DNA from: Streptomyces sp. NBC_00708
GTDB lineage: Bacteria > Actinomycetota > Actinomycetes > Streptomycetales > Streptomycetaceae
Assembly: GCA_036226585.1 (NCBI GenBank)
Contig: CP108998.1
Span: 133,495 to 197,494, forward strand
Length of the DNA stretch: 64,000 bases
Direction of reading: 5' to 3'
Shown: positions 1-64,000 of the stretch, piece by piece
How the letters are laid out: each line of letters begins with the position of its first letter
Position numbering within the stretch: the stretch's first letter is position 1
Notes under the pieces: generated by a model
Databases searched by the model: none
Told to the model about the DNA's origin: nothing
What the model saw: only the letters and a program-made list of their open reading frames with translations
Made by a program: the position numbers and the translations under genes

Positions 1-114
1 TCCGAACACACCGTCAAGACACACGTGCAGAACATGCTGCACAAGCTGAGACTCCGCAACCGCGTCCACGCGGCCATCTACGCCTTCGAGACCGGCGTAC
101 GCGCGACCACCTGA
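1..114 (+). CDS. LuxR-family response regulator, C-terminal end (partial)
   Basis: The reading frame is open from the window edge and ends after 37 codons. It reads as the last two helices of a LuxR/NarL-type helix-turn-helix: SEHTVKTHVQNMLHKL is the recognition helix and the following helix that carries dimer contacts. The rest of the gene (probably a receiver domain) lies outside the window. It binds DNA as a transcription regulator. The next gene starts 240 bases downstream and is not obviously in the same operon. Confidence 0.85.
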   Translation, partial: SEHTVKTHVQNMLHKLRLRNRVHAAIYAFETGVRATT

Positions 115-215
115 CCGGACCGACGCCCCCCGCGCCCCCGCAGGTGGGCGGCCGGCCGCTGGAGCGGCGCACGAGAGCCGCAAGAGATCCGCACGAGACC
201 GGAGGCACATACGCA

Positions 216-229
216 GGCAAAGCTTTGCC
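216..229. promoter_or_regulatory. Perfect 14-bp palindrome upstream of the XRE-TPR gene
   Basis: GGCAAAGCTTTGCC is a perfect inverted repeat 125 bases before the start of the XRE-TPR regulator. Its half-site TTGCC recurs as TTGCCA/TGGCAA in the promoters at 10.28, 13.78 and 14.05 kb. It may be the autoregulatory operator of the regulator. Confidence 0.5.
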
Positions 230-353
230 CGCCGCCTTGCCCCGGTCCTACGCTCGAACGCGTTCAGGGTGCTCACCCGACCCGCCCGACCGCTCGCGGC
301 TGCCCGGCAGGCGGCCCGCGTCGACAGCGCGTCAACTCCAGGGGAATGGTCAC

Positions 354-1637
354 ATGCTGCAACAACCCTCGTTCGGACGTCGTCTGAAGAAGCTGCGCGT
401 GGCCCAGGGCTACTCGCAGACCGCGCTCGCCGGAGAAGGCATGTCCACTGGCTACCTCTCCCGCCTGGAGTCGGGCGCCCGCCAGCCCACCGAACGCGCC
501 GTCGGCTACCTGGCCCAGCGCCTGGGCATCGAACCCGCCGACTTCGAGGACCCGGCCGGCGGCTCCCTCGCCCACGCCCTGACCCTCGCCGCCTCGACCG
601 GCTCCGACGACGCCCTGCGCACCCTGCACGACGCGCTGTCCGCCGAGGGCCACGAGCTGCCCGTGCTGCGCTGGCAGGCCCTGTGGCTGCTGGCACAGCA
701 CCGCAGACTCCAGGGCGACCACGCCGCCGAACGCGACCACCTGGAACGCCTGGTGCGTCTCGGCGGCGACGTCGGACTGCCCGAACTCCAGGTGCGCGGA
801 CTGACCCGTCTCGCCCGCTGCCTGCGCTCCCTCGGCGAGATCAACGAGGCCGCCGACGCCGCGGTGGAGGCCGACCGCATCGCCCGAGAGGGCCGGGTCG
901 GCGTCGACGACCACGCCGCCGTGCTGCTCGCCCTGGTCTCCGTACGCGCCGAGGCGGGCCGGATCCCGGACGCGCGGGCGTACGCCGACGAGCTGACCGG
1001 GCTCGTCGAGGGCCGCACCGACGCGCTGTGGGCGGAGGCGATGTGGACGGCGGCGGCCGTACGGATGCGGCAGGGCGACTACGCGGGCGCCGAAGGGTAT
1101 CTGGGACAGGCGCTGGAACGGTTCGCCGGCACCGACGACCTGGTGCTGTGGCTCCGGCTGCGCCTCGCGGCGGGCCGTCTGCACCTGCAGAAGGTGCCGG
1201 CCGAGCCGGAGGCCGCCGAGACGTGCGTGGCCGCCGCCGAACAGGCCATGGCCTTCGTCGGCACGCCCGGGATGCGCCAGGAACTCTCGGCACTGAAGGC
1301 GGATCTGGCGTTCATGACGGGCCGTTACGGGGAAGCCCGCACCCTGCTCGGCGAGCTGGCGGCGGAGGCACCGATGATGACCTACCGTGACCGCATCCGC
1401 CTCGACATCCTGCGCAACCAGCTGCGCGTCCTGGCCGGCGACGAGACCGGGGTGGAGGGGCTGCGGGCGCTGGCACAGCAGGCACAACAGGACGCCAACA
1501 TCGACCTGGCGGCCGAGATCTGGCGCATCCTCGCCGACGCCCTCTCCCAGATCCAGCGGCCCTCGACGCATTCTGCACCGGCCGGGAGCACGCTCGTGGC
1601 GACCCAGACACCTACGCGGACGGGGAGCCCGACATGA
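354..1637 (+). CDS. XRE-family helix-turn-helix regulator with TPR-like C-terminal domain
   Basis: This is a 427-residue protein. Residues about 5-60 form an XRE/Cro-type HTH (FGRRLKKLRVAQGYSQ, then a GYLSRLESGARQP recognition region). The remaining ~360 residues are all-helical, Ala/Leu-rich repeats of TPR type. This architecture is shared with peptide-sensing RRNPP-like regulators and many orphan Streptomyces regulators. The ATG at 354 was chosen because AGGGGAA precedes it at normal spacing; the frame is open further upstream without homology. Its TGA overlaps the ATG of a 37-codon ORF. A perfect GGCAAAGCTTTGCC palindrome lies upstream and its half-sites recur at the NRPS/peptide cluster, so it is a candidate regulator of that cluster (inference). 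No ligand can be read from the sequence. Confidence 0.85.
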   Translation: MLQQPSFGRRLKKLRVAQGYSQTALAGEGMSTGYLSRLESGARQPTERAVGYLAQRLGIEPADFEDPAGGSLAHALTLAASTGSDDALRTLHDALSAEGHELPVLRWQALWLLAQHRRLQGDHAAERDHLERLVRLGGDVGLPELQVRGLTRLARCLRSLGEINEAADAAVEADRIAREGRVGVDDHAAVLLALVSVRAEAGRIPDARAYADELTGLVEGRTDALWAEAMWTAAAVRMRQGDYAGAEGYLGQALERFAGTDDLVLWLRLRLAAGRLHLQKVPAEPEAAETCVAAAEQAMAFVGTPGMRQELSALKADLAFMTGRYGEARTLLGELAAEAPMMTYRDRIRLDILRNQLRVLAGDETGVEGLRALAQQAQQDANIDLAAEIWRILADALSQIQRPSTHSAPAGSTLVATQTPTRTGSPT

Positions 1638-1747
1638 GCCACACCACGACCACCACCGCCCCCGGCACCCCTGCGCCGGCCCCGGAACCGGCGGCCCCCG
1701 GACCGGGCCGGGCGACGGTCGTCATGGCGGCCCTGTCGGCGTGCTGA
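1634..1747 (+). CDS. Small ORF (37 aa) overlapping the regulator stop codon
   Basis: An ATGA overlap couples this ORF to the XRE-TPR gene. The product is Thr/Pro/Ala-rich at the N-terminus (MSHTTTTTAPGTPAPAPEP) and ends in a short hydrophobic stretch, RATVVMAALSAC. Two readings are possible. It could be a propeptide partner of the TPR regulator, since RRNPP receptors are often followed by a small overlapping ORF. It could equally be the truncated N-terminus of an MFS transporter, because such exporters often start with a Thr/Pro/Ala tail followed by a first membrane helix; here a stop arrives just as that helix would begin. No second half of a transporter is visible downstream. Confidence 0.45.
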   Translation: MSHTTTTTAPGTPAPAPEPAAPGPGRATVVMAALSAC

Positions 1748-1941
1748 CGGGGCTCGCACGGTGCCGGCGCGACGCTGTACCCGGATCGCGGCGGGCGGCT
1801 CCGGAAGCGCCCTGAGACGCGGCAGGCCGAGCACCCCGCCCCGCTGCCTCCGCACCCGCCTCTGCTGCCCCGTACCGCATCCGGCGTAGCGCGTTCGTGG
1901 CCCTCTTCCCTTACGGACCAGGGAAGTTGGAGGATGCGCGC

Positions 1942-2460
1942 ATGAACGAGCATGGGCCCCACCCGACCGCCGACGCGGCGGCCACCTACCTCACGGCGCT
2001 CCACGCACGGCTGACGGCCGACGGCTGCACCATGAGCTCGCCGCCCTGGAACGACTACCGGGTGGTGACCGGCTGCCGCGCCGACCGCAAGGTCCGCTGG
2101 TTCGGGACGAAGACCGAGGTGTTCGTCTTCGCGGCAGCCGTCCCCGAGATCGACGTGGCCCTGCTGGGGGAGTTCACCGTCTGGGCCATGAGCTACGCCA
2201 AGAGCCTGCGCAAGGGCATACCCGGCGCCCGCAACGCGGCCTTCGTGCTCCCCGCCCTCGTGAGCGACCGGGTCGGGCCCGAGGCGGCCCAGTGGGCCGC
2301 CCAGGACGCCCGGCTGCTCGGCACGACACTGATCGGCCGGCCCGTCACGGTCGAGACCGCCCCCGGCACCGTACGCACCACGATGTACCGGGGCGGGACC
2401 GCCTGGGGCGGCATGTTCACGAATCACGTGCTGGAGAAGGCGGCCCTCTACTTCCCGTGA
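1942..2460 (+). CDS. Hypothetical protein, 172 aa
   Basis: I do not recognise the family. The protein is soluble, with no signal peptide or membrane segment. It contains a Trp/Arg-rich stretch (DRKVRWFGTKTEVFVFAAA) and an alternating alpha/beta pattern. The start at 1942 is preceded by GGAGG at 8 bases; an in-frame ATG at 1897 lacks a ribosome-binding site. It stands alone between the XRE-TPR unit and a convergent nucleotidyltransferase gene, whose stop lies 26 bases away on the other strand. Codon use is normal for the genome, so it is likely a real gene. Confidence 0.7.
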   Translation: MNEHGPHPTADAAATYLTALHARLTADGCTMSSPPWNDYRVVTGCRADRKVRWFGTKTEVFVFAAAVPEIDVALLGEFTVWAMSYAKSLRKGIPGARNAAFVLPALVSDRVGPEAAQWAAQDARLLGTTLIGRPVTVETAPGTVRTTMYRGGTAWGGMFTNHVLEKAALYFP

Positions 2461-2485
2461 GCCGGTCCGCGCGCCGGGGCGGGGA

Positions 2486-2974
2486 TCAGGGGGAAGGAAT
2501 GCCGAACGCCTCGCGCAGCAGGGCCATGTCGTGGAGATCCCGCTCCCTGGGCTCGTAACCCTGGTGGAAGCGGACCTGCTGCTCGGCGGAGAGACACGGC
2601 ACGGTGCGGTCGAGGACCGTACCGGTCACGAAGCACTCCGACGGGTACGCGAACGGCTTCCCGGGCTCCAGCGATTCCTGGAGCGCGTTGCCCCCGGGCC
2701 CGAAGACGAGGGGGTGCAGGTCGATCTGACGTCCCGCCGTGTCCGAGACGACGAACCGCGCGGGCCGCCAGTCCAGGGTTTCGGCGAACCCCGCTCCGGC
2801 AAGAGCGTTGACGACGAGCGGCTCCTGCTCCAGCCGGTGCATCAGATCCAGATCCTGGTGCTCCCGGGTCTGCCGCCCCACCAGCGCGTCGATGCCCCAC
2901 CCGCCGCCGATCCAGACCTCCGCCCCGGCTCCGCGCAGCACGTTCAGGATCTCCAGCACATCGTCGCCCGTCAC
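2486..2974 (-). CDS. Nucleotidyltransferase of the lincosamide/aminoglycoside adenylyltransferase type
   Basis: The 162-residue product has the compact nucleotidyltransferase signature IGGGWGIDALVGRQTREHQDLDL, given here in two parts: GGGWGIDAL, then HQDLDL, whose acidic residues bind metal. A second conserved region is RQIDLHPLVF. This layout is that of LinA/Lnu-like transferases and their uncharacterised relatives, which transfer AMP from ATP to hydroxyl groups of small molecules. Whether it gives antibiotic resistance cannot be told. GTG at 2974 is preferred over ATG at 3010, because the latter lies inside the terminator hairpin of the upstream gene. It is monocistronic or read from the preceding operon. 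Confidence 0.7.
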   Translation of the reverse strand: MTGDDVLEILNVLRGAGAEVWIGGGWGIDALVGRQTREHQDLDLMHRLEQEPLVVNALAGAGFAETLDWRPARFVVSDTAGRQIDLHPLVFGPGGNALQESLEPGKPFAYPSECFVTGTVLDRTVPCLSAEQQVRFHQGYEPRERDLHDMALLREAFGIPSP

Positions 2975-2998
2975 ACCGGCGACCCTACGAAGCGGCCG

Positions 2999-3030
2999 GG
3001 GCCCCCGCACGGCAATTTCGGCGGGGGCCC
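2999..3030 (-). terminator. Stem-loop terminator after the sigma/CU044_5270 operon
   Basis: GGGCCCCCGC and GCGGGGGCCC form a 10-bp stem with a 12-base loop, just after the stop at 3040 on the minus strand. There is no clear T-run, as is common in Streptomyces terminators. Confidence 0.65.
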
Positions 3031-3039
3031 GGCGGCCGG

Positions 3040-4101
3040 TCAGGCCTTCGTCGACGGCTTCTCGCGCAGGGCGTCGACCACCGCGCGCTCCAGGACCGCC
3101 GACCGGCCCGTCACGGTGCCCTTCCTGCCCAGGGAGCTGTCCCGGATGAGGTAGCTCCGCTCACCCAGGTACTCCAGGCTCTTCGCGTCGAAGATCCAGG
3201 CGGTACGCCAGCCGGCGCGGGTGTTGTCACGCGCCACCCCGATCCCGTGCCGCCCGGCCGCGTCCACCGCGTCCGGGTCCACGCCGACGCCGGGAATCCT
3301 CGCCGCGGCCTTGAAGAGGGCGGCCGCGGTCTTCGGTGGCATCAGCGTCTCACGCAGCAGCTCACCGATGGCGTCGAAGGCGTCCTGGTCCGGGTCGCGC
3401 TCGTCGGCCGGGGTGTCCCGCGCGTCCTGGTCCGCGGTGATCTCGCCGGCCAGCCGCCGCAGCAGCGCGTCGGGGTCGGTGGGCAGGGAGGCCAGCCAGG
3501 TGTACGTCGGCCGGTTGAGGCCCGCCGGGTAGCCGACGGGCTTCTCGCCGTCCGGCACCCCGACCGTGATCGGGTAGTACCGGCCGTCCTGGTGGATCAG
3601 GCCCTCGTCGATCACCGGCCCGGACTTCTGGGTCATCCACACCTCGCGCTCACCGGGCTTGCCCAGCTTCACCGGGTCGCCGAACTTTCCCTCGTTCTGC
3701 GTCTGCAGCGTCCGGACGTACACGAACTGCCCGTCGCCGACCTGGATCGCGTCGCTCCTGGAGGCGACCGTGGCGATCCGGTCCAGCAGCACGGTCGCGC
3801 CGCGCGGGGCGGTGGCCGTGGAGGAGGTGCGGGGGGTCTCGTCCGGGCCCGTCACGGCGAGGGTCGTGAACAGGACTGCGCCCAGGGCCAGCCCGGCGGC
3901 GGGCAGCAGGACGGCGGGGCGCAGGAGGCGGGGGCGGGGGCGTGCGGTGGCGCGGTCGCCGTCCTGGTCGATCAGCTGCATCAGGATTTCCTTGTGGTGG
4001 AGAAGGCGGCCAGGGGGCAGGTCCCGTTCGGCCGGGGCCGGCAGCAGCCGGGCCAGTTCCTCGCGTTCGGCCCGCGCGGGGCCGGAGGTACGGTCGTTCA
4101 T
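3040..4101 (-). CDS. CU044_5270-type membrane-anchored protein, partner of the sigma factor
   Basis: This 353-residue protein has a cytoplasmic N-terminus of ~50 residues (ELARLLPAPAERDLPPGR), one membrane helix around residues 53-75, and a large extracytoplasmic domain with the usual ARTLQTQNEG-like and WMTQKSGPV blocks of the CU044_5270 group. Members sit directly after RNA polymerase sigma factors in actinobacteria and probably work as anti-sigma or signal-sensing partners (inference from context). Its ATG overlaps the sigma factor stop (ATGA), so the two are translationally coupled. The ATG at 4101 fits that overlap and the family length. Confidence 0.8.
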   Translation of the reverse strand: MNDRTSGPARAEREELARLLPAPAERDLPPGRLLHHKEILMQLIDQDGDRATARPRPRLLRPAVLLPAAGLALGAVLFTTLAVTGPDETPRTSSTATAPRGATVLLDRIATVASRSDAIQVGDGQFVYVRTLQTQNEGKFGDPVKLGKPGEREVWMTQKSGPVIDEGLIHQDGRYYPITVGVPDGEKPVGYPAGLNRPTYTWLASLPTDPDALLRRLAGEITADQDARDTPADERDPDQDAFDAIGELLRETLMPPKTAAALFKAAARIPGVGVDPDAVDAAGRHGIGVARDNTRAGWRTAWIFDAKSLEYLGERSYLIRDSSLGRKGTVTGRSAVLERAVVDALREKPSTKA

Positions 4102-4739
4102 CGGGCTTCCTCCTGGATGGGCAGGGCCACGAACGCGGCCCTGCCCCCTACCTCTCCGCGGCGGGGACGGGGTTCCCCGACGGTGCCGCCGTTTTCCTTC
4201 CGCTCCTGGCCGAGCCGCTCGTCGGTGAGCCGCCGCAGCCGCTCGCGGGCGCGGGACAGCCGGGAGCGCACGGTGCCCACCGGTACGCCCATCGCCTCGG
4301 CCGCCTCCGCGTAGTCGAGACCGGACCAGACGCAGAGGGCCAGCACCTCGCGGTCCTGGCGGCGCAGTCCGCCCATCACCTGCCGGACCGCGGCGAGCCG
4401 CCGGGTGTCGTCGACGTGCCCGGCGGTGGCGTCCGCGATGTCCGCGACCGGCTCCGGCGCGGGGCGGCGGGCCAGGAACGCCAGGCGCCGCCCGGCACCC
4501 CGGTTGGCGTTGCGCGCCTTGTTCGTGGCGATCCCGAGCAGCCACGGCAGCAGCGAGTCGCCCTCCGGTTCGACGGCCTGCCGGGTGCGCCAGGCGGCCA
4601 GAAAGGTCTCGGACATGACCTCCTCGGCCGTCGACCAGTCGCCCGTCAGCCGGTAGGCATGGTTGTAGACCGGCCGCGCGTAGGCCTCGTAGAGCGCCGC
4701 GAACGCCTGGCGGTCGCCCGCCCTGATACGTGCGCGCAT
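4098..4739 (-). CDS. RNA polymerase sigma-70 factor, ECF type
   Basis: The 213-residue protein has region 2 near the N-terminus (FAALYEAYARPVYNHAYRL, then TAEEVMSETFLAAW) and region 4 near the C-terminus (YAEAAEAMGVPVGTVRSRL). It directs RNA polymerase to a small set of promoters and is probably held by the membrane protein encoded next to it. ATG 4739 has GGAG at 5 bases; a GTG at 4772 is an equally possible longer start. The intergenic region shared with the divergent VOC gene must hold both promoters. Confidence 0.9.
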   Translation of the reverse strand: MRARIRAGDRQAFAALYEAYARPVYNHAYRLTGDWSTAEEVMSETFLAAWRTRQAVEPEGDSLLPWLLGIATNKARNANRGAGRRLAFLARRPAPEPVADIADATAGHVDDTRRLAAVRQVMGGLRRQDREVLALCVWSGLDYAEAAEAMGVPVGTVRSRLSRARERLRRLTDERLGQERKENGGTVGEPRPRRGEVGGRAAFVALPIQEEAR

Positions 4740-4881
4740 GTGCTCCCGGTCTTCCTGCTCATCACATCTCACACCACCTGTCTCTCCGGCCGGCCCGTGG
4801 GGTTCCGGTGACCCCGGCCACACCCGCCCGCCCGTCAGCCGCCACCCCTCGGCTGTCAGACCCGTCTGGGATGCTCCGGAT

Positions 4882-5337
4882 ATGGAACTGACAGTGCAGC
4901 TGACGATCGACTGTGCCGATCCGCAGCGGATGGTGGCCTTCTGGGCCGGGGCCCTGGGGTACGTGCCCGAGCCGGCGCCCGACGGGCACGCCACATGGCG
5001 CGCCTACTGGGAGGACATGGGGGTGCCGGCCGAGGAACTGCCGCCGGGAGCGGGTGACATACCGGAGTCGATCGTCGATCCCACGGGGCGCGGGCCGAGG
5101 GTGTGGTTCCAGCGCGTGCCGGAGCCCAAGGCCGCCAAGAACCGGTGGCACTTCGACCTCAAGGTCGGCGGGGGCCGTGCCGTGCCCCTGGAGGTGCGCA
5201 AGGAGCGGGTCGACGCCACGGTGCGACAGCTGGTCGGGGCCGGTGCCACGGTGGCGCGGATCCGGGAGGAGCCGGACATGGAGTTCTACGCCGCCGCCCT
5301 GCTGGACCCCGAGGGCAACGAGTTCGACGTGGTGTGA
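4882..5337 (+). CDS. VOC-superfamily (glyoxalase-like) protein
   Basis: The 151-residue protein has two beta-alpha-beta-beta-beta modules: LTVQLTIDCADPQRMVAFW starts the first, and WHFDLKV followed by LLDPEGNEFDVV ends the second. This is the usual form of Glyoxalase_6-type proteins, which bind a metal or small molecule. The substrate is unknown. ATG 4882 begins right at the conserved beta strand; no strong ribosome-binding site is visible and a short leader is likely. It is transcribed divergently from the sigma factor operon and ends at a shared bidirectional terminator. Confidence 0.8.
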   Translation: MELTVQLTIDCADPQRMVAFWAGALGYVPEPAPDGHATWRAYWEDMGVPAEELPPGAGDIPESIVDPTGRGPRVWFQRVPEPKAAKNRWHFDLKVGGGRAVPLEVRKERVDATVRQLVGAGATVARIREEPDMEFYAAALLDPEGNEFDVV

Positions 5338-5342
5338 CGGCG

Positions 5343-5374
5343 CCGGCCCCGCCGTTCGTGGACGGCGGGGCCGG
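5343..5374. terminator. Bidirectional terminator hairpin
   Basis: A 13-bp perfect stem (CCGGCCCCGCCGT and its complement) with a 6-base loop TCGTGG lies between the converging VOC gene and the secreted crystallin-like gene. Confidence 0.8.
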
Positions 5375-5393
5375 GCGGTTCGCTACCGGGTGC

Positions 5394-5747
5394 TCAGAGG
5401 ATCTGGATGCTCTTGATCCGGGGCGGGTTGTTCGGGAACGTGATGTCCGTCCAGCGGTTGATCCGCACCGAGTCGCCGTTGACGTCGTAGTAGATCAGGT
5501 CGTTGTTGCCCGTGACGATCCGGTCGGCCCACCAGCCGCCGAAGTCGGTCCTGCCCGCGTTGGCGTAGCAGTCGACGCTGTTTTGGCCGTCCAGGTGGGA
5601 GTAGATCTTCAGGAAGTCCGCGCCGCCGACGCACTCCACGTGGTCGATGGCGTAGGCGGACCCGGCGGGTACGGCCACGGTGAGCGAGGCCGCGGCGGCG
5701 AACGCCATGGCCAGGGAGCCGAGGAGCCGCTTGCCCTGTGCGATCAC
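5394..5747 (-). CDS. Secreted beta/gamma-crystallin-like small protein
   Basis: The 117-residue product has a clear Sec signal peptide (KRLLGSLAMAFAAAASLTV..., cleavage near AYA-ID) and a ~85-residue mature domain. That domain contains two cysteines, the block YANAGRTDFGGWWADRI and Asn/Asp-rich turns (GNNDLIYYDVNGDSV), which suggest a beta/gamma-crystallin or proteinase-inhibitor-like Greek-key fold. Start is GTG 5747, preceded by GGAG at 6 bases; longer frames upstream have no homology. It is secreted and probably extracellular; its function is unknown. It is monocistronic. Confidence 0.75.
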   Translation of the reverse strand: MIAQGKRLLGSLAMAFAAAASLTVAVPAGSAYAIDHVECVGGADFLKIYSHLDGQNSVDCYANAGRTDFGGWWADRIVTGNNDLIYYDVNGDSVRINRWTDITFPNNPPRIKSIQIL

Positions 5748-5972
5748 AAAATCTCCTTCGTACGAGCCCGGCCCATGGCCCGGCCGTGTCGGGTGACGGT
5801 CGCGCCACGACATGCCGATCGCGCTCCGCCGGGCCGGAGGCCGGCCCGTTGACGATCTTGTGGGCAGACCCCCGCCGGACGCGGAAGGCGGTTCGGAGCC
5901 GCCGGTTTTCGACCCGATCGGGCGAAGGCAAGCCACCTGCTCGGGAGCGGAGTTGACGACCGGTCACGGCCC

Positions 5973-8900
5973 CTACGGCAGCTCGTCCAAGTGGTCCAGG
6001 CACAGTTCGTACCGGCTCTCCGCGTGGATCTCCGACCAGCCGGCCGGGACCGTCGCCGAGGCGGGCCACAGGGCGCGGCGGCCCGCGCCGTCGTCGACGA
6101 CCACGAAGGTCGACGGGGTGTCCGCGAACGGGTCGTCCGGCGCCGGGCCTTCGAGAACCGTGAGGTTGCCGTGCTCGTCCAGCCGGGCGGCCCGGCCCGT
6201 GCGCCACATGCGGGCGGTGGTGTCCGGACCGCCGAAGGGGTCCGGCAGGAAGCGCTCGCCCGTGGCGGCCGGGGCGTCGGCGTACCCGAGGGCGACGCCC
6301 GCCCCCGCCACGTACAGCGCGCCGACCGCGCCCGGGGCGACGGGCCGCAGCCCGGCGTCCAGGACATACGCCCGGTAGCCGGGGGCGGGCCGGGCCGCCC
6401 CCGTACCCCGGTGCTCGACGACGAGGTGGCCCTCGGCCCAGCCGCCGCTGGTGAGCAGGGACATGCCCTCCTCGCGGGCGAGCGCGACCAGGGCGACCAG
6501 CACCTCGTCGCTGCCGCCGAGCAGCGTCCGGGCCTCGCGCTCGCGCAGCCAGCGCAGCAGCTCCTGCGGTACGGCGTGCCGCAGCGAGACGTCCGGTACG
6601 TGCACCCGGACACCGCGCACCAGCGCGCCCAGCAGGCCGATCGTGGCGTCGGCGTCCGGGTAGCCGCGTACCAGCCACGCGGCGTCGACCGGCTCGGCCA
6701 GCGTCGCCGCGACGACGGGGCCGGCGCCGACGACCGTGGCGCCGGGCGCGCCGAGCGCCCACAGCACCGGGTCGTCCGCGCACAGCGGGCGCGTACGGTC
6801 GGAGTCCCGCAGCGGCCACCTCCCGTCGGCGGGCAGCAGATCGGCCGATTCGTCGCGCACCAGGCGCACCGCCCCCGGCACCTGACCCAGCAGCAGATCG
6901 GCCGTCTCGTCGAGCAGCATCACCGCCGGCCGCACCGAACGGGGGAGTTTCCGCGACGGGTCGACGGGTACGCACGCCGCGCCGGTCTTCGCGACGGCCA
7001 GCGCGGCCACCGCGAACCCGGTCGGTGACGACAGGGCGGTCACGACCGTGGTGCCGGGGCCCGCGCCGTGCGTGACGAGCGCGTGCGCCAGCAGGTCGGA
7101 CCGGGAGTCCAGCTCCGCGTAGTCCATGACGGAGACCGGCGCTCCGTCGCCCGTACCGGAGGCGGCGGCCACACCGATCGCGCCCGACAGGGCCACCGCC
7201 GCCGGAGCCCGCCGCACCCGCTCCGCGAAGAGGTCGGCGACCGTCGTGACGGGCAGCGTGTGCCGGTGCCCGCCCTCCCACACCCCGCCCCGGACCACGG
7301 GCCGCCCGGCCGGCAGCAGCGTGCTCAGGGCGGCGTCCGGGCGGTCCAGGGCCGCCGCGAGCAGGGCGGTCAGCCGGCCGGTCAGCGTGGCGGCCACGGT
7401 CTCGCCGACCGTCTCGCGCCGGTACGTGGTCGTCAGGGCGATGCCCGCCGGCGCACCCGCCCGGCTCTGGCGCTCAGTCAGCGTGAAGCCCACATCCGTG
7501 GCGGGCAGCGGCAGCCCGGCCCGCTCCGGCTGCACGGTGAGGGCGCCCGCCGCGAACTGGGCCTCCGTCGCCTCCTGGAGGACCGTGAGCGCGACGCCCC
7601 CGGCCTGGGCGAGGGGCGCGTCGGCGCTGCGGTACGCCGCCAGGTCCCGTTCCCGTGCCCGGCGCACCAGCTCGTCGAACGCGGGGTCGTCCGAGGCGTC
7701 CACGGACAGCGCGAGCACCCGCCCGTACGCCCCGACGGCACCCCGGAGGCTGGGGTGGTCCCGGGCCGGGACGGGCGCCGCGACGGTGATCTCGCCGTCC
7801 GCGCCCAGCTGACCGAGGACGGCGGTGAGCGCGGCGTGCACCACCATGAAGACCGTGGCCCCGCGCGCCGCCGCGAACCGGGTGAGCCGGGCGTGCAGGG
7901 CCTCGTCCAGGTCGGCCTCCAGCCGGCCGGGGGCGGTGCCGAAGACCTGGGGACCGGCGCCCGGCAGCGGGGTCGGTGCCGTGTCGCCGTACGGAGAACG
8001 CGGCGCGTACCGCACGAGGTCCCGGACCGGCGACGGGCTGCCCCCGGCGGCCAGCTCCCGGTGGACCCGGGCCAGATCGGCGGCGAGCGGCAGCTGCGAC
8101 CACAGGTCCACACCGTCGGCGGGCAGCGAGAGTTCGAGCAGGTGGTCGTCCGGCGCCACGGACCGCAGCCGCGTCCCGGCGGTCCCGATACGGGAGTTGC
8201 GCAGCACCGTGTGCCGCCTCCCCAGTACGGCGAGCGACTCGTCCAGCACCCGTACGTCCAGCGGCCCGCGCAGCCGGAACGCCAGCACGACGCTGTCCGT
8301 ACCGGCCGAACCGGAGGCGCCCGGCCCGATCGCGGCGGCCGGCCCTTCGCCCAGCAGCGCGGCCAGCGCCGCCGGGGTCGGGGCGGCGTGCAGCGCGCCG
8401 GGACCGACCGGCCCGGTGCCCAGCGTCTCGCGCACCCGGTCCAGCAGCCGGACCGCCGCCAGTGAGTGGCCGCCGACGCGGAAGAAGTCGCAGTCGGCGT
8501 CGATCAGCCGGCGCGGCAGCCCGAGCACCTCCGCGAACAGGTCCCGCACGATCTCCTGGACGGGCGTCCCGGGCGGCGTTCCGGCCACCGCGTCCGCCAC
8601 CGGTCCCGGCGCGGGCAGCGCGGCACGGTCGACGTGGCCCTCGGAATCCAGGGGGAGTTCGCGGTGGAGGACGAGGGAAGAGGGCACGAGCCCGTCGGGC
8701 AGGTGCTGATGGAGATGGGCGCGGAGAGCGGTTTCGAGGGGGACGGCGGGGGAAGGGGCGAGGGCCGCACCGACGGCGACGCCGGCGCCCGCGTGCGCGG
8801 TGCCGGCCGCGTGCACGCTGCCGCCCGTGTGCGGACGGCCTGCCGCCGCGAGGCCGTCCGCCTCGGAGTCGCCGGCCTCGCCGCCCGGCACCACGTGTCC

Positions 8901-10247
8901 CACCAGCCGCCGTTCGCCGTCCGCGTCCGTGTGCACGGTCACCACCGCCTCGGCGACGCCGGGGTGCGCGGTGAGCGCGGACTCGATGGCGTGGAGTCCG
9001 GCGCGCAGACCGTGCACGGTGACGTGATCGTCCGCCCGGCCCGCGAACTCCAGCGCGCCGTCCGTCCGCAGCAGCACCCGGTCGCCGGTCCGCCACAGCC
9101 GCCCGCCGACTCCGGTGAACCGGTCCTCGACGAAGCGCCGGGCGGTCAGCTCCGGCCGGCCGAGGTAGCCGTCCGCGAGCGCGGGCCCGCCCAGCAGCAG
9201 TTCCCCGACGGTGCCCGGGTCGGCGGGCAGGCCGTGGGCGCCGACGACCACGGCGGCGGTGCCCCCGACGGGCCGGCCGTAGGGGATCGGGCCGTCCGGG
9301 TCCGCCGCCTCGCCGGTGATGTCGTGGCAGAGGGCGAACGCGCCCGTCTCCGCCGCCCCGTACACCTGGAGCAGCCGCCGGGGCGGCCCGGCCCGCAGGA
9401 CCCGCCGCACCTGGTGCGGGTCGCAGGTCCCGCCGCCGACGAGCAGCGCGCGCAGCGAGCCGAACGCGTCGGGGCGGTCGCGGACGATCCGGTGGAACCG
9501 GGCGGCCGGCAGCAGGGCGACGGTCACCCCGTGGTCGACGAGGGCGCGCCGCAGCCGCTCCGGGCCGGCGAAGGTGTCGAAGGACAGGACGGTCAGGCGG
9601 GCGCCGGCGGCCAGCGTCGCCCACGTCTCGAACGCGCTCGCGCCGGACGCGGGACTTGCGGCGTGGGCGACGACATCGTCCCGGCCGGGTCGGAAGGCGG
9701 CCCCGGACCGCACCAGTTCGGCCAGCGCCCGGTGCGACACGACGGCACCGGCGGGGGAGCCCTCGCCGGTGCGCGCGGTGTAGCAGATGTACGCGGGGTC
9801 GTCACCGGACACGGAAGGGGAAAGGGGGGCCGCGTGGGGCGGTTCATCGTCCGGTCCCGCCGCCTGCGGGCCGATGACGGCCGCCCCCAGGCCCGCGTAG
9901 TCGAGGGCGTCCGCCGGCTCCGCCAGGACGGTACGGGCCCCGCTGTCGCCCACGACGAACCGGCGGTGTGCGAGCGGATCGGCCGGGTCGAGTGCCACGT
10001 ACGCGGCCCCGGTCCGCAGGACGGCCAGCAGGGCCGTCACGAGCCGGGGTCCGGGACGCAGACTTGTCGCCACCCGGTCGCCCCGGCCGATGCCCCGGGC
10101 CGCGAGGAGCCGCGCCAGCCGGTCGGCGGCGCCGCTGAGCTCACGGTAGGTCAGGGAGACGTCGTCGCCGGGGTGTCCGGGAGCGTGGACGGCGATGGTG
10201 TCGGGGCGTGCGACGACCTGCTGCGCGATGAGACCGGAGATGGACAT
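5973..10247 (-). CDS. NRPS-like protein A-T-C-A with MbtH-like tail; catalytic motifs degenerate
   Basis: This 1424-residue protein contains the following in order. (1) An adenylation-like domain, residues ~1-550: the A3 loop is YTARTGEGSPAGAVVSH with no PKG, A5 is YGAAETG, A7 is LWRTGDR, and A10 reads DSEGHVDR where the family has NGKVDR, so the catalytic Lys is missing. (2) A carrier domain with intact GGHS serine near 593. (3) A condensation-like domain ~650-935 in which HHxxxDG reads LSLPADG. (4) A second, more decayed adenylation fold ~1000-1370 (A7 is MWRTGRAAR, no A10). (5) An MbtH-like end ~1375-1424 (RRALWPASATVPAGW). ATG 10247 has AAGGAG upstream. TTGCCA half-sites precede the gene. 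Only the carrier site looks chemically competent. Confidence 0.8.
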   Translation of the reverse strand: MSISGLIAQQVVARPDTIAVHAPGHPGDDVSLTYRELSGAADRLARLLAARGIGRGDRVATSLRPGPRLVTALLAVLRTGAAYVALDPADPLAHRRFVVGDSGARTVLAEPADALDYAGLGAAVIGPQAAGPDDEPPHAAPLSPSVSGDDPAYICYTARTGEGSPAGAVVSHRALAELVRSGAAFRPGRDDVVAHAASPASGASAFETWATLAAGARLTVLSFDTFAGPERLRRALVDHGVTVALLPAARFHRIVRDRPDAFGSLRALLVGGGTCDPHQVRRVLRAGPPRRLLQVYGAAETGAFALCHDITGEAADPDGPIPYGRPVGGTAAVVVGAHGLPADPGTVGELLLGGPALADGYLGRPELTARRFVEDRFTGVGGRLWRTGDRVLLRTDGALEFAGRADDHVTVHGLRAGLHAIESALTAHPGVAEAVVTVHTDADGERRLVGHVVPGGEAGDSEADGLAAAGRPHTGGSVHAAGTAHAGAGVAVGAALAPSPAVPLETALRAHLHQHLPDGLVPSSLVLHRELPLDSEGHVDRAALPAPGPVADAVAGTPPGTPVQEIVRDLFAEVLGLPRRLIDADCDFFRVGGHSLAAVRLLDRVRETLGTGPVGPGALHAAPTPAALAALLGEGPAAAIGPGASGSAGTDSVVLAFRLRGPLDVRVLDESLAVLGRRHTVLRNSRIGTAGTRLRSVAPDDHLLELSLPADGVDLWSQLPLAADLARVHRELAAGGSPSPVRDLVRYAPRSPYGDTAPTPLPGAGPQVFGTAPGRLEADLDEALHARLTRFAAARGATVFMVVHAALTAVLGQLGADGEITVAAPVPARDHPSLRGAVGAYGRVLALSVDASDDPAFDELVRRARERDLAAYRSADAPLAQAGGVALTVLQEATEAQFAAGALTVQPERAGLPLPATDVGFTLTERQSRAGAPAGIALTTTYRRETVGETVAATLTGRLTALLAAALDRPDAALSTLLPAGRPVVRGGVWEGGHRHTLPVTTVADLFAERVRRAPAAVALSGAIGVAAASGTGDGAPVSVMDYAELDSRSDLLAHALVTHGAGPGTTVVTALSSPTGFAVAALAVAKTGAACVPVDPSRKLPRSVRPAVMLLDETADLLLGQVPGAVRLVRDESADLLPADGRWPLRDSDRTRPLCADDPVLWALGAPGATVVGAGPVVAATLAEPVDAAWLVRGYPDADATIGLLGALVRGVRVHVPDVSLRHAVPQELLRWLREREARTLLGGSDEVLVALVALAREEGMSLLTSGGWAEGHLVVEHRGTGAARPAPGYRAYVLDAGLRPVAPGAVGALYVAGAGVALGYADAPAATGERFLPDPFGGPDTTARMWRTGRAARLDEHGNLTVLEGPAPDDPFADTPSTFVVVDDGAGRRALWPASATVPAGWSEIHAESRYELCLDHLDELP
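5976..6125 (-). other. MbtH-like module at the C-terminus of the NRPS-like protein
   Basis: The last ~50 codons read FVVVDDGAGRRALWPASATV, then PAGW and a final ELCLDHLDELP. This follows the MbtH pattern F-x-V-x-x-N/D-D-x-G-x-x-S-L-W-P-x(5)-P-x-G-W, then a C-terminal Leu. The usual closing WTDxRP is absent. MbtH proteins normally are free ~70-residue activators of adenylation domains; here one is covalently attached behind a degenerate A domain. Confidence 0.6.
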
Positions 10248-10280
10248 CGTGGCGAGCTCCTTCGACAGCGGCTTCCGCCG

Positions 10281-10308
10281 TGGCAAGACATTGCCAGGAC
10301 GTTGGCAG
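10281..10308 (-). promoter_or_regulatory. TTGCCA-type operator of the NRPS-like gene
   Basis: A perfect 6-bp inverted repeat TGGCAA-GACA-TTGCCA is followed by a third half-site, TTGGCAG, 34-60 bases upstream of the NRPS-like start codon. The same half-sites occur before the DIGWP peptide gene and the aminotransferase-like gene, implying common control. Confidence 0.6.
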
Positions 10309-10574
10309 AAGGGCCTTGAAGGTTTCTCCGAACCGGCTGGAGCCCCGCCTTAGCCGCAGGTGGGGGCGGGCCGTCCGGGGGCGTGGACGCCCCCGGACGT
10401 TGCCAGGACGCGGCACGGGAGTGCGGCCGGGAACGTTCGCCGGCGACCGCTCCAGCGGTTCTGGGGCGATGCTCCGGCCGTGTACGACAACGTCGTCGAT
10501 GCGACACACGGGTCGAGATCGACCGGAGGCTCCCCCTCCGCAGCCCGTCCGGTCCTGCCCGGACGGGCTGCTGC

Positions 10575-10604
10575 CGTGCGGGCCGCCCCGGGGCGGCCCG
10601 CACG
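10575..10604 (-). terminator. Strong hairpin after the ECF41 sigma gene
   Basis: A 30-bp perfect palindrome (arms CGTGCGGGCCGCCCC and its complement, no loop) lies 7 bases past the stop of the ECF41 gene at 10611. Confidence 0.75.
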
Positions 10605-10610
10605 TACGGG

Positions 10611-11573
10611 CTACCGCGCCCCGACGTCGTACGCGACCCCCTCCGCGACCGCCCGCAGCTTGTCCGGGTTGGCCACGTTGTGGATCGCGGTGATGCGCCC
10701 GTCCGCGTCGAAGTCGAACGTCACGGTGGCGATCACGCGGTCCGGCCCGCTGAACACCAGGCCCGGACCGCCGTTGATCTCCGCGAGTCCGGCCTTCATG
10801 TCCGCCGGCTCGACGCCCTGGTAGGCGACCGTGCCGATGGCCGAGAACCAGGCGGCCACCGTCGCCGCGCCGGTCACCGGGCGCAGGGCCTGGCGGACCT
10901 TGCCGCCGCCGTCGGTCCACAGGGTGACGTCCGGGGAGAGCAGTTCGAGGAGCGCGTTGACGTCACCGCCGGTCGCGGCAGCGAAGAAACGTTCCGTCGC
11001 CGCGCGCTGCGCCGACCGGCCGGCCTCGAAGCGCGGCCGGCGGGCCCGTACGTGCTCACGGGCGCGGTGCGCCGCCTGCCGTACGGCGGGCTCGGACCGC
11101 TCCACCGCCTCGGCGATCTCGGCGTGGCTGAAGGCGAACACCTCCTTCAGCACGAACACCGCGCGCTCCAGCGGGCTGAGCGTTTCGAGGACCACCAGCA
11201 TGGCCATCGACACCGACTCGGCGCCCAGGGCGGCCGACTCGGTGTCCTGGACGACGGCCTCGGGGGCGCCGGTGCCGGTCAGGATGGGTTCCGGCAGCCA
11301 CGGCCCCACGTACGTCTCCCGCTTGTACCGGGCGGACCGCAGCCGCTCCAGCGCCAGGTTCGACACGATCCGGGTCAGATACGCCTTGGGATCGGCCACC
11401 TTCGAACGGTCCGCGGCGGACCACTTGAGCCAGGCGTCCTGCACGGCGTCCTCGGCGTCGGCTGCGGTGCCGAGCAGGCGGTACGCGACGGAGAACAGCA
11501 GCCGCCGGTACTCCAGGAAGACCTGCTGGCCGGGATGGGCGGGACGGCCTGCGTCGTCGTGCGGGTTGCTCAT
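10611..11573 (-). CDS. ECF41-family RNA polymerase sigma factor (SigJ-like)
   Basis: The 320-residue protein has sigma region 2 (YRRLLFSVAYRLLG, DAEDAVQDAWLKW), region 4 (FSHAEIAEAVERSEPAVRQ) and, in place of a separate anti-sigma factor, a ~120-residue SnoaL-like C-terminal domain. That domain carries the two ECF41 hallmarks: the DGGGK motif (LWTDGGGKVRQAL) and the NPDKL motif near the end. In ECF41 proteins it modulates sigma activity in cis. ATG 11573 follows GAGGGG; an upstream in-frame ATG is less well placed. The flavin oxidoreductase gene lies 30 bases upstream in the same operon, the usual ECF41 arrangement (sigma next to an oxidoreductase, which is often its target). Confidence 0.93.
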   Translation of the reverse strand: MSNPHDDAGRPAHPGQQVFLEYRRLLFSVAYRLLGTAADAEDAVQDAWLKWSAADRSKVADPKAYLTRIVSNLALERLRSARYKRETYVGPWLPEPILTGTGAPEAVVQDTESAALGAESVSMAMLVVLETLSPLERAVFVLKEVFAFSHAEIAEAVERSEPAVRQAAHRAREHVRARRPRFEAGRSAQRAATERFFAAATGGDVNALLELLSPDVTLWTDGGGKVRQALRPVTGAATVAAWFSAIGTVAYQGVEPADMKAGLAEINGGPGLVFSGPDRVIATVTFDFDADGRITAIHNVANPDKLRAVAEGVAYDVGAR

Positions 11574-11603
11574 TTGTCCCCTCGGACACATCGGGTGCGG
11601 GTA

Positions 11604-12809
11604 CTAACGGGTGAAGCGGCCGCCCCGGGGCCAGAACGCGCCCGAGGCGGGCATCTTCTTCATCCGGCCGTACGTCGGCCAGGGCGAAGCCGTCACGGTC
11701 TCCTTGTACCGGACGGCCATCGGCCCCACCAGGCAGATTCGGCGGGGGCTGTCGTCGGGCCGGGTGAACTGCACGACCGCGTCGCCCCGGCCCAGGCTCA
11801 CCGGCGTGTGGTAGTAGCCGAACCGGAACGGCTTTGGCTCCTTGCCCCGGAGAGCCCGGCCGATCGACAGCGCGGCGTGTACCCCGGTCGGCATGCCGCC
11901 CTGGCAGGTGCCGTGCATGACCCCGTACCCCTGCTCGATCGCGGCCGCGTCCCCGATCGCGTACACCTCGGGGTGCGAAACGGAGCGCAGCGCCCGGTCG
12001 GTGACGACGCGTCCGTGCTCGTCCACCTCGAGTCCGGCCGCGGCGGCCAGCGGTGCGACCCGGGTGCCGCCCGTCCACAGGACCGCGTCGGCCGCGATGC
12101 TCGCCCCGTCCGCCAGCTCCACCGAACCGGCGAGAACCTTCACCACCTCGACGCCGCTGCGCACCTGGACGCCGAGGCGGTCGAGGGCGGCGCGCACATG
12201 GGCCGCGGCCCTGTCGTTCATGGTCGCGCCGGGCTCCTTGCCGCCCAGCAGCACCACGTCGAGGCGGGGGTACCGCTCGGCGATCTCCGCGGCCGACTCG
12301 ATCCCGGTGAGTCCGCTGCCGACGACGACCACCGTGCCGCCACCGCTCCCGTTGCCGAGGGTTTCCAGCCGCCCGGCGAGCAGTTCCGCGTCCTGGACGC
12401 CGCTCAGGGTGTAGGCGTGGTCGTCGGCCCCCGGCACCGCCGATGTGTCGGCGTGCCCGCCCAGCGCGTAGACCAGCGTGTCGTAGGGAAGGACGCGGTC
12501 GTCGTCGATCCGCACGGTCCTGGCCCCGGCGTCCACCGCCGTCACCCAGCCCCGCACGAAGTGCGCGCCCGTGCCCTCCAGCATCTCCGGGACGCTCATC
12601 GCGTCGGGCGTGCGGCCGGTGGCCGTCATATGCAGCCGCATCCGCTCGGTGAACCGCTCCTGGGCGTTCACCACGGTCACCCGCACCGTGTCGCGGTGCT
12701 TCCTGGTCCGGGCCGCCAGCTGGACGGCGGCGGCCATGCCCGCGTACCCGGCTCCCAGGATCACCACTCGGTGCGTGGCCGCCGTACGGGTCCTCTGCTG
12801 CGCGCTCAT
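11604..12809 (-). CDS. FAD-dependent NADH dehydrogenase/quinone oxidoreductase (type II-like)
   Basis: The 401-residue protein has an N-terminal FAD-binding Rossmann motif, VVILGAGYAGMAAAVQLA, and a second NAD(P)-binding GxGxxG-type segment, VVVVGSGLTGIESAAEI. It also has the conserved VYAIGDAAAI block that closes over FAD. It belongs to the COG1252 group, which passes electrons from NADH to quinone or related acceptors at the membrane; no membrane helix is seen, and the C-terminus (MKKMPASGAFWPRGG) may be an amphipathic anchor. Start ATG 12809 follows GGAAGGA. It lies 30 bases ahead of the ECF41 sigma gene, so the pair forms one transcript. Confidence 0.88.
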   Translation of the reverse strand: MSAQQRTRTAATHRVVILGAGYAGMAAAVQLAARTRKHRDTVRVTVVNAQERFTERMRLHMTATGRTPDAMSVPEMLEGTGAHFVRGWVTAVDAGARTVRIDDDRVLPYDTLVYALGGHADTSAVPGADDHAYTLSGVQDAELLAGRLETLGNGSGGGTVVVVGSGLTGIESAAEIAERYPRLDVVLLGGKEPGATMNDRAAAHVRAALDRLGVQVRSGVEVVKVLAGSVELADGASIAADAVLWTGGTRVAPLAAAAGLEVDEHGRVVTDRALRSVSHPEVYAIGDAAAIEQGYGVMHGTCQGGMPTGVHAALSIGRALRGKEPKPFRFGYYHTPVSLGRGDAVVQFTRPDDSPRRICLVGPMAVRYKETVTASPWPTYGRMKKMPASGAFWPRGGRFTR

Positions 12810-12932
12810 GATCGGGTCCTTCCTTCCTCACCGGCTGCTGACAACCAGGGGATGGAGGCGGACCCCTCGGATGTGACATGGCGCTTTTGTGACCTGAGTC
12901 ACCAGGGTGCGCCGGGGTGGCCGGACACGACC

Positions 12933-12969
12933 GAAGCCCCCGCGGCGCTCGGCGAGCGGCGGGGGCTTC
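12933..12969. terminator. Terminator hairpin after the carrier-protein gene
   Basis: An 11-bp stem, GAAGCCCCCGC paired with GCGGGGGCTTC, with a 15-base loop. It ends the peptide/carrier transcript on the minus strand, before the oxidoreductase operon begins. Confidence 0.75.
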
Positions 12970-12997
12970 TCGGGTCCTGCGGGGGCGGGGCGGCCCG

Positions 12998-13321
12998 TCA
13001 GGCGACGGCCCAGGGGGTACGCCCACGGGTGACGGTGTCCGACGACGGGTAGAGGCCGGCGTCCCAGGAAGGCTGGAGGGCGGCGGAGACGATGCCCCAG
13101 AGCTGCCCGGCGGTGAGGGTGTGCACGGGAACGACGACCTGGCCGGCGAGGCTGACCCCGTACGCCGCTTCGAGGGAGCTGACGATGCCGATGAGGGCCA
13201 TGGAGTCGAGCCCGTAGCTCTCCATCGGAACGTCGGCGTCGGGCGTCCTCTCCTTGCCCAGGCCGGGAAGGCCCTGCCGGAGAATCGCCTCGAACCTCGC
13301 GTTCCACGGTGTCTGTGCCAT
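12998..13321 (-). CDS. Free-standing acyl/peptidyl carrier protein
   Basis: The 107-residue protein is a carrier domain with the phosphopantetheine attachment motif YGLDSMALIGIV (Ser near residue 40) and a helix-4-like region ending in LWGIVSAAL. The C-terminal ~25 residues (LYPSSDTVTRGRTPWAVA) extend past the fold. It would hold an acyl or aminoacyl group as a thioester for transfer within the neighbouring pathway. Start ATG 13321 follows AAGGAAG. It lies 152 bases downstream of the DIGWP peptide gene on the same strand, with no terminator seen between, so co-transcription is likely. It is one of the few cluster components with an intact active site. Confidence 0.85.
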   Translation of the reverse strand: MAQTPWNARFEAILRQGLPGLGKERTPDADVPMESYGLDSMALIGIVSSLEAAYGVSLAGQVVVPVHTLTAGQLWGIVSAALQPSWDAGLYPSSDTVTRGRTPWAVA

Positions 13322-13473
13322 GGGGCGGACTTCCTTCCGGCTGCCGGGACTTCTGGCCGCGCGAGCCCGGATGTACGAGCCTGCGTGCGTACGTGCGTCA
13401 CGGTGCCGGGTTCCGCTCGAGCCGCCTTGGACGGGCACTCGTGCGGTGGCGGTGCGGGCGGTGCGGGGTGCGG

Positions 13474-13734
13474 TCAGGCGACGGGAGCGGCCGGCCAGCC
13501 GATGTCGCCCTGCGGGGCGGACGGCCAGCCGATGTCGCCCTGGGGAGCGGTCGGCCAGCCGATGTCGCCCTGCGGGGCCACGGGCCAGCCGATGTCCTTG
13601 GCGGAGACCTGCGTCGTGCCGCCGGTGAGCGGCCAGCCGATGTCCCGGCCGTCGGCGGCGCTGATGCCGGCGCTGGTGAGGACGGCGGCGGCGACGGCGG
13701 CGGTGCTGACGAGGACGCGGGCGATGTTCTTCAT
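13474..13734 (-). CDS. Secreted repeat peptide with five DIGWP units
   Basis: The 86-residue product begins with a Sec signal peptide (MKNIARVLVSTAAVAAAVLT, likely cleaved near residue 27). The mature part consists of DIGWP units: one at 31-35, one at 47-51, then three more at exact 10-residue spacing, with the linker APQG between (DIGWPVAPQG, DIGWPTAPQG, DIGWPSAPQG, DIGWPAAPVA). The hypervariable linker position is V/T/S/A. Start ATG 13734 follows AAGGAG at 7 bases. Repeated short cores behind a leader are known in multi-core RiPP precursors and in exported signal peptides. Which applies here is not known, and no canonical RiPP maturase is nearby. TTGCCA operators lie 37-66 bases upstream. 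Confidence 0.85.
   Translation of the reverse strand: MKNIARVLVSTAAVAAAVLTSAGISAADGRDIGWPLTGGTTQVSAKDIGWPVAPQGDIGWPTAPQGDIGWPSAPQGDIGWPAAPVA
13493..13602. repeat. 30-bp tandem repeats encoding DIGWPxAPQG
   Basis: GGCCAGCCGATGTCG recurs at 13493, 13523, 13553 and 13583 with a 30-bp period, with only a few differences between copies, mostly in the linker. High nucleotide identity suggests recent unit expansion. Confidence 0.9.
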
Positions 13735-13770
13735 GGCTGGTCTCCTTTGTGACAAGTTCTTCGTGCCGCG

Positions 13771-13800
13771 TTGGCAACTTCTTGCCTGAAGATTGGCAAC
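13771..13800 (-). promoter_or_regulatory. TTGCCA-type operator of the DIGWP peptide gene
   Basis: Two direct copies of TTGGCAAC, at 13771 and 13793, are 22 bp apart (two helical turns) with a TTGCC between them. They lie 37-66 bases upstream of the peptide start codon on the opposite strand. Confidence 0.6.
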
Positions 13801-14043
13801 ACCTCCTAGGAATTCGCTCGCAATTCCCTCGGGAATGGGTGGAGCAAAGAGGAGGAACAGGCCCGCGAGGTCCTGTCCCCGAGCGGTTCACGTTCGTACG
13901 TACCGTCCTGATCTGCGATGACGTGCCGTACTGCGCGTTCTTCCGGCGCTTGGCAAACCCTGGAGAAGCGAGCCAGGAAATCTCGGAACCGGGGCCAGAG
14001 GAAGAGGGGCGGCCCGCTGCACTCGAGTATCGCTGGAGCGGGC

Positions 14044-14095
14044 GTTGCCAAATTCTCCGAACGCCGGGCAACATATTGCCAGAGGTCAGGCAATG
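14044..14095 (+). promoter_or_regulatory. TTGCCA-type operator of the aminotransferase-like gene
   Basis: GTTGCCAA (14044), GGGCAAC (14066), ATTGCCAG (14075) and GGCAATG (14089) form alternating half-sites 41-92 bases upstream of the ATG at 14136. Confidence 0.6.
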
Positions 14096-14135
14096 ACTTG
14101 TCAAGGTTCCCCGACAACGGGGGGAGGACCCGGAA

Positions 14136-15359
14136 ATGAATGTGCAGACGCCCCAGGTCGAACGAACGGTCCGTCTCGACGCGGCCACCGCAGGCCACAC
14201 ACCGGCCGCGGTGCGCGCCGTCGTCACGGAGTTGCTGCGCAGGGAGGACGAGTACGGGACGCACGAACTGGAGGAGTACGTCGAGGACATCGTGCACACC
14301 GAGGTCCCCGCACGCCTCGGCGCCCTGCTCTCCGTGCCCGCCACCGGCACCACGACCCTCGTGACGGGCGGGGCCGACGCCTTCCGGGAGACGCTCGACC
14401 GGCTGCCCGTCGGCCCGGCCGACCGGATCTGGACGACGCCGTACGAGGACGTCGCCCGCCTCACCGCGCTGTTCGCGCTGCGCGACCGCACCCGCTGCCG
14501 CCTCGACGTCGTCCCGCTGGACGCGCACGGCGACCTGGACCTGGAGTGGATGGCGGCGCACATCGACGAGGACGTGGCCCTGGTCAGCGTGGCCCACGTC
14601 CCGGCCGGCTGCGGCATCGTCAACCCGGTCGAGGAGATCGGCCGCCTCCTCGCCCCGCACCGCGCCCTGTACGCGGTCGACGTCTCGTACGCCGTGGGCC
14701 AGCTGCCCGTGAACGCGGCGCGCATCGGCGCCGACCTGCTCACCGGGGACGCCTGGCGCTTCCTCGGCGGGCCCGTCGACGTCGGCTTCGCCTGCACCAC
14801 TCCCCGCCTGCGGTCCGCGCTCACCGATCCTGGCCCGGCGCGCTACGGCCAGGAGCCGCCCCGGACGCCGCACAGCGCGTCCGTCGCCGGCCTGAACACC
14901 GCGCTCCTCCTGCACGAGAAGGAGGCTTCGGCCGCGCCGCGCCAGGACCTCTACCCGCAGCTGCGCGACGCCGTCGGCCGGGTCCCCGGCACCGAGCTGA
15001 TCGCCCCGGGCCGCGTCCAGTCCGCCGTCCTCGCCTTCCGCCACGACGAGCTGACGGCAGCTCAGCTCCGCCGCGAGCTGCGCGCGCGGGGGATCGTCCT
15101 GCGCAAGACGGTCGCCCAGGAGATGCCGCTCCACCTGCCCGGACGGGGCATCACCACCGCCCTGCACGCCTCCATGGGCCACGACATCACGGCTCAGGAC
15201 ATCGCCCGTCTCGCGCAGGCCCTGGATGCGATCGTGAGCGCCCACCGCCCCACCGAGGTGGTCCTCCCGCGCGCCGTGGGCGGCTCCCTCGCCCCCGTGA
15301 CCGCTGCCCAGAGCCGTCCCCTGCGCGGCACCCGGGGCCACCTGACGCTGCTGCGCTGA
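14136..15359 (+). CDS. Class-V aminotransferase-like protein with the PLP lysine replaced
   Basis: The 407-residue protein has the fold-type I class V layout. TLVTGGADAF is the cofactor-phosphate region, SVAHVPAGCGIVNPVEEI is the segment whose His stacks on PLP, and LYAVDVSYAVGQLPVN supplies the Asp that contacts the pyridine nitrogen. The Schiff-base segment, normally GxxHKWLxGPxGxGF, reads GDAWRFLGGPVDVGF: Arg occupies the place of the catalytic Lys. If correct, the protein cannot form an internal aldimine in the usual way and may be a scaffold, a binding protein, or an enzyme using another mechanism. ATG 14136 follows GGGGAGGA. It is divergent from the DIGWP peptide gene with shared TTGCCA elements. 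Confidence 0.8.
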   Translation: MNVQTPQVERTVRLDAATAGHTPAAVRAVVTELLRREDEYGTHELEEYVEDIVHTEVPARLGALLSVPATGTTTLVTGGADAFRETLDRLPVGPADRIWTTPYEDVARLTALFALRDRTRCRLDVVPLDAHGDLDLEWMAAHIDEDVALVSVAHVPAGCGIVNPVEEIGRLLAPHRALYAVDVSYAVGQLPVNAARIGADLLTGDAWRFLGGPVDVGFACTTPRLRSALTDPGPARYGQEPPRTPHSASVAGLNTALLLHEKEASAAPRQDLYPQLRDAVGRVPGTELIAPGRVQSAVLAFRHDELTAAQLRRELRARGIVLRKTVAQEMPLHLPGRGITTALHASMGHDITAQDIARLAQALDAIVSAHRPTEVVLPRAVGGSLAPVTAAQSRPLRGTRGHLTLLR

Positions 15360-15379
15360 ACCCCCTGGCGCTGTCACTG

Positions 15380-15398
15380 TAACCACTTATAGTGGTTA
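15380..15398 (+). promoter_or_regulatory. Palindromic operator overlapping a leaderless promoter
   Basis: TAACCACTTATAGTGGTTA is a perfect inverted repeat (8-bp arms, 3-bp centre) ending 1 base before the ATG at 15400. It contains TATAGT, which as a -10 box would put the transcription start at or next to the ATG. Confidence 0.75.
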
Positions 15399-15399
15399 C

Positions 15400-16029
15400 A
15401 TGAATTCCGCAGAGAGAGCGGGGGCGACCGCGCGGGCGGAGCCCATGGGTCTGATCCTGCGCTCCACCACCGGCGTCGCCTACCGGTTCGATCCCGGCGC
15501 CCTGTGCCTGGAGCTGCTGACCACCGGCGGCCCCGGGCCCTACGAGCGGTACGAGGTCCTGCACGAGCCCGCCGACGTGGCCGCCTGGGCGGAACGCTCC
15601 CGGCTGACCCCGACCCCCGAACCGGCCGTCTCCGCCGTGGAGGTCGCGGCGCTACGGATGCTGCGCGACGCGCTGTTCCGCGTGGTCGTCGCCCACACGC
15701 GCGGCGAACCGCACCCGCCCGGCGACCTGGCGGTCATCAACGAGACCGCCGCCCGCCCCGCCCTGGCACCCGCCATCGCCCCGGACGGCAGCCGCCGCTG
15801 GGCCGGCGCACCCAGCGGCACGGCGCTGGCCGCCACCGTCGCCCGCGACGCCGTCGAGCTGCTGACCGGCCCCCACGCGCACCGCATCCGCACCTGCGCC
15901 GCCGAGGACTGCCACCTCATCTACGTGGACACCTCGCGCCCCGGCCGCCGCCGCTGGTGCTCGATGGAGCACTGCGGCAACCGTCACAAGGTCAGGGCGC
16001 TGCGCGCCCGCCACTCCGAGGAAGGATGA
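15400..16029 (+). CDS. CGNR zinc-finger (ABATE-type) protein, putative autoregulator
   Basis: The 209-residue protein has an N-terminal ABATE domain (YRFDPGALCLELLTT through LRMLRDALF) and a C-terminal CGNR zinc finger: CAAEDCHLIYVDTSRPGRR, then WCSMEHCGNRHKVRALRAR, with four cysteines for zinc and a basic tail. Such proteins are predicted stress-linked regulators. The message is probably leaderless: the palindrome TAACCACTTATAGTGGTTA, including the -10 box, abuts the ATG. The SRPBCC gene follows after 3 bases, so both are co-transcribed. A second CGNR gene at 32.0 kb has the same arrangement with a different operator. Confidence 0.88.
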   Translation: MNSAERAGATARAEPMGLILRSTTGVAYRFDPGALCLELLTTGGPGPYERYEVLHEPADVAAWAERSRLTPTPEPAVSAVEVAALRMLRDALFRVVVAHTRGEPHPPGDLAVINETAARPALAPAIAPDGSRRWAGAPSGTALAATVARDAVELLTGPHAHRIRTCAAEDCHLIYVDTSRPGRRRWCSMEHCGNRHKVRALRARHSEEG

Positions 16030-16032
16030 CCG

Positions 16033-16428
16033 ATGCCCACCGGACTCACCAGGGACGCGGGCTGGCAGATCGGCGTGTCCCGCACACTGCCCCACCCGCC
16101 GTCCGTCGTCTGGGACTTCATCAGCGGCCCCGAAGGCCTCGCCCTCTGGCTCGGCTCGGACACGGCCCTGACCCCCGAACGCGGCGCGCCCTACCGGACG
16201 GCGGCCGGCGTGACCGGCGAAGTACGCGGCTACCGCCCGACGGACCGCATCCGCGTCACCCACGGCACCACCACCCTTCAGGTGGCCATGACCCCGGCCG
16301 CCGACGGCGCCCGTACGATGCTCCGCTTCCACCAGGAACACCTGGCGAGCGCGGAGGAACGCGAGAACCGGCGCACCCACTGGCAGCACGTGATGGACGA
16401 GGTGGAGGCGGCGCTGGACCGCGCCTGA
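16033..16428 (+). CDS. SRPBCC/AHSA1-like ligand-binding domain protein
   Basis: The 131-residue protein is a single START-like helix-grip domain. It opens with WQIGVSRTLPHPPSVVWDFI and LWLGSDTALTPERG, and ends with a long helix (ERENRRTHWQHVMDEVEAAL). This is the AHSA1 group, which binds hydrophobic small molecules; the ligand is unknown. It follows the CGNR gene by 3 bases and is probably translated by coupling, with GGAAGGA just before its ATG. It converges on the FAD monooxygenase gene with 16 bases between the stops and no clear hairpin. Confidence 0.85.
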   Translation: MPTGLTRDAGWQIGVSRTLPHPPSVVWDFISGPEGLALWLGSDTALTPERGAPYRTAAGVTGEVRGYRPTDRIRVTHGTTTLQVAMTPAADGARTMLRFHQEHLASAEERENRRTHWQHVMDEVEAALDRA

Positions 16429-16444
16429 GCCGGGTCGGTCGGCC

Positions 16445-17668
16445 TCACACGGCGGCGGCCGGCGCGTAGTCCTCGACGGTCATCGCGTTGTACAGCCGCG
16501 CGCTCCTCGTCGTGAGGCGCAGCAGCGCGCGGCCCGGCCCCGCAGGCAGCGCGGAGACCAGCCGGGCGCCCTGCGCCAGCCCCCACACCCCGGCGCGCGA
16601 GGCGGGGATCAGCGTCCTCGCCGCGCTCAGCGCGACCGCACGGCTGCCGCGTACGTGCTCCGCCATCACCCGCTCGTAGGCGGGAAACGCACGTGTGTGG
16701 TCGCCGCCCGCACGGGCCAGCTCACCGGCGAGGACATACGCGCCGACCACGGCCAGCGTGGTGCTGCCGCCGACGGCCGGACCGGGGCAGTACCCCGCGT
16801 CCCCGACGAGCGTCACCCGCCCCCGCGACCAGCTGTCCATGCGGAGCTGGCTGATCGAGTCGAAGTAGAACGCCGGCGTACGGTCCAGCTCCTCCAGCCA
16901 CCCGTCGACCTGGGGGTGCAGCCCGGCGAACGCCCCGCGCAGCAGCTCCTTCTGCCGGGGGACGTCGCGGTGGTGCCAGTCGAGTTCCCGCGCGCTCCGG
17001 AACAGGAACAGGGCCCGCGCGTCGTCCAGATGCCGCGCCCCGTACATCCCGGCGGTGCGCCCCACCCCGACGTGCATCAGCAACTCTCCGTCCAGCCCGG
17101 AGACGTGGGGCAGGCTCAGCACCCCGAAGTAGGCCCCGAGGAAGGAGCCGCGCCCGGAATCCGCACCGAAGACCAGGCGGCGCACCGTGGAGTGCAGCCC
17201 GTCCGCGCCGACGACGAGGCCGAAGCGGCGCGGCGTGGCGTTCTCGAACGTCACCTCGCACCCGTCGCCGTCCCCGGGGGAGACCGAGGTGACCGAGTCG
17301 TCGAAGAGGTACTCGACGTCCTCGCGGGCGGCGTCGTAGTAGATCGCGGTCAGGTCGTCGCGCATGACCTCGACGTGCCGGTCGGAGGCCCCGCCGAAGA
17401 TCTTGGCGAGGTCCGCCCGCACGGGCCGCCGCGCCCCCTCCCGGAAGACGCTCAGCCGCTCCGTGCCGGTGGCACGCTCCTCGATGCGCGGCAGAACCCC
17501 CATCCGTTCCGAGATGTCCACGGCGGGCCGGAACAGGTCGACCGCGTGCCCGCCCGCACGGCGCGGAGCCGGCGCCCGCTCCACGACGGTGACCCGGAAG
17601 CCGTACCGGACGAGCCAGTGGGCGAGCACCGGACCGGCGACCCCGGCCCCGGAGACGAGAATCCGCAC
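16445..17668 (-). CDS. FAD-dependent monooxygenase (PHBH-type)
   Basis: The 407-residue protein starts with the Rossmann dinucleotide motif VRILVSGAGVAGPVLAHWL. It has the DG motif VVGADGLHSTVRRL, which binds FAD and NAD(P)H, and the GD motif VTLVGDAGYCPGPAVGGS. This is the class A flavoprotein aromatic hydroxylase set. It would hydroxylate an aromatic or polyketide substrate using NAD(P)H and oxygen. GTG 17668 is the natural start, directly before the FAD motif, with GAGGGAGGG upstream. The alpha/beta hydrolase gene ends 13 bases upstream, so they form an operon. Confidence 0.9.
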   Translation of the reverse strand: MRILVSGAGVAGPVLAHWLVRYGFRVTVVERAPAPRRAGGHAVDLFRPAVDISERMGVLPRIEERATGTERLSVFREGARRPVRADLAKIFGGASDRHVEVMRDDLTAIYYDAAREDVEYLFDDSVTSVSPGDGDGCEVTFENATPRRFGLVVGADGLHSTVRRLVFGADSGRGSFLGAYFGVLSLPHVSGLDGELLMHVGVGRTAGMYGARHLDDARALFLFRSARELDWHHRDVPRQKELLRGAFAGLHPQVDGWLEELDRTPAFYFDSISQLRMDSWSRGRVTLVGDAGYCPGPAVGGSTTLAVVGAYVLAGELARAGGDHTRAFPAYERVMAEHVRGSRAVALSAARTLIPASRAGVWGLAQGARLVSALPAGPGRALLRLTTRSARLYNAMTVEDYAPAAAV

Positions 17669-17681
17669 GACGCCCTCCCTC

Positions 17682-18500
17682 TCAGCCGTGGAGCGCGGCG
17701 AAGTCCAGCAGGGGCCCGGCGACCCGGGGCGGGTCCTCCAGGATCGGCGAGTGCCCCAGCCCCGGCAGCAACTCCACCCGCGCACCCGGGACGACGCGGT
17801 AGTCGGCGGCCGACGAGGAGCGCCAGCGCCGGTCGTCCTCACCGAAGAGCACCAGCAGTGGTTTGCCGAGTCCCGCCAGCCGCTCCGGCAGCGCCCGCTG
17901 CTCCAGGTAGGCGCGGGTGCTCCCCATCGTGGCGGTGAAGGAGTGCGCCGTCATGGCGCGCACCTCGTCCAGCAGCGCGTCCGGGACCCGGTAGCCGGGG
18001 CGGCTGAAGCCCGTGCTCGCAAGCTGCCTGATCTGCTCGTCGCTCGGCGGCCACTGCGTGGGCGCGGCGGCGGCGCCGGAGCCGGTGGCGATGAACGCCC
18101 CCAGGCCGGGCCCCGTGTTGACGAGCACCAGACCGGACACCAGCTCCGGCCGCTGTTCGGCGAGGGCCGTCGCGGTCACCCCGCCGCTGGAATGGCCCAC
18201 CACCACGGCGTGCCCGGCACCGAGCCGGTCCAGCACCTCGCCGGTGCGCCGTGCCTGGTCGCGGATCGCGTAACCGCCGTCGTCCGGCTTGTCCGACCTG
18301 CCGTGCCCGAGCAGATCGACCCGCATGACGCGGTGCGCGGTGAGCAGCGGCACGAGGGCGTCCCACGAACGCGCCGAGGACGCCGATCCGTGGATGAGCA
18401 GGAGCACGGGGGCGTCACGGGGCCCGTCCTGGCACACATGGATGGTGGCGCCGTCGTCCAGCTGCACGGCCGAGAACGCGGTGGTTTCGGAAACAGTCAT
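17682..18500 (-). CDS. Alpha/beta-fold hydrolase
   Basis: The 272-residue protein has the complete catalytic set: oxyanion region LLLIHGSASSARSW, nucleophile elbow VVGHSSGGV (Ser), the acid in LFGEDDRRW and the histidine in GLGHSPIL. It lacks a signal peptide and is cytoplasmic. The substrate is unknown; it may be an ester or a C-C bond product made or used by the monooxygenase encoded 13 bases downstream. It is divergent from the AraC-type gene at 18594, which probably controls this operon. Confidence 0.88.
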   Translation of the reverse strand: MTVSETTAFSAVQLDDGATIHVCQDGPRDAPVLLLIHGSASSARSWDALVPLLTAHRVMRVDLLGHGRSDKPDDGGYAIRDQARRTGEVLDRLGAGHAVVVGHSSGGVTATALAEQRPELVSGLVLVNTGPGLGAFIATGSGAAAAPTQWPPSDEQIRQLASTGFSRPGYRVPDALLDEVRAMTAHSFTATMGSTRAYLEQRALPERLAGLGKPLLVLFGEDDRRWRSSSAADYRVVPGARVELLPGLGHSPILEDPPRVAGPLLDFAALHG

Positions 18501-18593
18501 GACCCCACTGTCGCCACCGGCCCCGGCCGCGTATTGAACGAATGTCCCGCCCGCCCGGCCGTGCTCGCGGCGGCCCGCTCGTAGCATGGAAGG

Positions 18594-19424
18594 GTGCACA
18601 CCTTCATGCACGGTACGGCCGTGTGGGACGTCTCCCGCCCACCACGGCCCAGCCGCGTGCCCGGGGTCACCATGGCCGGGTTCCGCGTGCACGATCTGGA
18701 CGCGCTGCGCATGGTCCCGCACCCGGCGGTCACCCTGCTCCTCGAATTCGGCGCCGGCACCCCCGTCCTCGACACCGCGACCGGTGAACAGCAGCGCGGC
18801 TGCCTGGTCGCCGGTCCCGGGCTCGGCTCCGGCGGCGCGGTCCGGGTGCGCGGACAGGACGTCGAGTGCGTGCAGGTGCGGCTGTCCCCGGTGATCGCCC
18901 GCGCGGTCCTCGGCGTGCCCCCGGCCGAGCTCGACGGTGCCGTCGTCCCGCTGGACGCCCTGTGGGGCCGCGAGGCGTCCCGGATACGCGAACGGCTCGG
19001 CGAAGCCCCGTCCTGGCAGGCCCGCTTCGCGCTCGCGGACGCGCTGCTCGGCCGCCGGTACGCGGCAGGCTCCCCCGTGGACCCGGAGGTGGCACGGGCC
19101 TGGGAGCGGATGACCGCCGGCCACGGACTGCTCCGGATCGACGAACTCGCCGCCGACGTCGGCTGGAGCCGCAAGCGGCTGTGGTCCCGCTTCCGCTCCC
19201 AGCTCGGCCTGCCGCCCAAGCGCGCGGCGCGACTGGTCCGCTTCGACCACGCCGCCCACCGCCTGGTCGCGGGCGAGGGCCCGGCCCGGGTGGCGGCCGA
19301 GACGGGCTACGCCGACCAGTCCCATCTGCACCGGGACGTCGTGGCGTTCACCGGCGCGACCCCGGCGAAGGTGGCCGGTGAGCCGTTCCTCGCCGTGGAC
19401 GACATCGCCTGGCCGGGGCGCTGA
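18594..19424 (+). CDS. AraC-family transcriptional regulator
   Basis: The 276-residue protein has a ~150-residue N-terminal sensor domain and a C-terminal double helix-turn-helix: LLRIDELAADVGWSRKRLWS, then PARVAAETGYADQSHLHRDV, which is the typical second HTH with GYADQSHLxR. GTG 18594 with GGAAGG before it is taken as the start; ATG 18606 is possible. It is divergent from the hydrolase/monooxygenase operon, with a 93-bp shared promoter region, and is its likely regulator (inference). Confidence 0.88.
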   Translation: MHTFMHGTAVWDVSRPPRPSRVPGVTMAGFRVHDLDALRMVPHPAVTLLLEFGAGTPVLDTATGEQQRGCLVAGPGLGSGGAVRVRGQDVECVQVRLSPVIARAVLGVPPAELDGAVVPLDALWGREASRIRERLGEAPSWQARFALADALLGRRYAAGSPVDPEVARAWERMTAGHGLLRIDELAADVGWSRKRLWSRFRSQLGLPPKRAARLVRFDHAAHRLVAGEGPARVAAETGYADQSHLHRDVVAFTGATPAKVAGEPFLAVDDIAWPGR

Positions 19425-19493
19425 GTCCGCCGCGGACAACTTCGGGAGCGGCGCGGCGGGTACGCGTAATCGGCACAGCGCGGCGGACACCCG

Positions 19494-20189
19494 TCAGAGC
19501 ACGAGATCCGGGTGGACCTTCGGGTCCGCGGAGGGCCCGGCGGCGTAACCGGCCAGCGGTTCCTCCAGCACCCCGAACGCGTACTCCCCGGCCTCCGCCA
19601 TCTCGCCGCTGATCCGCGCGTTGGCCCATCCGGCCAGGGTCAGTTCCTGGATGCGGTCGAAGAGCATGCGGTGGACGCTGCCGAGCAGGGCGGCGGCGGT
19701 GCGTACGGCGATGTCGTCGGGGGCGGCGCCGGTGGCCTCGGCCAGGGCCTCGGCGAGCCGGGTCTCCCGCAGATCGTGCAGGTCGCGCAGCCGGGCCGTC
19801 AGCGTGGGGCTGTCGGCGATCATCCGGGCGAACGCGGGGCCGGAGAATCCCGCGACCGGGTCGGCCGCCGCGACCGCCTCGGCGAAGGCGTCCCGCAGGG
19901 CCGTCAGCGCGGACTCGCCCGACGCCCGGCCGGCGACCGTGGCGGCCAGGGAGCCGGTGAAGGCGTCCTGGTGGTCGAGCGCCAAATCCTCCTTGTGCGC
20001 GAAGTAGTTGGTCACCGTCTTCTTCGCGACACGGGCGGCGGCGGCGATCTCCGCGATGGTGGTCTGTTCGAACCCCTGGTCGAGGAAGAGCCGGGTGGCG
20101 GCATCGGAGATGAGCTGCCGGGTCTCCTGCTTCTTGCTCTCACGGAGTCCGACGGGGGCGCTCGCGGCGGCGGTGGTCTCAGTAGTCAT
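19494..20189 (-). CDS. TetR-family transcriptional regulator
   Basis: The 231-residue protein has the TetR HTH at residues ~20-65 (ISDAATRLFLDQGFEQTTIA, then RVAKKTVTNYFAHKEDLAL) and a helical ligand domain. It is a repressor released by an unknown small molecule. It is divergent from the small ORF and VOC gene. In the shared region there is a good promoter, TTGACA at 20221 and TAAATT at 20244 with 17-bp spacing, overlapped by the inverted repeat TTTAC-N7-GTAAA. Confidence 0.9.
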   Translation of the reverse strand: MTTETTAAASAPVGLRESKKQETRQLISDAATRLFLDQGFEQTTIAEIAAAARVAKKTVTNYFAHKEDLALDHQDAFTGSLAATVAGRASGESALTALRDAFAEAVAAADPVAGFSGPAFARMIADSPTLTARLRDLHDLRETRLAEALAEATGAAPDDIAVRTAAALLGSVHRMLFDRIQELTLAGWANARISGEMAEAGEYAFGVLEEPLAGYAAGPSADPKVHPDLVL

Positions 20190-20220
20190 GGGGCAATCTT
20201 ACCCTCGTGGCATTTTTATG

Positions 20221-20264
20221 TTGACACCCCTGAAGTCTCGGGCTAAATTTACTTCCGTCGTAAA
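20221..20264 (+). promoter_or_regulatory. Sigma-70-type promoter overlapped by a putative TetR operator
   Basis: TTGACA (20221-20226) and TAAATT (20244-20249) with a 17-bp spacer give a near-consensus promoter reading right. TTTAC-N7-GTAAA at 20248-20264 overlaps the -10 box, a typical repression site for the divergent TetR protein. Confidence 0.65.
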
Positions 20265-20297
20265 GTTCACCTCGAACGACGAACGGATGGACACCGC

Positions 20298-20498
20298 ATG
20301 CCCGAGGCCCCTCGCACCGCATCCCGCTTCCCCGCCCTGGACCTGACCGCGGTCCTGGCCGACCGGACCGGCAACCCCGCCGCCGTCCCCGTACCGCCCA
20401 GGAGCCCCCGGCTCCACCCCCAGCGGGCAGGGGCACCCGCGCAGCCCCGCCGGATGCCCCCGCCCGTACGCAACCTCCCCCGCCGCGGCGGCTACTGA
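20298..20498 (+). CDS. Small Arg/Pro-rich ORF, 66 aa
   Basis: The ORF lies just after the TetR-controlled promoter and ahead of the VOC gene. The product is Pro/Arg-rich (RSPRLHPQRAGAPAQPRRMP) with no recognised domain. The ribosome-binding site is weak. It may be a small protein or leader, or only a chance frame in GC-rich DNA. I see no similarity to a known family. Confidence 0.35.
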   Translation: MPEAPRTASRFPALDLTAVLADRTGNPAAVPVPPRSPRLHPQRAGAPAQPRRMPPPVRNLPRRGGY

Positions 20499-20567
20499 CC
20501 CGGCGCCGGCCCGCCCAGGACCCCGCCCGCAGCACCGCACCGCATCGCACCCGCACAGGAGATCTCC

Positions 20568-20990
20568 ATGCAGCCGACCACTCCCACCACGCCGACCGCC
20601 GCGATCACGACGACGACCCTCTCCCTCACCGTCGACGAAGTCACCGCGTCCCAGAAGTTCTTCACCACGCACCTCGGCTACACGGAGCAGGCCGCCGCCG
20701 AGGGCTTCGCCTCCCTCACCCGCCCGGACGCGGCAGCCGACATCGTGCTGCTCGCCCGGGGCACGGAGATCCTGCCGCCCGAACAGCGTGACCAGCGCGC
20801 GACGGGCCTGATCCTGGCCCTCACCCTCGCCACCGGCATCAAGGACGAGGAGCGGCGGCTGCGCGAGGAAGGCGTGGAGATCACGATGCCGCTGCGCGAG
20901 GAGCCCTGGGGCGAACGCCTCTTCCAGGTCACCGACCCCAACGGCGTGATCATCCAGTTCGTGGAATGGGCCGCCCCGCAAGGGGCCTGA
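20568..20990 (+). CDS. VOC-superfamily (glyoxalase/bleomycin-resistance-like) protein
   Basis: The 140-residue protein has the VOC pattern. TTTLSLTVDEVTASQKFFTT begins the first module with the HLGY turn. The second module has the GERLFQVTDPNGVIIQFVEW block, with Glu at the metal-ligand position. It is probably a small-molecule binding or detoxifying protein. It is controlled by the TetR-type promoter upstream. ATG 20568 follows AGGAGA. Confidence 0.85.
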   Translation: MQPTTPTTPTAAITTTTLSLTVDEVTASQKFFTTHLGYTEQAAAEGFASLTRPDAAADIVLLARGTEILPPEQRDQRATGLILALTLATGIKDEERRLREEGVEITMPLREEPWGERLFQVTDPNGVIIQFVEWAAPQGA

Positions 20991-21277
20991 GCCCTCGACT
21001 CCCGCGACTGGAACCGGGATCAGGGCATGGGCGGCCGCCCGTGCGCGACCCGAGCCCCACGTCCGGGGCGAACCTCAGCTGCGCTGGGCCCCGCGGGCGG
21101 GAAGCAGGCAGACGCCGGCGGCCGCCCGGACCACGGGCCGACGGACGGCCGCCATGCCGGGAGGCAGCCCCTGGTGAGCGTGAGGGAGGCGAGTTCACCG
21201 ATACTTCAGCGGGCGCGGTACGCAACGGAGCTTCCGCCGCCCCACGACAGGATGTCCCTTCAGGAAGGCTGAACGCG

Positions 21278-22114
21278 GTGACGACCGTCGCTTATCAGGG
21301 TGAACCCGGCTCCAACTCGGCGACCGCCGCGCACGCCCTGTACCCGGACGCCTCGGGACACCCGTGTACCGGCTTCGAGCAGGCCCTGGACGCCGTGGCC
21401 CTCGGCGACGCCGACCTTTCCGTGATCCCGGTGGACAACTCCGCGGCCGGACGCGTCGCCGACGTGCACCACCTGCTGCCGGAGTCGGGGCTGTTCATCG
21501 TCGGCGAGTACTTCCTCGCCATCCGTTTCGACCTGATGGGTGTCGCCGGCGCCACCCTGGACCAGGTGGAGTGCGTCCGCAGCCACGTGCACGCCCTGGG
21601 GCAGTGCCGCAAGCTGCTGCGGGAGGGCGGCTGGCGGACCCTGGTCTGCGACGACACCGCCGGGGCGGCGCGTGAGGTGGCCGAACTGGGCGACGCGCGG
21701 CACGCGGCCCTCGCGCCTCCCGCCGCGGCCGGGCTGCACGGCCTCGACGTCCTGCGCGCCGGCGTCGAGGACGACCCGGAGAACACCACGCGGTTCGTGG
21801 TCCTCTCCCGCACGCCCGCTCCCGCCCCGGACCCGGGGCAGCCGACCATGACCAGCCTGTTCTTCAGCGTGCGCAACATCCCGAGCGCGCTCTACAAGGC
21901 ACTCGGCGGCTTCGCCACCGGCGGGGTGAACCTCACCAAGATCGAGAGCTATCAGATCGGCGCGGGGCTCAACGCCAGCCGCTTCTACGTCGAGGCCGAG
22001 GGCCACCCCGGCGAGCAGCGGGTCGCCCTCGCCCTGGAGGAACTGCGGTTCTTCTCCTCCGAGGTGCGCGTCCTGGGCGTCTACCCGGCCCATCCGCACC
22101 GGTTGAAGGGCTGA
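21278..22114 (+). CDS. pheA: Prephenate dehydratase with ACT domain
   Basis: The 278-residue enzyme converts prephenate to phenylpyruvate in phenylalanine synthesis. The PDT domain runs from VAYQGEPGSNSATAAHA to the catalytic NTTRFVVL motif, and an ACT domain occupies the last ~80 residues. The ACT phenylalanine-binding motif is usually ESRP; here the position reads KIESYQIGAGL, so feedback inhibition may be weak or differ. The start is GTG 21278 with AGGAAGG ahead; longer upstream frames have no homology. It stands alone and ends at a hairpin. An extra, less inhibited PheA could supply phenylalanine precursors for secondary metabolism (inference). Confidence 0.85.
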   Translation: MTTVAYQGEPGSNSATAAHALYPDASGHPCTGFEQALDAVALGDADLSVIPVDNSAAGRVADVHHLLPESGLFIVGEYFLAIRFDLMGVAGATLDQVECVRSHVHALGQCRKLLREGGWRTLVCDDTAGAAREVAELGDARHAALAPPAAAGLHGLDVLRAGVEDDPENTTRFVVLSRTPAPAPDPGQPTMTSLFFSVRNIPSALYKALGGFATGGVNLTKIESYQIGAGLNASRFYVEAEGHPGEQRVALALEELRFFSSEVRVLGVYPAHPHRLKG

Positions 22115-22129
22115 CCGGGGACGCGAGAA

Positions 22130-22149
22130 GCGGCCCGGGACAGGGCCGC
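22130..22149 (+). terminator. Terminator hairpin after pheA
   Basis: GCGGCCC and GGGCCGC with a 6-base loop, 16 bases after the pheA stop. Confidence 0.55.
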
Positions 22150-22250
22150 CGGCCTGCGTACGACCGGAGAGCGCGTCGCGCGGGGCGGCCTGTGATGCTC
22201 CGGCAGGCCGGTCGCGACCGACGACGTCACCACCGCACCGGTTCGCTCCG

Positions 22251-22283
22251 GCGCCGTCAGCGCCGTCAGCGCCGTCAGCGCCG
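22251..22283. repeat. 9-bp tandem repeat, about 3.7 copies
   Basis: GCGCCGTCA is repeated three times without change, then partly a fourth time. It is noncoding, between pheA and the hydrolase gene. Nothing suggests a function beyond a short simple-sequence repeat. Confidence 0.85.
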
Positions 22284-22325
22284 CCGCGCCCCGGGCCGCG
22301 GCGGATGGGGGCCCCGGGTGGGGGC

Positions 22326-23402
22326 TCAGAGGTGGTCGGCGTCGACCACGGCCTGGGCGAAGGCGGTGGGCGCCTCTTGCGGCAGGTTGTGGCCGATGTC
22401 CGCGATCGTGCGGTGCGCGTAGGGGCCGGTGAAGTGGTACCGGTAGCCCGAACCGTCGCCCGGCGGCGGGGTGAAGGGGTCGAGGGCCGCGTCGAGGGTG
22501 ACGGTGGGCACGTGGATGGCGGGCTGAGCGGCGAGCAGCTTCTCGTGGCGCGCGTACCGGTGGTCCGTGTCGACCAGGCCGATGCGCCAGCGGTAGTTGA
22601 ACAGCACGACGGCCGCGTAGTCCGGGTTCTTGAACGCCTCCGCCGTGCGGTTGTACGTGGCGTCGTCGAAGGCCCAGTTGGGGGAGACCAGGGTCCACAC
22701 GTAGCGGCACAGCGCGAGCCGGCTCGTCTCGTCCTCCATGGCCGCCTTGCCCCGGGGGGTGGCGAAGTACCACTGGTACCACCAGGTGCGCTCGACGGCC
22801 GGATCGGCGGGTGCGACCTGCATCTTGCGGTCGGTGATGAGGTAGCCGCTGGTGGAGACCAGGGACGTGACCCGCTCCGGCCACAGGGCGGCGATGATGT
22901 CGGCGGTGCGCGAGCCCCAGTCGAAGCCCGCCAGCACGGCCTTCTCGATCTTCAGGGCGTCCATCAGGGAGATGACGTCCAGCGCGATGGCGGACTGCTC
23001 GGCCGTGCGCGGGGTGTGGTGGGACAGGAAGGTGGTGCTGCCGTGTCCGCGCAGGTACGGGACGATCACGCGGTAGCCCAGGTCGGCGAGGAGCGGGGCG
23101 ACGTCGACGTAGCTGTGGATGTCGTACGGCCAGCCGTGCAGCAGCATGACCACGGGGCCGTGGGAGGGGCCGGCCTCGGCGTAACCGACGTTCAGGACAC
23201 CGGCCTTGACCTGCTTGATCTCGCTGAATGAGGTGTGGGTGCCCGGGGTGATGGCCGGGACGGTGGGCGCCTGCGAGCCGCCGCCCGGCCGTGCGTGCGG
23301 GGCGGGGGAGGCGGAAGCGTCGGTTCCCAGGCCCGACAGCGAGACCGCGGTCGCGCCGGTGCCCAGGCCGACGGCCTTGCTGAAAGTGCGCCTGTTGATC
23401 AT
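22326..23402 (-). CDS. Secreted alpha/beta hydrolase of the epoxide hydrolase/dehalogenase type
   Basis: The 358-residue protein has a twin-arginine-like signal (NRRTFSKAVGLGTGATAVSL, cleavage near ASA-SP). The hydrolase domain has oxyanion motif VVMLLHGWPYD, nucleophile elbow LAGFDWGSRTAD (Asp nucleophile as in epoxide hydrolases and haloalkane dehalogenases), acid in DAALDPF and catalytic His in IGHNLPQ. It would open epoxides or related substrates outside the cell. ATG 23402 follows GGAAGG. Two copies of the GTCACC-N9-GGTGAC/T operator lie upstream at 23519 and 23595, placing it in the proposed CGNR regulon. Confidence 0.88.
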   Translation of the reverse strand: MINRRTFSKAVGLGTGATAVSLSGLGTDASASPAPHARPGGGSQAPTVPAITPGTHTSFSEIKQVKAGVLNVGYAEAGPSHGPVVMLLHGWPYDIHSYVDVAPLLADLGYRVIVPYLRGHGSTTFLSHHTPRTAEQSAIALDVISLMDALKIEKAVLAGFDWGSRTADIIAALWPERVTSLVSTSGYLITDRKMQVAPADPAVERTWWYQWYFATPRGKAAMEDETSRLALCRYVWTLVSPNWAFDDATYNRTAEAFKNPDYAAVVLFNYRWRIGLVDTDHRYARHEKLLAAQPAIHVPTVTLDAALDPFTPPPGDGSGYRYHFTGPYAHRTIADIGHNLPQEAPTAFAQAVVDADHL

Positions 23403-23518
23403 GTCAAACCTTCCGTCATGCGTGCATGCAGTGTCCGGCTCGTGCCCGCCGTGCCGTTTGCACCTGCTGTGCGGGAGTACGGGGCCGCGGGGGCACTGTG
23501 ACCCTTGCACAGCAGGGT

Positions 23519-23539
23519 GTCACCTGTCCAGCAGGTGAT
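23519..23539. promoter_or_regulatory. 21-bp palindromic operator, copy 1
   Basis: GTCACC-N9-GGTGAT; core TCACCTG-TCCAG-CAGGTGA. It lies in the divergent region between the epoxide-hydrolase-like gene and the small peptide gene. Confidence 0.75.
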
Positions 23540-23594
23540 GAGATGCGCGCGGCGAGGTCGACACCCACGCTCGGGCTCCTGGGATAAGGATTTC

Positions 23595-23615
23595 GTCACC
23601 TGCTTGACAGGTGAC
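23595..23615. promoter_or_regulatory. 21-bp palindromic operator, copy 2
   Basis: GTCACCTG-CTTGA-CAGGTGAC, a perfect palindrome with 8-bp arms, 76 bp from copy 1 (about seven helical turns). Confidence 0.8.
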
Positions 23616-23696
23616 GGTGGGCGGTACATGCTGGCATCAGTCGCCCGGAGCGACGATGCGGGACACGATCCACGACCGAAGAAGTGGGGCAGGGGC

Positions 23697-23888
23697 ATGG
23701 ACAAGGAACTCGCCATGGATGCCGACGCTGCGGTGAGGCACATGCGCTTCGGCAAGCTCCCCGAGCGGATCGCCCGCGAGGACATGACGGCGGAGGTGGA
23801 AGCCGCACCGGGTGCCGGGGGAAGCGCCTACAACCCCGAGAATTCGTGGAAGTTCTCCTCGTGCGTCGCCCTCGATCTGGGCCTGTAG
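23697..23888 (+). CDS. Small protein, 63 aa, possible precursor peptide
   Basis: I do not recognise the family. The N-terminal half is charged and helical (MDKELAMDADAAVRHMRFGK, then LPERIAREDMTAEVEAAPG). A Gly-Ala-Gly-Gly-Ser hinge follows, and then a tail with single Cys and Trp residues: AYNPENSWKFSSCVALDLGL. This leader/hinge/core look resembles a ribosomal peptide precursor, but no modifying enzyme is adjacent. ATG 23697 has GGGGCAGGGG before it. It is divergent from the epoxide-hydrolase-like gene across two GTCACC-N9-GGTGAC/T operators, so it may share their regulator. Confidence 0.6.
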   Translation: MDKELAMDADAAVRHMRFGKLPERIAREDMTAEVEAAPGAGGSAYNPENSWKFSSCVALDLGL

Positions 23889-23962
23889 CTTCACCGATCG
23901 GTCCCTTCGCCCCGCGCGGCGTTCCGGAGCCCGCGAGCCCGGCATGATCCAAACGAAAGGCC

Positions 23963-24709
23963 CTAGCCGCGGGCGAGCAGCGCGAGGGTTCTGCGGCGGG
24001 GCAGGAGGCGCATGGCCAGGGTGAGGAGGCGGTTGGTGCCGCCCGGGACCGTGGTCGGGGCGTCGTCCTCGCGCAGGGCGCGCAGGGCTGCCGTGACGAC
24101 CTGTTCGGGGGTCTGGACGAGGGCGGCGGGCGCGTCCTCGTGCCGTTGCGAGGCGGTCGCCGTCATTCCGGGGCAGAGCGCCAGGATGCGGATGCCGGAG
24201 CCCCGGTGCGCGGTCCAGAGCGCTTCGGTGAGGGTGGTGGTGTACGCCTTCGTCGCGCTGTAGACGGCGAGGTCCGGCTTCGGGGTCCAGCCGAGGGTCG
24301 AGGAGACGTTCAGCAGGGCGTCGCCGGGGCGGGCCCGGGTCAGGAAGGTGTGCGCGAGGGCGGTGACGGCACGGCAGTTCAGGTCCAGCATCTCCTGGGC
24401 CCGGTCCGGCGGGGTGGTGGTGAACGAGCCCGCGGTGGCCGTTCCGGCGTTGTTGACCAGGAGCTGGACGCGGGTACGGGTGATCAGTTCGCCGGTGCGG
24501 CGTACGCCGTCCTCGGTGGCGAGGTCCGCGGCGAGCCAGTCGTGACCGGGGCCCAGTCGCGCGGTGAGGGCTTGCAGGCGGCCGGCGTCGCGGGCGACCG
24601 CGATCACGCGGTAGCCGTCCGCCGCCAGGCGCTGCGCGAACGCCCGGCCGATGCCGGCACTCGCTCCGGTGACCAGTGCGGTCGGGCGGTCGTCCGTCCG
24701 CGGCGCCAT
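23963..24709 (-). CDS. Short-chain dehydrogenase/reductase
   Basis: The 248-residue protein has the classical SDR cofactor motif LVTGASAGIGRAFAQRLAAD, NNAG (VQLLVNNAGTAT), the catalytic Ser (LNVSSTLG) and YxxxK (VYSATKAY). It is an NAD(P)-dependent oxidoreductase for an alcohol or ketone whose identity is unknown. It is the last gene of a three-gene operon with two SnoaL-like proteins; its ATG lies 2 bases after the previous stop. The operon is divergent from a MarR regulator with an evident operator. Confidence 0.9.
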   Translation of the reverse strand: MAPRTDDRPTALVTGASAGIGRAFAQRLAADGYRVIAVARDAGRLQALTARLGPGHDWLAADLATEDGVRRTGELITRTRVQLLVNNAGTATAGSFTTTPPDRAQEMLDLNCRAVTALAHTFLTRARPGDALLNVSSTLGWTPKPDLAVYSATKAYTTTLTEALWTAHRGSGIRILALCPGMTATASQRHEDAPAALVQTPEQVVTAALRALREDDAPTTVPGGTNRLLTLAMRLLPRRRTLALLARG

Positions 24710-24711
24710 GG

Positions 24712-25158
24712 TCAGCCCGCCGCGGGGCGGGTCGCGGGCCGCATGCGGAAGGAGAACGCCTCCATCAGGCGGCGGCGCGCGGTCTTCTGCACGGCCGCGA
24801 TCCCCCAGGAGCCGTCGGCCCGGCGCACCAGCGTGTACGTGGCGAGCTTGTCGTACCGGCCCACCTCGGCACTGCGCTTGCGTACGGCTCCGCGGGTGAC
24901 GGCCACCGCGGTGCCCGGCCCGTGGAACCGGAGGGAGACGACGTCGATGTCGAGCCGGGTGCCCTTGAGGAAGCTGTCGAACAGCGCCTGGTGGGCGCGG
25001 CCGATCTCGGTGCCGCCGTGGTAGACGGTGCCCATGTACGTGACGTCGGTGGCGTCCTCGGTGAAGCAGGCCCCGTACGCGGCTCCGTCACCGGCGGCCC
25101 AGGCGGCGGCGCTGCGGTGCAGCAGGGCGTGGACGGCGATGGTGTCCTCGGTGGTCAT
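24712..25158 (-). CDS. SgcJ/EcaC-type (SnoaL-like, NTF2 fold) protein
   Basis: The 148-residue protein is a single cone-shaped NTF2-like domain: IAVHALLHRSAAAWAAGDGA, ATDVTYMGTVYHGGTEIGRA, then DGSWGIAAVQKTAR. It is homologous to the next gene upstream. Named members of this group act as small oxygenases or cyclase-like proteins in natural product pathways, but most are uncharacterised. The start is ATG 25158 with GGAAGGA. It is encoded in the same transcript as the SDR and the membrane-anchored paralogue. Confidence 0.82.
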   Translation of the reverse strand: MTTEDTIAVHALLHRSAAAWAAGDGAAYGACFTEDATDVTYMGTVYHGGTEIGRAHQALFDSFLKGTRLDIDVVSLRFHGPGTAVAVTRGAVRKRSAEVGRYDKLATYTLVRRADGSWGIAAVQKTARRRLMEAFSFRMRPATRPAAG

Positions 25159-25199
25159 GTGGGTGTCCTTCCAGGGCTGTCGGGCGGTGGCGGGCGTGG

Positions 25200-25904
25200 T
25201 CACTTCTCGGCCTCGGGGGCCGTGGCCGGGTCCCAGAGGAAGGACAGGCGCTCCATGACGTTCTGACGCTTCGTGTTGTGGAAGGCGGCGATGCGCCAGT
25301 GGCCGTCGCCCTCGCGGACGAGCGTGTACGTCTGGGTCTTGGTCAGGTCGGCGGCGGACGGCCGGTCCCCCTTGTAGGTGTCACCCCGGCTGGTGACCAC
25401 GGCGGTGTCGGGGCCGTAGAAGCGGATACCGAGGAAGGAGTCGGCGAGGCTGGTCCCCTCGACGAATCCGCCGAACAGGGCGCGATGGGCGTCCGCGATG
25501 TCCTGGCGGCCCTGGTAGTGGGTGCCGACGTAGGTGGTGTACGTGGCGTCCGCGGTGAACTGTTCGCCGTATCCCGTCGCGTCGGCGCGATCCCAGGCGT
25601 CGGTGAGCGCCCGCAGGGTGGTGCAGACGGCGCGTTGGTCGTCGGTCGCCGCCCTGCCGGACGCGGTGGCGGTGAGGGACGGGGTGACATCGATGCACTC
25701 CGCCTTTCCGAGGACCTTGGGGTCGGAGGTGGCGTCCAGCCAGAAGTACCCGCCCGCGGCGGCCAGGACGGTGACGAGGGTGCCTCCGAGGAGGATCCGT
25801 TTCACGGTGCGGCGGCGGCTCGCCGGCCTGGGCGCGGGGCCGGTGGGAGAGGTGGGCTCGGCCGTGGTTCCGGCATCGGTGCTGGTGGTGGTACTCGCGC
25901 TCAT
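25200..25904 (-). CDS. Membrane-anchored SgcJ/EcaC-type protein
   Basis: The 234-residue protein has a ~30-residue Thr/Pro-rich cytoplasmic start, a basic stretch (RRRTVKR), one membrane helix (~36-55) and an outward-facing NTF2-like domain: TLRALTDAWDRADATGYGEQ, then ADATYTTYVGTHYQGRQDIA. The domain closely parallels the soluble protein encoded 41 bases downstream, so the pair arose by duplication with gain of an anchor. It is first in the operon, controlled by the divergent MarR-type gene. Confidence 0.82.
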   Translation of the reverse strand: MSASTTTSTDAGTTAEPTSPTGPAPRPASRRRTVKRILLGGTLVTVLAAAGGYFWLDATSDPKVLGKAECIDVTPSLTATASGRAATDDQRAVCTTLRALTDAWDRADATGYGEQFTADATYTTYVGTHYQGRQDIADAHRALFGGFVEGTSLADSFLGIRFYGPDTAVVTSRGDTYKGDRPSAADLTKTQTYTLVREGDGHWRIAAFHNTKRQNVMERLSFLWDPATAPEAEK

Positions 25905-25949
25905 GGTTTCGCCTTCGTGGTAGCTTCGCAGACAGAGAAGATGCCGAGA

Positions 25950-25976
25950 AGATGCTTCTTCTTGAAAGAAGTATCT
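25950..25976. promoter_or_regulatory. MarR operator in the divergent promoter region
   Basis: AGATGCTTCTT-CTTGA-AAGAAGTATCT is an inverted repeat with 11-bp arms and one mismatch, in an A/T-rich island between the MarR gene and the SgcJ/SDR operon. Confidence 0.75.
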
Positions 25977-26010
25977 TCTTCGGGGAAGAGATTAGGGAGT
26001 GGGGGAGCGC

Positions 26011-26463
26011 ATGTCAACGCCGGCCATGCCGTCCGACGCGAGCGAGATCTACCGCCGGTACCTGAGCGCCGTCATGCTGCACGGCCACGCCAGTGCCAAG
26101 GCGTGCGATCTGGGTGCCACCGATCTGTACGCGCTCAACATCCTCGGGCTCACCGGGCCGATGACCCCCGGTGAGCTCGGCGCCCGCACCGGGCTCACCA
26201 CCGGCCCCACCACCCGCCTGATCGACCGGCTGGAGGCGGCGGGGTACGTACGCCGCGCACCGTCCCCCGACGACCGGCGCAAGGTGATCGTCGAGCCCAT
26301 CGGCAAGCCCGCGGGCCTGGACGATGTGATGGAACCCGCCCGGCGGCGCATCGGTGAACTTCTCGCCGGCTACACGCCCGAGCAGCTCGCCGTCCTGTTC
26401 GACTACTTCGCCCGCGCGTCGGAGGCCTACCAGGCCGCCGCCGAGCAGCTACGTTCCAGCTGA
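26011..26463 (+). CDS. MarR-family transcriptional regulator
   Basis: The 150-residue winged-helix protein has LNILGLTGPMTPGELGARTG, recognition helix TTGPTTRLIDRLEAAGYVRR, and the wing SPDDRRKVIVEP. It is expected to repress its own gene and the divergent SgcJ/SDR operon through the inverted repeat at 25950. ATG 26011 was chosen over GTG 25999 because GGGGGAG precedes it. Confidence 0.9.
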   Translation: MSTPAMPSDASEIYRRYLSAVMLHGHASAKACDLGATDLYALNILGLTGPMTPGELGARTGLTTGPTTRLIDRLEAAGYVRRAPSPDDRRKVIVEPIGKPAGLDDVMEPARRRIGELLAGYTPEQLAVLFDYFARASEAYQAAAEQLRSS

Positions 26464-26464
26464 A

Positions 26465-26503
26465 CGGGCGTCACATACGGGCGACGTCACGTACGGGCGA
26501 CGT
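26465..26503. repeat. Short tandem GGGCG(AC)GTCAC(A/G)TAC repeats
   Basis: GGGCGTCACATAC, GGGCGACGTCACGTAC and GGGCGACGTCACGG follow one another between the convergent MarR and LysR genes. It is noncoding, with no hairpin of terminator type. Confidence 0.6.
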
Positions 26504-27453
26504 CACGGACCGCCGCGCCGGGGCCCGCGGGTGAGGCCGGCCGCGGCGGTGTGCAGGAAGGCCGTGAGCTCCAGGGCGAGTGCGGTGGGGCGCCGGCGCT
26601 GGACGATGCTGATCTCGCGGGCCGGAGCCGGGCCGCGCAGGGGGTGCACCGAGACCCGGGAGCGGTCGGCGCCCGCGAGCAGGCTGCCGGGGACCAGCGC
26701 GATGCCCAGACCGGCGCCGACCAGCGCCAGGATGACGTGGTAGTCGGCGGACTCGTACGCGACGCGCGGCTCGACACCGGCCCGGCGGGCAAGGGTCTCC
26801 AGGCAGACGCGGTTCGGGACGCCCGGAGCGCCGGAGATCCACGTCTCATCGCCCAGCCGCCCGAGGCCGATGCCGCGGTCCGCGGAGCCCCCGGCGAGTC
26901 GGTGGCCGGCGGGCAGCACCAGGTCGAGCGGATCGTCGAGCAGTCGCTGCCGGTCGAGTCCCGGATGGGGCGTCGGGGCCACGCCGGGATAGCGGTGGGT
27001 GATCAGCATGTCCAGGTCGCCCGAAGTCACCAGCCCGTAGCCCTCGGGCGGTTCGATGTCGACCAGCGACAGCTCGGCCCGCGGATACCGGTGCTGGAGC
27101 GCGGCCAGAGCCGTCGGTACCAGCACCTGCGCCGCCGTGGCGAAGCAGCCCAGCGCGAGACGCTGCGGCTGCGCCTCCATCGCGGCCTCGACCGCGGCGC
27201 GCGCCTGCCGGAGCTCCCCGATCACCCGCTCCGCGTGGTCCACCAGCACGGCGCCGACGGGCGTCAGGGTGACGCCCGTCGGGCGGCGTTCGAGGAGGCG
27301 GGCGCCGAGCTCCGTCTCCAGCTTGGAGATCTGCTGCGAGAGCGCCGAGGGCGTGAAGGAGAGTTTCCGCGCGGCCTCGGCGATGGACGCGGCGTGTGCC
27401 ACTTCCATCAGGACCCGCAGGCGGTTGACGTCCAGTTCGCGCATCACCGCCAT
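26503..27453 (-). CDS. LysR-family transcriptional regulator
   Basis: The 316-residue protein has the LysR HTH at the N-terminus (LRVLMEVAHAASIAEAARKL, then TPSALSQQISKLETELGARL) followed by a periplasmic-binding-protein-like co-inducer domain. It is divergent from the serine/threonine dehydratase gene and likely controls it. Start may be ATG 27453 or 27444; both lie a few bases from a plausible -10 region, so the message may be leaderless. The 44-bp intergenic region is very short, so promoter and operator overlap. Confidence 0.88.
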   Translation of the reverse strand: MAVMRELDVNRLRVLMEVAHAASIAEAARKLSFTPSALSQQISKLETELGARLLERRPTGVTLTPVGAVLVDHAERVIGELRQARAAVEAAMEAQPQRLALGCFATAAQVLVPTALAALQHRYPRAELSLVDIEPPEGYGLVTSGDLDMLITHRYPGVAPTPHPGLDRQRLLDDPLDLVLPAGHRLAGGSADRGIGLGRLGDETWISGAPGVPNRVCLETLARRAGVEPRVAYESADYHVILALVGAGLGIALVPGSLLAGADRSRVSVHPLRGPAPAREISIVQRRRPTALALELTAFLHTAAAGLTRGPRRGGP

Positions 27454-27497
27454 CGTAAGCGCTGCTAACGGGCCCCCAATGATCGTTGCTGGTGCTA

Positions 27498-28439
27498 ATG
27501 GGCGAGCCGGTGAAGCATGGAGCCGTGAAGAACCCACCGCATGCCCTCGCCCCCGCTGATGTCCGCGCCGCCGCCGACAGAATTCGTCCCTACGCCCGTC
27601 GCACACCGCTGCTGGATCTGGAGACCGACGGCCGGCGCGTGCTGCTGAAGCTGGAGTACCTCCAGCGCGGCGGCTCGTTCAAACTGCGCGGCGCGCTCAA
27701 CGCGATGCTCTCCATGTCCCCGGACGACCATGTCGTGGCGGCGTCCGGCGGCAACCACGGCCTGGCGGTGGCGACGGCGGCCTCGCTGCTCGGCATGGCC
27801 GCGACGGTCTACGTACCGGAGACGGCTCCGGAGGCGAAGGCCCGCCGTATCGAGGCCGCCGGGGCGCGGCTCGTCCGGCACGGCGCGGCCTTCGCCGAGG
27901 CCGCGTCGGCGGCGCTGGATGCCGCGGCGCGGCCGGGCCACCGGTTCGTCCACCCGTACGACGACCCGGCGGTGATCGCGGGTCAGGGCACCGTGGGGGC
28001 CGAGATCGTGGCCGACGAGCCCGGTGTCGACACGGTCGTCGCGGCTGTCGGCGGGGGCGGACTGGCGGCCGGTACGGCACTGGCGGTCGCCGGCCGCCGT
28101 GTCGTCGCCGCCGAACCGGAGGACTGCCGCTGCCTGCACGACGCGCTCGCCGCGGGGAAGCCGGTGGACTCGGCCGTGGGCTCCGTAGCCTCCTCCGCGA
28201 CCGGGGCGAGCCGGGTCGGCGAGATCGCCTTCGACGTCCTGGCCGCGCACGACGTGACGTCCGTGCTGGTCAGTGACGACGAGATCCTTCAGGCGCGCGA
28301 CCGGCTCTGGGAGGAGTGCCGGATCGCCGTCGAACCGGCTGCGGCCATTTCGTTCGCGGCGTGGTTGGCCGGGCGGGTTCCGGGGAAGCTGCCGTGCCTG
28401 ATCGTGTGCGGGGCGAATGCCGACTGGGTGGCGCGGTGA
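27498..28439 (+). CDS. Threonine/serine dehydratase-like PLP enzyme (fold type II)
   Basis: The 313-residue protein has the PLP lysine in LQRGGSFKLRGALNA, the asparagine loop ASGGNHGLAVA and the glycine-rich phosphate-binding loop AAVGGGGLAAG. It deaminates L-threonine or L-serine to a 2-oxo acid, or is a related lyase or racemase. It has no C-terminal regulatory ACT domain, so it is a catabolic-type enzyme. The start is uncertain: ATG 27498 is used; GTG 27510 and 27525 are alternatives. It is probably controlled by the divergent LysR protein. Confidence 0.88.
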   Translation: MGEPVKHGAVKNPPHALAPADVRAAADRIRPYARRTPLLDLETDGRRVLLKLEYLQRGGSFKLRGALNAMLSMSPDDHVVAASGGNHGLAVATAASLLGMAATVYVPETAPEAKARRIEAAGARLVRHGAAFAEAASAALDAAARPGHRFVHPYDDPAVIAGQGTVGAEIVADEPGVDTVVAAVGGGGLAAGTALAVAGRRVVAAEPEDCRCLHDALAAGKPVDSAVGSVASSATGASRVGEIAFDVLAAHDVTSVLVSDDEILQARDRLWEECRIAVEPAAAISFAAWLAGRVPGKLPCLIVCGANADWVAR

Positions 28440-28451
28440 GGTAGGAGGCGT

Positions 28452-29108
28452 TCAGCCGAGGATGAGCGGGAGCTTGGCCGCCAGGTCGCCCAGCTCCGCC
28501 GTCTGCGCGGGGGTCGGCGTGCTGCGGCCGGTGCCGATCCGTAGCGCGTCGGCGTCCGGGAGCGAGGCGGGGAACGCCGCGCCGGCGACGGCCTCCAGCG
28601 CGGTACGCGCCACCGCCAGCGTCTCGGCGGGCGGTTCGGGGGCCGAGGGCAGGTGCGCCACCAGGTCCAGGTGGTGGAGGGTGCCTTCGAGGACGTACGC
28701 CGACAGGTAGTCGGCGACCGTGAGGACCATGTCCTGGGTACCGACGAGGGCGGCCGGGTCGGCGAGCCCGGCCGCCCGGACGGCTGCCGAGCCGACGTCG
28801 TCGATGTGGTGCTTCAGCCACCGCGGTTCGCCGTACGCCGCCGCCAGGCGCGGGATCAGCGCGTCCAGCGGGTCGTCGCCCGACGGGGGTCCGGGCAGCA
28901 GCGTCCAGTAGCCGGGCGCGTCGGCCGTGGCGGGTGAGTCGGCGGGGGTGACCAGGGTGATCAGGACGTCCTGCGCGTCGATGACCAGGTGGCACACCAG
29001 GTCCCGGACGAGCCACCCCGTACAGCCGGAAGGTTTGCCGAAGTCCTCGTCGGGAAGAGCGGCCACGGCGTCGAGCAGCGCTGTCCAGGAACGTGAAAAG
29101 GGATGCAT
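28452..29108 (-). CDS. Maleylpyruvate isomerase-fold, mycothiol-dependent enzyme family protein
   Basis: The 218-residue protein has an N-terminal DinB/MDMPI helical bundle: GCTGWLVRDLVCHLVIDAQD, with the His and the later HxxxH-type region (LEGTLHHLDLVAHL) providing metal ligands. It belongs to a large actinobacterial group acting with the thiol mycothiol or on unknown substrates. ATG 29108 gives the usual family length. It stands alone, facing the dehydratase gene with 12 bases between the stops. Confidence 0.8.
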   Translation of the reverse strand: MHPFSRSWTALLDAVAALPDEDFGKPSGCTGWLVRDLVCHLVIDAQDVLITLVTPADSPATADAPGYWTLLPGPPSGDDPLDALIPRLAAAYGEPRWLKHHIDDVGSAAVRAAGLADPAALVGTQDMVLTVADYLSAYVLEGTLHHLDLVAHLPSAPEPPAETLAVARTALEAVAGAAFPASLPDADALRIGTGRSTPTPAQTAELGDLAAKLPLILG

Positions 29109-29137
29109 GCCCCCACGCTAGGGCGTGTCCGCACGCC

Positions 29138-30682
29138 TCATCCGTAGTGGCGGAGTCGCGGCCACATCTCGGCCCAGGGGTGACGGGGGCCCGTGCAGAG
29201 GTAGACGTGCCCGCCCCATTCCACGTTGTGCATGCCGTACGGGTTGCTGAGGCCGGCGGCCACGGTGACGTGCCGGAAGTACCGGCGCAGCTGGGCGGCG
29301 TAGCCGGGGGCGTGCTCCGGGCCGGGGGACACGGCCAGGACGGTGGTGGCGGCCGGGTTGCCTCCGCCCCACCACCAGTCGGTGTTGTGGGCGCTCACCG
29401 CGTGCGGCAGGCCGGTGCCGCGGCCGAGTTCGTTGATGGCGCCCGCCTCGCCGTAGTCGGCCGTGAAGATCACCGCGCCGGCGCGCTGCTCCTGGGGCAG
29501 ACCGTCCCACACCTGGCGTACGGTGCCGACGAGTTGGGGCCAGCCCAGGGTCTCCCCCGTGTTGGTGCTGACCCCGTACGTCCAGGCGACCGCCGTGGGC
29601 GGCAGGATCGGCAGGACGATGACGGCCAGCAGCGCGGTCGAGACGGCGGTCGCGGTCATGAGGGAGCGCAGACGGTCGCGACGGGCGTACAGCCACGCGT
29701 CGAGCCCGACGGAACCGGCCGCCAGCAGGCATACATACAGCCCGCCCAGGTAGTAGATCTGGGCGCCGGTGGTCACGGCGAACAGGACGAACAGGACGGC
29801 GTACGCGGTGACCAGGCACCGCCACAGGGGGCGGCCGGAGCGCCAAAGGAAGCGCAGGCCCGCGAACCAGAGGACCGCCGTGGCGAACCCGGCCGTGGCG
29901 AGCTGGCCGACGATCCAGGTGGGGACGTTCCCGGGGCCGCCGTTCTTCTCGTTCAGCGCCCGGGTCATCTCGAACATGGCCCAGTCGTGGTGGGCCTGCC
30001 ACCACAGGTCGGGCAGGACGAGCAGCACGGCGAGCACGGCACCGGCCAGAAGCCACCGGTCGGCCGCCGTGCGGCGGGCGGGGCCGAGCACGACGGTGGC
30101 CAGCAGGACGATCCCGAAGATGCCGGCGAGGTGGTTGAACTCGGCGCCGATCCCGACGAGCGCTCCCACGGCGAGCCACCAGCGGGTGTCGCCGGTGCGG
30201 CCGATCCGTACGACCAGGAGCGCGATCGCCGCCCAGGCCAGTACTTCGTACGCCGTGGTGTTGGCGATGTGCGCGCCGCCCAGGAGTACGGGCATGGCGG
30301 CGGTCGCGACCGCCGCGAGGAGCTGGGTCCGCCGGGCACCGCCGAACTCACGCGCCGTCAGCCCGCCCACGACGACCGTGCCCGCCGCGGCGATCGCCGG
30401 CCACAGGCGCAGGCCGGCCTCCGAGACGCCGAACAGCGACAGCGAGACCCGTGCCAGCAGCGGGGCGAGCAGCGGCTGGTCCACGTAACTCGCCTGGAGG
30501 TGCCGGGCGGAGTCGAGGAAGTACAGCTCGTCGATGTGGAAGCCGTAGCGCGTGGACAGCGCCATGAGTACGGCGAAGACCCCGCCGGCGACGGCGAGGA
30601 CGCGCCGGTCGGGCGGGGGGAGGGGGCGGGCCGGGTCGGGGCCGGCGGTGTCCGGGCCGGCTGTGTCCGTCTCGTCCGCCAT
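29138..30682 (-). CDS. Glycosyltransferase family 39 (ArnT/PMT-like) integral membrane protein
   Basis: The 514-residue protein has about 10-12 membrane helices. The first extracytoplasmic loop carries the catalytic-type acidic pair in RYGFHIDELYFLDSARHL, as in ArnT/PMT-2 enzymes that use polyprenyl-phosphate sugars. The C-terminal ~120 residues are soluble and extracytoplasmic (QRAGAVIFTADYGEAGAINE). It would transfer a sugar to a lipid or cell-wall acceptor outside the membrane. ATG 30682 was chosen on family length; the ribosome-binding site is only moderate. It stands alone. Confidence 0.85.
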   Translation of the reverse strand: MADETDTAGPDTAGPDPARPLPPPDRRVLAVAGGVFAVLMALSTRYGFHIDELYFLDSARHLQASYVDQPLLAPLLARVSLSLFGVSEAGLRLWPAIAAAGTVVVGGLTAREFGGARRTQLLAAVATAAMPVLLGGAHIANTTAYEVLAWAAIALLVVRIGRTGDTRWWLAVGALVGIGAEFNHLAGIFGIVLLATVVLGPARRTAADRWLLAGAVLAVLLVLPDLWWQAHHDWAMFEMTRALNEKNGGPGNVPTWIVGQLATAGFATAVLWFAGLRFLWRSGRPLWRCLVTAYAVLFVLFAVTTGAQIYYLGGLYVCLLAAGSVGLDAWLYARRDRLRSLMTATAVSTALLAVIVLPILPPTAVAWTYGVSTNTGETLGWPQLVGTVRQVWDGLPQEQRAGAVIFTADYGEAGAINELGRGTGLPHAVSAHNTDWWWGGGNPAATTVLAVSPGPEHAPGYAAQLRRYFRHVTVAAGLSNPYGMHNVEWGGHVYLCTGPRHPWAEMWPRLRHYG

Positions 30683-30867
30683 GTGTGTCCGCCCCGGTTC
30701 TCCGGCTTCCCGGGCACGTCGTGCGTGGCCCGGACGGCCCGCCCGCTGCGGGCCGCCCACACCCTAATCCCGTTCCCTGTCAGGGAGTTGGAGGGCTCAG
30801 GCCTCCTGCGGCGCTGCCCACTCCACGACCTGCCAGCCGGCTGACCCAGGACGGGGCCATCTCAAGC

Positions 30868-30888
30868 GTCACCTGCTTGACGGGTGAC
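30868..30888. promoter_or_regulatory. 21-bp palindromic operator, copy 3
   Basis: GTCACC-TGCTTGACG-GGTGAC, nearly identical to the copy at 23595. It lies 110 bases upstream of the Ohr start. Confidence 0.8.
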
Positions 30889-30909
30889 GATGGCGGCTGC
30901 CATGATGAC

Positions 30910-30930
30910 GTCACCACCTCGGCCGGTGAC
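30910..30930. promoter_or_regulatory. 21-bp palindromic operator, copy 4
   Basis: GTCACC-ACCTCGGCC-GGTGAC, 68 bases upstream of the Ohr start. Confidence 0.75.
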
Positions 30931-30997
30931 GAAGTGAGAATCCCGGTCAGGAGGTGTCGTCGAACCTTTCTCGGACCGCACCCAGGGAGCCCCAGCC

Positions 30998-31423
30998 ATG
31001 GCAGTCACCTACACCGCCGTTGTCGACGTCGACGGAGAGGGCCGCAACGGCGGTCGCGTCAGCTCCTCCGACGGTCTGCTGACGACCGCCCTCGCCATCC
31101 CCGAGGAGCTGGGCGGCGCGGGCGGCGCCACCAACCCCGAGCAGCTCCTCGCGGCCGGGTGGGCGGCCTGTTTCCTCGGCGCCCTGCGCCGCGCCGCAGC
31201 CGAGCGCAAGGTCCGGCTGACCAGCACGACCATCACGGCGGAGATCACCCTCACCCACGGCGACGACGGGGAGTTCTCCCTCTCCGCGGTCCTTAACCCC
31301 GTCCTCGGCGGTGTCGACCAGGCCACCGCCCAGCAGCTCGCCGATGCCGCGCACCAGATCTGCCCGTACTCCAAGGCCACGCGCGGCAACATCCCCGTCA
31401 GCATCCGCGCTGCCGCGGCCTGA
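30998..31423 (+). CDS. ohr: Organic hydroperoxide resistance protein, Ohr/OsmC family
   Basis: The 141-residue protein is of the Ohr type, with both redox cysteines: peroxidatic Cys in AAGWAACFLGAL and resolving Cys in AHQICPYSKATRGN. It reduces organic and fatty-acid hydroperoxides. Ohr genes are commonly regulated by the MarR-type OhrR; no OhrR is adjacent. Instead two GTCACC-N9-GGTGAC operators precede the gene, which places it in the proposed CGNR regulon. ATG 30998 fits family length; GGGAGCC precedes it. Confidence 0.92.
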   Translation: MAVTYTAVVDVDGEGRNGGRVSSSDGLLTTALAIPEELGGAGGATNPEQLLAAGWAACFLGALRRAAAERKVRLTSTTITAEITLTHGDDGEFSLSAVLNPVLGGVDQATAQQLADAAHQICPYSKATRGNIPVSIRAAAA

Positions 31424-32014
31424 CCCCCCGAACGCGGGCCCCGCATCCCTCCAGGCCCCCCGGATGCGGGACCCGCAACCTCCTCCGGCCGGCTCACACC
31501 ACTCACGGCGAGCAAGGACAGCAGATGACCCTGAGAAGACATCCACGTCGCGCCGGTGGCGACGGGGCCCCCGGCCGTACCGCCGCCGGCCCGGAAGAGC
31601 GGTCTCTCCGGAGAGCTCCGCAGACCGCCACGGACACCGAGGAGCCGACCGGGCCCAGCGACGTCCAGGTGTGGCACTGGGCGGAGAGCGCGGTGTTCGG
31701 GGGATACGGCCCGTCCGCGTCGAGCTTTCAGCCGTCCTCACCGCTGTCGGAGGCCCCCCGGACGCCGGCGGACCGCCTCGCACCGTGACACGTATCCCGG
31801 CCCGCCCCGCCGCCGGCGGAACGAGCGCGGATCAGGCGTCCGCCTCCCCGTCTGCGGTACCGACGGCACCGAGGCGGCGCAGGACGCTCTGACGGCCGGG
31901 CTGCTGCTGCGCCGCCTCGCGCCCGAACACCGTCGATGAGGGACGGTGCACAGCCCGGTTCCACTCGGGATCCTGTAGCCCCCTGCCGTGAACCCTGCCC
32001 GCGCCCGCGATCCG
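31424..32014. other. 591 bp without a convincing gene
   Basis: Several frames are open by GC bias, for example one from 31525 to 31788 that would encode an Arg/Pro-rich 87-residue product, but none shows a recognisable domain or strong ribosome-binding site. No operator of the GTCACC type is present. It may contain decayed genes. Confidence 0.5.
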
Positions 32015-32578
32015 TCAGCTCGCGGTACCCGTCGCCGCGGTCTTCTTGCGGGCCCGGTAGGCGGCGGCCTTGTACTTGTTGCCGCAGGACTCCATGCCGC
32101 ACCACTGCCGCCGCATGCCCCGGGACCGGTCGATGTAGACACGCGTGCACTCGGGGTTGCCGCACTCCTTCAACAGGGGCACGTCCGGGCCGCTGAGCAG
32201 CTCGACCGTCTGCCGGGCGACGGTGGCCAGGGCCTGGGCGGGCGTCGCGTCGGTGTGCCGGCCCGCCCGGGTGAGCTGGGGCGTCACGGGAAGCTCGCGC
32301 GCGGCCCCGTTGAGCACGGCGAGCGCCTCGCGGTCGAACTCCTCGCCGAGGCGGCGGTCGGTGATCAGCCGGTAGGCGGCCTCGCGTACGGTGACCGCCG
32401 CCCGGACGTCGTCCTCGTCGCCGGGAGTGATCGTGTCCACGAGCCCGGACTCCAGGTACCAGGCGTTGAGCCGGTCCGGGGTCACGAACATCTCGAAGCG
32501 CGTCGAGCGCCGGGCCCGGAGGGTGGCCGCGAAGTCGAGCGCCGGATTCCCGCAGACGAAGACGTGGTTAAGATTCAC
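32015..32578 (-). CDS. CGNR zinc-finger (ABATE-type) protein, candidate master regulator of the 21-bp operator
   Basis: The 187-residue protein has an ABATE domain (VFVCGNPALDFAATLRARRS) and a C-terminal CGNR zinc finger: LKECGNPECTRVYIDRSRGM, then WCGMESCGNKYKAAAYRARK with a basic, alanine-rich tail. The GTG start at 32578 directly abuts a GTCACC-N9-GGTGAC palindrome that also contains a -10-like CAGAAT, so transcription is probably leaderless and self-controlled. Seven more copies of this palindrome lie within 10 kb before secreted or stress enzymes, so this protein is the best candidate for binding them (inference; a DNA-binding role for CGNR proteins is predicted from their zinc finger). 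Confidence 0.87.
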   Translation of the reverse strand: MNLNHVFVCGNPALDFAATLRARRSTRFEMFVTPDRLNAWYLESGLVDTITPGDEDDVRAAVTVREAAYRLITDRRLGEEFDREALAVLNGAARELPVTPQLTRAGRHTDATPAQALATVARQTVELLSGPDVPLLKECGNPECTRVYIDRSRGMRRQWCGMESCGNKYKAAAYRARKKTAATGTAS

Positions 32579-32599
32579 GTCACCATTCTGACAGGTGAC
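32579..32599 (-). promoter_or_regulatory. 21-bp palindromic operator, copy 5, abutting the CGNR start codon
   Basis: On the minus strand: GTCACC-TGTCAGAAT-GGTGAC, immediately followed by the GTG start. CAGAAT is in the right place for a -10 box of a leaderless transcript. Confidence 0.8.
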
Positions 32600-32912
32600 C
32601 CTGTCGGGGTGCAAGGAATCGTCCCCGTCCGGGCCGGTTCCCCTGGTCGGAGGCCGCCCGCCCCCCGCGCGCGCCGCCACCGGCGGCGCGTCGACGTACG
32701 GTACCCCGGCTGTGGGCGACGTACGGCGCCCGGGTGCGCCCGGGGCGCATAGCCGGGCCGCCCCCCTGTCCCTGGTGGCGCCCCGGGCCCGGCTGGATCC
32801 CGCGGCCGATCCACCGCCGGTCGCGACCGGCGACCACGACCGCACCCGGCCCGGTGGCAGGCGCGGTTCACCCCTCGTGTCGTTGACAGCCGGTGAGTCA
32901 CATGCCAGGCCC
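32600..32912. other. Intergenic region (about 310 bp)
   Basis: No gene is recognised. It contains a strong hairpin, CGCGCCGCC-ACC-GGCGGCGCG, at 32670-32690, which could be the end of a lost transcript. The two sides are bounded by GTCACC-type operators. Confidence 0.5.
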
Positions 32913-32933
32913 GTCACCGATTTAACCGGTGAC
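32913..32933. promoter_or_regulatory. 21-bp palindromic operator, copy 6
   Basis: GTCACC-GATTTAACC-GGTGAC. Its right arm overlaps the first codons of the cytochrome b fragment. Confidence 0.8.
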
Positions 32934-33237
32934 GAATGATGAGTCGGCGGCGCATACATGTGCGGGCTGGATCGCCGGGGCCGTGCTGGTGATGGTGTTC
33001 ACCGGCCTGCTGATGTGGTTCATGGGGCTGTTGCCCTTCATCTCCCGCACCAGCGCCATCTTCGTCCATGACCTGGTGGCCTGGGCGATCACCCTGGTCG
33101 CCCTCGGCCACCTGCGCAAGGCCTTCGAGGACCCGGAGGCGCGGCTCGGCATGCGCGCCGGATGTGTCAGCCGGTCCTGGGTGGAGCGGGAGCATTCCCG
33201 GTGGCTGCCCGACGACCACGACAGCGGCCGTGACTGA
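32929..33237 (+). pseudogene. Cytochrome b/b6-domain protein, C-terminal fragment
   Basis: The frame gives 102 residues. It matches only the last third of a formate-dehydrogenase-gamma/cytochrome b561-type membrane protein: WIAGAVLVMVFTGLLMWFMG is a membrane helix, IFVHDLVAWAITLVALGHL a second with a haem-type His, then the typical tail RKAFEDPEARLGMRAG and VSRSWVEREHSRW. The preceding helices are missing. The only start, GTG 32929, lies inside a GTCACC-N9-GGTGAC operator, so the N-terminus appears to have been cut off and joined to operator DNA. A functional product is unlikely. Confidence 0.65.
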
Positions 33238-33301
33238 GGGAACGTACGAGCCGTTCCCGGCCGACGCGCCGGCATACCTCCCCGAACAGCCGGGCCCGTA
33301 C

Positions 33302-33322
33302 GTCACCTCACCGTCAGGTGAC
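33302..33322. promoter_or_regulatory. 21-bp palindromic operator, copy 7
   Basis: GTCACC-TCACCGTCA-GGTGAC, 77 bp before copy 8 (start to start). Confidence 0.75.
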
Positions 33323-33378
33323 TGTTTCCCCGGTGGTCGAACGCAGGAACGGCGAATCGCCCGACCGCACCCTCTACC

Positions 33379-33399
33379 GTCACCGCTCTAACCGGTGAT
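33379..33399. promoter_or_regulatory. 21-bp palindromic operator, copy 8, before the tannase gene
   Basis: GTCACC-GCTCTAACC-GGTGAT; TAACCGGTGATACTGT on its right may hold the -10 region. It lies 124 bases upstream of the tannase ATG. Confidence 0.78.
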
Positions 33400-33522
33400 A
33401 CTGTCCTGATCAGTCCTCACCGCGGCGGTGAGCCCGCAGCTCCCGCCGCCGGTTCTGTTCTCCCGCCGCACACATGTGCCGACGCGCGGCCCCGTACACC
33501 CCTACCTCCTGGACGGACACCC

Positions 33523-35130
33523 ATGAAACGACGACTTCTGACCACGATCGCGGCCGGTGTGCCCCTGGCCGCGGCGGTCTGCCTGCCGGCCGCCTCCGCC
33601 GAGACCCGGACACCCGCCCCGGCCGCGCCGCTCCACTGCGCCCAGGCGCCGGTCGAGGTCCCCGCCGGCACCGAGGTGGAGTCCGTGACGGCGGTCCGCG
33701 ACGCGGGCGGAACCATCAAGGGCACCGGCCTCCTCGGCGGCGAGGTCACGGGCGTCCCCGCCTTCTGCAAGGTGACCGTCACTCTCACCCACCCGGGCGA
33801 GGACGACCACGCCACGATCTCCACCTGGCTGCCGGAGAAGGGCTGGAACGGCCGCTTCCAGGCACTGGGCGGCAGCGCCTACCTCGCCGGGGACAACGGT
33901 GTCGGCATGGGCAACGCCATCAAGAGCGGCTACGCGGCCACCACCACGGACGCCGGCGTCGGCGACGCCCTCGACGCGAGCTGGGCGCTGAAGAGCGACG
34001 GCACGGTCAACACCACGCCGCTGAAGAACTTCTCCTACCGCTCCCAGCACGAGGCGGCCGTGGTCGGCAAGCAGGTCGTCGCCTCGGTCTACGCCGAGCC
34101 CGCCGCGTACTCCTACTTCACCGGCTGCTCCACCGGCGGCCGTCAGGGCTACGCGGAGGCGCAGCGCTACCCCGACGACTACGACGGCATCCTCGCCGAC
34201 GCGCCCGCGGTCAACTGGGACGAGTTCGAGGTCGCCACCCTGTGGCCGCAGGTCGTCATGAACAACGAGAAGACCTACCCCACCGGCTGTGAGCTGGACG
34301 CCTTCACCAACGCCGCCGTCAAGGCCTGCGACAAGCTGGACGGTGCCGAGGACGGGCTGGTCAACGACCCGTCCCGCTGCGACTTCGACCCGCGCCGCCT
34401 GATCGGAACCAAGGTCGTGTGCAAGGGCAGGGAGCTGACCATCACCGCCGCCGACGCGTCCGTCGTCCGCAGGATCTGGGACGGCCCGCGCACCACCACC
34501 GACAAGAAGCTGTGGTCCGGCGTCCCCGTCACGGCCGACCTCAAGGGCCTGGCGGGCACCACGACCGCCCCGGACGGCACCGCCGTGGGCGATCCCTTCC
34601 AGGTTCCCCAGCTCTGGGTCACCAACTGGCTGAAGAAGGACCCGTCCTACGACGTCTCCCGGATCACCTACAGCGAGTTCACCCGGCTGTTCAACCAGTC
34701 CCGGGCCGAGTACGACAAGGTCATCGGCACGGACGACCCGGACCTGTCCGGCTTCCGCGATTCCGGCGGCAAGCTGCTGACCTGGCACGGCCAGGACGAC
34801 CAGTTCATCCCGGCCCGGGGCACGGTCGCGTACCGCGAGCAGGTCGAGCGGGAGCTGGGCGGCTCCAGGACGGTCGACGACTTCTACCGCCTCTTCCTCG
34901 CCCCGGGCACCAGCCACTGCGGCCTCAACGGCCAGGACGGTTCGGCGGACGGCCTTGCCGCGCTGACCGCCTGGGTCGAGCACGGCAAGGCCCCGAAGAC
35001 GCTGCCCGCCACCCTGATCGACGCCGACGGCAAGCCGGTCGAGCGCAACCTGTGCCGCTACCCCGAGGTGCCCCGCTACAAGGGCCACGCCGCCGCTGGC
35101 TTCCGGTGTGCCGTCCCGTCCCGGCACTGA
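33523..35130 (+). CDS. Secreted tannase/feruloyl esterase-family hydrolase
   Basis: The 535-residue protein has a Sec signal peptide (MKRRLLTTIAAGVPLAAAV, cleavage near ASA-ET). It has the tannase family catalytic set: Ser in YFTGCSTGGRQGYAEAQRY, Asp in TWHGQDDQFIP and His in APGTSHCGLNG. The cysteines next to the Ser and His motifs form the family's CS-D-HC disulfide. It cleaves ester bonds of plant phenolics such as gallate or ferulate outside the cell. ATG 33523 is preceded by a weak site. Two GTCACC-N9-GGTGAC/T operators upstream place it in the proposed CGNR regulon. The next gene follows after 60 bases. Confidence 0.9.
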   Translation: MKRRLLTTIAAGVPLAAAVCLPAASAETRTPAPAAPLHCAQAPVEVPAGTEVESVTAVRDAGGTIKGTGLLGGEVTGVPAFCKVTVTLTHPGEDDHATISTWLPEKGWNGRFQALGGSAYLAGDNGVGMGNAIKSGYAATTTDAGVGDALDASWALKSDGTVNTTPLKNFSYRSQHEAAVVGKQVVASVYAEPAAYSYFTGCSTGGRQGYAEAQRYPDDYDGILADAPAVNWDEFEVATLWPQVVMNNEKTYPTGCELDAFTNAAVKACDKLDGAEDGLVNDPSRCDFDPRRLIGTKVVCKGRELTITAADASVVRRIWDGPRTTTDKKLWSGVPVTADLKGLAGTTTAPDGTAVGDPFQVPQLWVTNWLKKDPSYDVSRITYSEFTRLFNQSRAEYDKVIGTDDPDLSGFRDSGGKLLTWHGQDDQFIPARGTVAYREQVERELGGSRTVDDFYRLFLAPGTSHCGLNGQDGSADGLAALTAWVEHGKAPKTLPATLIDADGKPVERNLCRYPEVPRYKGHAAAGFRCAVPSRH

Positions 35131-35160
35131 CCGGTCCCACGAGCCACTGACCCGAGAAAG

Positions 35161-35198
35161 GCCGGACCATCATGAGTAAGCCGGACCATCATGAGTAA
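35161..35198 (+). repeat. 19-bp tandem duplication spanning the start of the DUF308 gene
   Basis: GCCGGACCATCATGAGTAA occurs twice in a row. The first copy's ATG opens an 8-codon frame that ends in TAA just after the second ATG; the second ATG (35191) starts the real gene. The result is an upstream mini-ORF whose stop overlaps the true start region. Confidence 0.9.
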
Positions 35199-35754
35199 GC
35201 GGACAGAGGGACGTTCCGCCCTGCTGAGGCTCTACCTGGGCCGCGGCGTCCTCGCCGTGGCATGGGCCCTGGCGTTCGCCCGAGCCCATGACGACGTCGA
35301 CGCGGTGGCCATCACCCTGCTCGTCGTCTACCCGCTGATCGACGCGGTGTCCTCCCTGATCGACCACCGCTCCACATCCGAAGGCGCCGAGCGCGGGGTG
35401 ACCGCGTTCAACGGGGTGCTCAGCACGCTCGCCGCCGTCGCGCTCGGCATCGCCGGGGCCGGCGGAGTACAGCCCGTGCTCCATGTGTTCGGCGCCTGGG
35501 CCGTCGTCTCCGGCGCCGCCCAGGTGATCGTCGGGGTGCGCCGGCGCGGCCCCGAACTGGGCAAGCAGTGGCCGACCCTGATCTCCGGCGGACTCTCCTT
35601 CGCCGTCGGCATCCTCTACAACATCCAGGCCGCGGGCGCCGACCCCTCGCTGGACGTGCTGTCGGTGTACGCCACCGGCGGCGGAGTGTGGTTCATCATC
35701 CAGGCCCTGCTGCTGGCCTGGAAGTCCCGGCAGGTGCGCACCCGTACCGCCTGA
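35191..35754 (+). CDS. DUF308/HdeD-like integral membrane protein
   Basis: The 187-residue protein has about six membrane helices in pairs (LYLGRGVLAVAWALAFA, AITLLVVYPLIDAVSSLI, VLSTLAAVALGIAGAGG, VFGAWAVVSGAAQVIVG and others). It carries a conserved short loop, GRRGPELGKQWP-like (RRRGPELGKQWPTLISGG). The role is unknown; the HdeD family is linked to stress. It follows the tannase gene and may be co-transcribed. The start region is tandemly duplicated. Confidence 0.8.
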   Translation: MSKRTEGRSALLRLYLGRGVLAVAWALAFARAHDDVDAVAITLLVVYPLIDAVSSLIDHRSTSEGAERGVTAFNGVLSTLAAVALGIAGAGGVQPVLHVFGAWAVVSGAAQVIVGVRRRGPELGKQWPTLISGGLSFAVGILYNIQAAGADPSLDVLSVYATGGGVWFIIQALLLAWKSRQVRTRTA

Positions 35755-35779
35755 CGGATCCCGCACCCGAGGTGCCGTC

Positions 35780-35807
35780 CCGGCCCGCGCCCCGTGGCGC
35801 GGGCCGG
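35780..35807 (+). terminator. Terminator hairpin after the DUF308 gene
   Basis: CCGGCCCGCGCC and GGCGCGGGCCGG form a 12-bp stem with a 4-base CCGT loop. Confidence 0.8.
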
Positions 35808-35968
35808 CCGCACGTCCTCTTCCCGCGCCCCGGGACGGACCGACGTTCACATGGCGTACGTGTCCGGCCCGCCCGGTACGTCCCGCAGGAACCCGCCCCA
35901 GTCGAGTGCGGCCATCTCCCTCCCCGTCGCGCAGCCCTCGCCCTGCTCGCCGACGACAACGCCCTGGA

Positions 35969-36724
35969 CTACGGCGCCCACTCCAGCACCCGCGCGGCGC
36001 GCGCCGCCTCCAGCCACTGGGGGAACTCCTGCAGAAGCTGGTCGAACAGCTGATCGTCGTCGACGGCCCCCGGAGTGCGGCCCGCGTGGAAGAAACCGGC
36101 GTTGTCGACGACGCGACGGGCGGGAACAGCGAGGGTGTCGAGCTTGCGCAGGAACGCGAACTCGTTGTCCTCGGGATCACCGAACCCGATGAACTGCCAG
36201 AACAGCGGCAGCCGGGCCGCTTTGCAGAGATACCGTTCGGCGGCGAACCTGCTGGTCGGCCCGCCGTCGGTCTGGAAGACGACCAGGGCCGGGGCGCTGC
36301 TGTCCGAGGCCATGTAGTGGTCTATGACCGCGTCCATCGCCCAGTGGTAGTTCGTACGGCCCATGTGGCCGAGACTCTCGTGCATCGTGCTGACATGCCC
36401 GTGGTGCCGGCCCAGCTCCAGATCGGTGGACCCGTCGACGTCCGTGGAGAAGAACACCACCGGGACGACACCGTCGTCGTCGAGGTGCGCCGACAGCGAC
36501 AACACCTGCTCGGCCAGGCGCTGCATGGTGCCGTTCCGGTAGTAGGGCCGCATCGACCCGGAACGGTCCAGCACCAGGTACACGGCGGCGCGCGTGCCCT
36601 CCAGCCCGTGCGCACGCACGCTGCTGCCCGCTGCCTCGTAGAGGGGCACCAGATCGGGCGCGTACTCGATCACCTTGGACAGACTGATGGCCGGAGCGGA
36701 TTCCCGGCTGTTCGATGAACTCAC
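35969..36724 (-). CDS. VWA-domain protein (TerF-like)
   Basis: The 251-residue protein has a von Willebrand A domain with a MIDAS metal site: DRSGSMRPYY (DxSGS), the Thr in MGRTNYHWAMDAV and the Asp in VVFQTDGGPTS. This matches the actinobacterial TerF-like group found with tellurium-resistance or TerD stress proteins. It is cytoplasmic, without a signal. It stands alone here; no ter genes are adjacent. The divergent gene begins 144 bases away. Confidence 0.85.
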   Translation of the reverse strand: MSSSNSRESAPAISLSKVIEYAPDLVPLYEAAGSSVRAHGLEGTRAAVYLVLDRSGSMRPYYRNGTMQRLAEQVLSLSAHLDDDGVVPVVFFSTDVDGSTDLELGRHHGHVSTMHESLGHMGRTNYHWAMDAVIDHYMASDSSAPALVVFQTDGGPTSRFAAERYLCKAARLPLFWQFIGFGDPEDNEFAFLRKLDTLAVPARRVVDNAGFFHAGRTPGAVDDDQLFDQLLQEFPQWLEAARAARVLEWAP

Positions 36725-36868
36725 GCCCCCATCTTGAGGCCAGGCCGCCGGAGATCACCCTCCCCGTTCCCGATCCCCCGTTCGGTGGAACCCGCGCCCC
36801 CTCCGAACGCCCTGGCATATTCTGCGATGTCGCGGGCACGGCCCGCGGGACCGGAACGAGGAACAGCT

Positions 36869-37846
36869 GTGTCGTTGCATGTGCACCGTTCGAACCACAC
36901 CCGGCTTCTGCGCCGCACGGCCGCCGACCGCTGCAAGTACTGCGGCACACCCATCGAGTGGTTCGAGCGGTACGACACGCTCAGGATTCCGCTGTCGCCG
37001 GAGTTCCCGGCGCACCCGGTCCCGCCGAGGATGCACTGGCACCTGTTCAAGGGGGTCGCCTACCCGGGCAAGGACCCCGTGACCGGATACTGCCGCATCC
37101 CGCACCCGGCCATCTGCCCGGCCGCCGAACACCCCGATCTCCCGGAGGAACTGCGGGACGTGGTGGCCCGCCTGGCCACCCGGATGCGAGGCCGCATCGA
37201 CCGGGGCGAGTTCGTCCCGTACGTCGAGCCCGTCATCGAGGAACAGGTCGCCACGCCCGACCCCGAGAAGGTCCAGGAACAGCGCCACGTCATCTCGTAC
37301 TACGGAACGCTCCGCCTGGCCCCCTGCGAGGTGCACGAACTGCAGTGCATCTCGACGGACACGCGGAACGGCGAGCGCTGCCGGAACGGCGTCTTCGACC
37401 TCGAAGAAGGCAAGTGGGAGGAAGTGGACGTCCCGCACGCCCCCGGCCGGCAGGGGCAGCAGATCCTCTCCCTCACCGGCGGCCGCATGTGGGCCTGGGT
37501 CATCAACGACTTCAACTGCCTGCGCCGCTGGTGGAAGCAGCAGTGCGTCGACCACTTCGGCTCCGGCGCACCGGACCACGTCGCCTTCGAGCTGATCCAG
37601 TTCCAGCCGCTGCTCCACGACCAGTACATCCTGACCGAGCGGCCCGAGGGCTACGACCGCGAGCCCGTCGGGCAGGACATCGTCATCCACGACGGCCCGA
37701 CCGGGGACAGCACCGTGTGCGCCGGCCCCGGATGCTGGCACTCGACCATGGGCAAGCAGCCCGCCGGATGGCGGTGCTGGGACTGCGAGCGGCGGGAACG
37801 CCGCAGGGCCCGCACCCACCGCAAGTGGACGCGCCCCCAGGCCTGA
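36869..37846 (+). CDS. DUF6083-like zinc-ribbon protein
   Basis: The 325-residue protein starts with a zinc-ribbon-like block (RCKYCGTPIEWFERYDTLRI) followed by the PLSPEFPAHPVPPRMHWHLF region that marks a Streptomyces-specific family I know as DUF6083. It has further cysteine pairs (GYCRIPHPAICP, VCAGPGCWHSTMGKQ, WRCWDCERRERRR). It probably binds zinc; function is unknown. Start GTG 36869 follows GAGGAA. No operon partner. Confidence 0.7.
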   Translation: MSLHVHRSNHTRLLRRTAADRCKYCGTPIEWFERYDTLRIPLSPEFPAHPVPPRMHWHLFKGVAYPGKDPVTGYCRIPHPAICPAAEHPDLPEELRDVVARLATRMRGRIDRGEFVPYVEPVIEEQVATPDPEKVQEQRHVISYYGTLRLAPCEVHELQCISTDTRNGERCRNGVFDLEEGKWEEVDVPHAPGRQGQQILSLTGGRMWAWVINDFNCLRRWWKQQCVDHFGSGAPDHVAFELIQFQPLLHDQYILTERPEGYDREPVGQDIVIHDGPTGDSTVCAGPGCWHSTMGKQPAGWRCWDCERRERRRARTHRKWTRPQA

Positions 37847-38052
37847 CCCTCTTCCACGCTGCCCGGCCGGCCGCCGGTCCATCCACCCGGCCGCCGCCAT
37901 GATTGACACAGCTGCTCGGTGGATCCTTGCACGTGCGAAAAAAGGCATCTGCACCACTAACCGGTGAACATCGCCGCTATGTCCCTTGAAAGGGCGCCGA
38001 GTTGGAAAGTGTGGCCCTGCCCCTCAAAGAGGCGCACGGCCAACCCAAGGAG

Positions 38053-38613
38053 ATGACCTTGAAGCGTGTCCCGTTCCGCCGGTCCGCAGCACTGATGGCC
38101 GCAGCCGCGGCCCTGATCGCAGGTCCCGCACTCTCCGCCCACGCCATGACCCCCACCGCTCCGAGCGGGCAGCAGACCTACGCCGGACAGGCGCGTGACG
38201 CCGGCCTCACCGGCCAGGAGGCCGGCCGGCTCCAGCGGCAGGTCGACGCGGTCCTCGCCCAGGAGCCCCGGGCCCGCCAGACCTCGGCGAACACCCTCGC
38301 CATCCCCGGCGGAACCCTCACGCTCCCCGCCCCCGGACAAGCTGAAACCCGCGACCTGGCCTCTCCCCGTACGGCCCTGGCCTGCGCCAACGGCCACCTG
38401 TGCATCACGGACGGACGCGGCGTCAACTACGACTTCTACCGCTGCGGCTACTACGACTTCAACGGCGTCGGCGACGGTACCTTCAACAACAACCAGACCT
38501 CCGGCACCCGCGCCCGTTTCTACAACAGTGACGGCAGCGAACGCTGGTCCCACGTGGCCAAGGGCACCGGCACCGCCTCCTGGACCCCCGTCTTCCACAT
38601 CCGCCCCTGCTGA
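38053..38613 (+). CDS. Secreted peptidase-inhibitor I36-like protein
   Basis: The 186-residue protein has a signal peptide (KRVPFRRSAALMAAAAALIA, cleaved near AHA-MT), a ~75-residue helical pro-like region and a C-terminal domain. That domain has cysteines and Asn/Gly-rich turns (LCITDGRGVNYDFYRCGYYD, then FNNNQTSGTRARFYNSDGS, ending HIRPC), as in the beta/gamma-crystallin-like I36 inhibitors of metalloproteases from Streptomyces. It is extracellular. ATG 38053 follows AAGGAG. It ends at a bidirectional hairpin shared with a MarR gene. Confidence 0.75.
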   Translation: MTLKRVPFRRSAALMAAAAALIAGPALSAHAMTPTAPSGQQTYAGQARDAGLTGQEAGRLQRQVDAVLAQEPRARQTSANTLAIPGGTLTLPAPGQAETRDLASPRTALACANGHLCITDGRGVNYDFYRCGYYDFNGVGDGTFNNNQTSGTRARFYNSDGSERWSHVAKGTGTASWTPVFHIRPC

Positions 38614-38621
38614 TCCCCGCC

Positions 38622-38655
38622 GCTGCCCCCACCCCCTTCCGGCGGTGGGGGCAGC
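38622..38655. terminator. Bidirectional terminator hairpin
   Basis: GCTGCCCCCACC pairs with GGTGGGGGCAGC (12 bp, 10-base loop) between the convergent I36-like and MarR genes. Confidence 0.8.
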
Positions 38656-38669
38656 CGCATGAGCGAGGG

Positions 38670-39128
38670 CTACGCGTCGCCGTTCCGGTCGCGCAGGGAA
38701 TCGATCATGCTCCGCAGAATCCGCAACGCCCCCGACCGCTCGGCCTCGGTCATACCGGCCAGCATCCGCACCTCGACAGACCGCACCGCCGCGCTCGCCT
38801 GCTTCAGGCTCTGCCGGCCGCGAGGCGTGAGCCGTGCGGGAAGGGCCTTGCCGACGGGCGCCTCCGCCGGCCTGGTCACGTAGCCCTCTCGCTCCAGGGT
38901 CTGGAGCAGTACGTTCATCGACTGCCGCGTCACGAAGGCGCCGCGCGCCAGCTCGGAGTTCGACAGGCCCGGCCGTTGAGCCAGCAGTTCGAGGCAGGAG
39001 TAGTGCGTCACGCTCATCCCGAGCGGCCGCAGCACCTCGTCCATGGCGGTGCGCAGGGCACTCGAAGCCTCTTTCAGCAGGTAGCCCAGTGAAGTGTCGA
39101 GGTCCACGCCCGCGCCGTCTTTGCTCAT
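38670..39128 (-). CDS. MarR-family transcriptional regulator
   Basis: The 152-residue winged-helix protein has MSVTHYSCLELLAQRPGLSN, recognition helix FVTRQSMNVLLQTLEREGYV and a wing with basic residues (PARLTPRGRQSL). It is divergent from a VOC protein gene. Two identical-type palindromes TGTCAG-N4-CTGACA occupy the intergenic region; the first starts at the ATG itself (39128), so it should repress both genes. ATG 39128 was chosen on family length. Confidence 0.9.
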   Translation of the reverse strand: MSKDGAGVDLDTSLGYLLKEASSALRTAMDEVLRPLGMSVTHYSCLELLAQRPGLSNSELARGAFVTRQSMNVLLQTLEREGYVTRPAEAPVGKALPARLTPRGRQSLKQASAAVRSVEVRMLAGMTEAERSGALRILRSMIDSLRDRNGDA

Positions 39129-39170
39129 GTCAGGATTCTGACATACCGTGGTTGTGTCAGTAATCTGACA
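39128..39170. promoter_or_regulatory. Pair of perfect MarR operators TGTCAG-N4-CTGACA
   Basis: TGTCAGGATTCTGACA at 39128-39143 and TGTCAGTAATCTGACA at 39155-39170 are perfect 6-bp-arm palindromes, 27 bp apart, between the divergent MarR and VOC genes. Confidence 0.85.
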
Positions 39171-39189
39171 CGAGCGAAGGAGCACCCTC

Positions 39190-39558
39190 ATGCCCGCCAC
39201 CGGCCCCGACTTCATCTCGCTGCAAGTGCGCGACCTCGACGCTTCGCAGGCGTTCTACGAGCAGTACCTCGGCCTCGTCCGCTCGCCGGCCGGACCGCCG
39301 CACGCCGTTGTCTTCGAGACGAAGCCGATCGCGTTCGCACTCCGGGACATCGTTCCCGGCACGGATCTCGCATCCGCTGCCCGGCCCGGCATCGGTGCCG
39401 CGATCTGGCTCCACGCCACCGATGTCCAGGCCATCCACGACGCGCTCGTCGCCGACGGCCACACCATCGCCTCCGCGCCGGTCGACGGCCCCTTCGGCCG
39501 GACCTTCACCTTCGCCGACCCCGACGGCTACCACGTCACGCTCCACGACCGCGCCTGA
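39190..39558 (+). CDS. VOC-superfamily protein, target of the divergent MarR regulator
   Basis: The 122-residue protein has the two VOC modules: DFISLQVRDLDASQAFYEQY, then the second module ending GRTFTFADPDGYHVTLHD. Glu and His residues sit at the metal-ligand positions. It is likely a dioxygenase/isomerase-type or resistance protein for a small molecule sensed by the MarR protein. ATG 39190 follows GAAGGAG. Confidence 0.87.
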   Translation: MPATGPDFISLQVRDLDASQAFYEQYLGLVRSPAGPPHAVVFETKPIAFALRDIVPGTDLASAARPGIGAAIWLHATDVQAIHDALVADGHTIASAPVDGPFGRTFTFADPDGYHVTLHDRA

Positions 39559-39766
39559 GCGGACCCCAGCCGTACGGCGCGCCGCAGGGGCCGGCCGGCC
39601 TCCGGCCGCCCTCGACGCCGCGATTCCCGCAGGCGGCCCCACTCCGTATCTGAGCACCCCCCGCACCGTCACCGAACACGCTTACCCCACCATCTCTTCA
39701 CCTGATGGTCACATTTATAGGTAGGCTCCGGGACGCTGCATCCGCACCACAGAGGGGGGACTCCTC

Positions 39767-40270
39767 ATGCGTATTCGTCATGCCCTGGCCGCCGCCGCGA
39801 CCGCCGCTTCGGTCATCTCGCTCGGCCTCGTGGCCGGCGCCCCGGCCCAGGCGGCCGAGTACTCCTCGGCCCTGAAGATCAAGGGTGTCCAGTACGACGC
39901 CCCGGGCCGGGACTCCAACAAGTGCTCGGGCGGCAACGCCGCGAGCGAGTACCTGACGATCAAGAACTACTCGCGCACCGCGACGGTCAACCTCAAGGGC
40001 TACGTCGTCAAGGACGCCGCAGGCAACAAGTTCACCTTCAAGTCGACCCACAACCTGCAGCCCGGCGACTACATCAAGCTCCGCGGCAACCGCGGCACCG
40101 ACTCGGACGCCAAGAACGTCGTCTACCGCCAGAACTGCAACTTCATCTGGAACAACGACAAGGACACCATCTACCTCTACAAGCCCTCCGGCGCCCGCGC
40201 CGACGTCCACTCGTACACCAAGAAGGCCAACGACCGCGACGGCAACGGCTACATCACCTACCACGGGTAA
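39767..40270 (+). CDS. Secreted lamin-tail-domain protein
   Basis: The 167-residue protein has a Sec signal (MRIRHALAAAATAASVISLG, cleaved near AQA-AE). The mature part is an LTD immunoglobulin-like beta domain: LKIKGVQYDAPGRDSNKC, SEYLTIKNYSRTATVNLKGY, VKDAAGNKFTF, LQPGDYIKLRG. Two cysteines (in SNKC and RQNC) may pair. Such domains are found on extracellular nucleases and surface proteins, usually as binding modules. It is a single-domain version. ATG 39767 follows GGGGGGAC. Confidence 0.85.
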   Translation: MRIRHALAAAATAASVISLGLVAGAPAQAAEYSSALKIKGVQYDAPGRDSNKCSGGNAASEYLTIKNYSRTATVNLKGYVVKDAAGNKFTFKSTHNLQPGDYIKLRGNRGTDSDAKNVVYRQNCNFIWNNDKDTIYLYKPSGARADVHSYTKKANDRDGNGYITYHG

Positions 40271-40567
40271 CCCCGGCAGGTGGCGGAGGCCGACGGCCAC
40301 CGCAGGGCGGGGAGCCCGCGGGCGCCCCGCCCGGACCGGACAGTGTCCTGCACGGCGGTCCGGGAACACCGCACGGCCATCGGCCTTCGCCGGCGACCGA
40401 CACTCCCACCGGCCCACCCGAACATCACGGGCGGGCATCCTCGCGTTCGTCGAAGTCCTCGCGTGCGCGCTGCGTCAGGCACAGCCGCCTCCGCCGGCTC
40501 TTCGTGGAGGAACCCCGCAGACGACGATCGTCCGTCGCGTCACGGGTGCGCACCGGCCGTCACCAGG
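40271..40567. other. Intergenic region (297 bp) with a terminator-like hairpin
   Basis: GGGCGGGG and CCCCGCCC at 40305-40332 can form an 8-bp stem for the secreted LTD gene. The remainder is noncoding; nothing else is seen. Confidence 0.5.
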
Positions 40568-40939
40568 CTAATCCGCGCTCTGCGGCGACAGCCGCCGCGT
40601 GATCCGGTCGAACAGCTCCGTCAGCGGCTCGCCGATGTCCCGGCCGAACGGGGTCAGCCCGTAGGTGACCTGAGGCGGCGTCGTCGGCTCGACCTCCCGC
40701 CAGACGAGACCGTCCTGAACCAACGCGCGCAGAGACTGGGCGAGCATCTTCTCGCTGATCCCCTGGATGCTCTCGCGCAGCTCGTAGAACCGAAGGTTGT
40801 TGTTCCGCAAGGAAATCAGCACCCAGATGCCCCACCTGCTGGTGACATGGCCGACCACATCCCGCGCCGGGCAGTCGGTGTGAAACACGTCATACCCGGC
40901 CCCTGCCTCGGCCCGTCTGTGCTGCGCGCTTCCCGTCAT
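40568..40939 (-). CDS. HxlR-family transcriptional regulator
   Basis: The 123-residue winged-helix protein has the HxlR set: DCPARDVVGHVTSRWGIWVL, LRFYELRESIQGISEKMLAQ, and LRALVQDGLVWREV. The cysteine near the N-terminus (HTDCPARD) could sense electrophiles or oxidants, as in other HxlR/QorR-type proteins. It is divergent from the NmrA-like gene across the CTTACT-AAA-AGTAAG operator. Confidence 0.9.
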   Translation of the reverse strand: MTGSAQHRRAEAGAGYDVFHTDCPARDVVGHVTSRWGIWVLISLRNNNLRFYELRESIQGISEKMLAQSLRALVQDGLVWREVEPTTPPQVTYGLTPFGRDIGEPLTELFDRITRRLSPQSAD

Positions 40940-40964
40940 GCCCTGAGCTTACCTCCGGGTATGT

Positions 40965-40979
40965 CCTTACTAAAAGTAA
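40965..40979. promoter_or_regulatory. HxlR operator
   Basis: CTTACT-AAA-AGTAAG is a perfect 6-bp inverted repeat midway between the divergent HxlR and NmrA-like genes. Confidence 0.8.
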
Positions 40980-41030
40980 GTCATGGTTCCTAGCGTGAGG
41001 CCGTAGAGATCATCCGACAAGGAGCAACCC

Positions 41031-41870
41031 ATGATCGTTGTGACCGGGGCTACGGGGAACATCGGCCGGCCGTTGACGCAGGCACTGGTAGAGGCGGGCC
41101 AACAAGTGACGGCTGTGTCACGGCACCCGGCGGCGGTGCCCGCCGGAGTCCGACACGTACCGGCCGACTTGGCCGAGCCGGCCGGCCTCAAGCCTGCACT
41201 CGCCGGGGCGAAGGCGCTGTTCCTGCTGCTGTCCGGTGACCTGCACGCCGCTGGAGCCAACCCTGCCGACATCATCGGCGAAGCCGCGGCCGGCGGGGTA
41301 CGCCGGGTCGTCCTGCTCTCCACGCTGGGAGTGGTGACCAGGCCCTTCGGCCGAACACGGATCGCGATGCGGGCGCTGGAGGACACACTGCGGGAATCCG
41401 TTCCCGAGTGGGCCATCCTGCGGCCGGGCGGCTTCGCCTCCAACGCCCTGTGGTGGGCCGAGTCCGTCCGCACACAACGGGCCGTCGCCGCGCCCTTCGG
41501 TGACATCGGTGTTCCGGTCATCGACCCGGCGGACATCGCCGCGGTCGCGGCGGCCTGCCTGCTGGACGACCAGCACTCCGGCAGCGTCTACGAGCTGACC
41601 GGCCCACAAGTGGTCACTCCGCGCCGGCAGACCGAGGCCATCGCCGCCGCCCTGGGCTCGCCGGTGCAGTTCCACGAGCTCACCCGCGACGAGGCCAAGG
41701 CCGCCATGACCCGAAGCATGCCGCCGGAGCTCGCCGACGACACCCTGGACATCCTCGGCGCCCCGAGCCCGGCCGAACTGCGCGTCAGCCCGGACGTCCA
41801 GCAGGTCCTCGGCCGCGCCCCACGATCCTTCGCCGACTGGGCAGCCCGCAACGTCGCCGCCTTCCGCTGA
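41031..41870 (+). CDS. NmrA-like NAD(P)H-binding quinone reductase-type protein
   Basis: The 279-residue atypical SDR begins with the cofactor motif MIVVTGATGNIGRPLTQAL and has ELTGPQVVTPRRQTEAIAAA near the C-terminus. It lacks the classical YxxxK. It resembles QorB/NmrA proteins that bind NADPH and reduce quinones or sense redox state. It is expected to be induced through the divergent HxlR protein, a common pairing. ATG 41031 follows AAGGAG. Confidence 0.88.
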   Translation: MIVVTGATGNIGRPLTQALVEAGQQVTAVSRHPAAVPAGVRHVPADLAEPAGLKPALAGAKALFLLLSGDLHAAGANPADIIGEAAAGGVRRVVLLSTLGVVTRPFGRTRIAMRALEDTLRESVPEWAILRPGGFASNALWWAESVRTQRAVAAPFGDIGVPVIDPADIAAVAAACLLDDQHSGSVYELTGPQVVTPRRQTEAIAAALGSPVQFHELTRDEAKAAMTRSMPPELADDTLDILGAPSPAELRVSPDVQQVLGRAPRSFADWAARNVAAFR

Positions 41871-41928
41871 TACCGCCGCTCCATAGGCGGAGACCCGACT
41901 CCAGGAGGGCACTCGCCGCCGCGGCGCA

Positions 41929-41944
41929 CCGGCCCCGGGGCCGG
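41929..41944 (+). terminator. GC-rich palindrome after the NmrA-like gene
   Basis: CCGGCCCCGGGGCCGG, a 16-bp perfect palindrome between the convergent NmrA-like and HIT genes. Confidence 0.45.
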
Positions 41945-41988
41945 CTCTGTTCGCGACTTCGGTTTCCGGCAAAGCTCCTGTGGTGCTG

Positions 41989-42408
41989 TCAGTCTGTGTG
42001 AGCAGCCGCCATGGCTGTGGCGAGCTGTGTGACAGGATCGCCGCCGATCCGGTGACGGGACTGTTGCGCGGGCCAGGTGGTGAACGCGTCGTCGGACCAG
42101 CGTGGAACCACGTGGAAGTGCAGATGAGGTACTGACTGCTCCGAGCCGGGGCCGCTGGCGCTCAGAATGTTCACGCCACCGGCCTTCAGCTCGCTCCGCA
42201 TCTTCCCGGCAAGGCGCTGGACCAGCGTCATCGCGTGTGCCAAGACCTCCGGGGGAGTGTCGAAGATGTCCGTCCAGTGGGACGTGGGAACCACCAGGGT
42301 GTGCCCTGGCGCGAGGGGATCCAGCGGGGCGAACGCGCTGACCACGGGCCCGCGCGTCACCCACCGGGCGGCGTCGTCCCGTATCAGCCGGCAGAAGGTG
42401 CAGTCCAT
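41989..42408 (-). CDS. HIT-family nucleotide hydrolase/transferase
   Basis: The 139-residue protein has a zinc-like N-terminal pair (MDCTFCRLIRDD) and the histidine triad in SVPHLHFHVVPR. HIT proteins split nucleoside phosphoramidates or dinucleotides. It is complete. ATG 42408 starts right at the CTFC motif; the ribosome-binding site is weak. It stands near, but on the opposite strand to, a module with a broken second HIT gene (44.2-44.6 kb). Confidence 0.87.
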   Translation of the reverse strand: MDCTFCRLIRDDAARWVTRGPVVSAFAPLDPLAPGHTLVVPTSHWTDIFDTPPEVLAHAMTLVQRLAGKMRSELKAGGVNILSASGPGSEQSVPHLHFHVVPRWSDDAFTTWPAQQSRHRIGGDPVTQLATAMAAAHTD

Positions 42409-43035
42409 GCGATCGGATCTTGTCAGAACCAGCAAGGCGCCGGCTGACCATTACGGAAACGAAGGGAGCCCACGGCGAGTGGTGACCGAACTCGCTATCC
42501 GTAGAGGGGCATAAGCCAAGAGCCAGTCCTGAGGACTGGCTCTTGTGCGCACTCTCGCGCGCCAACGCGATCATGCGGGACCCTGCTGGCGGCTGAAGCC
42601 CGTTTCTCAGGGGGTAGGGCGGATAGTGTCAGAGCGCCCGATGCGACAGCAAGAGCACGTGGGACGGACTCGCGGGATTCGCGCCGACTTTGTACAACTA
42701 CCGCTCCCAGGTGCTGTCATGATCACGCAAAAGTCTGTCACATGCGTGTCTGTGGCCTGGATCTGCCCAGCCCGGGAGTAAATGCGGACCATCCCATGCC
42801 CACGCAGTTACCGAAGAGCCGCCTGGCGCAGCATATTTCGTGTTGGGATGAGCTTGCATGAACCTCCCCCGAATAGCTCAACGCGCTGGCACCATGCGGA
42901 CCACCACCTGTCGCACGACGGCGCCAACCGCCTTGTGACAAGGGCTCCATGGCTGAAGCCCGGCCCCGGCGTGCTCGCGCCGGGGCTCCCATCCTGTCGC
43001 GGGTATCCGCAGCAGGACCTAGTAGGGGGATCCAC
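42409..43035. other. 627 bp with a gene remnant and terminator
   Basis: A + strand frame ending at 42514 (last residues RRVVTELAIRRGA) is followed 1 base later by a very strong terminator, suggesting the tail of a lost gene. Beyond 42545 no frame is convincing. A second hairpin, GCCCCGGCG-N6-CGCCGGGGC at 42963-42986, precedes the next gene. The stretch is less GC-rich than its neighbours and may mark an old insertion. Confidence 0.45.
42516..42544 (+). terminator. Strong terminator hairpin without an intact upstream gene
   Basis: CAAGAGCCAGTCC-TGA-GGACTGGCTCTTG: a perfect 13-bp stem with 3-base loop. It ends no intact gene on either strand; the only + frame before it is a short remnant. Confidence 0.8.
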
Positions 43036-43290
43036 ATGTCGCCTCATCAGTCCCACGCGAACCGGCTGGGGCCGAAGGAAAAGACCGCCCTTGCCATCAC
43101 CACGGTGTTCTTCACGGCCGCAGTGACGCTCGTGGCGCTCGGCCTGCCCGTTACCGACATCCTGATCCTCATGGGCGGTACGGCCGGCGCTGCGGTTCTG
43201 ACCGTCTCGACGATCACATTCGCAGGAACGCTGAGGGCAGCCAGTGAGACCGCTGCCGCCCTCGTCCGAATCTCCGCACATCAGCCGTGA
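43036..43290 (+). CDS. Small membrane protein, 84 aa
   Basis: The protein has two membrane helices (ALAITTVFFTAAVTLVALGL and LILMGGTAGAAVLTVSTITF) with a basic N-terminus (NRLGPKEK). No family is recognised. It ends 12 bases before the XRE gene and is probably co-transcribed with it. ATG 43036 follows AGGGGGA. Its role may be linked to the regulator/HIT/deoxyribosyltransferase genes. Confidence 0.7.
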   Translation: MSPHQSHANRLGPKEKTALAITTVFFTAAVTLVALGLPVTDILILMGGTAGAAVLTVSTITFAGTLRAASETAAALVRISAHQP

Positions 43291-43302
43291 CGGGGGAAGG
43301 AC

Positions 43303-44142
43303 ATGGGACGAGCGCCGAACCCGATTCCTTCTCCGGACAGCACCGTAGGCCGGCTTGCCGAGTTCCTGCGAGCCGGGCTGGGAACCGTGGGCCTCACCTT
43401 TCGAGAACTCGCCGACAAAGTTGTCTACGACGCTACGACGCTGCAGCGGGCCGCCGACGGTAAGACCGTTGCATCGTGGAACGTCGTACGGGAGTTCGCG
43501 AAAGCGTGTGAACTGAACGAGGAACGGGCCCTGCGGCTGTGGCGGGCCGCCCGAAGCGAACGCGACGGGAAACCCCTGCCGAGTCGAAGCGCTCCTGTCG
43601 CGGTGGAACAGATCGCCACCTATGCAGACCTGGGACTTTATCTGTCCTGGGTACGGAACAGGTCCGGCACCTCTTACCAGCGGATCGAGGACCGCGCATC
43701 GGCTGCTCGACGGCAGTTCGGTCGCCTTCCCCATTCCACCGCACATCGGATTGGATCGAGGAAAACGAACCGGCCTTCTCTGTTTCAGGTACAGGCATTT
43801 CTGGTGGGATGCGGCATTCAGGCAGACGAACACGGTCCAGTTGTCCGGGCATGGCACAGAGCAGAAAGGCGGTACTGGGACGAGTTGGGCCAGGGCGAAA
43901 CCGCCGGTCGCCCCGCCATCCTGCCGAGGGCACCCGAGGAGGAGCACGTCAGCCCTGTGCAATTGGCGCAGGCGATGGGGTACTCGCCCATCGAGGCCTA
44001 CCGCGGTCGCGGTAAGCCATGGTCCGTCCGGTGCGTGACCTGCGGGAGGGTCCAGCGGATTCAGCTGCGGCCACCCGAGGCCTCGAGGAGCCAAGGATGC
44101 AAGGCATGTACGCCCGCACAGGCCGACGACACCGGTGGCTGA
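43303..44142 (+). CDS. XRE-like helix-turn-helix protein with C-terminal zinc-ribbon
   Basis: The 279-residue protein has an N-terminal HTH (LAEFLRAGLGTVGLTFRELA, DATTLQRAADGKTVASWNVV), a second helical repeat of similar design in the middle (YLSWVRNRSGTSYQRIEDRA), and a C-terminal Cys4 ribbon (VRCVTCGRVQR and GCKACTPAQ). The duplicated HTH is like that of Streptomyces proteins encoded next to nucleoside-modifying enzymes. It probably regulates the downstream HIT/deoxyribosyltransferase genes. ATG 43303 follows GGGGGAAGGAC. Confidence 0.8.
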   Translation: MGRAPNPIPSPDSTVGRLAEFLRAGLGTVGLTFRELADKVVYDATTLQRAADGKTVASWNVVREFAKACELNEERALRLWRAARSERDGKPLPSRSAPVAVEQIATYADLGLYLSWVRNRSGTSYQRIEDRASAARRQFGRLPHSTAHRIGSRKTNRPSLFQVQAFLVGCGIQADEHGPVVRAWHRAERRYWDELGQGETAGRPAILPRAPEEEHVSPVQLAQAMGYSPIEAYRGRGKPWSVRCVTCGRVQRIQLRPPEASRSQGCKACTPAQADDTGG

Positions 44143-44199
44143 GAGAAAACCTCCAGCTGATGCGGACCTCCGGGGCCTCCTGGGGCAGCAAGGACACGG

Positions 44200-44564
44200 A
44201 GCGCGCCCAGGAAGCCGGTTCGGCCCGCGCCCACCGTGCTTCTGCGCGAGTGGCCGGACACGACCGCGATCCGGCCCCGCTCCGGAGGTGTCCACCCCGG
44301 CCACCTGCTGGTCATCCCGCGCGTCCACGTCGCGAACGTGAGCACCGGCCCAGCCGTTACGGCGGCGGCCATGGCCCGCGCCGCCGAACTCGCCGGCGCT
44401 CTCCAGGCCGTGAACGTCATCACCTCCAAGGGCGTGGAGGCGACGCAGACCGTGTTCCCTCCGCACATCCACGTGGTCCCCGCACCGGCGGCGACGGTCT
44501 GCCGCTGCCCTGGACGCCGCAACACACCACCCGCATCCACAACCCGATGGGAGACCAGCAGTGA
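44200..44564 (+). pseudogene. HIT-family protein, frameshifted
   Basis: Two frames each carry part of a HIT protein. One reads VLLREWPDTTAIRPRSGGVH, PGHLLVIPRVHVANVS and then ATQTVFPPHIHVVPAPA, where the triad is reduced to HIHVVP. The natural end, GGDGLPLPWTPQHTTRIHNP followed by MGDQQ, is in another frame and stops at 44564, overlapping the next start. A frameshift near 44.49 kb separates them, and the N-terminal cysteine region is missing. The gene is probably dead. Its position between the XRE and deoxyribosyltransferase genes suggests it once belonged to that operon. Confidence 0.65.
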
Positions 44565-45043
44565 TCAACGTGGTGATGGCCCGTGAGGCGCTCCCCGCGC
44601 CGGGCCCCAGTGTCTTTCTGGCCGGACCGACCCCGCGCCTGAGCCGCCCTGTCGACTCCTGGCGGCCGACCGCGATCGCCGAACTCAACACCCAGTGGCA
44701 CAGTGACGTCCCGCTGACGGTGTTCTCGCCCGAGTCCCGCGGCGGCTTCCGCGCCGCCCACTACGACGACCAGGTCGGCTGGGAGACCCAGGCCCGCGAA
44801 CAGGCCGACGTCGTCCTCTACTGGATCCCCCGCGACCTGGAAACCCTGCCCGGGTTCACCACCAACGTCGAGTTCGGCCTCGACATCACCCAGCGCAAGA
44901 TCGTCCTGGGCTGCCCGCCCGACTGCCCCAACCCCGAACGCAACCGCTACCTCATCTGGGTCGCCCACCGCCACGGCGCACCCGTGTGCCAGACCCTCGT
45001 GGACACCGTCGGGGCTTCCCTTTCCGTCGTCGCCTCCCGGTAG
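44561..45043 (+). CDS. Nucleoside 2-deoxyribosyltransferase-like protein
   Basis: The 160-residue protein has the family's phosphate-type loop SVFLAGPTPR, the QVGWETQAREQADVVLYWIP stretch with active-site Glu region, and TTNVEFGLDI with the nucleophilic-type Glu. It either transfers deoxyribose between bases or hydrolyses nucleosides/nucleotides. GTG 44561 overlaps the stop of the broken HIT frame (GTGA); ATG 44576 is an alternative. It is the last gene of the regulator/HIT module. Confidence 0.78.
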   Translation: MINVVMAREALPAPGPSVFLAGPTPRLSRPVDSWRPTAIAELNTQWHSDVPLTVFSPESRGGFRAAHYDDQVGWETQAREQADVVLYWIPRDLETLPGFTTNVEFGLDITQRKIVLGCPPDCPNPERNRYLIWVAHRHGAPVCQTLVDTVGASLSVVASR

Positions 45044-45446
45044 CCCCGTAAAGACCGGTCGCGGTGGCCGGCGCCGTCGGCGTCAGGGGTCAGGTTGGTG
45101 ATGAGTGGAGTACGGGGTGGAGGTCGAGCACCACCCCAGGCCATCCCGTGCTGTCCCGCCCCATCTTCGCCATTCGACATCATGTTCCATCGTGTGGTGC
45201 CCACCGCTGTGCTCGTGCAGCCAGCGAAAGACGCCTTCTCGCACCTCGTTCATCTGCGAAACCATGGCCTGAATGACACCCTGCCTTGACTTGAATCAAT
45301 CTTCGCCGTGAGTCTTCCGCTTTCATTCGGAAGCATGTCAGCATGCCTGTCGTGCAGACCCCGTCAATACAGGCTCAATCGATGTCGTTTTGTCGCTTCG
45401 GTTTCGCCTCGTCGATTCTCGCAGCCCCACATGCCGAGGAGTGAAG
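45044..45446. other. Intergenic region upstream of the polysaccharide lyase (403 bp)
   Basis: No convincing gene is present. A minus-strand frame at 45083-45265 would encode a 60-residue protein starting MVSQMNEVREGVFRWLHEHS; its first 35 residues look natural but I cannot assign it. TTGA-A-TCAA at 45291-45299 with CAATC repeats lies in the promoter of the lyase gene and resembles half of the palindrome at 48372. Confidence 0.5.
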
Positions 45447-46265
45447 ATGATCAAAGGTCTCAAGGTGTCGACCGCGCTGTGCGCGGGTGCCCTGCTGGTG
45501 CCCGTCCTGGTGTCGTACGCGTCGGGTGGCGAGCCGGAAGCGGCTTCGCCTGGTACCGAGAAGCTGAAGGTGGACTACGAGAGCGGCACCCTGGACTCGG
45601 GGGTGGACGGCCTGACGACCACGCATGCGACGGCGCCGGATGCTTCCGCGGTCGTCCGGCCCGCGCACGGCGGTTCGTACGCGGTGCAGCACAAGGTGAC
45701 GCTCGGCGACCCGGGCTACGAGTCCAACGGAGCGCCGCGGAGCGAGAGCGCCACGGATCTGCTTCCCTCCGGGCAGTTCAACGTCGGTGACGTGCGGCGC
45801 TACGAGTTCAGCGTGCTGCTCAAGGACTGGAAGGCGTACGCGCCGGGCGACAGCGAGTCCGGCGACATCTTCTTCCAGGGCAAGTACGCGGGCGGCAACG
45901 TGCCGGCGTACTACCTCATGGCGAAACGCAACGAGATCGCGTTCCGGTCCCCCCACCTGGAGCGGCAGACGACGGTGGTGCCGGATCTGCGTCCGTACGT
46001 GAACAAGTGGATCAGCTTCCGCGTGGACGCGCGCTGGACCACCGACGAGACGGGCTGCTTCAAGGTCTCCGTGCGCTTGCCGGAGCAGTCCGACTACCAC
46101 CCCGCCGCTTCGTACGAGAACGTCCGCACCTACCAGCCGGGCAACCCGGCCGAGCACGGATACATCAAGTGGGGTCTCTACCGGCCCTCGGAGTCGGTCG
46201 AGAACGGTGACGTCCCCACGCGGATCGTCCAGCACGACGACATCCGCATCCTCGACCTGTCCTGA
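45447..46265 (+). CDS. Secreted polysaccharide lyase (heparin-lyase/PL20-like fold)
   Basis: The 272-residue protein has a signal peptide (MIKGLKVSTALCAGALLVPV). Its mature domain has the jelly-roll pattern of the polysaccharide lyase group: LKVDYESGTLDSGVDGL, GAPRSESATDLLPSGQF, YEFSVLLKDWKAY, GDIFFQGKY, YIKWGLYRPS. It would cut uronic-acid-containing polysaccharides by beta-elimination outside the cell. ATG 45447 follows GAGGAGTGA. The beta-propeller gene follows 52 bases later, and a sugar ABC importer lies further downstream. Confidence 0.82.
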   Translation: MIKGLKVSTALCAGALLVPVLVSYASGGEPEAASPGTEKLKVDYESGTLDSGVDGLTTTHATAPDASAVVRPAHGGSYAVQHKVTLGDPGYESNGAPRSESATDLLPSGQFNVGDVRRYEFSVLLKDWKAYAPGDSESGDIFFQGKYAGGNVPAYYLMAKRNEIAFRSPHLERQTTVVPDLRPYVNKWISFRVDARWTTDETGCFKVSVRLPEQSDYHPAASYENVRTYQPGNPAEHGYIKWGLYRPSESVENGDVPTRIVQHDDIRILDLS

Positions 46266-46317
46266 CGTGGATCCCCGGATCAGCCCGTCAGCAGACCCAA
46301 CACCTCTTGGAGTACAG

Positions 46318-48339
46318 ATGACCCACTCTTCCTCCGTGAACAGGCGCCGACTGCTCCAGGCCGGCGGCGTGCTCGGGCTGGCCACCGCCGCCGGATCACT
46401 TCTGGCCCCGCGGGCCGATGCCTCACCGGAGGCGGCGGCACGGACGAAGGTGACGGATCTGGGGCCGGGCCTGGTCCAGTTCTCGCTGATGAGCGGAGTG
46501 CTGGTCGGTGACACGGTCTACATCGGCTCGCGCAATCTGACCCCCGCCGTCGTCGTCGGGTTCCACCTGCCGAGCCGGAAGGTGGTGTCGTCCACCGACC
46601 TCGGCGCGGGGCCGGAGCCCTCCATCCAGGCGCTGGCAGCGGACCCTACCGGCCGTTACCTCTACATCGGTGTGCTGGTCAAGGCCGACGAAGGCAGGCC
46701 GAACCTCTACCGGTGGGACCTGACGACGCCCGACAAGCCCGCCGAGCCCATCGGCAGGACCGAGGACCGTGACATCCGTGATCTGGCGGTCGCCCCCGAC
46801 GGCACCGTCTTCGCCGTGGGCGGCGTCCCGGACCGGCCGCCGGTGCTGTGGCAGTACGACCCCGGCACCGGTGCCGTGACAAATCTCGGCGCCCCCGACC
46901 CGAAGGCCACGCTGGCCAGGGCGGTCGCGGCCACGGACACCACCGTCTTCTTCGGCGCGGGCAGTGTGCTCTCCGGCGGCGGCGGCGCGAGCAAGGCGTC
47001 GCTGTTCGCCTTCGACCGCAAGAGCCGCGCGTTCACCTCGATCGTGCCCAAGGAGATGGAGAAGGACCCCAGCCTGCGGGAACTCACCGTCCTGGACGGG
47101 CAGTTGATCGTCGGCACCTCGGGCGCCGTCGACCCCGCGAAGTTCGCCGTGATCGACCTGGCGGACTACTCCTCGTACACCCTGGTGAAGACCGAGGGCG
47201 CGGTCATCAAGACGTTCGCCTCCGACGCCGAACGGATCTACTTCGCCTCCGAGTCGGGTATCGAGGCGTACTCGAAGGCCGACAGGACGCTCTCCCACGT
47301 GGAGTTCACCGGACCGGATCTCGGCGAGATCTGGGGGCTGGACCACCGCGACGGGAAGCTCGCGGTCGTCTCCGGCTACGGCTTCGTCGCCGAGATCGAC
47401 GTGGCCGCCGGTACGTCGGTGGTCACCGATCTGCACGAGGCAGGAGCGAAGGCGGGCACGCAGGCGGGCATGGGGATCGCCGCCGGCCACGGCTATGTCT
47501 ACCTCGGCGGGAACGGGGCCATCTCCCGGCGCAATCTGAGGACCGGTGAGGTCGTCAACCTGGCCGCGCCCGGCGAGGCCAAGGACGCCGAGGTGATCGA
47601 GGGCGTCCTGTACACCGGCCAGTACAACTCGCAGGGCATCTGGCGGTACGACCCCGCCCGGCGGAAGCAGCCGCAGCAGGCGGCCAAGTTCCCCTTCGAA
47701 CAGAACCGCCCGCTGGACGTGTCGTGGGACCCGGACAACAAGCTGCTCCTCGTCGGGGTGCAGTCCGACACCGAGGGCGGCGGCGCCCTGTGGACGTACT
47801 CGCCCAGGACCGGGAAGTCGGCCTCCTACGTCAATCCCATCGACGACGTCCAGCTGGTGCGGGCGGTGGCCAACCGGGACGGCGTCGCCTACCTGGGTGG
47901 CGACAACGCCTCGAAGGAGGGACCGCGCGCCACGGTCGTCGCCGTCGACCCGGCCACCGGCAAGGAGCAATGGCGCGTCGAGACACAGCAGGCGGCGGGC
48001 GTGGCGGCGCTCGCGGTGCAGGGCCGCCACCTCTACGGAGTCACCACGAAGGGCGGGCTGTTCGTCATCGACCGGCGCACCCGAAAGGTGGTGCACACGG
48101 CGGACATCAGCAGCGTCAGCAAGGGCTTCGCCGCCATGGTCACCAACCGGGGAGCGGTGTACGGCGTCTCGGACACCACCCTGTACCGCTTCCACCCGAA
48201 GACGTTCGCCGTCAGCACCGTGGTCGCGGGCATCAACGGGGCCTGGTACAGCGGCCCGCACCTCAATGTCCACGAGGGCCTGATCTACACGCTCCGCGGG
48301 GGCAACCTGGTCGCGGTCGACGACCGGCCGGCGCACTGA
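46318..48339 (+). CDS. Tat-exported beta-propeller (PQQ-repeat-like) protein
   Basis: The 673-residue protein has a twin-arginine signal (NRRRLLQAGGVLGLATAAGS, cleaved near ADA-SP). Repeated ~40-50-residue blades with a closing pattern such as NLYRWDLTTPD, LWQYDPGTGAVTNLG, LFAFDRKSR and VVAVDPATGKEQWRVET indicate a 7-8-bladed propeller of the PQQ/quinoprotein-like type. No catalytic residues stand out, so it may bind a polysaccharide or act as an auxiliary of the lyase encoded just before. ATG 46318 follows TTGGAG. Confidence 0.82.
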   Translation: MTHSSSVNRRRLLQAGGVLGLATAAGSLLAPRADASPEAAARTKVTDLGPGLVQFSLMSGVLVGDTVYIGSRNLTPAVVVGFHLPSRKVVSSTDLGAGPEPSIQALAADPTGRYLYIGVLVKADEGRPNLYRWDLTTPDKPAEPIGRTEDRDIRDLAVAPDGTVFAVGGVPDRPPVLWQYDPGTGAVTNLGAPDPKATLARAVAATDTTVFFGAGSVLSGGGGASKASLFAFDRKSRAFTSIVPKEMEKDPSLRELTVLDGQLIVGTSGAVDPAKFAVIDLADYSSYTLVKTEGAVIKTFASDAERIYFASESGIEAYSKADRTLSHVEFTGPDLGEIWGLDHRDGKLAVVSGYGFVAEIDVAAGTSVVTDLHEAGAKAGTQAGMGIAAGHGYVYLGGNGAISRRNLRTGEVVNLAAPGEAKDAEVIEGVLYTGQYNSQGIWRYDPARRKQPQQAAKFPFEQNRPLDVSWDPDNKLLLVGVQSDTEGGGALWTYSPRTGKSASYVNPIDDVQLVRAVANRDGVAYLGGDNASKEGPRATVVAVDPATGKEQWRVETQQAAGVAALAVQGRHLYGVTTKGGLFVIDRRTRKVVHTADISSVSKGFAAMVTNRGAVYGVSDTTLYRFHPKTFAVSTVVAGINGAWYSGPHLNVHEGLIYTLRGGNLVAVDDRPAH

Positions 48340-48371
48340 CCCGCAGGGTGATCCGTCGTTCCAGGCCATCG

Positions 48372-48386
48372 TCAATCTTTGATTGA
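48372..48386 (+). promoter_or_regulatory. Operator-like palindrome before the sugar regulator gene
   Basis: TCAATC-TTT-GATTGA, a perfect 15-bp palindrome 61 bases ahead of the DeoR/LacI hybrid gene. TCAATC recurs at 45296 in the promoter of the lyase gene. Confidence 0.55.
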
Positions 48387-48446
48387 TATCTTTTCGGTTG
48401 TCGAGTGAAAGCTGCTGGCTCACTCGCTACCGAGAGGGGACCGAAG

Positions 48447-49532
48447 GTGTTGGCTGATGAGCGGCGGGAGGCGATCCTGCGTGCGGTGGAGCGCCAGGGT
48501 TCGATCACCGTGAAGGCGCTGGCGCAGGAGATGGGGGTCTCCGCCGTGACCCTGCGCCAGGACGTGCGGGAGCTGGCGGGCCAGGGGCTGCTGACCCGGG
48601 TGCACGGTGGGGCCAGGGCGCTCGCCCCGGCTCCCGCCTCCGCCGAGGCCCCGGCCGCCGCTCCGTCGCCCGCCGCGGAGAAGTACGCCGTCGGTCTCGT
48701 GGTGCCGCCGGGCGGCTACTACTACGCGGAGGTGATCCGCGGAGTCCAGGAGGCGGCCCGCACGCTCGGTGTCCGGGTCGTGCTGGCCGTCTCGGGGGAG
48801 TCGCTGGCGGACAACAAGGCGCAGGTCCGCCAGCTCATGGCCGACGGGATCAGCAGCTTGCTGCTGATGCTGCACCCCGGTCTGCACCCGCTGGACGAGA
48901 CCGAGGAGTGGCTGAGCACCCTGGAGGTGCCGGCCGTGCTGGTGGAGCGCAGGGCGGGGATACAGGCCGGCCGGCTGGAGCAGGTGGCCTCCGACCACGC
49001 CTACGGAGCCGCCCTCGCGGTGCGTCACCTGGCCTCGCTCGGGCACGACCGGGTGGCCCTGGTCGCCCGGGTCGAGAGTCCCAACACGGCGCTGCTCAGC
49101 GTCGGTTACGCCGAGGCCGTGCGGGCCATGGGCCTGCGGCCGGGGCCGGAGTACCGCATTGTCACCAACGGGGACGCGGCTGCGGCCGACGCGCGTTTCG
49201 ACGAGATCGTCCGGGCCGTGCAGTCCGGTGAGGTCCGGGCCGCACTGGTGCACAACGACATCGATGCCATCGCGCTCGTCGGCATCCTGCGCGCCCGGGG
49301 CCTGCGGGTGCCGGAGGACTTGGCCCTGGTGACCTACGACGACGAGGTGGCCGAGATGAGCGAGGTGCCGCTTACCGCGGTGGCCCCGCCCAAGCAGGCG
49401 GTGGGGGCGTGGGCGCTCGACCTGGCGGTACGCCGGCTGTCCGATCCCGGCACGCCGCTGGCGGAGATCCTGCTCCGCCCCGAACTGCGGGTCCGCGCGT
49501 CCTGCGGTGCCGCCCGCCGGACGAACACATAA
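48447..49532 (+). CDS. Transcription regulator with DeoR-type HTH and LacI-type sensor domain
   Basis: The 361-residue protein has a DeoR-type HTH at residues 1-58 (RREAILRAVERQGSITVKAL, then VSAVTLRQDVRELAGQGLL and RVHGGARAL). An Ala/Pro linker follows, and then a LacI/GalR periplasmic-binding-protein-like sensor (AVGLVVPPGGYYYAEVIRG to VALVARVESPNTALLS and LVTYDDEVAEM). It would sense a sugar and control the importer genes. GTG 48447 with GAGAGGGGACC upstream is preferred to the upstream ATG. A candidate operator, TTTCGTTT-N5-AAACGAAA, lies just ahead of the importer. Confidence 0.88.
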   Translation: MLADERREAILRAVERQGSITVKALAQEMGVSAVTLRQDVRELAGQGLLTRVHGGARALAPAPASAEAPAAAPSPAAEKYAVGLVVPPGGYYYAEVIRGVQEAARTLGVRVVLAVSGESLADNKAQVRQLMADGISSLLLMLHPGLHPLDETEEWLSTLEVPAVLVERRAGIQAGRLEQVASDHAYGAALAVRHLASLGHDRVALVARVESPNTALLSVGYAEAVRAMGLRPGPEYRIVTNGDAAAADARFDEIVRAVQSGEVRAALVHNDIDAIALVGILRARGLRVPEDLALVTYDDEVAEMSEVPLTAVAPPKQAVGAWALDLAVRRLSDPGTPLAEILLRPELRVRASCGAARRTNT

Positions 49533-49551
49533 CGAAGCGATGGCATATGGT

Positions 49552-49572
49552 TTCGTTTGGATAAAACGAAAG
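49552..49572 (+). promoter_or_regulatory. Operator of the sugar ABC importer operon
   Basis: TTTCGTTT-GGATA-AAACGAAA is a 21-bp inverted repeat with perfect 8-bp arms, 74 bases ahead of the binding-protein gene. Confidence 0.8.
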
Positions 49573-49645
49573 CGAATGCATTGACTCGCTGTCGTACGTA
49601 ACGAATGATTGCTGTGACACCCCAGTAAACGATCGGTGGCACATC

Positions 49646-50950
49646 ATGTTTCGTAGACGACTGACAGCGCTGGTCTGCTCCGTTGCGGCAATAGGCCTTC
49701 TCGCCACGGGATGCGGGGACTCGGACAGCGGGACGTCCACGGCGGAGAAGGGCACCGGAGAGGTCACCTTCTGGTCCTTCGTCAAGGGCTCCGACGAGGT
49801 GGCCAAGGCCTTCAACCGGACCCATCCGGACCTCAAGGTGAAGTTCGAGGCGGTGCCGTCGGGCCAGGAGTACTACTCCAAGCTCACCAACGCGGTGAAG
49901 GCCGGCACCGTCCCGGATGTCGCGGTGGTCGAGTACCCGCAGCTGCCGGAGTTCGCCACGCAGGGGAAGCTGGAGACGCTGAGCGCGTCGCTCGGGCCCC
50001 TGGTGAAGGAGAAATTCCCCAAGCCCGTAAGGCAGTTGGTCGAGCTGGGTGGCCAGACATGGGGTGTGCCCCGCGATGCGGCGCCGCTGATGCTCTACTA
50101 CCGCAAGGACTTCTTCAAGACCCACGGGATCAGCGTCCCCAAGACCTGGGACGCGTACCGGACCATGACCGGCCAGGTGAAGAAGGCCGACCCCAAGGCC
50201 CGCGGCGGGGTGCTGTACACCGACAACCCGGGTCTGCTGACCGCACTCGCCTGGCAGGCCGGATCGCAGTGGTTCGGTACGGAGAAGGACTCCTGGAAGG
50301 TCTCGCTGACCGACGCCCCCGCCAAGAAGGTCGCGGACTACTGGGGCGACCTCGCCCGGAAGGACCTCGTCAGCTCACTGAGCTCGCTCGACCCGTTCTG
50401 GACGAGCGTCCAGCAGAACCGGACCGTCGCCTACGTCTGTGCGAGCTGGTGTGCCGGAGGCCAAGCGGCGACTGTCGCCGACCAGAAGGGCAAATGGTCG
50501 GTTGCCCCGGTCCCCACCTGGGACGGCAAGCCCGCCTCCGCCATGTACGGCGGCTCCTCCTTCGTCATCCCGAAGGGCGCCCGGAACAGCGCGGCCGCCG
50601 CGGAGTTCATCAAGTGGATCACCACCGACCCCGAAGGCATGAAGGCGTGGGTCTCGTCCGGGACCAGCAGCATGTTCCCCGCCGACCCCGCTCTCGTCCC
50701 GGTCGCCAAGGCCGCCTTCCCCACCGACTACTACGGCGGCCAGGACGTGTACGCCGTGGGCAGCGCGTCCTACTCGGCGGTCCGGCCCGGCTGGACCTGG
50801 GGCCCGGTCATGGGCACCACCAACACCGCCATCGTCGACCGGATCCCCGAGGTCGCCCAGGGCAAGGTGAAGCTCTTCGACGTCCTCACCGGTGCCCAGA
50901 AGGCCACCGTGAAGGACATGGAACGTCGCGGGCTGAAGGTCACCCCGTAG
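49646..50950 (+). CDS. ABC importer, sugar-binding lipoprotein
   Basis: The 434-residue protein has a lipoprotein signal with lipobox LLATGC (Cys near residue 23). The extracytoplasmic solute-binding domain has family 1 features: VTFWSFVKGSDEVAKAFNRT, PDVAVVEYPQLPEFA, TWGVPRDAAPLMLYYRKDFF, MYGGSSFVIPKGARNSAAAA. It delivers an oligosaccharide to the permeases encoded downstream. A hairpin separates it from them, which would keep the binding-protein message abundant. ATG 49646 lies after a weak ribosome-binding site. Confidence 0.92.
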   Translation: MFRRRLTALVCSVAAIGLLATGCGDSDSGTSTAEKGTGEVTFWSFVKGSDEVAKAFNRTHPDLKVKFEAVPSGQEYYSKLTNAVKAGTVPDVAVVEYPQLPEFATQGKLETLSASLGPLVKEKFPKPVRQLVELGGQTWGVPRDAAPLMLYYRKDFFKTHGISVPKTWDAYRTMTGQVKKADPKARGGVLYTDNPGLLTALAWQAGSQWFGTEKDSWKVSLTDAPAKKVADYWGDLARKDLVSSLSSLDPFWTSVQQNRTVAYVCASWCAGGQAATVADQKGKWSVAPVPTWDGKPASAMYGGSSFVIPKGARNSAAAAEFIKWITTDPEGMKAWVSSGTSSMFPADPALVPVAKAAFPTDYYGGQDVYAVGSASYSAVRPGWTWGPVMGTTNTAIVDRIPEVAQGKVKLFDVLTGAQKATVKDMERRGLKVTP

Positions 50951-50959
50951 GGCCTGTCC

Positions 50960-50993
50960 GGCGGACCAGGGGCCGGAAAGGCCCTGGTCCGCC
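50960..50993 (+). terminator. Intra-operon hairpin between binding-protein and permease genes
   Basis: GGCGGACCAGGG pairs with CCCTGGTCCGCC across a 10-base loop. Such a hairpin can stop part of the transcripts or protect the upstream mRNA, a common device for producing more binding protein than permease. Confidence 0.75.
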
Positions 50994-51085
50994 CACCCCG
51001 GTGAGCCGATGCCCGCCCCTCCGGCCGAGGCCGCGGCAACGGCTCACGCCCCCGACACCCCCGCTCCCATCGAGAAAGGCCCGGT

Positions 51086-51982
51086 ATGACAACTCCGTCA
51101 GCCCGCGCCCAGCGCCGTACCGCCGCGCTGCTCCTGGCACCGTTCTTCCTCTTCTTCGCCGCCATCACCCTCGCCCCGCTGGCCTACGCCGGCTGGCTGA
51201 GCCTGTTCACCACCCGTACCTCCGGCCTCGGTTTCGGCGGCACGGAGGAGGTCTTCGCCGGACTGGACAACTACGTGCACGCGCTGTCGGACCCGGCGTT
51301 CCGCGGCGGATTCGTCACTATCGCCGCGTACGTGGCGATCTACATCCCGGTGATGATCGGCGGCGCGCTCGTTCTCGCCCTGCTGCTGGACACCGCGCTG
51401 GCCAGGGCACGGGCCTTCTTCCAGCTGGCCCTGTTCCTCCCGCACGCGGTTCCCGGTCTGATCGCGGCCCTCATCTGGGTCTACCTGTACACACCCGGAC
51501 TGAGCCCGGTGATCGACTTCCTCGGTGCCGGGGGACTCGACATCGACTTCCTGTCGGCGGACAACGCGGTCTTCTCCGCGGCGAACATCGCCGTGTGGGA
51601 GTGGATCGGGTACAACATGGTCATCTTCTACGCCGCCCTCCAGGCGGTGCCGACCGAGGCCCTGGACGCGGCGAAGATCGACGGCGCCGGCGGCATCCGT
51701 ACCGCCCTGTCCATCAAGGTGCCGATGATCCGCCCGGCCATCGCACTGGCCGTGCTGTTCACCGTGATCGGATCGGTTCAGCTCTTCACGGAGCCGAAGG
51801 TCATCTACAGCGCGTCCAGTTCGATCGGCAGCAGCTGGACGCCCAACATGTTCGTCCAGACCGCCGCCTTCACCCACAACGACTTCGGGCTGGCAGCGGC
51901 GGCCTCGCTGCTCATCGCGCTGTTCGCCGCGGTGCTGTCCTTCCTCGTCACCCGCTTTTCGCGCAGCAGGAGCAAGCCGTGA
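51086..51982 (+). CDS. ABC importer, permease (MalF-type)
   Basis: The 298-residue membrane protein has six predicted helices (LLLAPFFLFFAAITLAPLAY, VTIAAYVAIYIPVMIGGALV and others). The EAA loop, which docks to the ATPase, reads EALDAAKIDGAGGIRTALSI. It is the first permease of a carbohydrate importer of the CUT1 type. Its stop overlaps the GTG of the next permease (GTGA). No ATPase gene is in the cluster; CUT1 systems of Streptomyces generally share the ATPase MsiK encoded elsewhere. ATG 51086 follows GAAAGG. Confidence 0.92.
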   Translation: MTTPSARAQRRTAALLLAPFFLFFAAITLAPLAYAGWLSLFTTRTSGLGFGGTEEVFAGLDNYVHALSDPAFRGGFVTIAAYVAIYIPVMIGGALVLALLLDTALARARAFFQLALFLPHAVPGLIAALIWVYLYTPGLSPVIDFLGAGGLDIDFLSADNAVFSAANIAVWEWIGYNMVIFYAALQAVPTEALDAAKIDGAGGIRTALSIKVPMIRPAIALAVLFTVIGSVQLFTEPKVIYSASSSIGSSWTPNMFVQTAAFTHNDFGLAAAASLLIALFAAVLSFLVTRFSRSRSKP

Positions 51983-52923
51983 CCAAGACCATGACACGCG
52001 AAGCCCCCGCCGGCCCCTGTCCGGACCAGGCGCGGACGGACACGTCCGGCCGGGCCCGGCGGCGCCCCGGAAACCGGCCCTCGGTCCTGCTGTCCAAGGC
52101 CGGTGTGACCGCGATGCTGGGGCTCTCCGCCCTCTACACACTGCTGCCGATGCTCTGGCTGCTGCTGTCGTCCACCAAGAGCCGCCAGGACCTCTTCGCC
52201 ACCAACGGCTTCGCGCCGGGCAAGGACTTCGCGCTCGGCGACAACCTGAAGCACCTGTTCCAGGTCGACGACGGCATCTTCCTGCGCTGGCTGCTCAACA
52301 CGATCCTGTACGCCGGTGTCGGCTCGCTGCTGGCGACGGTGTTCAGCGTGGCCGCCGGGTACGCCTTCGACAAGCTGAACTTCCCCGGCAAGGAGAGGCT
52401 GTTCTCCTTCGTCCTGCTGGGCGTGATGGTGCCCGGTACGGCGATGGCGATACCGCTCTACCTGATCGCGGCCAAGGCCGGCCTGGTGAACACCTTCTGG
52501 AGCGTCTTCCTCCCCGGCCTCGTGTTCCCGTTCGGGGTATATCTGGCCCGGGTCTTCAGCGCCTCGTACATCCCCGGCGAGGTCCTGGAGGCCGCCAGAG
52601 TGGACGGGGCGGGCGAGTTCAGAACCTTCTGCCGGATCGCGCTGCCCATGATCGCGCCGGGCTTCGTGACCATCTTCCTCTTCCAGTTCACCCAGATCTG
52701 GAACAGCTTCTTCCTGCCCCTGGTGATGCTGTCCGACCGGGACCTTTTCCCGGTCAACCTCGGTCTGTACGTCTGGTACTCCTCCGCGCTCTCGCAGGGG
52801 CACCCGCAGGACTACCTGCTGGCCATCGTCGGATCGCTGGTCTCCGTGGTCCCCCTGGTCATCCTCTTCCTGATGCTCCAACGGTTCTGGAAGTCCGGCA
52901 TGACCGCCGGCGCCGTCAAATAG
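51979..52923 (+). CDS. ABC importer, permease (MalG-type)
   Basis: The 314-residue protein has a ~35-residue cytoplasmic tail and six membrane helices (VTAMLGLSALYTLLPMLWLL, FSFVLLGVMVPGTAMAIPLY and others). The EAA loop is EVLEAARVDGAGEFRTFCRI. GTG 51979 overlaps the stop of the preceding permease, so translation is coupled. It forms the pore with that protein. Confidence 0.92.
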   Translation: MTKTMTREAPAGPCPDQARTDTSGRARRRPGNRPSVLLSKAGVTAMLGLSALYTLLPMLWLLLSSTKSRQDLFATNGFAPGKDFALGDNLKHLFQVDDGIFLRWLLNTILYAGVGSLLATVFSVAAGYAFDKLNFPGKERLFSFVLLGVMVPGTAMAIPLYLIAAKAGLVNTFWSVFLPGLVFPFGVYLARVFSASYIPGEVLEAARVDGAGEFRTFCRIALPMIAPGFVTIFLFQFTQIWNSFFLPLVMLSDRDLFPVNLGLYVWYSSALSQGHPQDYLLAIVGSLVSVVPLVILFLMLQRFWKSGMTAGAVK

Positions 52924-52944
52924 GCCATCGTCCCGAGGATCCCC

Positions 52945-53955
52945 ATGTCATCCATTCCGCACCGCCCGCACGCCCTGTTCGCGATGGGCCGCCGGCACCG
53001 CGACGCCCTCTTCCCATCCGCCGCCGTCGACCGGCTGACCCGTCTGGTCGACCTCGACCCGCGCGTCGTCGCCGAGGACTTCGACCACGTTCCGCACCTC
53101 GCGGACGTCGAGATCCTGATCACGTCCTGGGGCTGCGCCCCGCTCGACGGCGCGCTGCTGGCGCGCATGCCCGCCCTGAAGGCGGTCGTGCACGCGGCGG
53201 GGAGCGTCAAACATCATGTGACGGACGCCTGCTGGAACCGCGGGCTGCTCGTCTCCTCGGCGGCCGCCGCCAACGCGGTGCCCGTCGCCGAGTACACCCT
53301 CGCCGCGATCCTCTTCGCCAACAAGCGTGTCCTGGAGATCGGCGGGCTCTACCGCGAGCACCGCAGCACCCTGGACTGGGCGGCGCACTTCCCCGGCTTC
53401 GGCAACTACCGCCGCACGATCGGCCTGGTGGGGGCGTCCCTGGTGGGGCGCAGGGTGCTGGAGCTGCTACGGCCCCACGACTTCGACATCCTGCTGGCCG
53501 ATCCGCACCTCGACCCCGAGGAGGCCCAGTCGCTGGGTGCCCGGCTGGTCGGTCTGGACGAGCTGCTGGCCGCCTCCGACGTCGTCTCGCTGCACGCCCC
53601 CGCGCTGCCCGAGACCTACCACCTGCTGGACGCCCGCAGACTCTCGCTCCTGCGCGACGGCGCCACCCTCGTCAACACCGGGCGCGGCTCCCTCGTGGAC
53701 ACCGACGCCCTCACCGCCGAGGCACTGTCAGGACGCATCCACGCCGTCCTCGACGTCACCGAACCCGAGGTGCTGCCGCCGGCCTCACCGCTGTACGCGC
53801 TGCCGAACGTCCTGCTGACCCCGCACATCGCCGGCTCACTCGGCGGCGAGCTCCTGCGCATCACCCGCAGCGCCGTGGACGAGGTCGAACGCTACTGCTC
53901 CGGGCGGGAGTTCGCGTACCCCGTGACCCGATCCGCCCTCGCCACCTCGGCCTGA
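52945..53955 (+). CDS. D-isomer-specific 2-hydroxyacid dehydrogenase family protein
   Basis: The 336-residue protein has the NAD-binding motif IGLVGASLVGRRVLELL (GxGxxG in relaxed form, GASLVG), the Arg in VNTGRGSLVDTDAL, the Glu in DVTEPEVLP and the His in LTPHIAGSLGG: the full catalytic triad of D-2-hydroxyacid dehydrogenases. It would interconvert a 2-keto acid and a D-hydroxyacid, fitting breakdown of uronic acids from the lyase. It begins 21 bases after the permease gene, in the same operon. Confidence 0.88.
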   Translation: MSSIPHRPHALFAMGRRHRDALFPSAAVDRLTRLVDLDPRVVAEDFDHVPHLADVEILITSWGCAPLDGALLARMPALKAVVHAAGSVKHHVTDACWNRGLLVSSAAAANAVPVAEYTLAAILFANKRVLEIGGLYREHRSTLDWAAHFPGFGNYRRTIGLVGASLVGRRVLELLRPHDFDILLADPHLDPEEAQSLGARLVGLDELLAASDVVSLHAPALPETYHLLDARRLSLLRDGATLVNTGRGSLVDTDALTAEALSGRIHAVLDVTEPEVLPPASPLYALPNVLLTPHIAGSLGGELLRITRSAVDEVERYCSGREFAYPVTRSALATSA

Positions 53956-53973
53956 GAGCCCCGGAGAACCAGC

Positions 53974-54158
53974 CTGTCCCGCCTGCCGCGCCCCACCGAC
54001 CCCGAGCCCCTCACCCCCGACTGGGACTTCCGCCTCGGTCCGAGGGCCGACGACGGCCTGGTCCTCGACTCCGACGCGCCCCTGACACCGGCCCAGGCCG
54101 CGGAACGGCTCTCACTCAGGTCCCTGGCCTACACCGCGGGCAGCAGCTCGTTCAAGGC
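53974..54158 (+). pseudogene. Truncated next gene of the sugar operon (N-terminal remnant)
   Basis: After a good ribosome-binding site (CCGGAG), a frame beginning with a CTG codon reads SRLPRPTDPEPLTPDWDFRL, GPRADDGLVLDSDAPLTPAQ and on to TAGSSSFKAS. It has normal codon bias but then loses it and has no proper start codon. It looks like the first ~60 codons of a cytoplasmic or secreted protein of the same operon, cut off by a recombination joint at about 54.16 kb. Confidence 0.5.
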
Positions 54159-54537
54159 CTCCGCAGCCAGTCCAGCCGGACGCTCCGCATATGTGCCTCC
54201 GGTCGCTCGGTGGACCAGCACGCTACGACGGAAGGACGAAGTGCGGGCGAGCCTGTGGACAACCGCCTCGTCACCCTTTCCGCACATCGCGGGCCAGCTG
54301 ATTTCGGCGGGCGCGGCCCTCTACCAGCGCTGTCGCAGCTGTCGGTGAATAGGAGGTCATGAGCGGCGGAGGAGACATTCGTACGAGTTGCCCGCCACTC
54401 CACTAAATACCCTCTGAACAGGGCTTTTCCCTCGGTCGAAGGTCTACCCGGACGTGTCTGCGTGACCCGGCGCGTCGGCGCTCGGCAGGGTCTAGGGTGG
54501 GGCCCTTCCACGACCCTGCTCCGGAGGTGCCTGCCCG
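54159..54537. other. 379 bp without a recognised gene, at a segment boundary
   Basis: This stretch joins the truncated sugar-operon gene to the dnaE copy. It has lower codon bias, and only the dnaE ribosome-binding site (GGAGG at 54523) is recognisable. A 14-codon frame with GGAGG begins at 54359 (MSGGGDIRTSCPPL); I do not recognise it. Confidence 0.5.
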
Positions 54538-57500
54538 GTGACGGACAGCTTTGTTCACTTGCACAACCACACCGAATACTCGATGCTCGACGGCGCGCAG
54601 CGGCTCAAGCCGATGTTCGCGGAGGTGGCCCGGCAGGGGATGCCGGCCATCGCGATGAGCGATCACGGCAATATGTTCGGTGCCTACGAGTTCCAGCAGG
54701 TGGCCAAGGGCTTCGACGGCGTCAAGCCGATCATCGGGATCGAGGCGTACGTCGCGCCGTCGTCCCGCCGCAATCGCAAGCAGGAGTTCTGGGGTCCGGG
54801 CGGTGTCCGCGCCATGGCGGACGACGGCGAGGGTTCCAAGGACGTCTCCGGCGGCGGACGCTTCACCCACATGACGATGTGGGCCCGCAACGTGCAAGGG
54901 CTGCAGAACCTCTTCTACCTGTCGACCGAGGCCAGTTACTCCGGACAGTTCCCGGCGGGCAAGCCGCGCATGGACATGGAACTGATCTCCGAACGCGCGG
55001 ACGGGATCATCGCGACGACAGGCTGCCCCTCCGGAGCGATCCAGACCCGCCTGCGCCTGAACCAGTACGACGAAGCCCGGCAGGTCGCCGCCTCCTACCA
55101 GGACATCTTCGGGAAGGAGAACTACTTCCTGGAGCTCATGGACCACGGCCTGGACCTCGAGCGCAACGTCCGCGCGGACCTGCTGCGCCTGGCCAAGGAT
55201 CTGGGCATCCCGTTGCTGTCCACGAACGACGCGCACTACGTCCACGAGAGCGACGCGGACGCGCACGACAACCTGCTGTGCATCGGGGTCGGCAAGAACA
55301 AGGACGACCCGAAGCGGTTCCGCTTCAACGGCAGCGGCTACTACCTCAAGACCGCCGCCGAGATGCGTGCGCTGTTCTCCGAGCTGCCCGAGGCCTGCGA
55401 CAACACGCTGTTGATCGCGGAGCGCGTCGAGTCCTACGAGGAAGTCTTCGCCCACGAGGACGAGATGCCGCAGTTCCCCGATGTTCCCGAAGGGGAGACG
55501 CAGGAGTCTTGGCTGCGCAAGGACGTCCTCAAGGGACTGGAGATGCGCTACGGCAGCCCCGTCCCGGACGAGGTGCTGGAGCGTTTCGAGACCGAGATGA
55601 CGGTCATCGGCCCCATGGGCTTCTCCTCCTACTTCCTCGTGGTCGCCGACATCTGCCGCTACGCCCGCGAGAACAAGATCCCGGTCGGGCCGGGCCGCGG
55701 CTCGGCCACCGGTTCGATCGTCGCCTACGCCACCCGCATCACCGAGCTGTGCCCGTTGGAGCACGGTCTGCTCTTCGAACGGTTCCTGAATCCGGAGCGC
55801 ATCAACCCGCCGGACGTCGACCTCGACTTCGACGACCGCAAGCGCGACCAGATGGTCCGCTACGTCGTCGAGAAGTACGGCACCGAGTACACGGCGATGG
55901 TGAACACCTTCGGCAAGCTGAAGGCCAAGAACGCCATCAAGGACTCCTCGCGTCTGCTGGGCTACCCCTTCGCGCACGGCGAGCGGATCACGAAGGCGCT
56001 GCCGCCCGACGTGATGGGCAAGGGCATCAGCATCGACGGCATCTTCGACTCCTCCCACCCCCGCCACAGCGAGGCCGGCGAGGTCCGCACGATGTACGAG
56101 AGCGAGCCGGACGTCAGGAAGGTCATCGACTCCGCCAAGGGCGTCGAGGGCCTGATCCGCGGCACCGGCGTGCACGCGGCCGCGGTGATCCTTTCCAAGA
56201 CGAAGCTCACCAACCGCATCCCGCTGCACATGCGTGCCAAGGACGGGGTGAAGATCACCGGGTTCGACTATCCCTCATGCGAAGACATGGGGCTGGTCAA
56301 GATGGACTTCCTGGGGCTGCGCAACCTCGGTGTCATCGATCAGGCCATCCAGAACGTGCGAACCAACCGCGGCGTCGACCTGTCCACCGAGACGATCCCC
56401 CTCGACGACAAGAAGACCTACGAACTCCTCGCCACCGGCAACACCTTCGGCATCTTTCAGCTCGACGGGGCCGGTATGCAGACCCTGCTCAAGCTGATGG
56501 AACCCACCCGCTTCGAAGACATCGCAGCCGCCCTCGCCCTCTACCGGCCCGGCCCCATGGCCGCCAACGCCCACACCAACTACGCCCACCGCAAGACCGG
56601 CCGCCAGAGCATCGAACCGATCCACCCCGAACTCCGCGACGCCCTGGAACCCATCCTCGGCAACACCTTCCACCTGCTCATCTACCAAGAGCAGATCATG
56701 GCGATCGCCCGCCAGCTCGCCGGCTACACCCTGGGCGGCGCCGACCTGCTGCGCCGCGCGATGGGCAAGAAGAAACCGGAGGTCCTGGCCGCGGAGTGGG
56801 AGAAGTTCCACGGTGGCATGCGCGACAACGACTACTCCGAGGAGTCGATCAAGGCCCTGTGGGACGTCATGCTTCCCTTCTCCGGCTACGCCTTCAACAA
56901 GTCCCACACCGCCGGGTACGGGCTCGTGTCCTTGTGGACCGCCTATTCTCAAGGCGAACTACCCCGCCGAGTACATGGCTGCCCTGCTCACATCGGTGGG
57001 CGATGACAAGGACAAGGCGGGTATCTACCTCGCAGACGCCCGTAAGGCCGGGGTGACCGTGCTGCAGCCCGACGTCAACGAGTCGTTCGCGGAGTTCACC
57101 GCCATCGGCGACGACGTGCGCTTCGGCCTGCAGTCCGTGCGCAACGTCGGGGAGAACGTCATCGCCTGCATCGTCGACGGGCGCCAGACCAAGGGAAAGT
57201 TCGCCGACTTCCCCGACTTTCTCGACAAGGTCGACCTGCCCGCCCTGAACAAGCGGGCCGTCGAATCACTGATCAAAGCCGGCGCGTTCGACTCCCTCGG
57301 ACACACCCGCAAGGGCCTGTCCGCCGTCCACGACAGCGCCATCGACTCCGTCATCCCCGTGAAGAAGGCCGCGGCCATCGGTCAGGACGACCTCTTCGGA
57401 GACCTCGCCGGCACTGGCGAGGATGGCGCCGGCTTCGGCCTGGCCTTCGCCATCGCCGAAGACGAGTGGCCCCGAAAGGCACTGCTGGCCACCGAACGCG

Positions 57501-58105
57501 AAATGCTCGGCCTCTACGTCTCCGCGCACCCCCTCGACGGCACCGAGCACGTCCTGGCCCAGCACCGCGACACCACCATTCCCGACCTCATCGCCTCCGG
57601 CCGCACCGAAGGCGTCGTCCGCCTGTCCGGACTCATCACCGGAGTCCAGAACAAGATCACCAAACAGGGCAACACCTGGGCCCTGATCAACCTCGCCGAC
57701 CGCGACGGCACCATGGAAGTCCTCTTCTTCCCCGCCGTCTACCAACTCGTTGCCGCGGCCCTCCTCGAGGACAGCGTTGTCAGCGTCCAGGGCAGGATCA
57801 ACGACCGCGACGGCGCGCTCAGCATCTTCGGCCAGGAAATCCAGGTACTCGACATCTCCTCCGCCGAGCGCTCCGGAGCAGCCCCCGTCCACCTGCGACT
57901 GCCCTACCACCGCATCAACCAACAACTCATCACCGAGCTGAAGCGGATCATGCAGGCGCACCCCGGCGACAACCCCGTACGCCTGTCCGTCAGAGGACCG
58001 AGCAAGACCACCGTCTTCCAGCTCGCATCCAACGTCAACGCCCACACCATCGCCTCCGACATCAAGGGCACGTTCGGCATGGACACCTGGCAGGGAGTGT
58101 CCTGA
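54538..58105 (+). pseudogene. dnaE: DNA polymerase III alpha subunit (DnaE), second-copy type, one frameshift
   Basis: The first frame (54538-57006) encodes the PHP domain (VHLHNHTEYSMLDGA) and the polymerase catalytic region: GPGRGSATGSIVAYATR, then PDVDLDFDDRKRDQM with catalytic aspartates, ALYRPGPMAANAH and YQEQIMAIARQL. The sequence continues naturally from TAYLKANYPAEYMAAL in another frame to 58105, with the helix-hairpin-helix and OB-fold regions (VRLSGLITGVQNKITKQG). The shift is one extra T near 56947 (TAT-T-CTC). Rejoined, it is ~1188 residues, normal for DnaE. GTG 54538 has GGAGG at 10 bases. The major DnaE of a Streptomyces is expected elsewhere, so this would be an extra copy at the chromosome end. 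The frameshift may be real or a sequencing error. Confidence 0.88.
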
Positions 58106-58408
58106 AGAAGTGGGGCCGGTTTCCGGCAGACGCTGCGGACGGCGCGCCCTGGTGTCTATACGTCATTGGCGATCACACCGGGTCACTTGCCGGTCGGATT
58201 CCTCGGAGAACTGGCGACAGTTGAATACGCGATCCCACCAGTATCAGCCCCCTTGACCTGGAGGCGAGCGTAGGGGCGCCCCAGGCCGAGCGTGCTAACT
58301 GAGAAGCCGTAGCGGCGGACCCAGTGACTGCCTGAGTGTGAACCTCTTGGCAGCCTCGTGTACGACTCAGTAGGCTCGTGTGGAGTCGTGTACGACTTTG
58401 GAGGGGCC
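58106..58408. other. 303 bp intergenic with repeated TCGTGTACGACT motif
   Basis: No gene is recognised. TCGTGTACGACT occurs at 58356 and 58386, 30 bp apart, just before the next gene; the second copy extends to the inverted repeat AGTCGT-GT-ACGACT. These are probably operators. Confidence 0.55.
58356..58397 (+). promoter_or_regulatory. Two TCGTGTACGACT elements 30 bp apart
   Basis: The direct repeat is itself nearly palindromic (AGTCGT-GT-ACGACT in the second copy). It lies 12-53 bases before the start of the 150-residue gene, overlapping its expected promoter. Confidence 0.6.
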
Positions 58409-58861
58409 ATGGATCGAGAAGTTCTGCGAGCCGCCGTTGTTGGGGCGCTTGCGGACGTTGAGGCCGTTCAGAAGAAGCTCACGGGGGTGCTTGCTTGCAT
58501 CGACGGCACGGCGTTCTCGGTGAACATCCCCCGGCAGGGGCTCTGGACGCGGGAACAGGTCAGTCTGCTGTGGGGGCGAGTCCGGCACCTGGCAGGGGTA
58601 CGTGCCCTGTTCGAAGTCGCAGTCGAGCGCGCCGGCGAGACTGTCACGTTTACCGAGGTCCTTGAGCGCTCAGGACTCGATGAACGTCAGCAGCGCAACG
58701 AGCACGCGCGCCTGAGCCGTGTTGCAGCGGAGCTGTTCGGGGAGAAGCGGTGGCCGATCGAGAACTGGCAGGGCAGTTACAACAGCAACAGCGGCAAGTC
58801 CGAGATGCTCTACCGGATGGATCCTCAGGTTGCTGACTGGTGGCGTGGTCTGACGAGCTGA
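58409..58861 (+). CDS. Hypothetical protein, 150 aa
   Basis: I do not recognise the family. The protein is soluble and helical, with charged segments (VVGALADVEAVQKKLTGVLA, VERAGETVTFTEVLERSGLD) and a C-terminal part rich in aromatic residues (RWPIENWQGSYNSNSGKSEM). TFTEVLERSGLDERQQRNEH could be a helix-turn-helix-like element. ATG 58409 follows GAGGGG. Repeated operator-like elements just upstream suggest autoregulation. It precedes the zeta toxin locus by about 90 bases and might regulate it (inference only). Confidence 0.65.
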   Translation: MDREVLRAAVVGALADVEAVQKKLTGVLACIDGTAFSVNIPRQGLWTREQVSLLWGRVRHLAGVRALFEVAVERAGETVTFTEVLERSGLDERQQRNEHARLSRVAAELFGEKRWPIENWQGSYNSNSGKSEMLYRMDPQVADWWRGLTS

Positions 58862-58950
58862 CCTTGGGGCTGGGTTCTGTGCGAGTCCGTACGGCCCCGT
58901 TGCCGCCCCTCACCTCGTGGGGCGGCCGAACGACACATGAGGAGAAATGA

Positions 58951-59231
58951 ATGACCAACCATGCCAAGCCTCCGGCCGACCCCTACCAGGACGTGCCGAC
59001 GACCGTGGTCTTCGACGAGTTCTCGGAGACGGCCACCACACTGACCGGCCTCTACAACAGCCGCTCGAAAGGCGCAGCGACCGCGGAGGAGCGTGGGGAG
59101 TGGGGGGGACAAGGTGATGGCGCTGCGCAACGCGCGCCGCCGTACCGGCCCACGCTCGAGATCAGCTCATCGCGCACATCGCCCGATGGACACGCGAGAT
59201 CGAGGAACTGGAGTCGTCCGAGCGTGGCTGA
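58951..59231 (+). pseudogene. Zeta-toxin antitoxin gene, disrupted by two frameshifts
   Basis: The N-terminus reads TTVVFDEFSETATTLTGLYN and SRSKGAATAEERGEW. An extra G in a run of seven (59102-59108) then shifts to DKVMALRNAR, and a second +1 shift near 59.13 kb reaches the natural end: [24 protein letters not shown], stop. Rejoined it is a ~90-residue helical protein overlapping the toxin start, the usual antitoxin position. Without repair, the antitoxin is not made and the frame runs into the toxin. Two shifts in one short gene argue for genuine decay, though homopolymer sequencing error is possible for the first. Confidence 0.7.
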
Positions 59232-60765
59232 GGCGAGCGAGTACTTCCTCACCGAAGAGCAGCTGCAGGCCGAGTTCGACGGCACGGTCCGGCGCTATGT
59301 CTTCGATGGATACCAGCCCCAGCCGGATCAGCCGGTCCTGGTGCTTCTCGGTGCCCAGCCGGCGGCCGGCAAGTCGCAGGCGGTGCAGGCAACGCAGCGG
59401 CGCTACGAAGGTGCCGACCTGGTGCCGCTCACCGGTGATGAACTTCGTTCTCTTCACCCCGAATACGACAAGCTGCGCCGGGAAGAGCCGCAGACGTTCG
59501 AGACCGGCACCGCACAGGCTTCCGGCCCCTGGGTATGCATGAGCATCGACTACGCGCTCAAGAACCGCTACAGCCTGGTACTCGAAGGCGTCTTCCGTGA
59601 TCCGGAGATGACGATCAGCACGGCCGAACGTTTTGCGGCCGCCGGTTTCCGGGTGGAGATCGTTGCCCTCGGTGTACGGGAGGAGATCAGCCGCCCTGAT
59701 GCGCTGCACCGGTTCCTGAAGAACGTGGAGGACGGGCCTGCGGCCGCCGCCGTCGAGCTCTTCGCCTCCCTGCTGGCCGAGATCCGGGCGTATGGCGAAG
59801 GTGTTGTGATCGTCGAGCAGATCCCCAGCAAGATCCTGCCCGACGTCATCAAGAACAGCGCGCTGAAGATCATGCACCGGCTGCCCGCGGAGGACGACCG
59901 GCGCGCGGTCGGCGCGACGATGAACCTCCAGTCCGAGCAGAGCGAGAATGTCGTCGCCCTGCCGCCCGGACAGGCCGCCATCGCCGCCGACGGCATGGAC
60001 CGGCCCGTCCTGACGGCGATCCCGCACGGGGAGCACGCCGAGAGCGCCGACGACGCGTCGACGGAGCCGCCGCTGCTGAGCAGCCGCAGCCCGTTGTGCG
60101 GGACCTCCTGCCGCCGCGAGCCGTGCAGTTTGCGCACCATGAACGACTCCCACCACCGTTCCCTGGAGCCCCTGCCCCTGGTCTGGGCGGACGCCGCAGC
60201 CTCGGCCCAGGCGATGGGCAAGAGCGCGCCCGCCCCGGCCGCCCCGGTCGCTGCCGCGCTCACCGCCCTTCCGCACCGCGACTTGGAGTGCACCCTCGTC
60301 TACGCCGTCGAACGGGCCGTCGCCGCCCACGAATCCCTCATACGCGACGAGGTCGACCCGGCGGACTTCGCGGAACGCCTGTACGCCGTGCTCTCCGCCG
60401 CCCTGCTCGGCACACCGCCCCCGACCGGCGACCCGCAGCGCTACACCTACGCCAACTACCGCTTCCGGGACGTCCTGTCCGTCGTCCACCAGGCACGGCG
60501 GACCATGCCGGACGGCCCCCACACCTACCCCGACCACGAGGCCCAATGGGCGTCCCGCGGCCTGCGCCTGACCGGGACGTCGGCGGCGGACCACCGCCGC
60601 CAGATCCGCGCCCTCCCGGGTTGCGCGCCGGACAAGGCATACGCCCGGACCGGTGATGTCACCCGCAGCGGCCTGCGCGGCGCGATCACGTTGGCGACGG
60701 GGGGACGACGGAGGAACACGTGCGGCGGGCCTTCCGGGCGGCCTGCGCGGAAGGGCCGCAACTAG
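59224..60765 (+). CDS. Chimeric protein: zeta-toxin N-terminus joined to HerA-like ATPase C-terminus
   Basis: The 513-residue frame begins as a zeta-toxin kinase: [20 protein letters not shown], the Walker A loop [14 protein letters not shown], catalytic-type [14 protein letters not shown], and EGVFRDPEM. At about 59.70 kb the sequence becomes the end of a HerA/DUF87-type ATPase: [60 protein letters not shown]. Its C-terminal ~180 residues belong to the large ATPase or are unassigned. The zeta fold's C-terminal half is missing, so kinase activity is doubtful. GTG 59224 overlaps the antitoxin stop. It looks like a deletion fusion. Confidence 0.72.
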
Positions 60766-60832
60766 CAGCGCTACTACGGGAGACAGCAGTACGAGTGGCG
60801 CAGGAATGCGCCCTGACGGGGGTGAACTGGTC

Positions 60833-61837
60833 ATGAGCGAACTCGGCGGCGTGTCCGACGCACCGCCTCCGCCGCCGGAGGCCGGCGACGGCTGCCAGGA
60901 GGGGGACGAGCCGGAGGAGCCCGAGGGGCCGGACGGGCCGGAGGCGCCGCTCCCGGCCGAGACCGACCAGTGGCAGGAGGGCGACGCCCTCGACGATGAA
61001 CCGGAAGCGGAGCAGTACGCGGACGAGGAGGTCGACGCCCCCGAGCCGACCGCCCCGGTCGATCAGACGGAAACCGATGGCGAGCCTCCCCCACAGGACC
61101 GCTCGGAGCCGGAGCCCGAACCGGAAACCGAGGCCACGCCGGAGGCGGAGCCGGAAGCAGAGCCAGGGCCCGACTCCGAACCGGAGCCGCCTGAGCCTGA
61201 GCCTGAGTCCGAACCGGAGTCTGAGCCCGACTCCGAACCGGAGCCGCCTGAGCCTGAGGCCGACGCCGAACCTGAACCCGAGGACGAGGCCGACGCCCCG
61301 CGTACGGAACCGGAGCCCGAGGACGAGGTCGGCGAACCGCGTACGGAAGGCGGCGCCGGCGCCGTGGTCGGTGCGGCCCAGGCGCTGGCGGAGGTCGGCG
61401 TGACCGTGGCCGGGGCCGCGGCGGACCTTGTCGATCAAGCGGCGAACGCCCTGGACACGGCCGCGGAGCGCGAGCCTCTTCATGCCTTCGGCAACAAGGA
61501 GGCGCCGAAACCCGTCCGCCTGGACAGGGACCTCCATGTGGAGTCCCCCGACGAGGTCGTCGGCCCCTTCGCGCCGCAGTCCCCCATGGACGATACGCCC
61601 GGCAAGTCGACATTTGTCTACCCTGAGGTAGCGCCCGTCACCGGTCAGTTCCACGTGCTGGCGCCGGACGCGGAACTGCCGCTCGGTCTGGGGATCCACG
61701 CCGATGGAGAGGACGTCGGAGGTATGAAGGAGTGGGGGCACCGGACGATCTACCCCACCGTGGCCATGTCCGCGGGAGAGTTCAGCAACCTGGTCGCGGG
61801 CCTGGACTGGGTATGGGTGGGAAACAAGAAGAAGTGA
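60833..61837 (+). CDS. Acidic Pro/Glu-repeat protein with toxin-like C-terminal domain
   Basis: The 334-residue protein has three parts. A long Glu/Pro/Asp-rich stretch runs to about residue 185 (many EPEPE, SEPE and EPEPPEPE units; no lysines there). An alanine-rich hydrophobic segment follows ([20 protein letters not shown]). Last is a compact C-terminal domain: [20 protein letters not shown], then [36 protein letters not shown] and [10 protein letters not shown]. The C-terminal pattern (LPxGL-ADGxDVGG-GHxTIYPT) is of a kind found at the ends of polymorphic toxins and faintly recalls Tse2-like ADP-ribosyltransferases; this assignment is tentative. ATG 60833 was chosen over an upstream GTG. 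The helical partner gene follows after 8 bases. Confidence 0.72.
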
Positions 61838-61845
61838 GGGAAGAC

Positions 61846-62325
61846 ATGTCCCAGACGAACGCGCGTGCGGACGACGACGCCTTTGCGGAGGCGCTCGCGG
61901 TCGCCGACCGTCTGAACCGCGCACTCGGCCCGCTGCGGATCGACAGGGAGGGGGCGCAGGAGCAACTCAGGTCGGCCCTGCGTCGGCCCGAGCAGGCGGT
62001 ACGGGCCATCCTCCTCCTGGAGACGCTCGGTACGACGTCGACGAAAGCTCTCGTCGACGACCTGCTCGAACTCGCCCTGCAAGTGCGCCACACCATGCTC
62101 ATCCGCAACCTGCTGGGAAGGCTGCCCTGGCGGGAGGCGAAGGAGATCGTCCCTCCGGCTGTCCGGCGCCTGCTCGATGACGCGGACGATAGCGACGACT
62201 ACCGGCGCATGGCCGAACTCCTCTACCACCTCGGCCTCGACGAGGCTCTCCAGGAGTTGTGCGCCCGCGCCGAGGACAGCATCGACCCGGACGTGCGCGA
62301 GGTCGCGGCGGACTTCGGGCGGTAG
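61846..62325 (+). CDS. Small helical protein, possible immunity protein
   Basis: The 159-residue protein is all-helical with HEAT-like repeats (ALRRPEQAVRAILLLETLGT, DDLLELALQVRHTMLIRNLL, MAELLYHLGLDEALQELCAR) and is acidic overall. No family is recognised. It begins 8 bases after the stop of the toxin-like gene, with GAGGGAAG before its ATG. This tight order of toxin-like gene then small acidic helical protein is what toxin/immunity pairs show (inference). The readthrough tail of the terminal helicase frame overlaps its end on the other strand. Confidence 0.68.
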   Translation: MSQTNARADDDAFAEALAVADRLNRALGPLRIDREGAQEQLRSALRRPEQAVRAILLLETLGTTSTKALVDDLLELALQVRHTMLIRNLLGRLPWREAKEIVPPAVRRLLDDADDSDDYRRMAELLYHLGLDEALQELCARAEDSIDPDVREVAADFGR

Positions 62326-63449
62326 GTGTAGGGGCGGGCCCGATCCGCGACCGTCGGGGGGTCACTGTCAGTGAGCGGGGCTAGAGTCAGGAGCGGTTGA
62401 GGGGCCGTTATGGGAGGGAGTCGGGCAGGCGGGGGCTGGAGGAGTCGCATCGCGTGTCGTGGGAGGAGCTGGCGTACGCCGAGGATGTGCCGCAGGTGGA
62501 CGTCAGGAGCGGTGCGAAGCGCTCGGCGTCGGCTTCGGACGCGATGAGGCAGACGGTGCAGTTCTGGTCCAGGAGGTCCTCGACGGTGAAGTCGTTCGCC
62601 GCGGACGTCCTCGTCGCGTTTCTGTGGTCCGGACAGCCGTTCCGGGGTGATGAGGGGGTCGGTGAGTTCTACGACGACGATCTGGTATCGCGCCAGCAGG
62701 CCCCGGGAGATGGCTGATGCGAGTGAGAGTTCGTAGACGACGGGGCCGAAGATCTTGGGGTCGTCCATGGAGCAGGCCATGTCCTGCGGCAACCGGTCCC
62801 GCAGCTCCCCCGCCTCCTCCTGCCGCTGCGTCCGGGAGGGCCGGGGTGGGCGTTCCTTCCAGATTCGGGGTGTGGCGGTCATGTAGAGCCGGCGCATGGC
62901 GGGGATGATGTCCTGGTCGTGAACCGCGGCCCATGCCTTGCCTGCCGATCCACTGGTTCGGTGTGCTTCGTCGATGACCACGAGGTCGAAGACGTCCATG
63001 GGCAGTCCGTAGGCGCCTTCGTGGGCTTCTGCGAGGACGGGGAGGGAGGCGTAGGTGGCGTAGACGGTCACCGGTCCGCGCCCGTGCCACAACGCCAGTT
63101 GCGGAGCACTCGTCGTGGAGCGCACCTTCAGGTCCCACAGGTGCGGGTCGTCCTCCAGCGAGCAGACGGCGACGGCGGGCCCGTGGTGGCCGGCTGCCCT
63201 CCACTCCCGCACTGTCTGTGTGAGCAGGTCCAGGGTCGGCACCAGGACCAGGACCCGGCCGTGCCGGGCCAGACGAAGCGCGGAGTGCGCGGCGATGAAC
63301 GTCTTGCCCGTGCCGCACGCCGCGACCACCGTGGCCCGCAGCCCGGTCCGCGGGATCTTCTTCCCCGGCGGGATATCAAGGCCGCGCACGACAGCGTCAA
63401 CGGCTTCGACCTGGTGAGGTCGGAGCGTGAATTTCCCCGTACTCGGCAT
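62223..63449 (-). CDS. Terminal helicase (TtrA-like), C-terminal half lost
   Basis: The frame encodes 408 residues. The first ~290 match an SF2 helicase of the kind found next to Streptomyces telomeres: FTLRPHQVEAVDAVVRGLDI, Walker A VVAACGTGKTFIAAHSAL, DEAH motif LVVIDEAHRTSGSAGKAW, motif III MTATPRIWKERP. Homology stops near 62.6 kb; the rest (RGERLHRRGPPGPELHRLPH) is out of frame, while another frame there (NDFTVEDLLDQNCTVCLIAS) looks natural. The family is 700+ residues, so this is a fragment fused to foreign DNA. It reads away from the telomere, as ttrA does. ATG 63449 follows CGGAG. Confidence 0.75.
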   Translation of the reverse strand: MPSTGKFTLRPHQVEAVDAVVRGLDIPPGKKIPRTGLRATVVAACGTGKTFIAAHSALRLARHGRVLVLVPTLDLLTQTVREWRAAGHHGPAVAVCSLEDDPHLWDLKVRSTTSAPQLALWHGRGPVTVYATYASLPVLAEAHEGAYGLPMDVFDLVVIDEAHRTSGSAGKAWAAVHDQDIIPAMRRLYMTATPRIWKERPPRPSRTQRQEEAGELRDRLPQDMACSMDDPKIFGPVVYELSLASAISRGLLARYQIVVVELTDPLITPERLSGPQKRDEDVRGERLHRRGPPGPELHRLPHRVRSRRRALRTAPDVHLRHILGVRQLLPRHAMRLLQPPPARLPPITAPQPLLTLAPLTDSDPPTVADRARPYTYRPKSAATSRTSGSMLSSARAHNSWRASSRPRW

Positions 63450-63509
63450 ACCAAATCTCCGGAAATCCATGAATGAACAGGCAGGCTGCCAGAGGTGGTG
63501 GCAACATAT

Positions 63510-63793
63510 TCGGGATGCTACACAGCACATCAATGATGCACCAAGCAGCGCATGTGCAAGTGATGCACGGGTATCATCGTAGCGGGCCGATGTTCACCAA
63601 GGGGGAGTTCCAGAGCATCTCCCCGGCGGCAGGGGCATCCCCGAATACGGCTGACGGCCTGTCCGGTGCGGGTGGAGCGAAGCGGAACCCGCACCCAACG
63701 GGTCCGGGCCGGCACCCGGCCGGGGTGACGGGCTGTCATGGCTCGGGGGTGGCTGTTTTCTCGGGATGCTACACAGACCAGCAATGATGCACC
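63510..63793. repeat. 33-bp imperfect direct repeat upstream of the terminal helicase gene
   Basis: TCGGGATGCTACACAG-N6-AATGATGCACC occurs at 63510-63542 and 63761-63793; only the middle six bases differ. TGATGCA also occurs once more between them (GTGATGCACGGG). They could be operators or iteron-like sites. Confidence 0.8.
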
Positions 63794-63811
63794 GTCATCA
63801 TGTAGCCAGCC

Positions 63812-64000
63812 GTTCCGGCGGAGCCGGAACCGGGCGGGGGAGCGAAGCGGACCCGCCCCGCACTTCGGGCCGCAGCGAAGCGGAGGCCCCAGGATTGGAG
63901 CGAAGCGGAAATCCGAAAGACGCGAAGCGGCTTTTTCAACACTGCGTCACGAACCGCGAAGCGGTTCGTTTCGCTTACCCATCGCGAAGCGATGGGGTAC
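63812..64000 (+). other. Telomere-proximal palindromes (right replicon end)
   Basis: Perfect hairpins: GTTCCGGC-GGA-GCCGGAAC (63812-63830), CGAACCGC-GAA-GCGGTTCG (63950-63968) and CCCATCGC-GAA-GCGATGGG (63978-63996). Between them are imperfect foldbacks with G.A mismatches around GCGAAGC. The three-base GAA/GGA loops lie on the strand that forms the 3' overhang. Read inward from the right edge, GTACCCCATCGCTTCGCGAT follows what in archetypal Streptomyces telomeres is the first palindrome CCCGCGGAGCGGG, which would lie just outside the window. Confidence 0.8.

Follow-up and report, generated by a model that had tools for sequence, protein, structure and literature searches.

A probable RRNPP-like peptide signalling module with a DIGWP-repeat precursor in Streptomyces

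The window, a 64 000-nucleotide stretch of Streptomyces sp. NBC_00708 (CP108998.1, positions 133 495 to 197 494), probably encodes a module for peptide cell–cell signalling of the RRNPP-like kind, in a scheme where peptide binding, processing, import and gene regulation are proposed from sequence. An 86-residue precursor would be exported by means of its signal peptide and cut into short DIGWP-bearing peptides, the pentapeptide being the simplest guess. These would presumably be taken back up by an oligopeptide permease, as signal peptides are imported by Opp. Inside the cell they may bind the TPR domain of the regulator encoded at 354–1637, as suggested by gene pairing, by the variation of the word on the regulator tree and by the fold, and the regulator may in turn bind palindromic TTGGCAA/TTGCCAA half-sites. 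As the peptide gene is itself preceded by such sites, the circuit would be autoinducing. An aminotransferase-fold gene whose product lacks the PLP lysine (Lys-less) and an NRPS-like gene, both preceded by these sites, are the candidate outputs. The multiple copies of the word in each precursor may amplify the signal, as in yeast α-factor. In many relatives the module is located among SARP, ScbR-type, PKS or NRPS genes, so its output is probably a specialised metabolite.

The precursor gene (13474–13734, minus strand) has the form given in the original prediction, that of a secreted peptide of five DIGWP units. The ORF translates into a basic-hydrophobic, signal peptide-like N-terminus and five words counted from the translation (13630–13644, 13582–13596, 13552–13566, 13522–13536 and 13492–13506, spanning 13492–13644, minus strand), and at the DNA level it forms a tandem repeat with a period of 30. 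Tandem-DIGWP DNA was detected in 6 of 246 genomes of the genus and a reversed-pattern control gave none; all six genomes contain both the regulator and a homologue of the PLP-fold protein. Every one of the 23 Lys-less loci examined, the window's own included, has a divergently oriented ORF in which repeated words are combined with a signal peptide. The genes form a recurrent set, and the condition named as refuting the original prediction, that homologous genes never occur with a repeat peptide, did not hold. Precursors of relatives contain up to 13 GWP words (L042), and the repeats have drifted in places (AEDWP in L040, DIDHP in L038).

The proposed intracellular receptor of the WP peptides is a 427-residue XRE-HTH and TPR regulator (354–1637, plus strand). 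It lies outside the stretch first flagged (5973–15359), for which the gene list had been correct in its entries but had missed the regulator. HTH_31/HTH_3 matches are above cut-off and the TPR families are below their curated cut-offs (best E 1e-5); TPR_MalT is above cut-off in the regulator of L084. Sequence matches in the PDB, to ComR and PlcR, are limited to the HTH. An AlphaFold2 model (pLDDT 78.6) consists of the HTH and TPR-like helix pairs, and its Foldseek matches include PlcR–PapR7–DNA (3u3w), ComR and Rap; the match to the TPR fold is generic, with eukaryotic LGN at ranks 1–3 and PlcR at rank 4 (TM 0.35–0.49). The criteria set out in a published survey of RRNPP systems include a propeptide of 10–100 residues, Sec export, a receptor of 250–500 residues, TPRs and adjacent genes (PMC10075063). 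Both proteins of the window are within these size ranges (precursors in the relatives L042, L099 and L115 are longer), and the TPRs are represented by the matches below cut-off together with the modelled helix pairs. In the window the peptide gene is 12 kb away from the regulator rather than adjacent; word ORFs adjoin the regulator in relatives, e.g. L102, L108 and L141–L147. No convincing word ORF was found in the neighbourhood of the window regulator; a 10-residue ORF ending in LEWP was judged to be there by chance and left out of all counts. All nine genomes found to contain a Lys-less protein carry the regulator, as do 22 of 22 plasmid records whose homologue of the PLP-fold protein is at least 44.8% identical. 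The remaining 12 of the 34 plasmid records, with homologues of 27–32% identity, are absent from the regulator list.

To survey the pairing of regulator and word, up to 2.5 kb upstream of each of 59 different full-length genes for the regulator, which form 52 clusters at 90% identity, was searched for short ORFs containing a word of the form x[IVL][GDE]WP. Such an ORF was found for 46 of the 59, a number to be read in the light of a rule shaped on part of the surveyed loci and of the relatedness of many of the genes. Two residues or fewer follow WP in 33 of these ORFs, six are tandem, two near and five internal; WP is the exact end in 29, and in L039 and L041 the ORF counted as tandem is the PLP-side repeat itself. 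The other 13 regulators had no word ORF in the 308–2500 bp of upstream sequence searched, nor any convincing variant word. C-terminal or tandem words occur with 39 of 59 regulators vs none of 77 background windows, and the near and internal classes with 7 of 59 vs 4 of 77 (one near, three internal); a narrower rule was positive in 1 of 168 background windows. In a held-out test on 15 distant regulators (38–46% identity), I[DE]WP formed the very C-terminus of an ORF upstream of 10 of them. On the regulator tree, nine changes are needed at the middle position of the word, occupied by G, D or E, compared with a mean of 20.7 and a minimum of 16 in 500 shuffles. Word ORFs adjoin the regulator also where the examined sequence contains no Lys-less gene. 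DIGWP is common to two precursor types, the tandem repeat and the regulator-side ORF, that have no visible resemblance; in the Lys-less clade the latter is leaderless, with no visible signal sequence, unlike the repeat precursor. The constant partner of the words is therefore the regulator, and of the two possibilities raised in the original prediction, signalling is supported while a modification pathway built on enzyme folds is not. The words of the two precursor types differ within G199 and G039 (DIGWP vs IDWP) and within G205 (DLDWP vs GDPGLP).

The leaderless ORFs of the Lys-less clade would also suit word peptides that act as cytoplasmic ligands or antagonists and carry no signal between cells. 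We consider this improbable, as a signal-like N-terminus (basic-hydrophobic, judged by eye) is found in the window precursor and in nine of ten held-out word ORFs. Moreover, 37 word ORFs are divergent from the regulator and nine are on the same strand, and this varying arrangement speaks against a leader-peptide attenuator.

We now turn to the sites at which the regulator may act. TTGCCA shows no overall excess in the window (10 copies, shuffle mean 12.4), but eight of the ten lie within 10281–14081 (binomial P 6e-9, for an interval picked post hoc), in front of the genes for the NRPS-like protein, the peptide and the PLP-fold protein; the original prediction had three promoters sharing the half-site. 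Upstream of the peptide gene is an operator-like array, TTGGCAA-CTTC-TTGCCTG-AAGA-TTGGCAA (13771–13799), the middle half of which is imperfect; relatives have similar arrays at similar positions. Half-sites precede the PLP-fold gene at 13951, 14045 and 14076 (13951–14081), also in relatives, and the NRPS-like gene within 10280–10405 (imperfect palindrome at 10280–10297, half-site at 10400). Across 20 loci, TTGGCA/TGCCAA occurs 121 times in the 16.0 kb upstream of PLP vs 45 times in 286 kb elsewhere. Of the regulator genes, 35 of the 40 that fall outside the clade formed by the Lys-less loci on the tree have sites upstream, as against 1 of the 19 within that clade; the sites thus track the peptide gene, whether it is beside the regulator or beside the aminotransferase-fold gene. 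A genome-wide palindrome scan with two mismatches showed no enrichment (51 matches, control 114) and gives no basis for a wider regulon. SARP sites are heptamers of the TGGCAAG kind, the half-sites recur at 22–23 bp spacing on one strand and SARP genes neighbour many loci; a SARP activator might thus own the sites, with the peptide as its output and the XRE-TPR regulator sensing something else. However, half-sites also occur as inverted pairs, they track the peptide gene even beside regulators with no SARP within 6–9 kb (L103, L106), and the genome's own three-SARP region contains no TTGGCA and one TGCCAA, which leaves this explanation a small chance of being right.

The peptide signalling reading places the module beside PlcR–PapR, ComR–ComS and Rgg–SHP of Bacillota, and RRNPP systems have been described for that phylum and its mobile elements. 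Shared features are an XRE-HTH and TPR regulator of 250–500 residues, a small ORF, often with a signal peptide, that carries the word at its C-terminal end or close to it, regulator and peptide genes that are often neighbours, and an array of half-sites in front of the peptide gene; the PlcR box is palindromic, and the regulator model matches the fold of PlcR–PapR7–DNA. The module differs in being seen only in Streptomyces and Kitasatospora within what was searched, in a similarity to ComR and PlcR that is confined to the HTH, in the [IVL][GDE]WP word, the tandem precursors and the second precursor type, and in its Lys-less aminotransferase-fold partner. With γ-butyrolactone (ScbR/ArpA-type) signalling of Streptomyces it shares the link to metabolite clusters, and ScbR-type and SARP genes neighbour it in L112; however, it uses a peptide in place of the lactone and an XRE-TPR in place of a TetR-type receptor. 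According to the above survey, Actinomycetota typically signal through small molecules; Firmicutes and viruses are the groups named in the figure of its workflow (PMC10075063). A search limited to close relatives of the regulator found none in viral contigs. An older actinobacterial review mentions cyclic or modified peptides beside γ-butyrolactones (PMC4748050). Among the papers listed in our literature search, none was on such peptides or on RRNPP-like systems in Streptomyces; preprints and most subscription journals were outside its scope and an earlier description is possible. Somewhat less firmly than for the window itself, we favour the view that Streptomyces has an RRNPP-like family of its own, in which XRE-TPR receptors read pentapeptide-like x[IVL][GDE]WP pheromones that derive from single C-terminal copies and from α-factor-like tandem precursors and switch on biosynthetic clusters, often plasmid-borne ones, a Lys-less aminotransferase having been recruited as constant partner in one clade. 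If so, synthetic pentapeptides added to cultures could switch on silent clusters, and of the 246 Streptomyces genomes sampled at least 43 would lend themselves to a test of the receptor–word code.

That a Lys-less aminotransferase is so steadily paired with the signal is a separate puzzle. The protein (14136–15359, plus strand) matches Aminotran_5, as do class-V aminotransferases and cysteine desulfurases, and the SufS and EgtE models match it far below their cut-offs. As predicted, Arg (GDAWRFLGG) replaces the Schiff-base lysine of an active class-V aminotransferase; this holds for the other aligned members of the clade that occurs together with the repeat peptide, whereas sister and more distant PLP-fold proteins retain Lys.

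The NRPS-like protein (5973–10247, minus strand, likely start ATG at 10247) has the organization A-T-C*-A*-MbtH, with Pfam matches to AMP-binding, PP-binding, a partial Condensation domain, further AMP-binding stretches and MbtH. The erosion described earlier is seen in a pattern scan, in which the T motif was found, no A motif and no C-domain core motif HHxxxDG matched, and one loose C-type match fell outside the C domain. Nonetheless, the first A domain scores 409.9 bits against an NCBIfam amino acid adenylation cut-off of 317.4, which counts against a plain 'dead' protein, and A1 motifs are intact in the relatives L040, L043 and L115. The predicted free carrier protein (12998–13321, minus strand) is a Pfam PP-binding match with its serine intact (LDSMALIG). 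Its homologues (71–92% identity) adjoin the peptide in L101, L111, L116 and L117; a conserved carrier partner was rejected, carriers near peptides belonging to two families with no match between them. The least probable alternative is that the DIGWP units are cores of a RiPP-type precursor, which the carrier, the NRPS-like protein and the PLP-fold protein would mature into a natural product. It draws on the repeated cores, the neighbouring carrier and NRPS-like genes and an NRPS-like gene (at least 45% identity) in seven of 12 further Lys-less loci, but this gene is missing from loci such as L038, L042 and L048, no constant maturase gene was seen, and word ORFs that stand beside the regulator where the examined sequence has no Lys-less gene, or that stop exactly at WP (29 of 46), do not fit.

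The embedded pair of genes is present as described, a SigJ-type sigma factor by NCBIfam (10611–11573, minus strand), which we take to be ECF41, and an adjoining FAD/NAD(P) oxidoreductase (11604–12809, minus strand). Both are lineage-specific; with the pair in only 2 of 12 other Lys-less loci (L036, L037) and in L101, we rejected it as a core part. Genes compared between the window and L101 are under purifying selection (dN/dS 0.14–0.46), with values of 0.26 for the NRPS-like and 0.36 for the PLP-fold protein.

Every feature that the original prediction listed for the cluster at 5973–15359 is present in the sequence. Homologues of its PLP-fold protein (14136–15359, plus strand) occur in 31 of 246 genomes of the genus (E ≤ 1e-20), in 6 named contigs and 34 plasmid records. 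The position of the PLP lysine was inspected in loci from 30 of the 31 genomes, the 6 contigs and 11 plasmid loci. In the close clade this residue is Arg (GWRFLRGP or a similar motif); Lys (GRKFLRGP) is found in the sister proteins L014/L049, L015/L050, L017/L052 and L102, and in more distant proteins too. In all 23 Lys-less loci examined, a divergently oriented ORF combining a signal peptide with repeated words accompanies this gene (the window's own genome, 8 other genomes, 4 non-redundant contigs and 10 plasmid loci; the set leaves out 9 further plasmid records at ≥ 51% identity). Word scans beside the PLP gene of the four Lys-type loci gave no word ORF. Repeat peptide and PLP-fold gene go together. 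Most of the 23 loci use DIGWP or a near variant; others have [AGS]IDWP (L043), PIDWP/RIDWP (L047), PIDWP/LIDWP (L051), AEDWP (L040), DIDHP (L038) or GDPGLP (L044), and L112 combines TTDWP with DIGWP. A DNA pattern of two nearby DIGWP words, which is blind to genomes using other words, matched 6/246 genomes (control 0), all with both a PLP-fold homologue and the regulator described below. In L102 the Lys-type sister aminotransferase is clustered with NRPS, ATP-grasp and proline dehydrogenase genes.

The peptide's constant partner is an XRE-TPR regulator encoded outside the cluster. Gene clustering identified this XRE-HTH protein as common to several loci; the window copy lies at 354–1637 (plus strand). 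It was found in 43/246 genus genomes (E ≤ 1e-70), in 35 plasmid records (E ≤ 1e-30), of which 34 are from Streptomyces and 1 from Kitasatospora, and, in a phylum-wide draw of 396 genomes, in 4 (E ≤ 1e-40), all of the window's genus. It is present in 9/9 Lys-less genomes and in every one of the 22 plasmid records whose PLP homologue reaches 44.8% identity; among the Lys-type sisters it is present for G001, G210 and NZ_CP108701.1 and missing for G033.

Next to many regulators lies a short ORF with x[IVL][GDE]WP inside it or at its end, often with a signal sequence. Among 59 distinct full-length regulator genes the word was C-terminal in 33 (exactly at the end in 29), tandem in 6 (two of them the PLP-side repeats), near the end in 2 and internal in 5, and 13 had no word ORF; 37 word ORFs were divergent from the regulator and 9 on the same strand. 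Background windows of 2.5 kb (n = 77) gave 0, 0, 1 and 3 in the same classes. An earlier table (41/61 versus 0/77) gave a Fisher P of 3e-20, which is optimistic because the genes are related. The pairing was then tested on 15 distant regulators (38–46% identity) from 14 additional stretches: an upstream ORF ended exactly in I[DE]WP in 10 cases, 9 with an evident signal sequence; two additional short ORFs there end in WP with other words. At locus L106 (plasmid SGLP1, 64148–73341) the named strain S. globisporus C-1027 carries the regulator and an ORF, annotated as hypothetical, that has a signal peptide and two EWP words.

The word varies in step with the regulator. The middle residue of the word requires 9 changes on the 59-gene tree, compared with a mean of 20.7 (minimum 16) over 500 shuffles. 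In a tree of 44 rows the clade with the Lys-less loci (20 rows, support 100/100) has mostly DIGWP, except for a DIDWP pair, a single DLDWP and some rows that lack a neighbouring word; other clades have EWP or DWP, and DIGWP also occurs outside the Lys-less clade in L102, L067 and L107. Genome G117 has IDWP in both precursor types; the two types disagree in G199, G039 and G205.

In sequence, the regulator HTH matches ComR and PlcR, among other XRE proteins. The model (pLDDT 78.6, pTM 0.62; three sequences) combines an HTH with successive helix pairs. Foldseek placed eukaryotic LGN at ranks 1–3 and PlcR with PapR7 and DNA (3u3w) at rank 4, followed by ComR and several Rap structures. The predicted structure shows a fold of the peptide-binding type; it does not demonstrate descent. 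The best-supported reading of the module is RRNPP-like peptide signalling, in which the peptide would be processed, imported and bound by the regulator, which would in turn control transcription. Of the five RRNPP criteria printed in PMC10075063, the window agrees with those on peptide length, receptor length and TPRs. As to Sec export, the precursor in the window has a basic-hydrophobic N-terminus that may act as a signal sequence, and the receptor-side ORFs of the Lys-less clade show none. Adjacency of the two genes is seen in some relatives but not in the window. On these criteria we therefore say that the module works like RRNPP systems and do not class the window locus as a formal member.

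Candidate operators were also found. TTGGCA/TGCCAA occurs 121 times in 16.0 kb (800 bp directly ahead of the PLP gene in each of 20 loci) and 45 times in the other 286 kb of those loci, and the array is approximately TTGGCAACCTCTTGCCAAGAAGATTGGCAAG in 11 locus pairs. Sites lie ≤ 600 bp upstream of the regulator in 35/40 genes outside the Lys-less tree clade and 1/19 inside it; by clade, the putative operator sites therefore follow the peptide gene. A genome-wide site scan allowing 2 mismatches gave a count below control. The TTGCCA half-sites proposed as common to three promoters do cluster, 8/10 falling within a 3.8-kb interval where the promoters of the NRPS-like, peptide and PLP-fold genes lie (P 6e-9, for an interval picked post hoc), but their total in the window is not above expectation (10 versus 12.4).

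The window lies on the 197-kb contig C2 (C2:133495–197494) of a 7.65-Mb genome in 3 contigs. The closest regulators are on plasmid records of 199–209 kb (H1–H7). NZ_CP109507.1, the one among them examined in detail, is linear and shares the window's gene order across the cluster. C2 is probably a linear plasmid, since this relative is one (199 kb). Three SARP-type regulators lie ∼100 kb from the cluster (L053, C2:26000–45900; TTGGCA 0, TGCCAA 1).

The NRPS-like protein (5973–10247) is a member of an A-MT-T-C*-A*-MbtH family. Judged by motif patterns, only L040, L043 and L115 among 11 copies keep an intact first A domain, and none of the 11 showed a C motif within its C domain. The family (window, L040, L043, L044, L112, L115) seems to be in staged decay. 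Between the window and its relative L101, dN/dS is 0.26 for this gene and 0.14–0.46 across all seven genes compared, so these unusual enzymes are retained for some purpose. Many relatives have SARP, PKS, PPTase, ScbR-type or ACCase genes as neighbours. The sigma/flavoprotein pair (10611–12809), between the NRPS-like and carrier genes, is confined to the window lineage (L036, L037, L101) among the loci examined. An mprF resistance prediction in L115 (1386–1769) falls on a 384-bp VOC-family gene and looks spurious. A small, probably secreted protein without a Pfam match is encoded at 5383–5763 of the window; its L101 counterpart is annotated as beta/gamma crystallin domain-containing.
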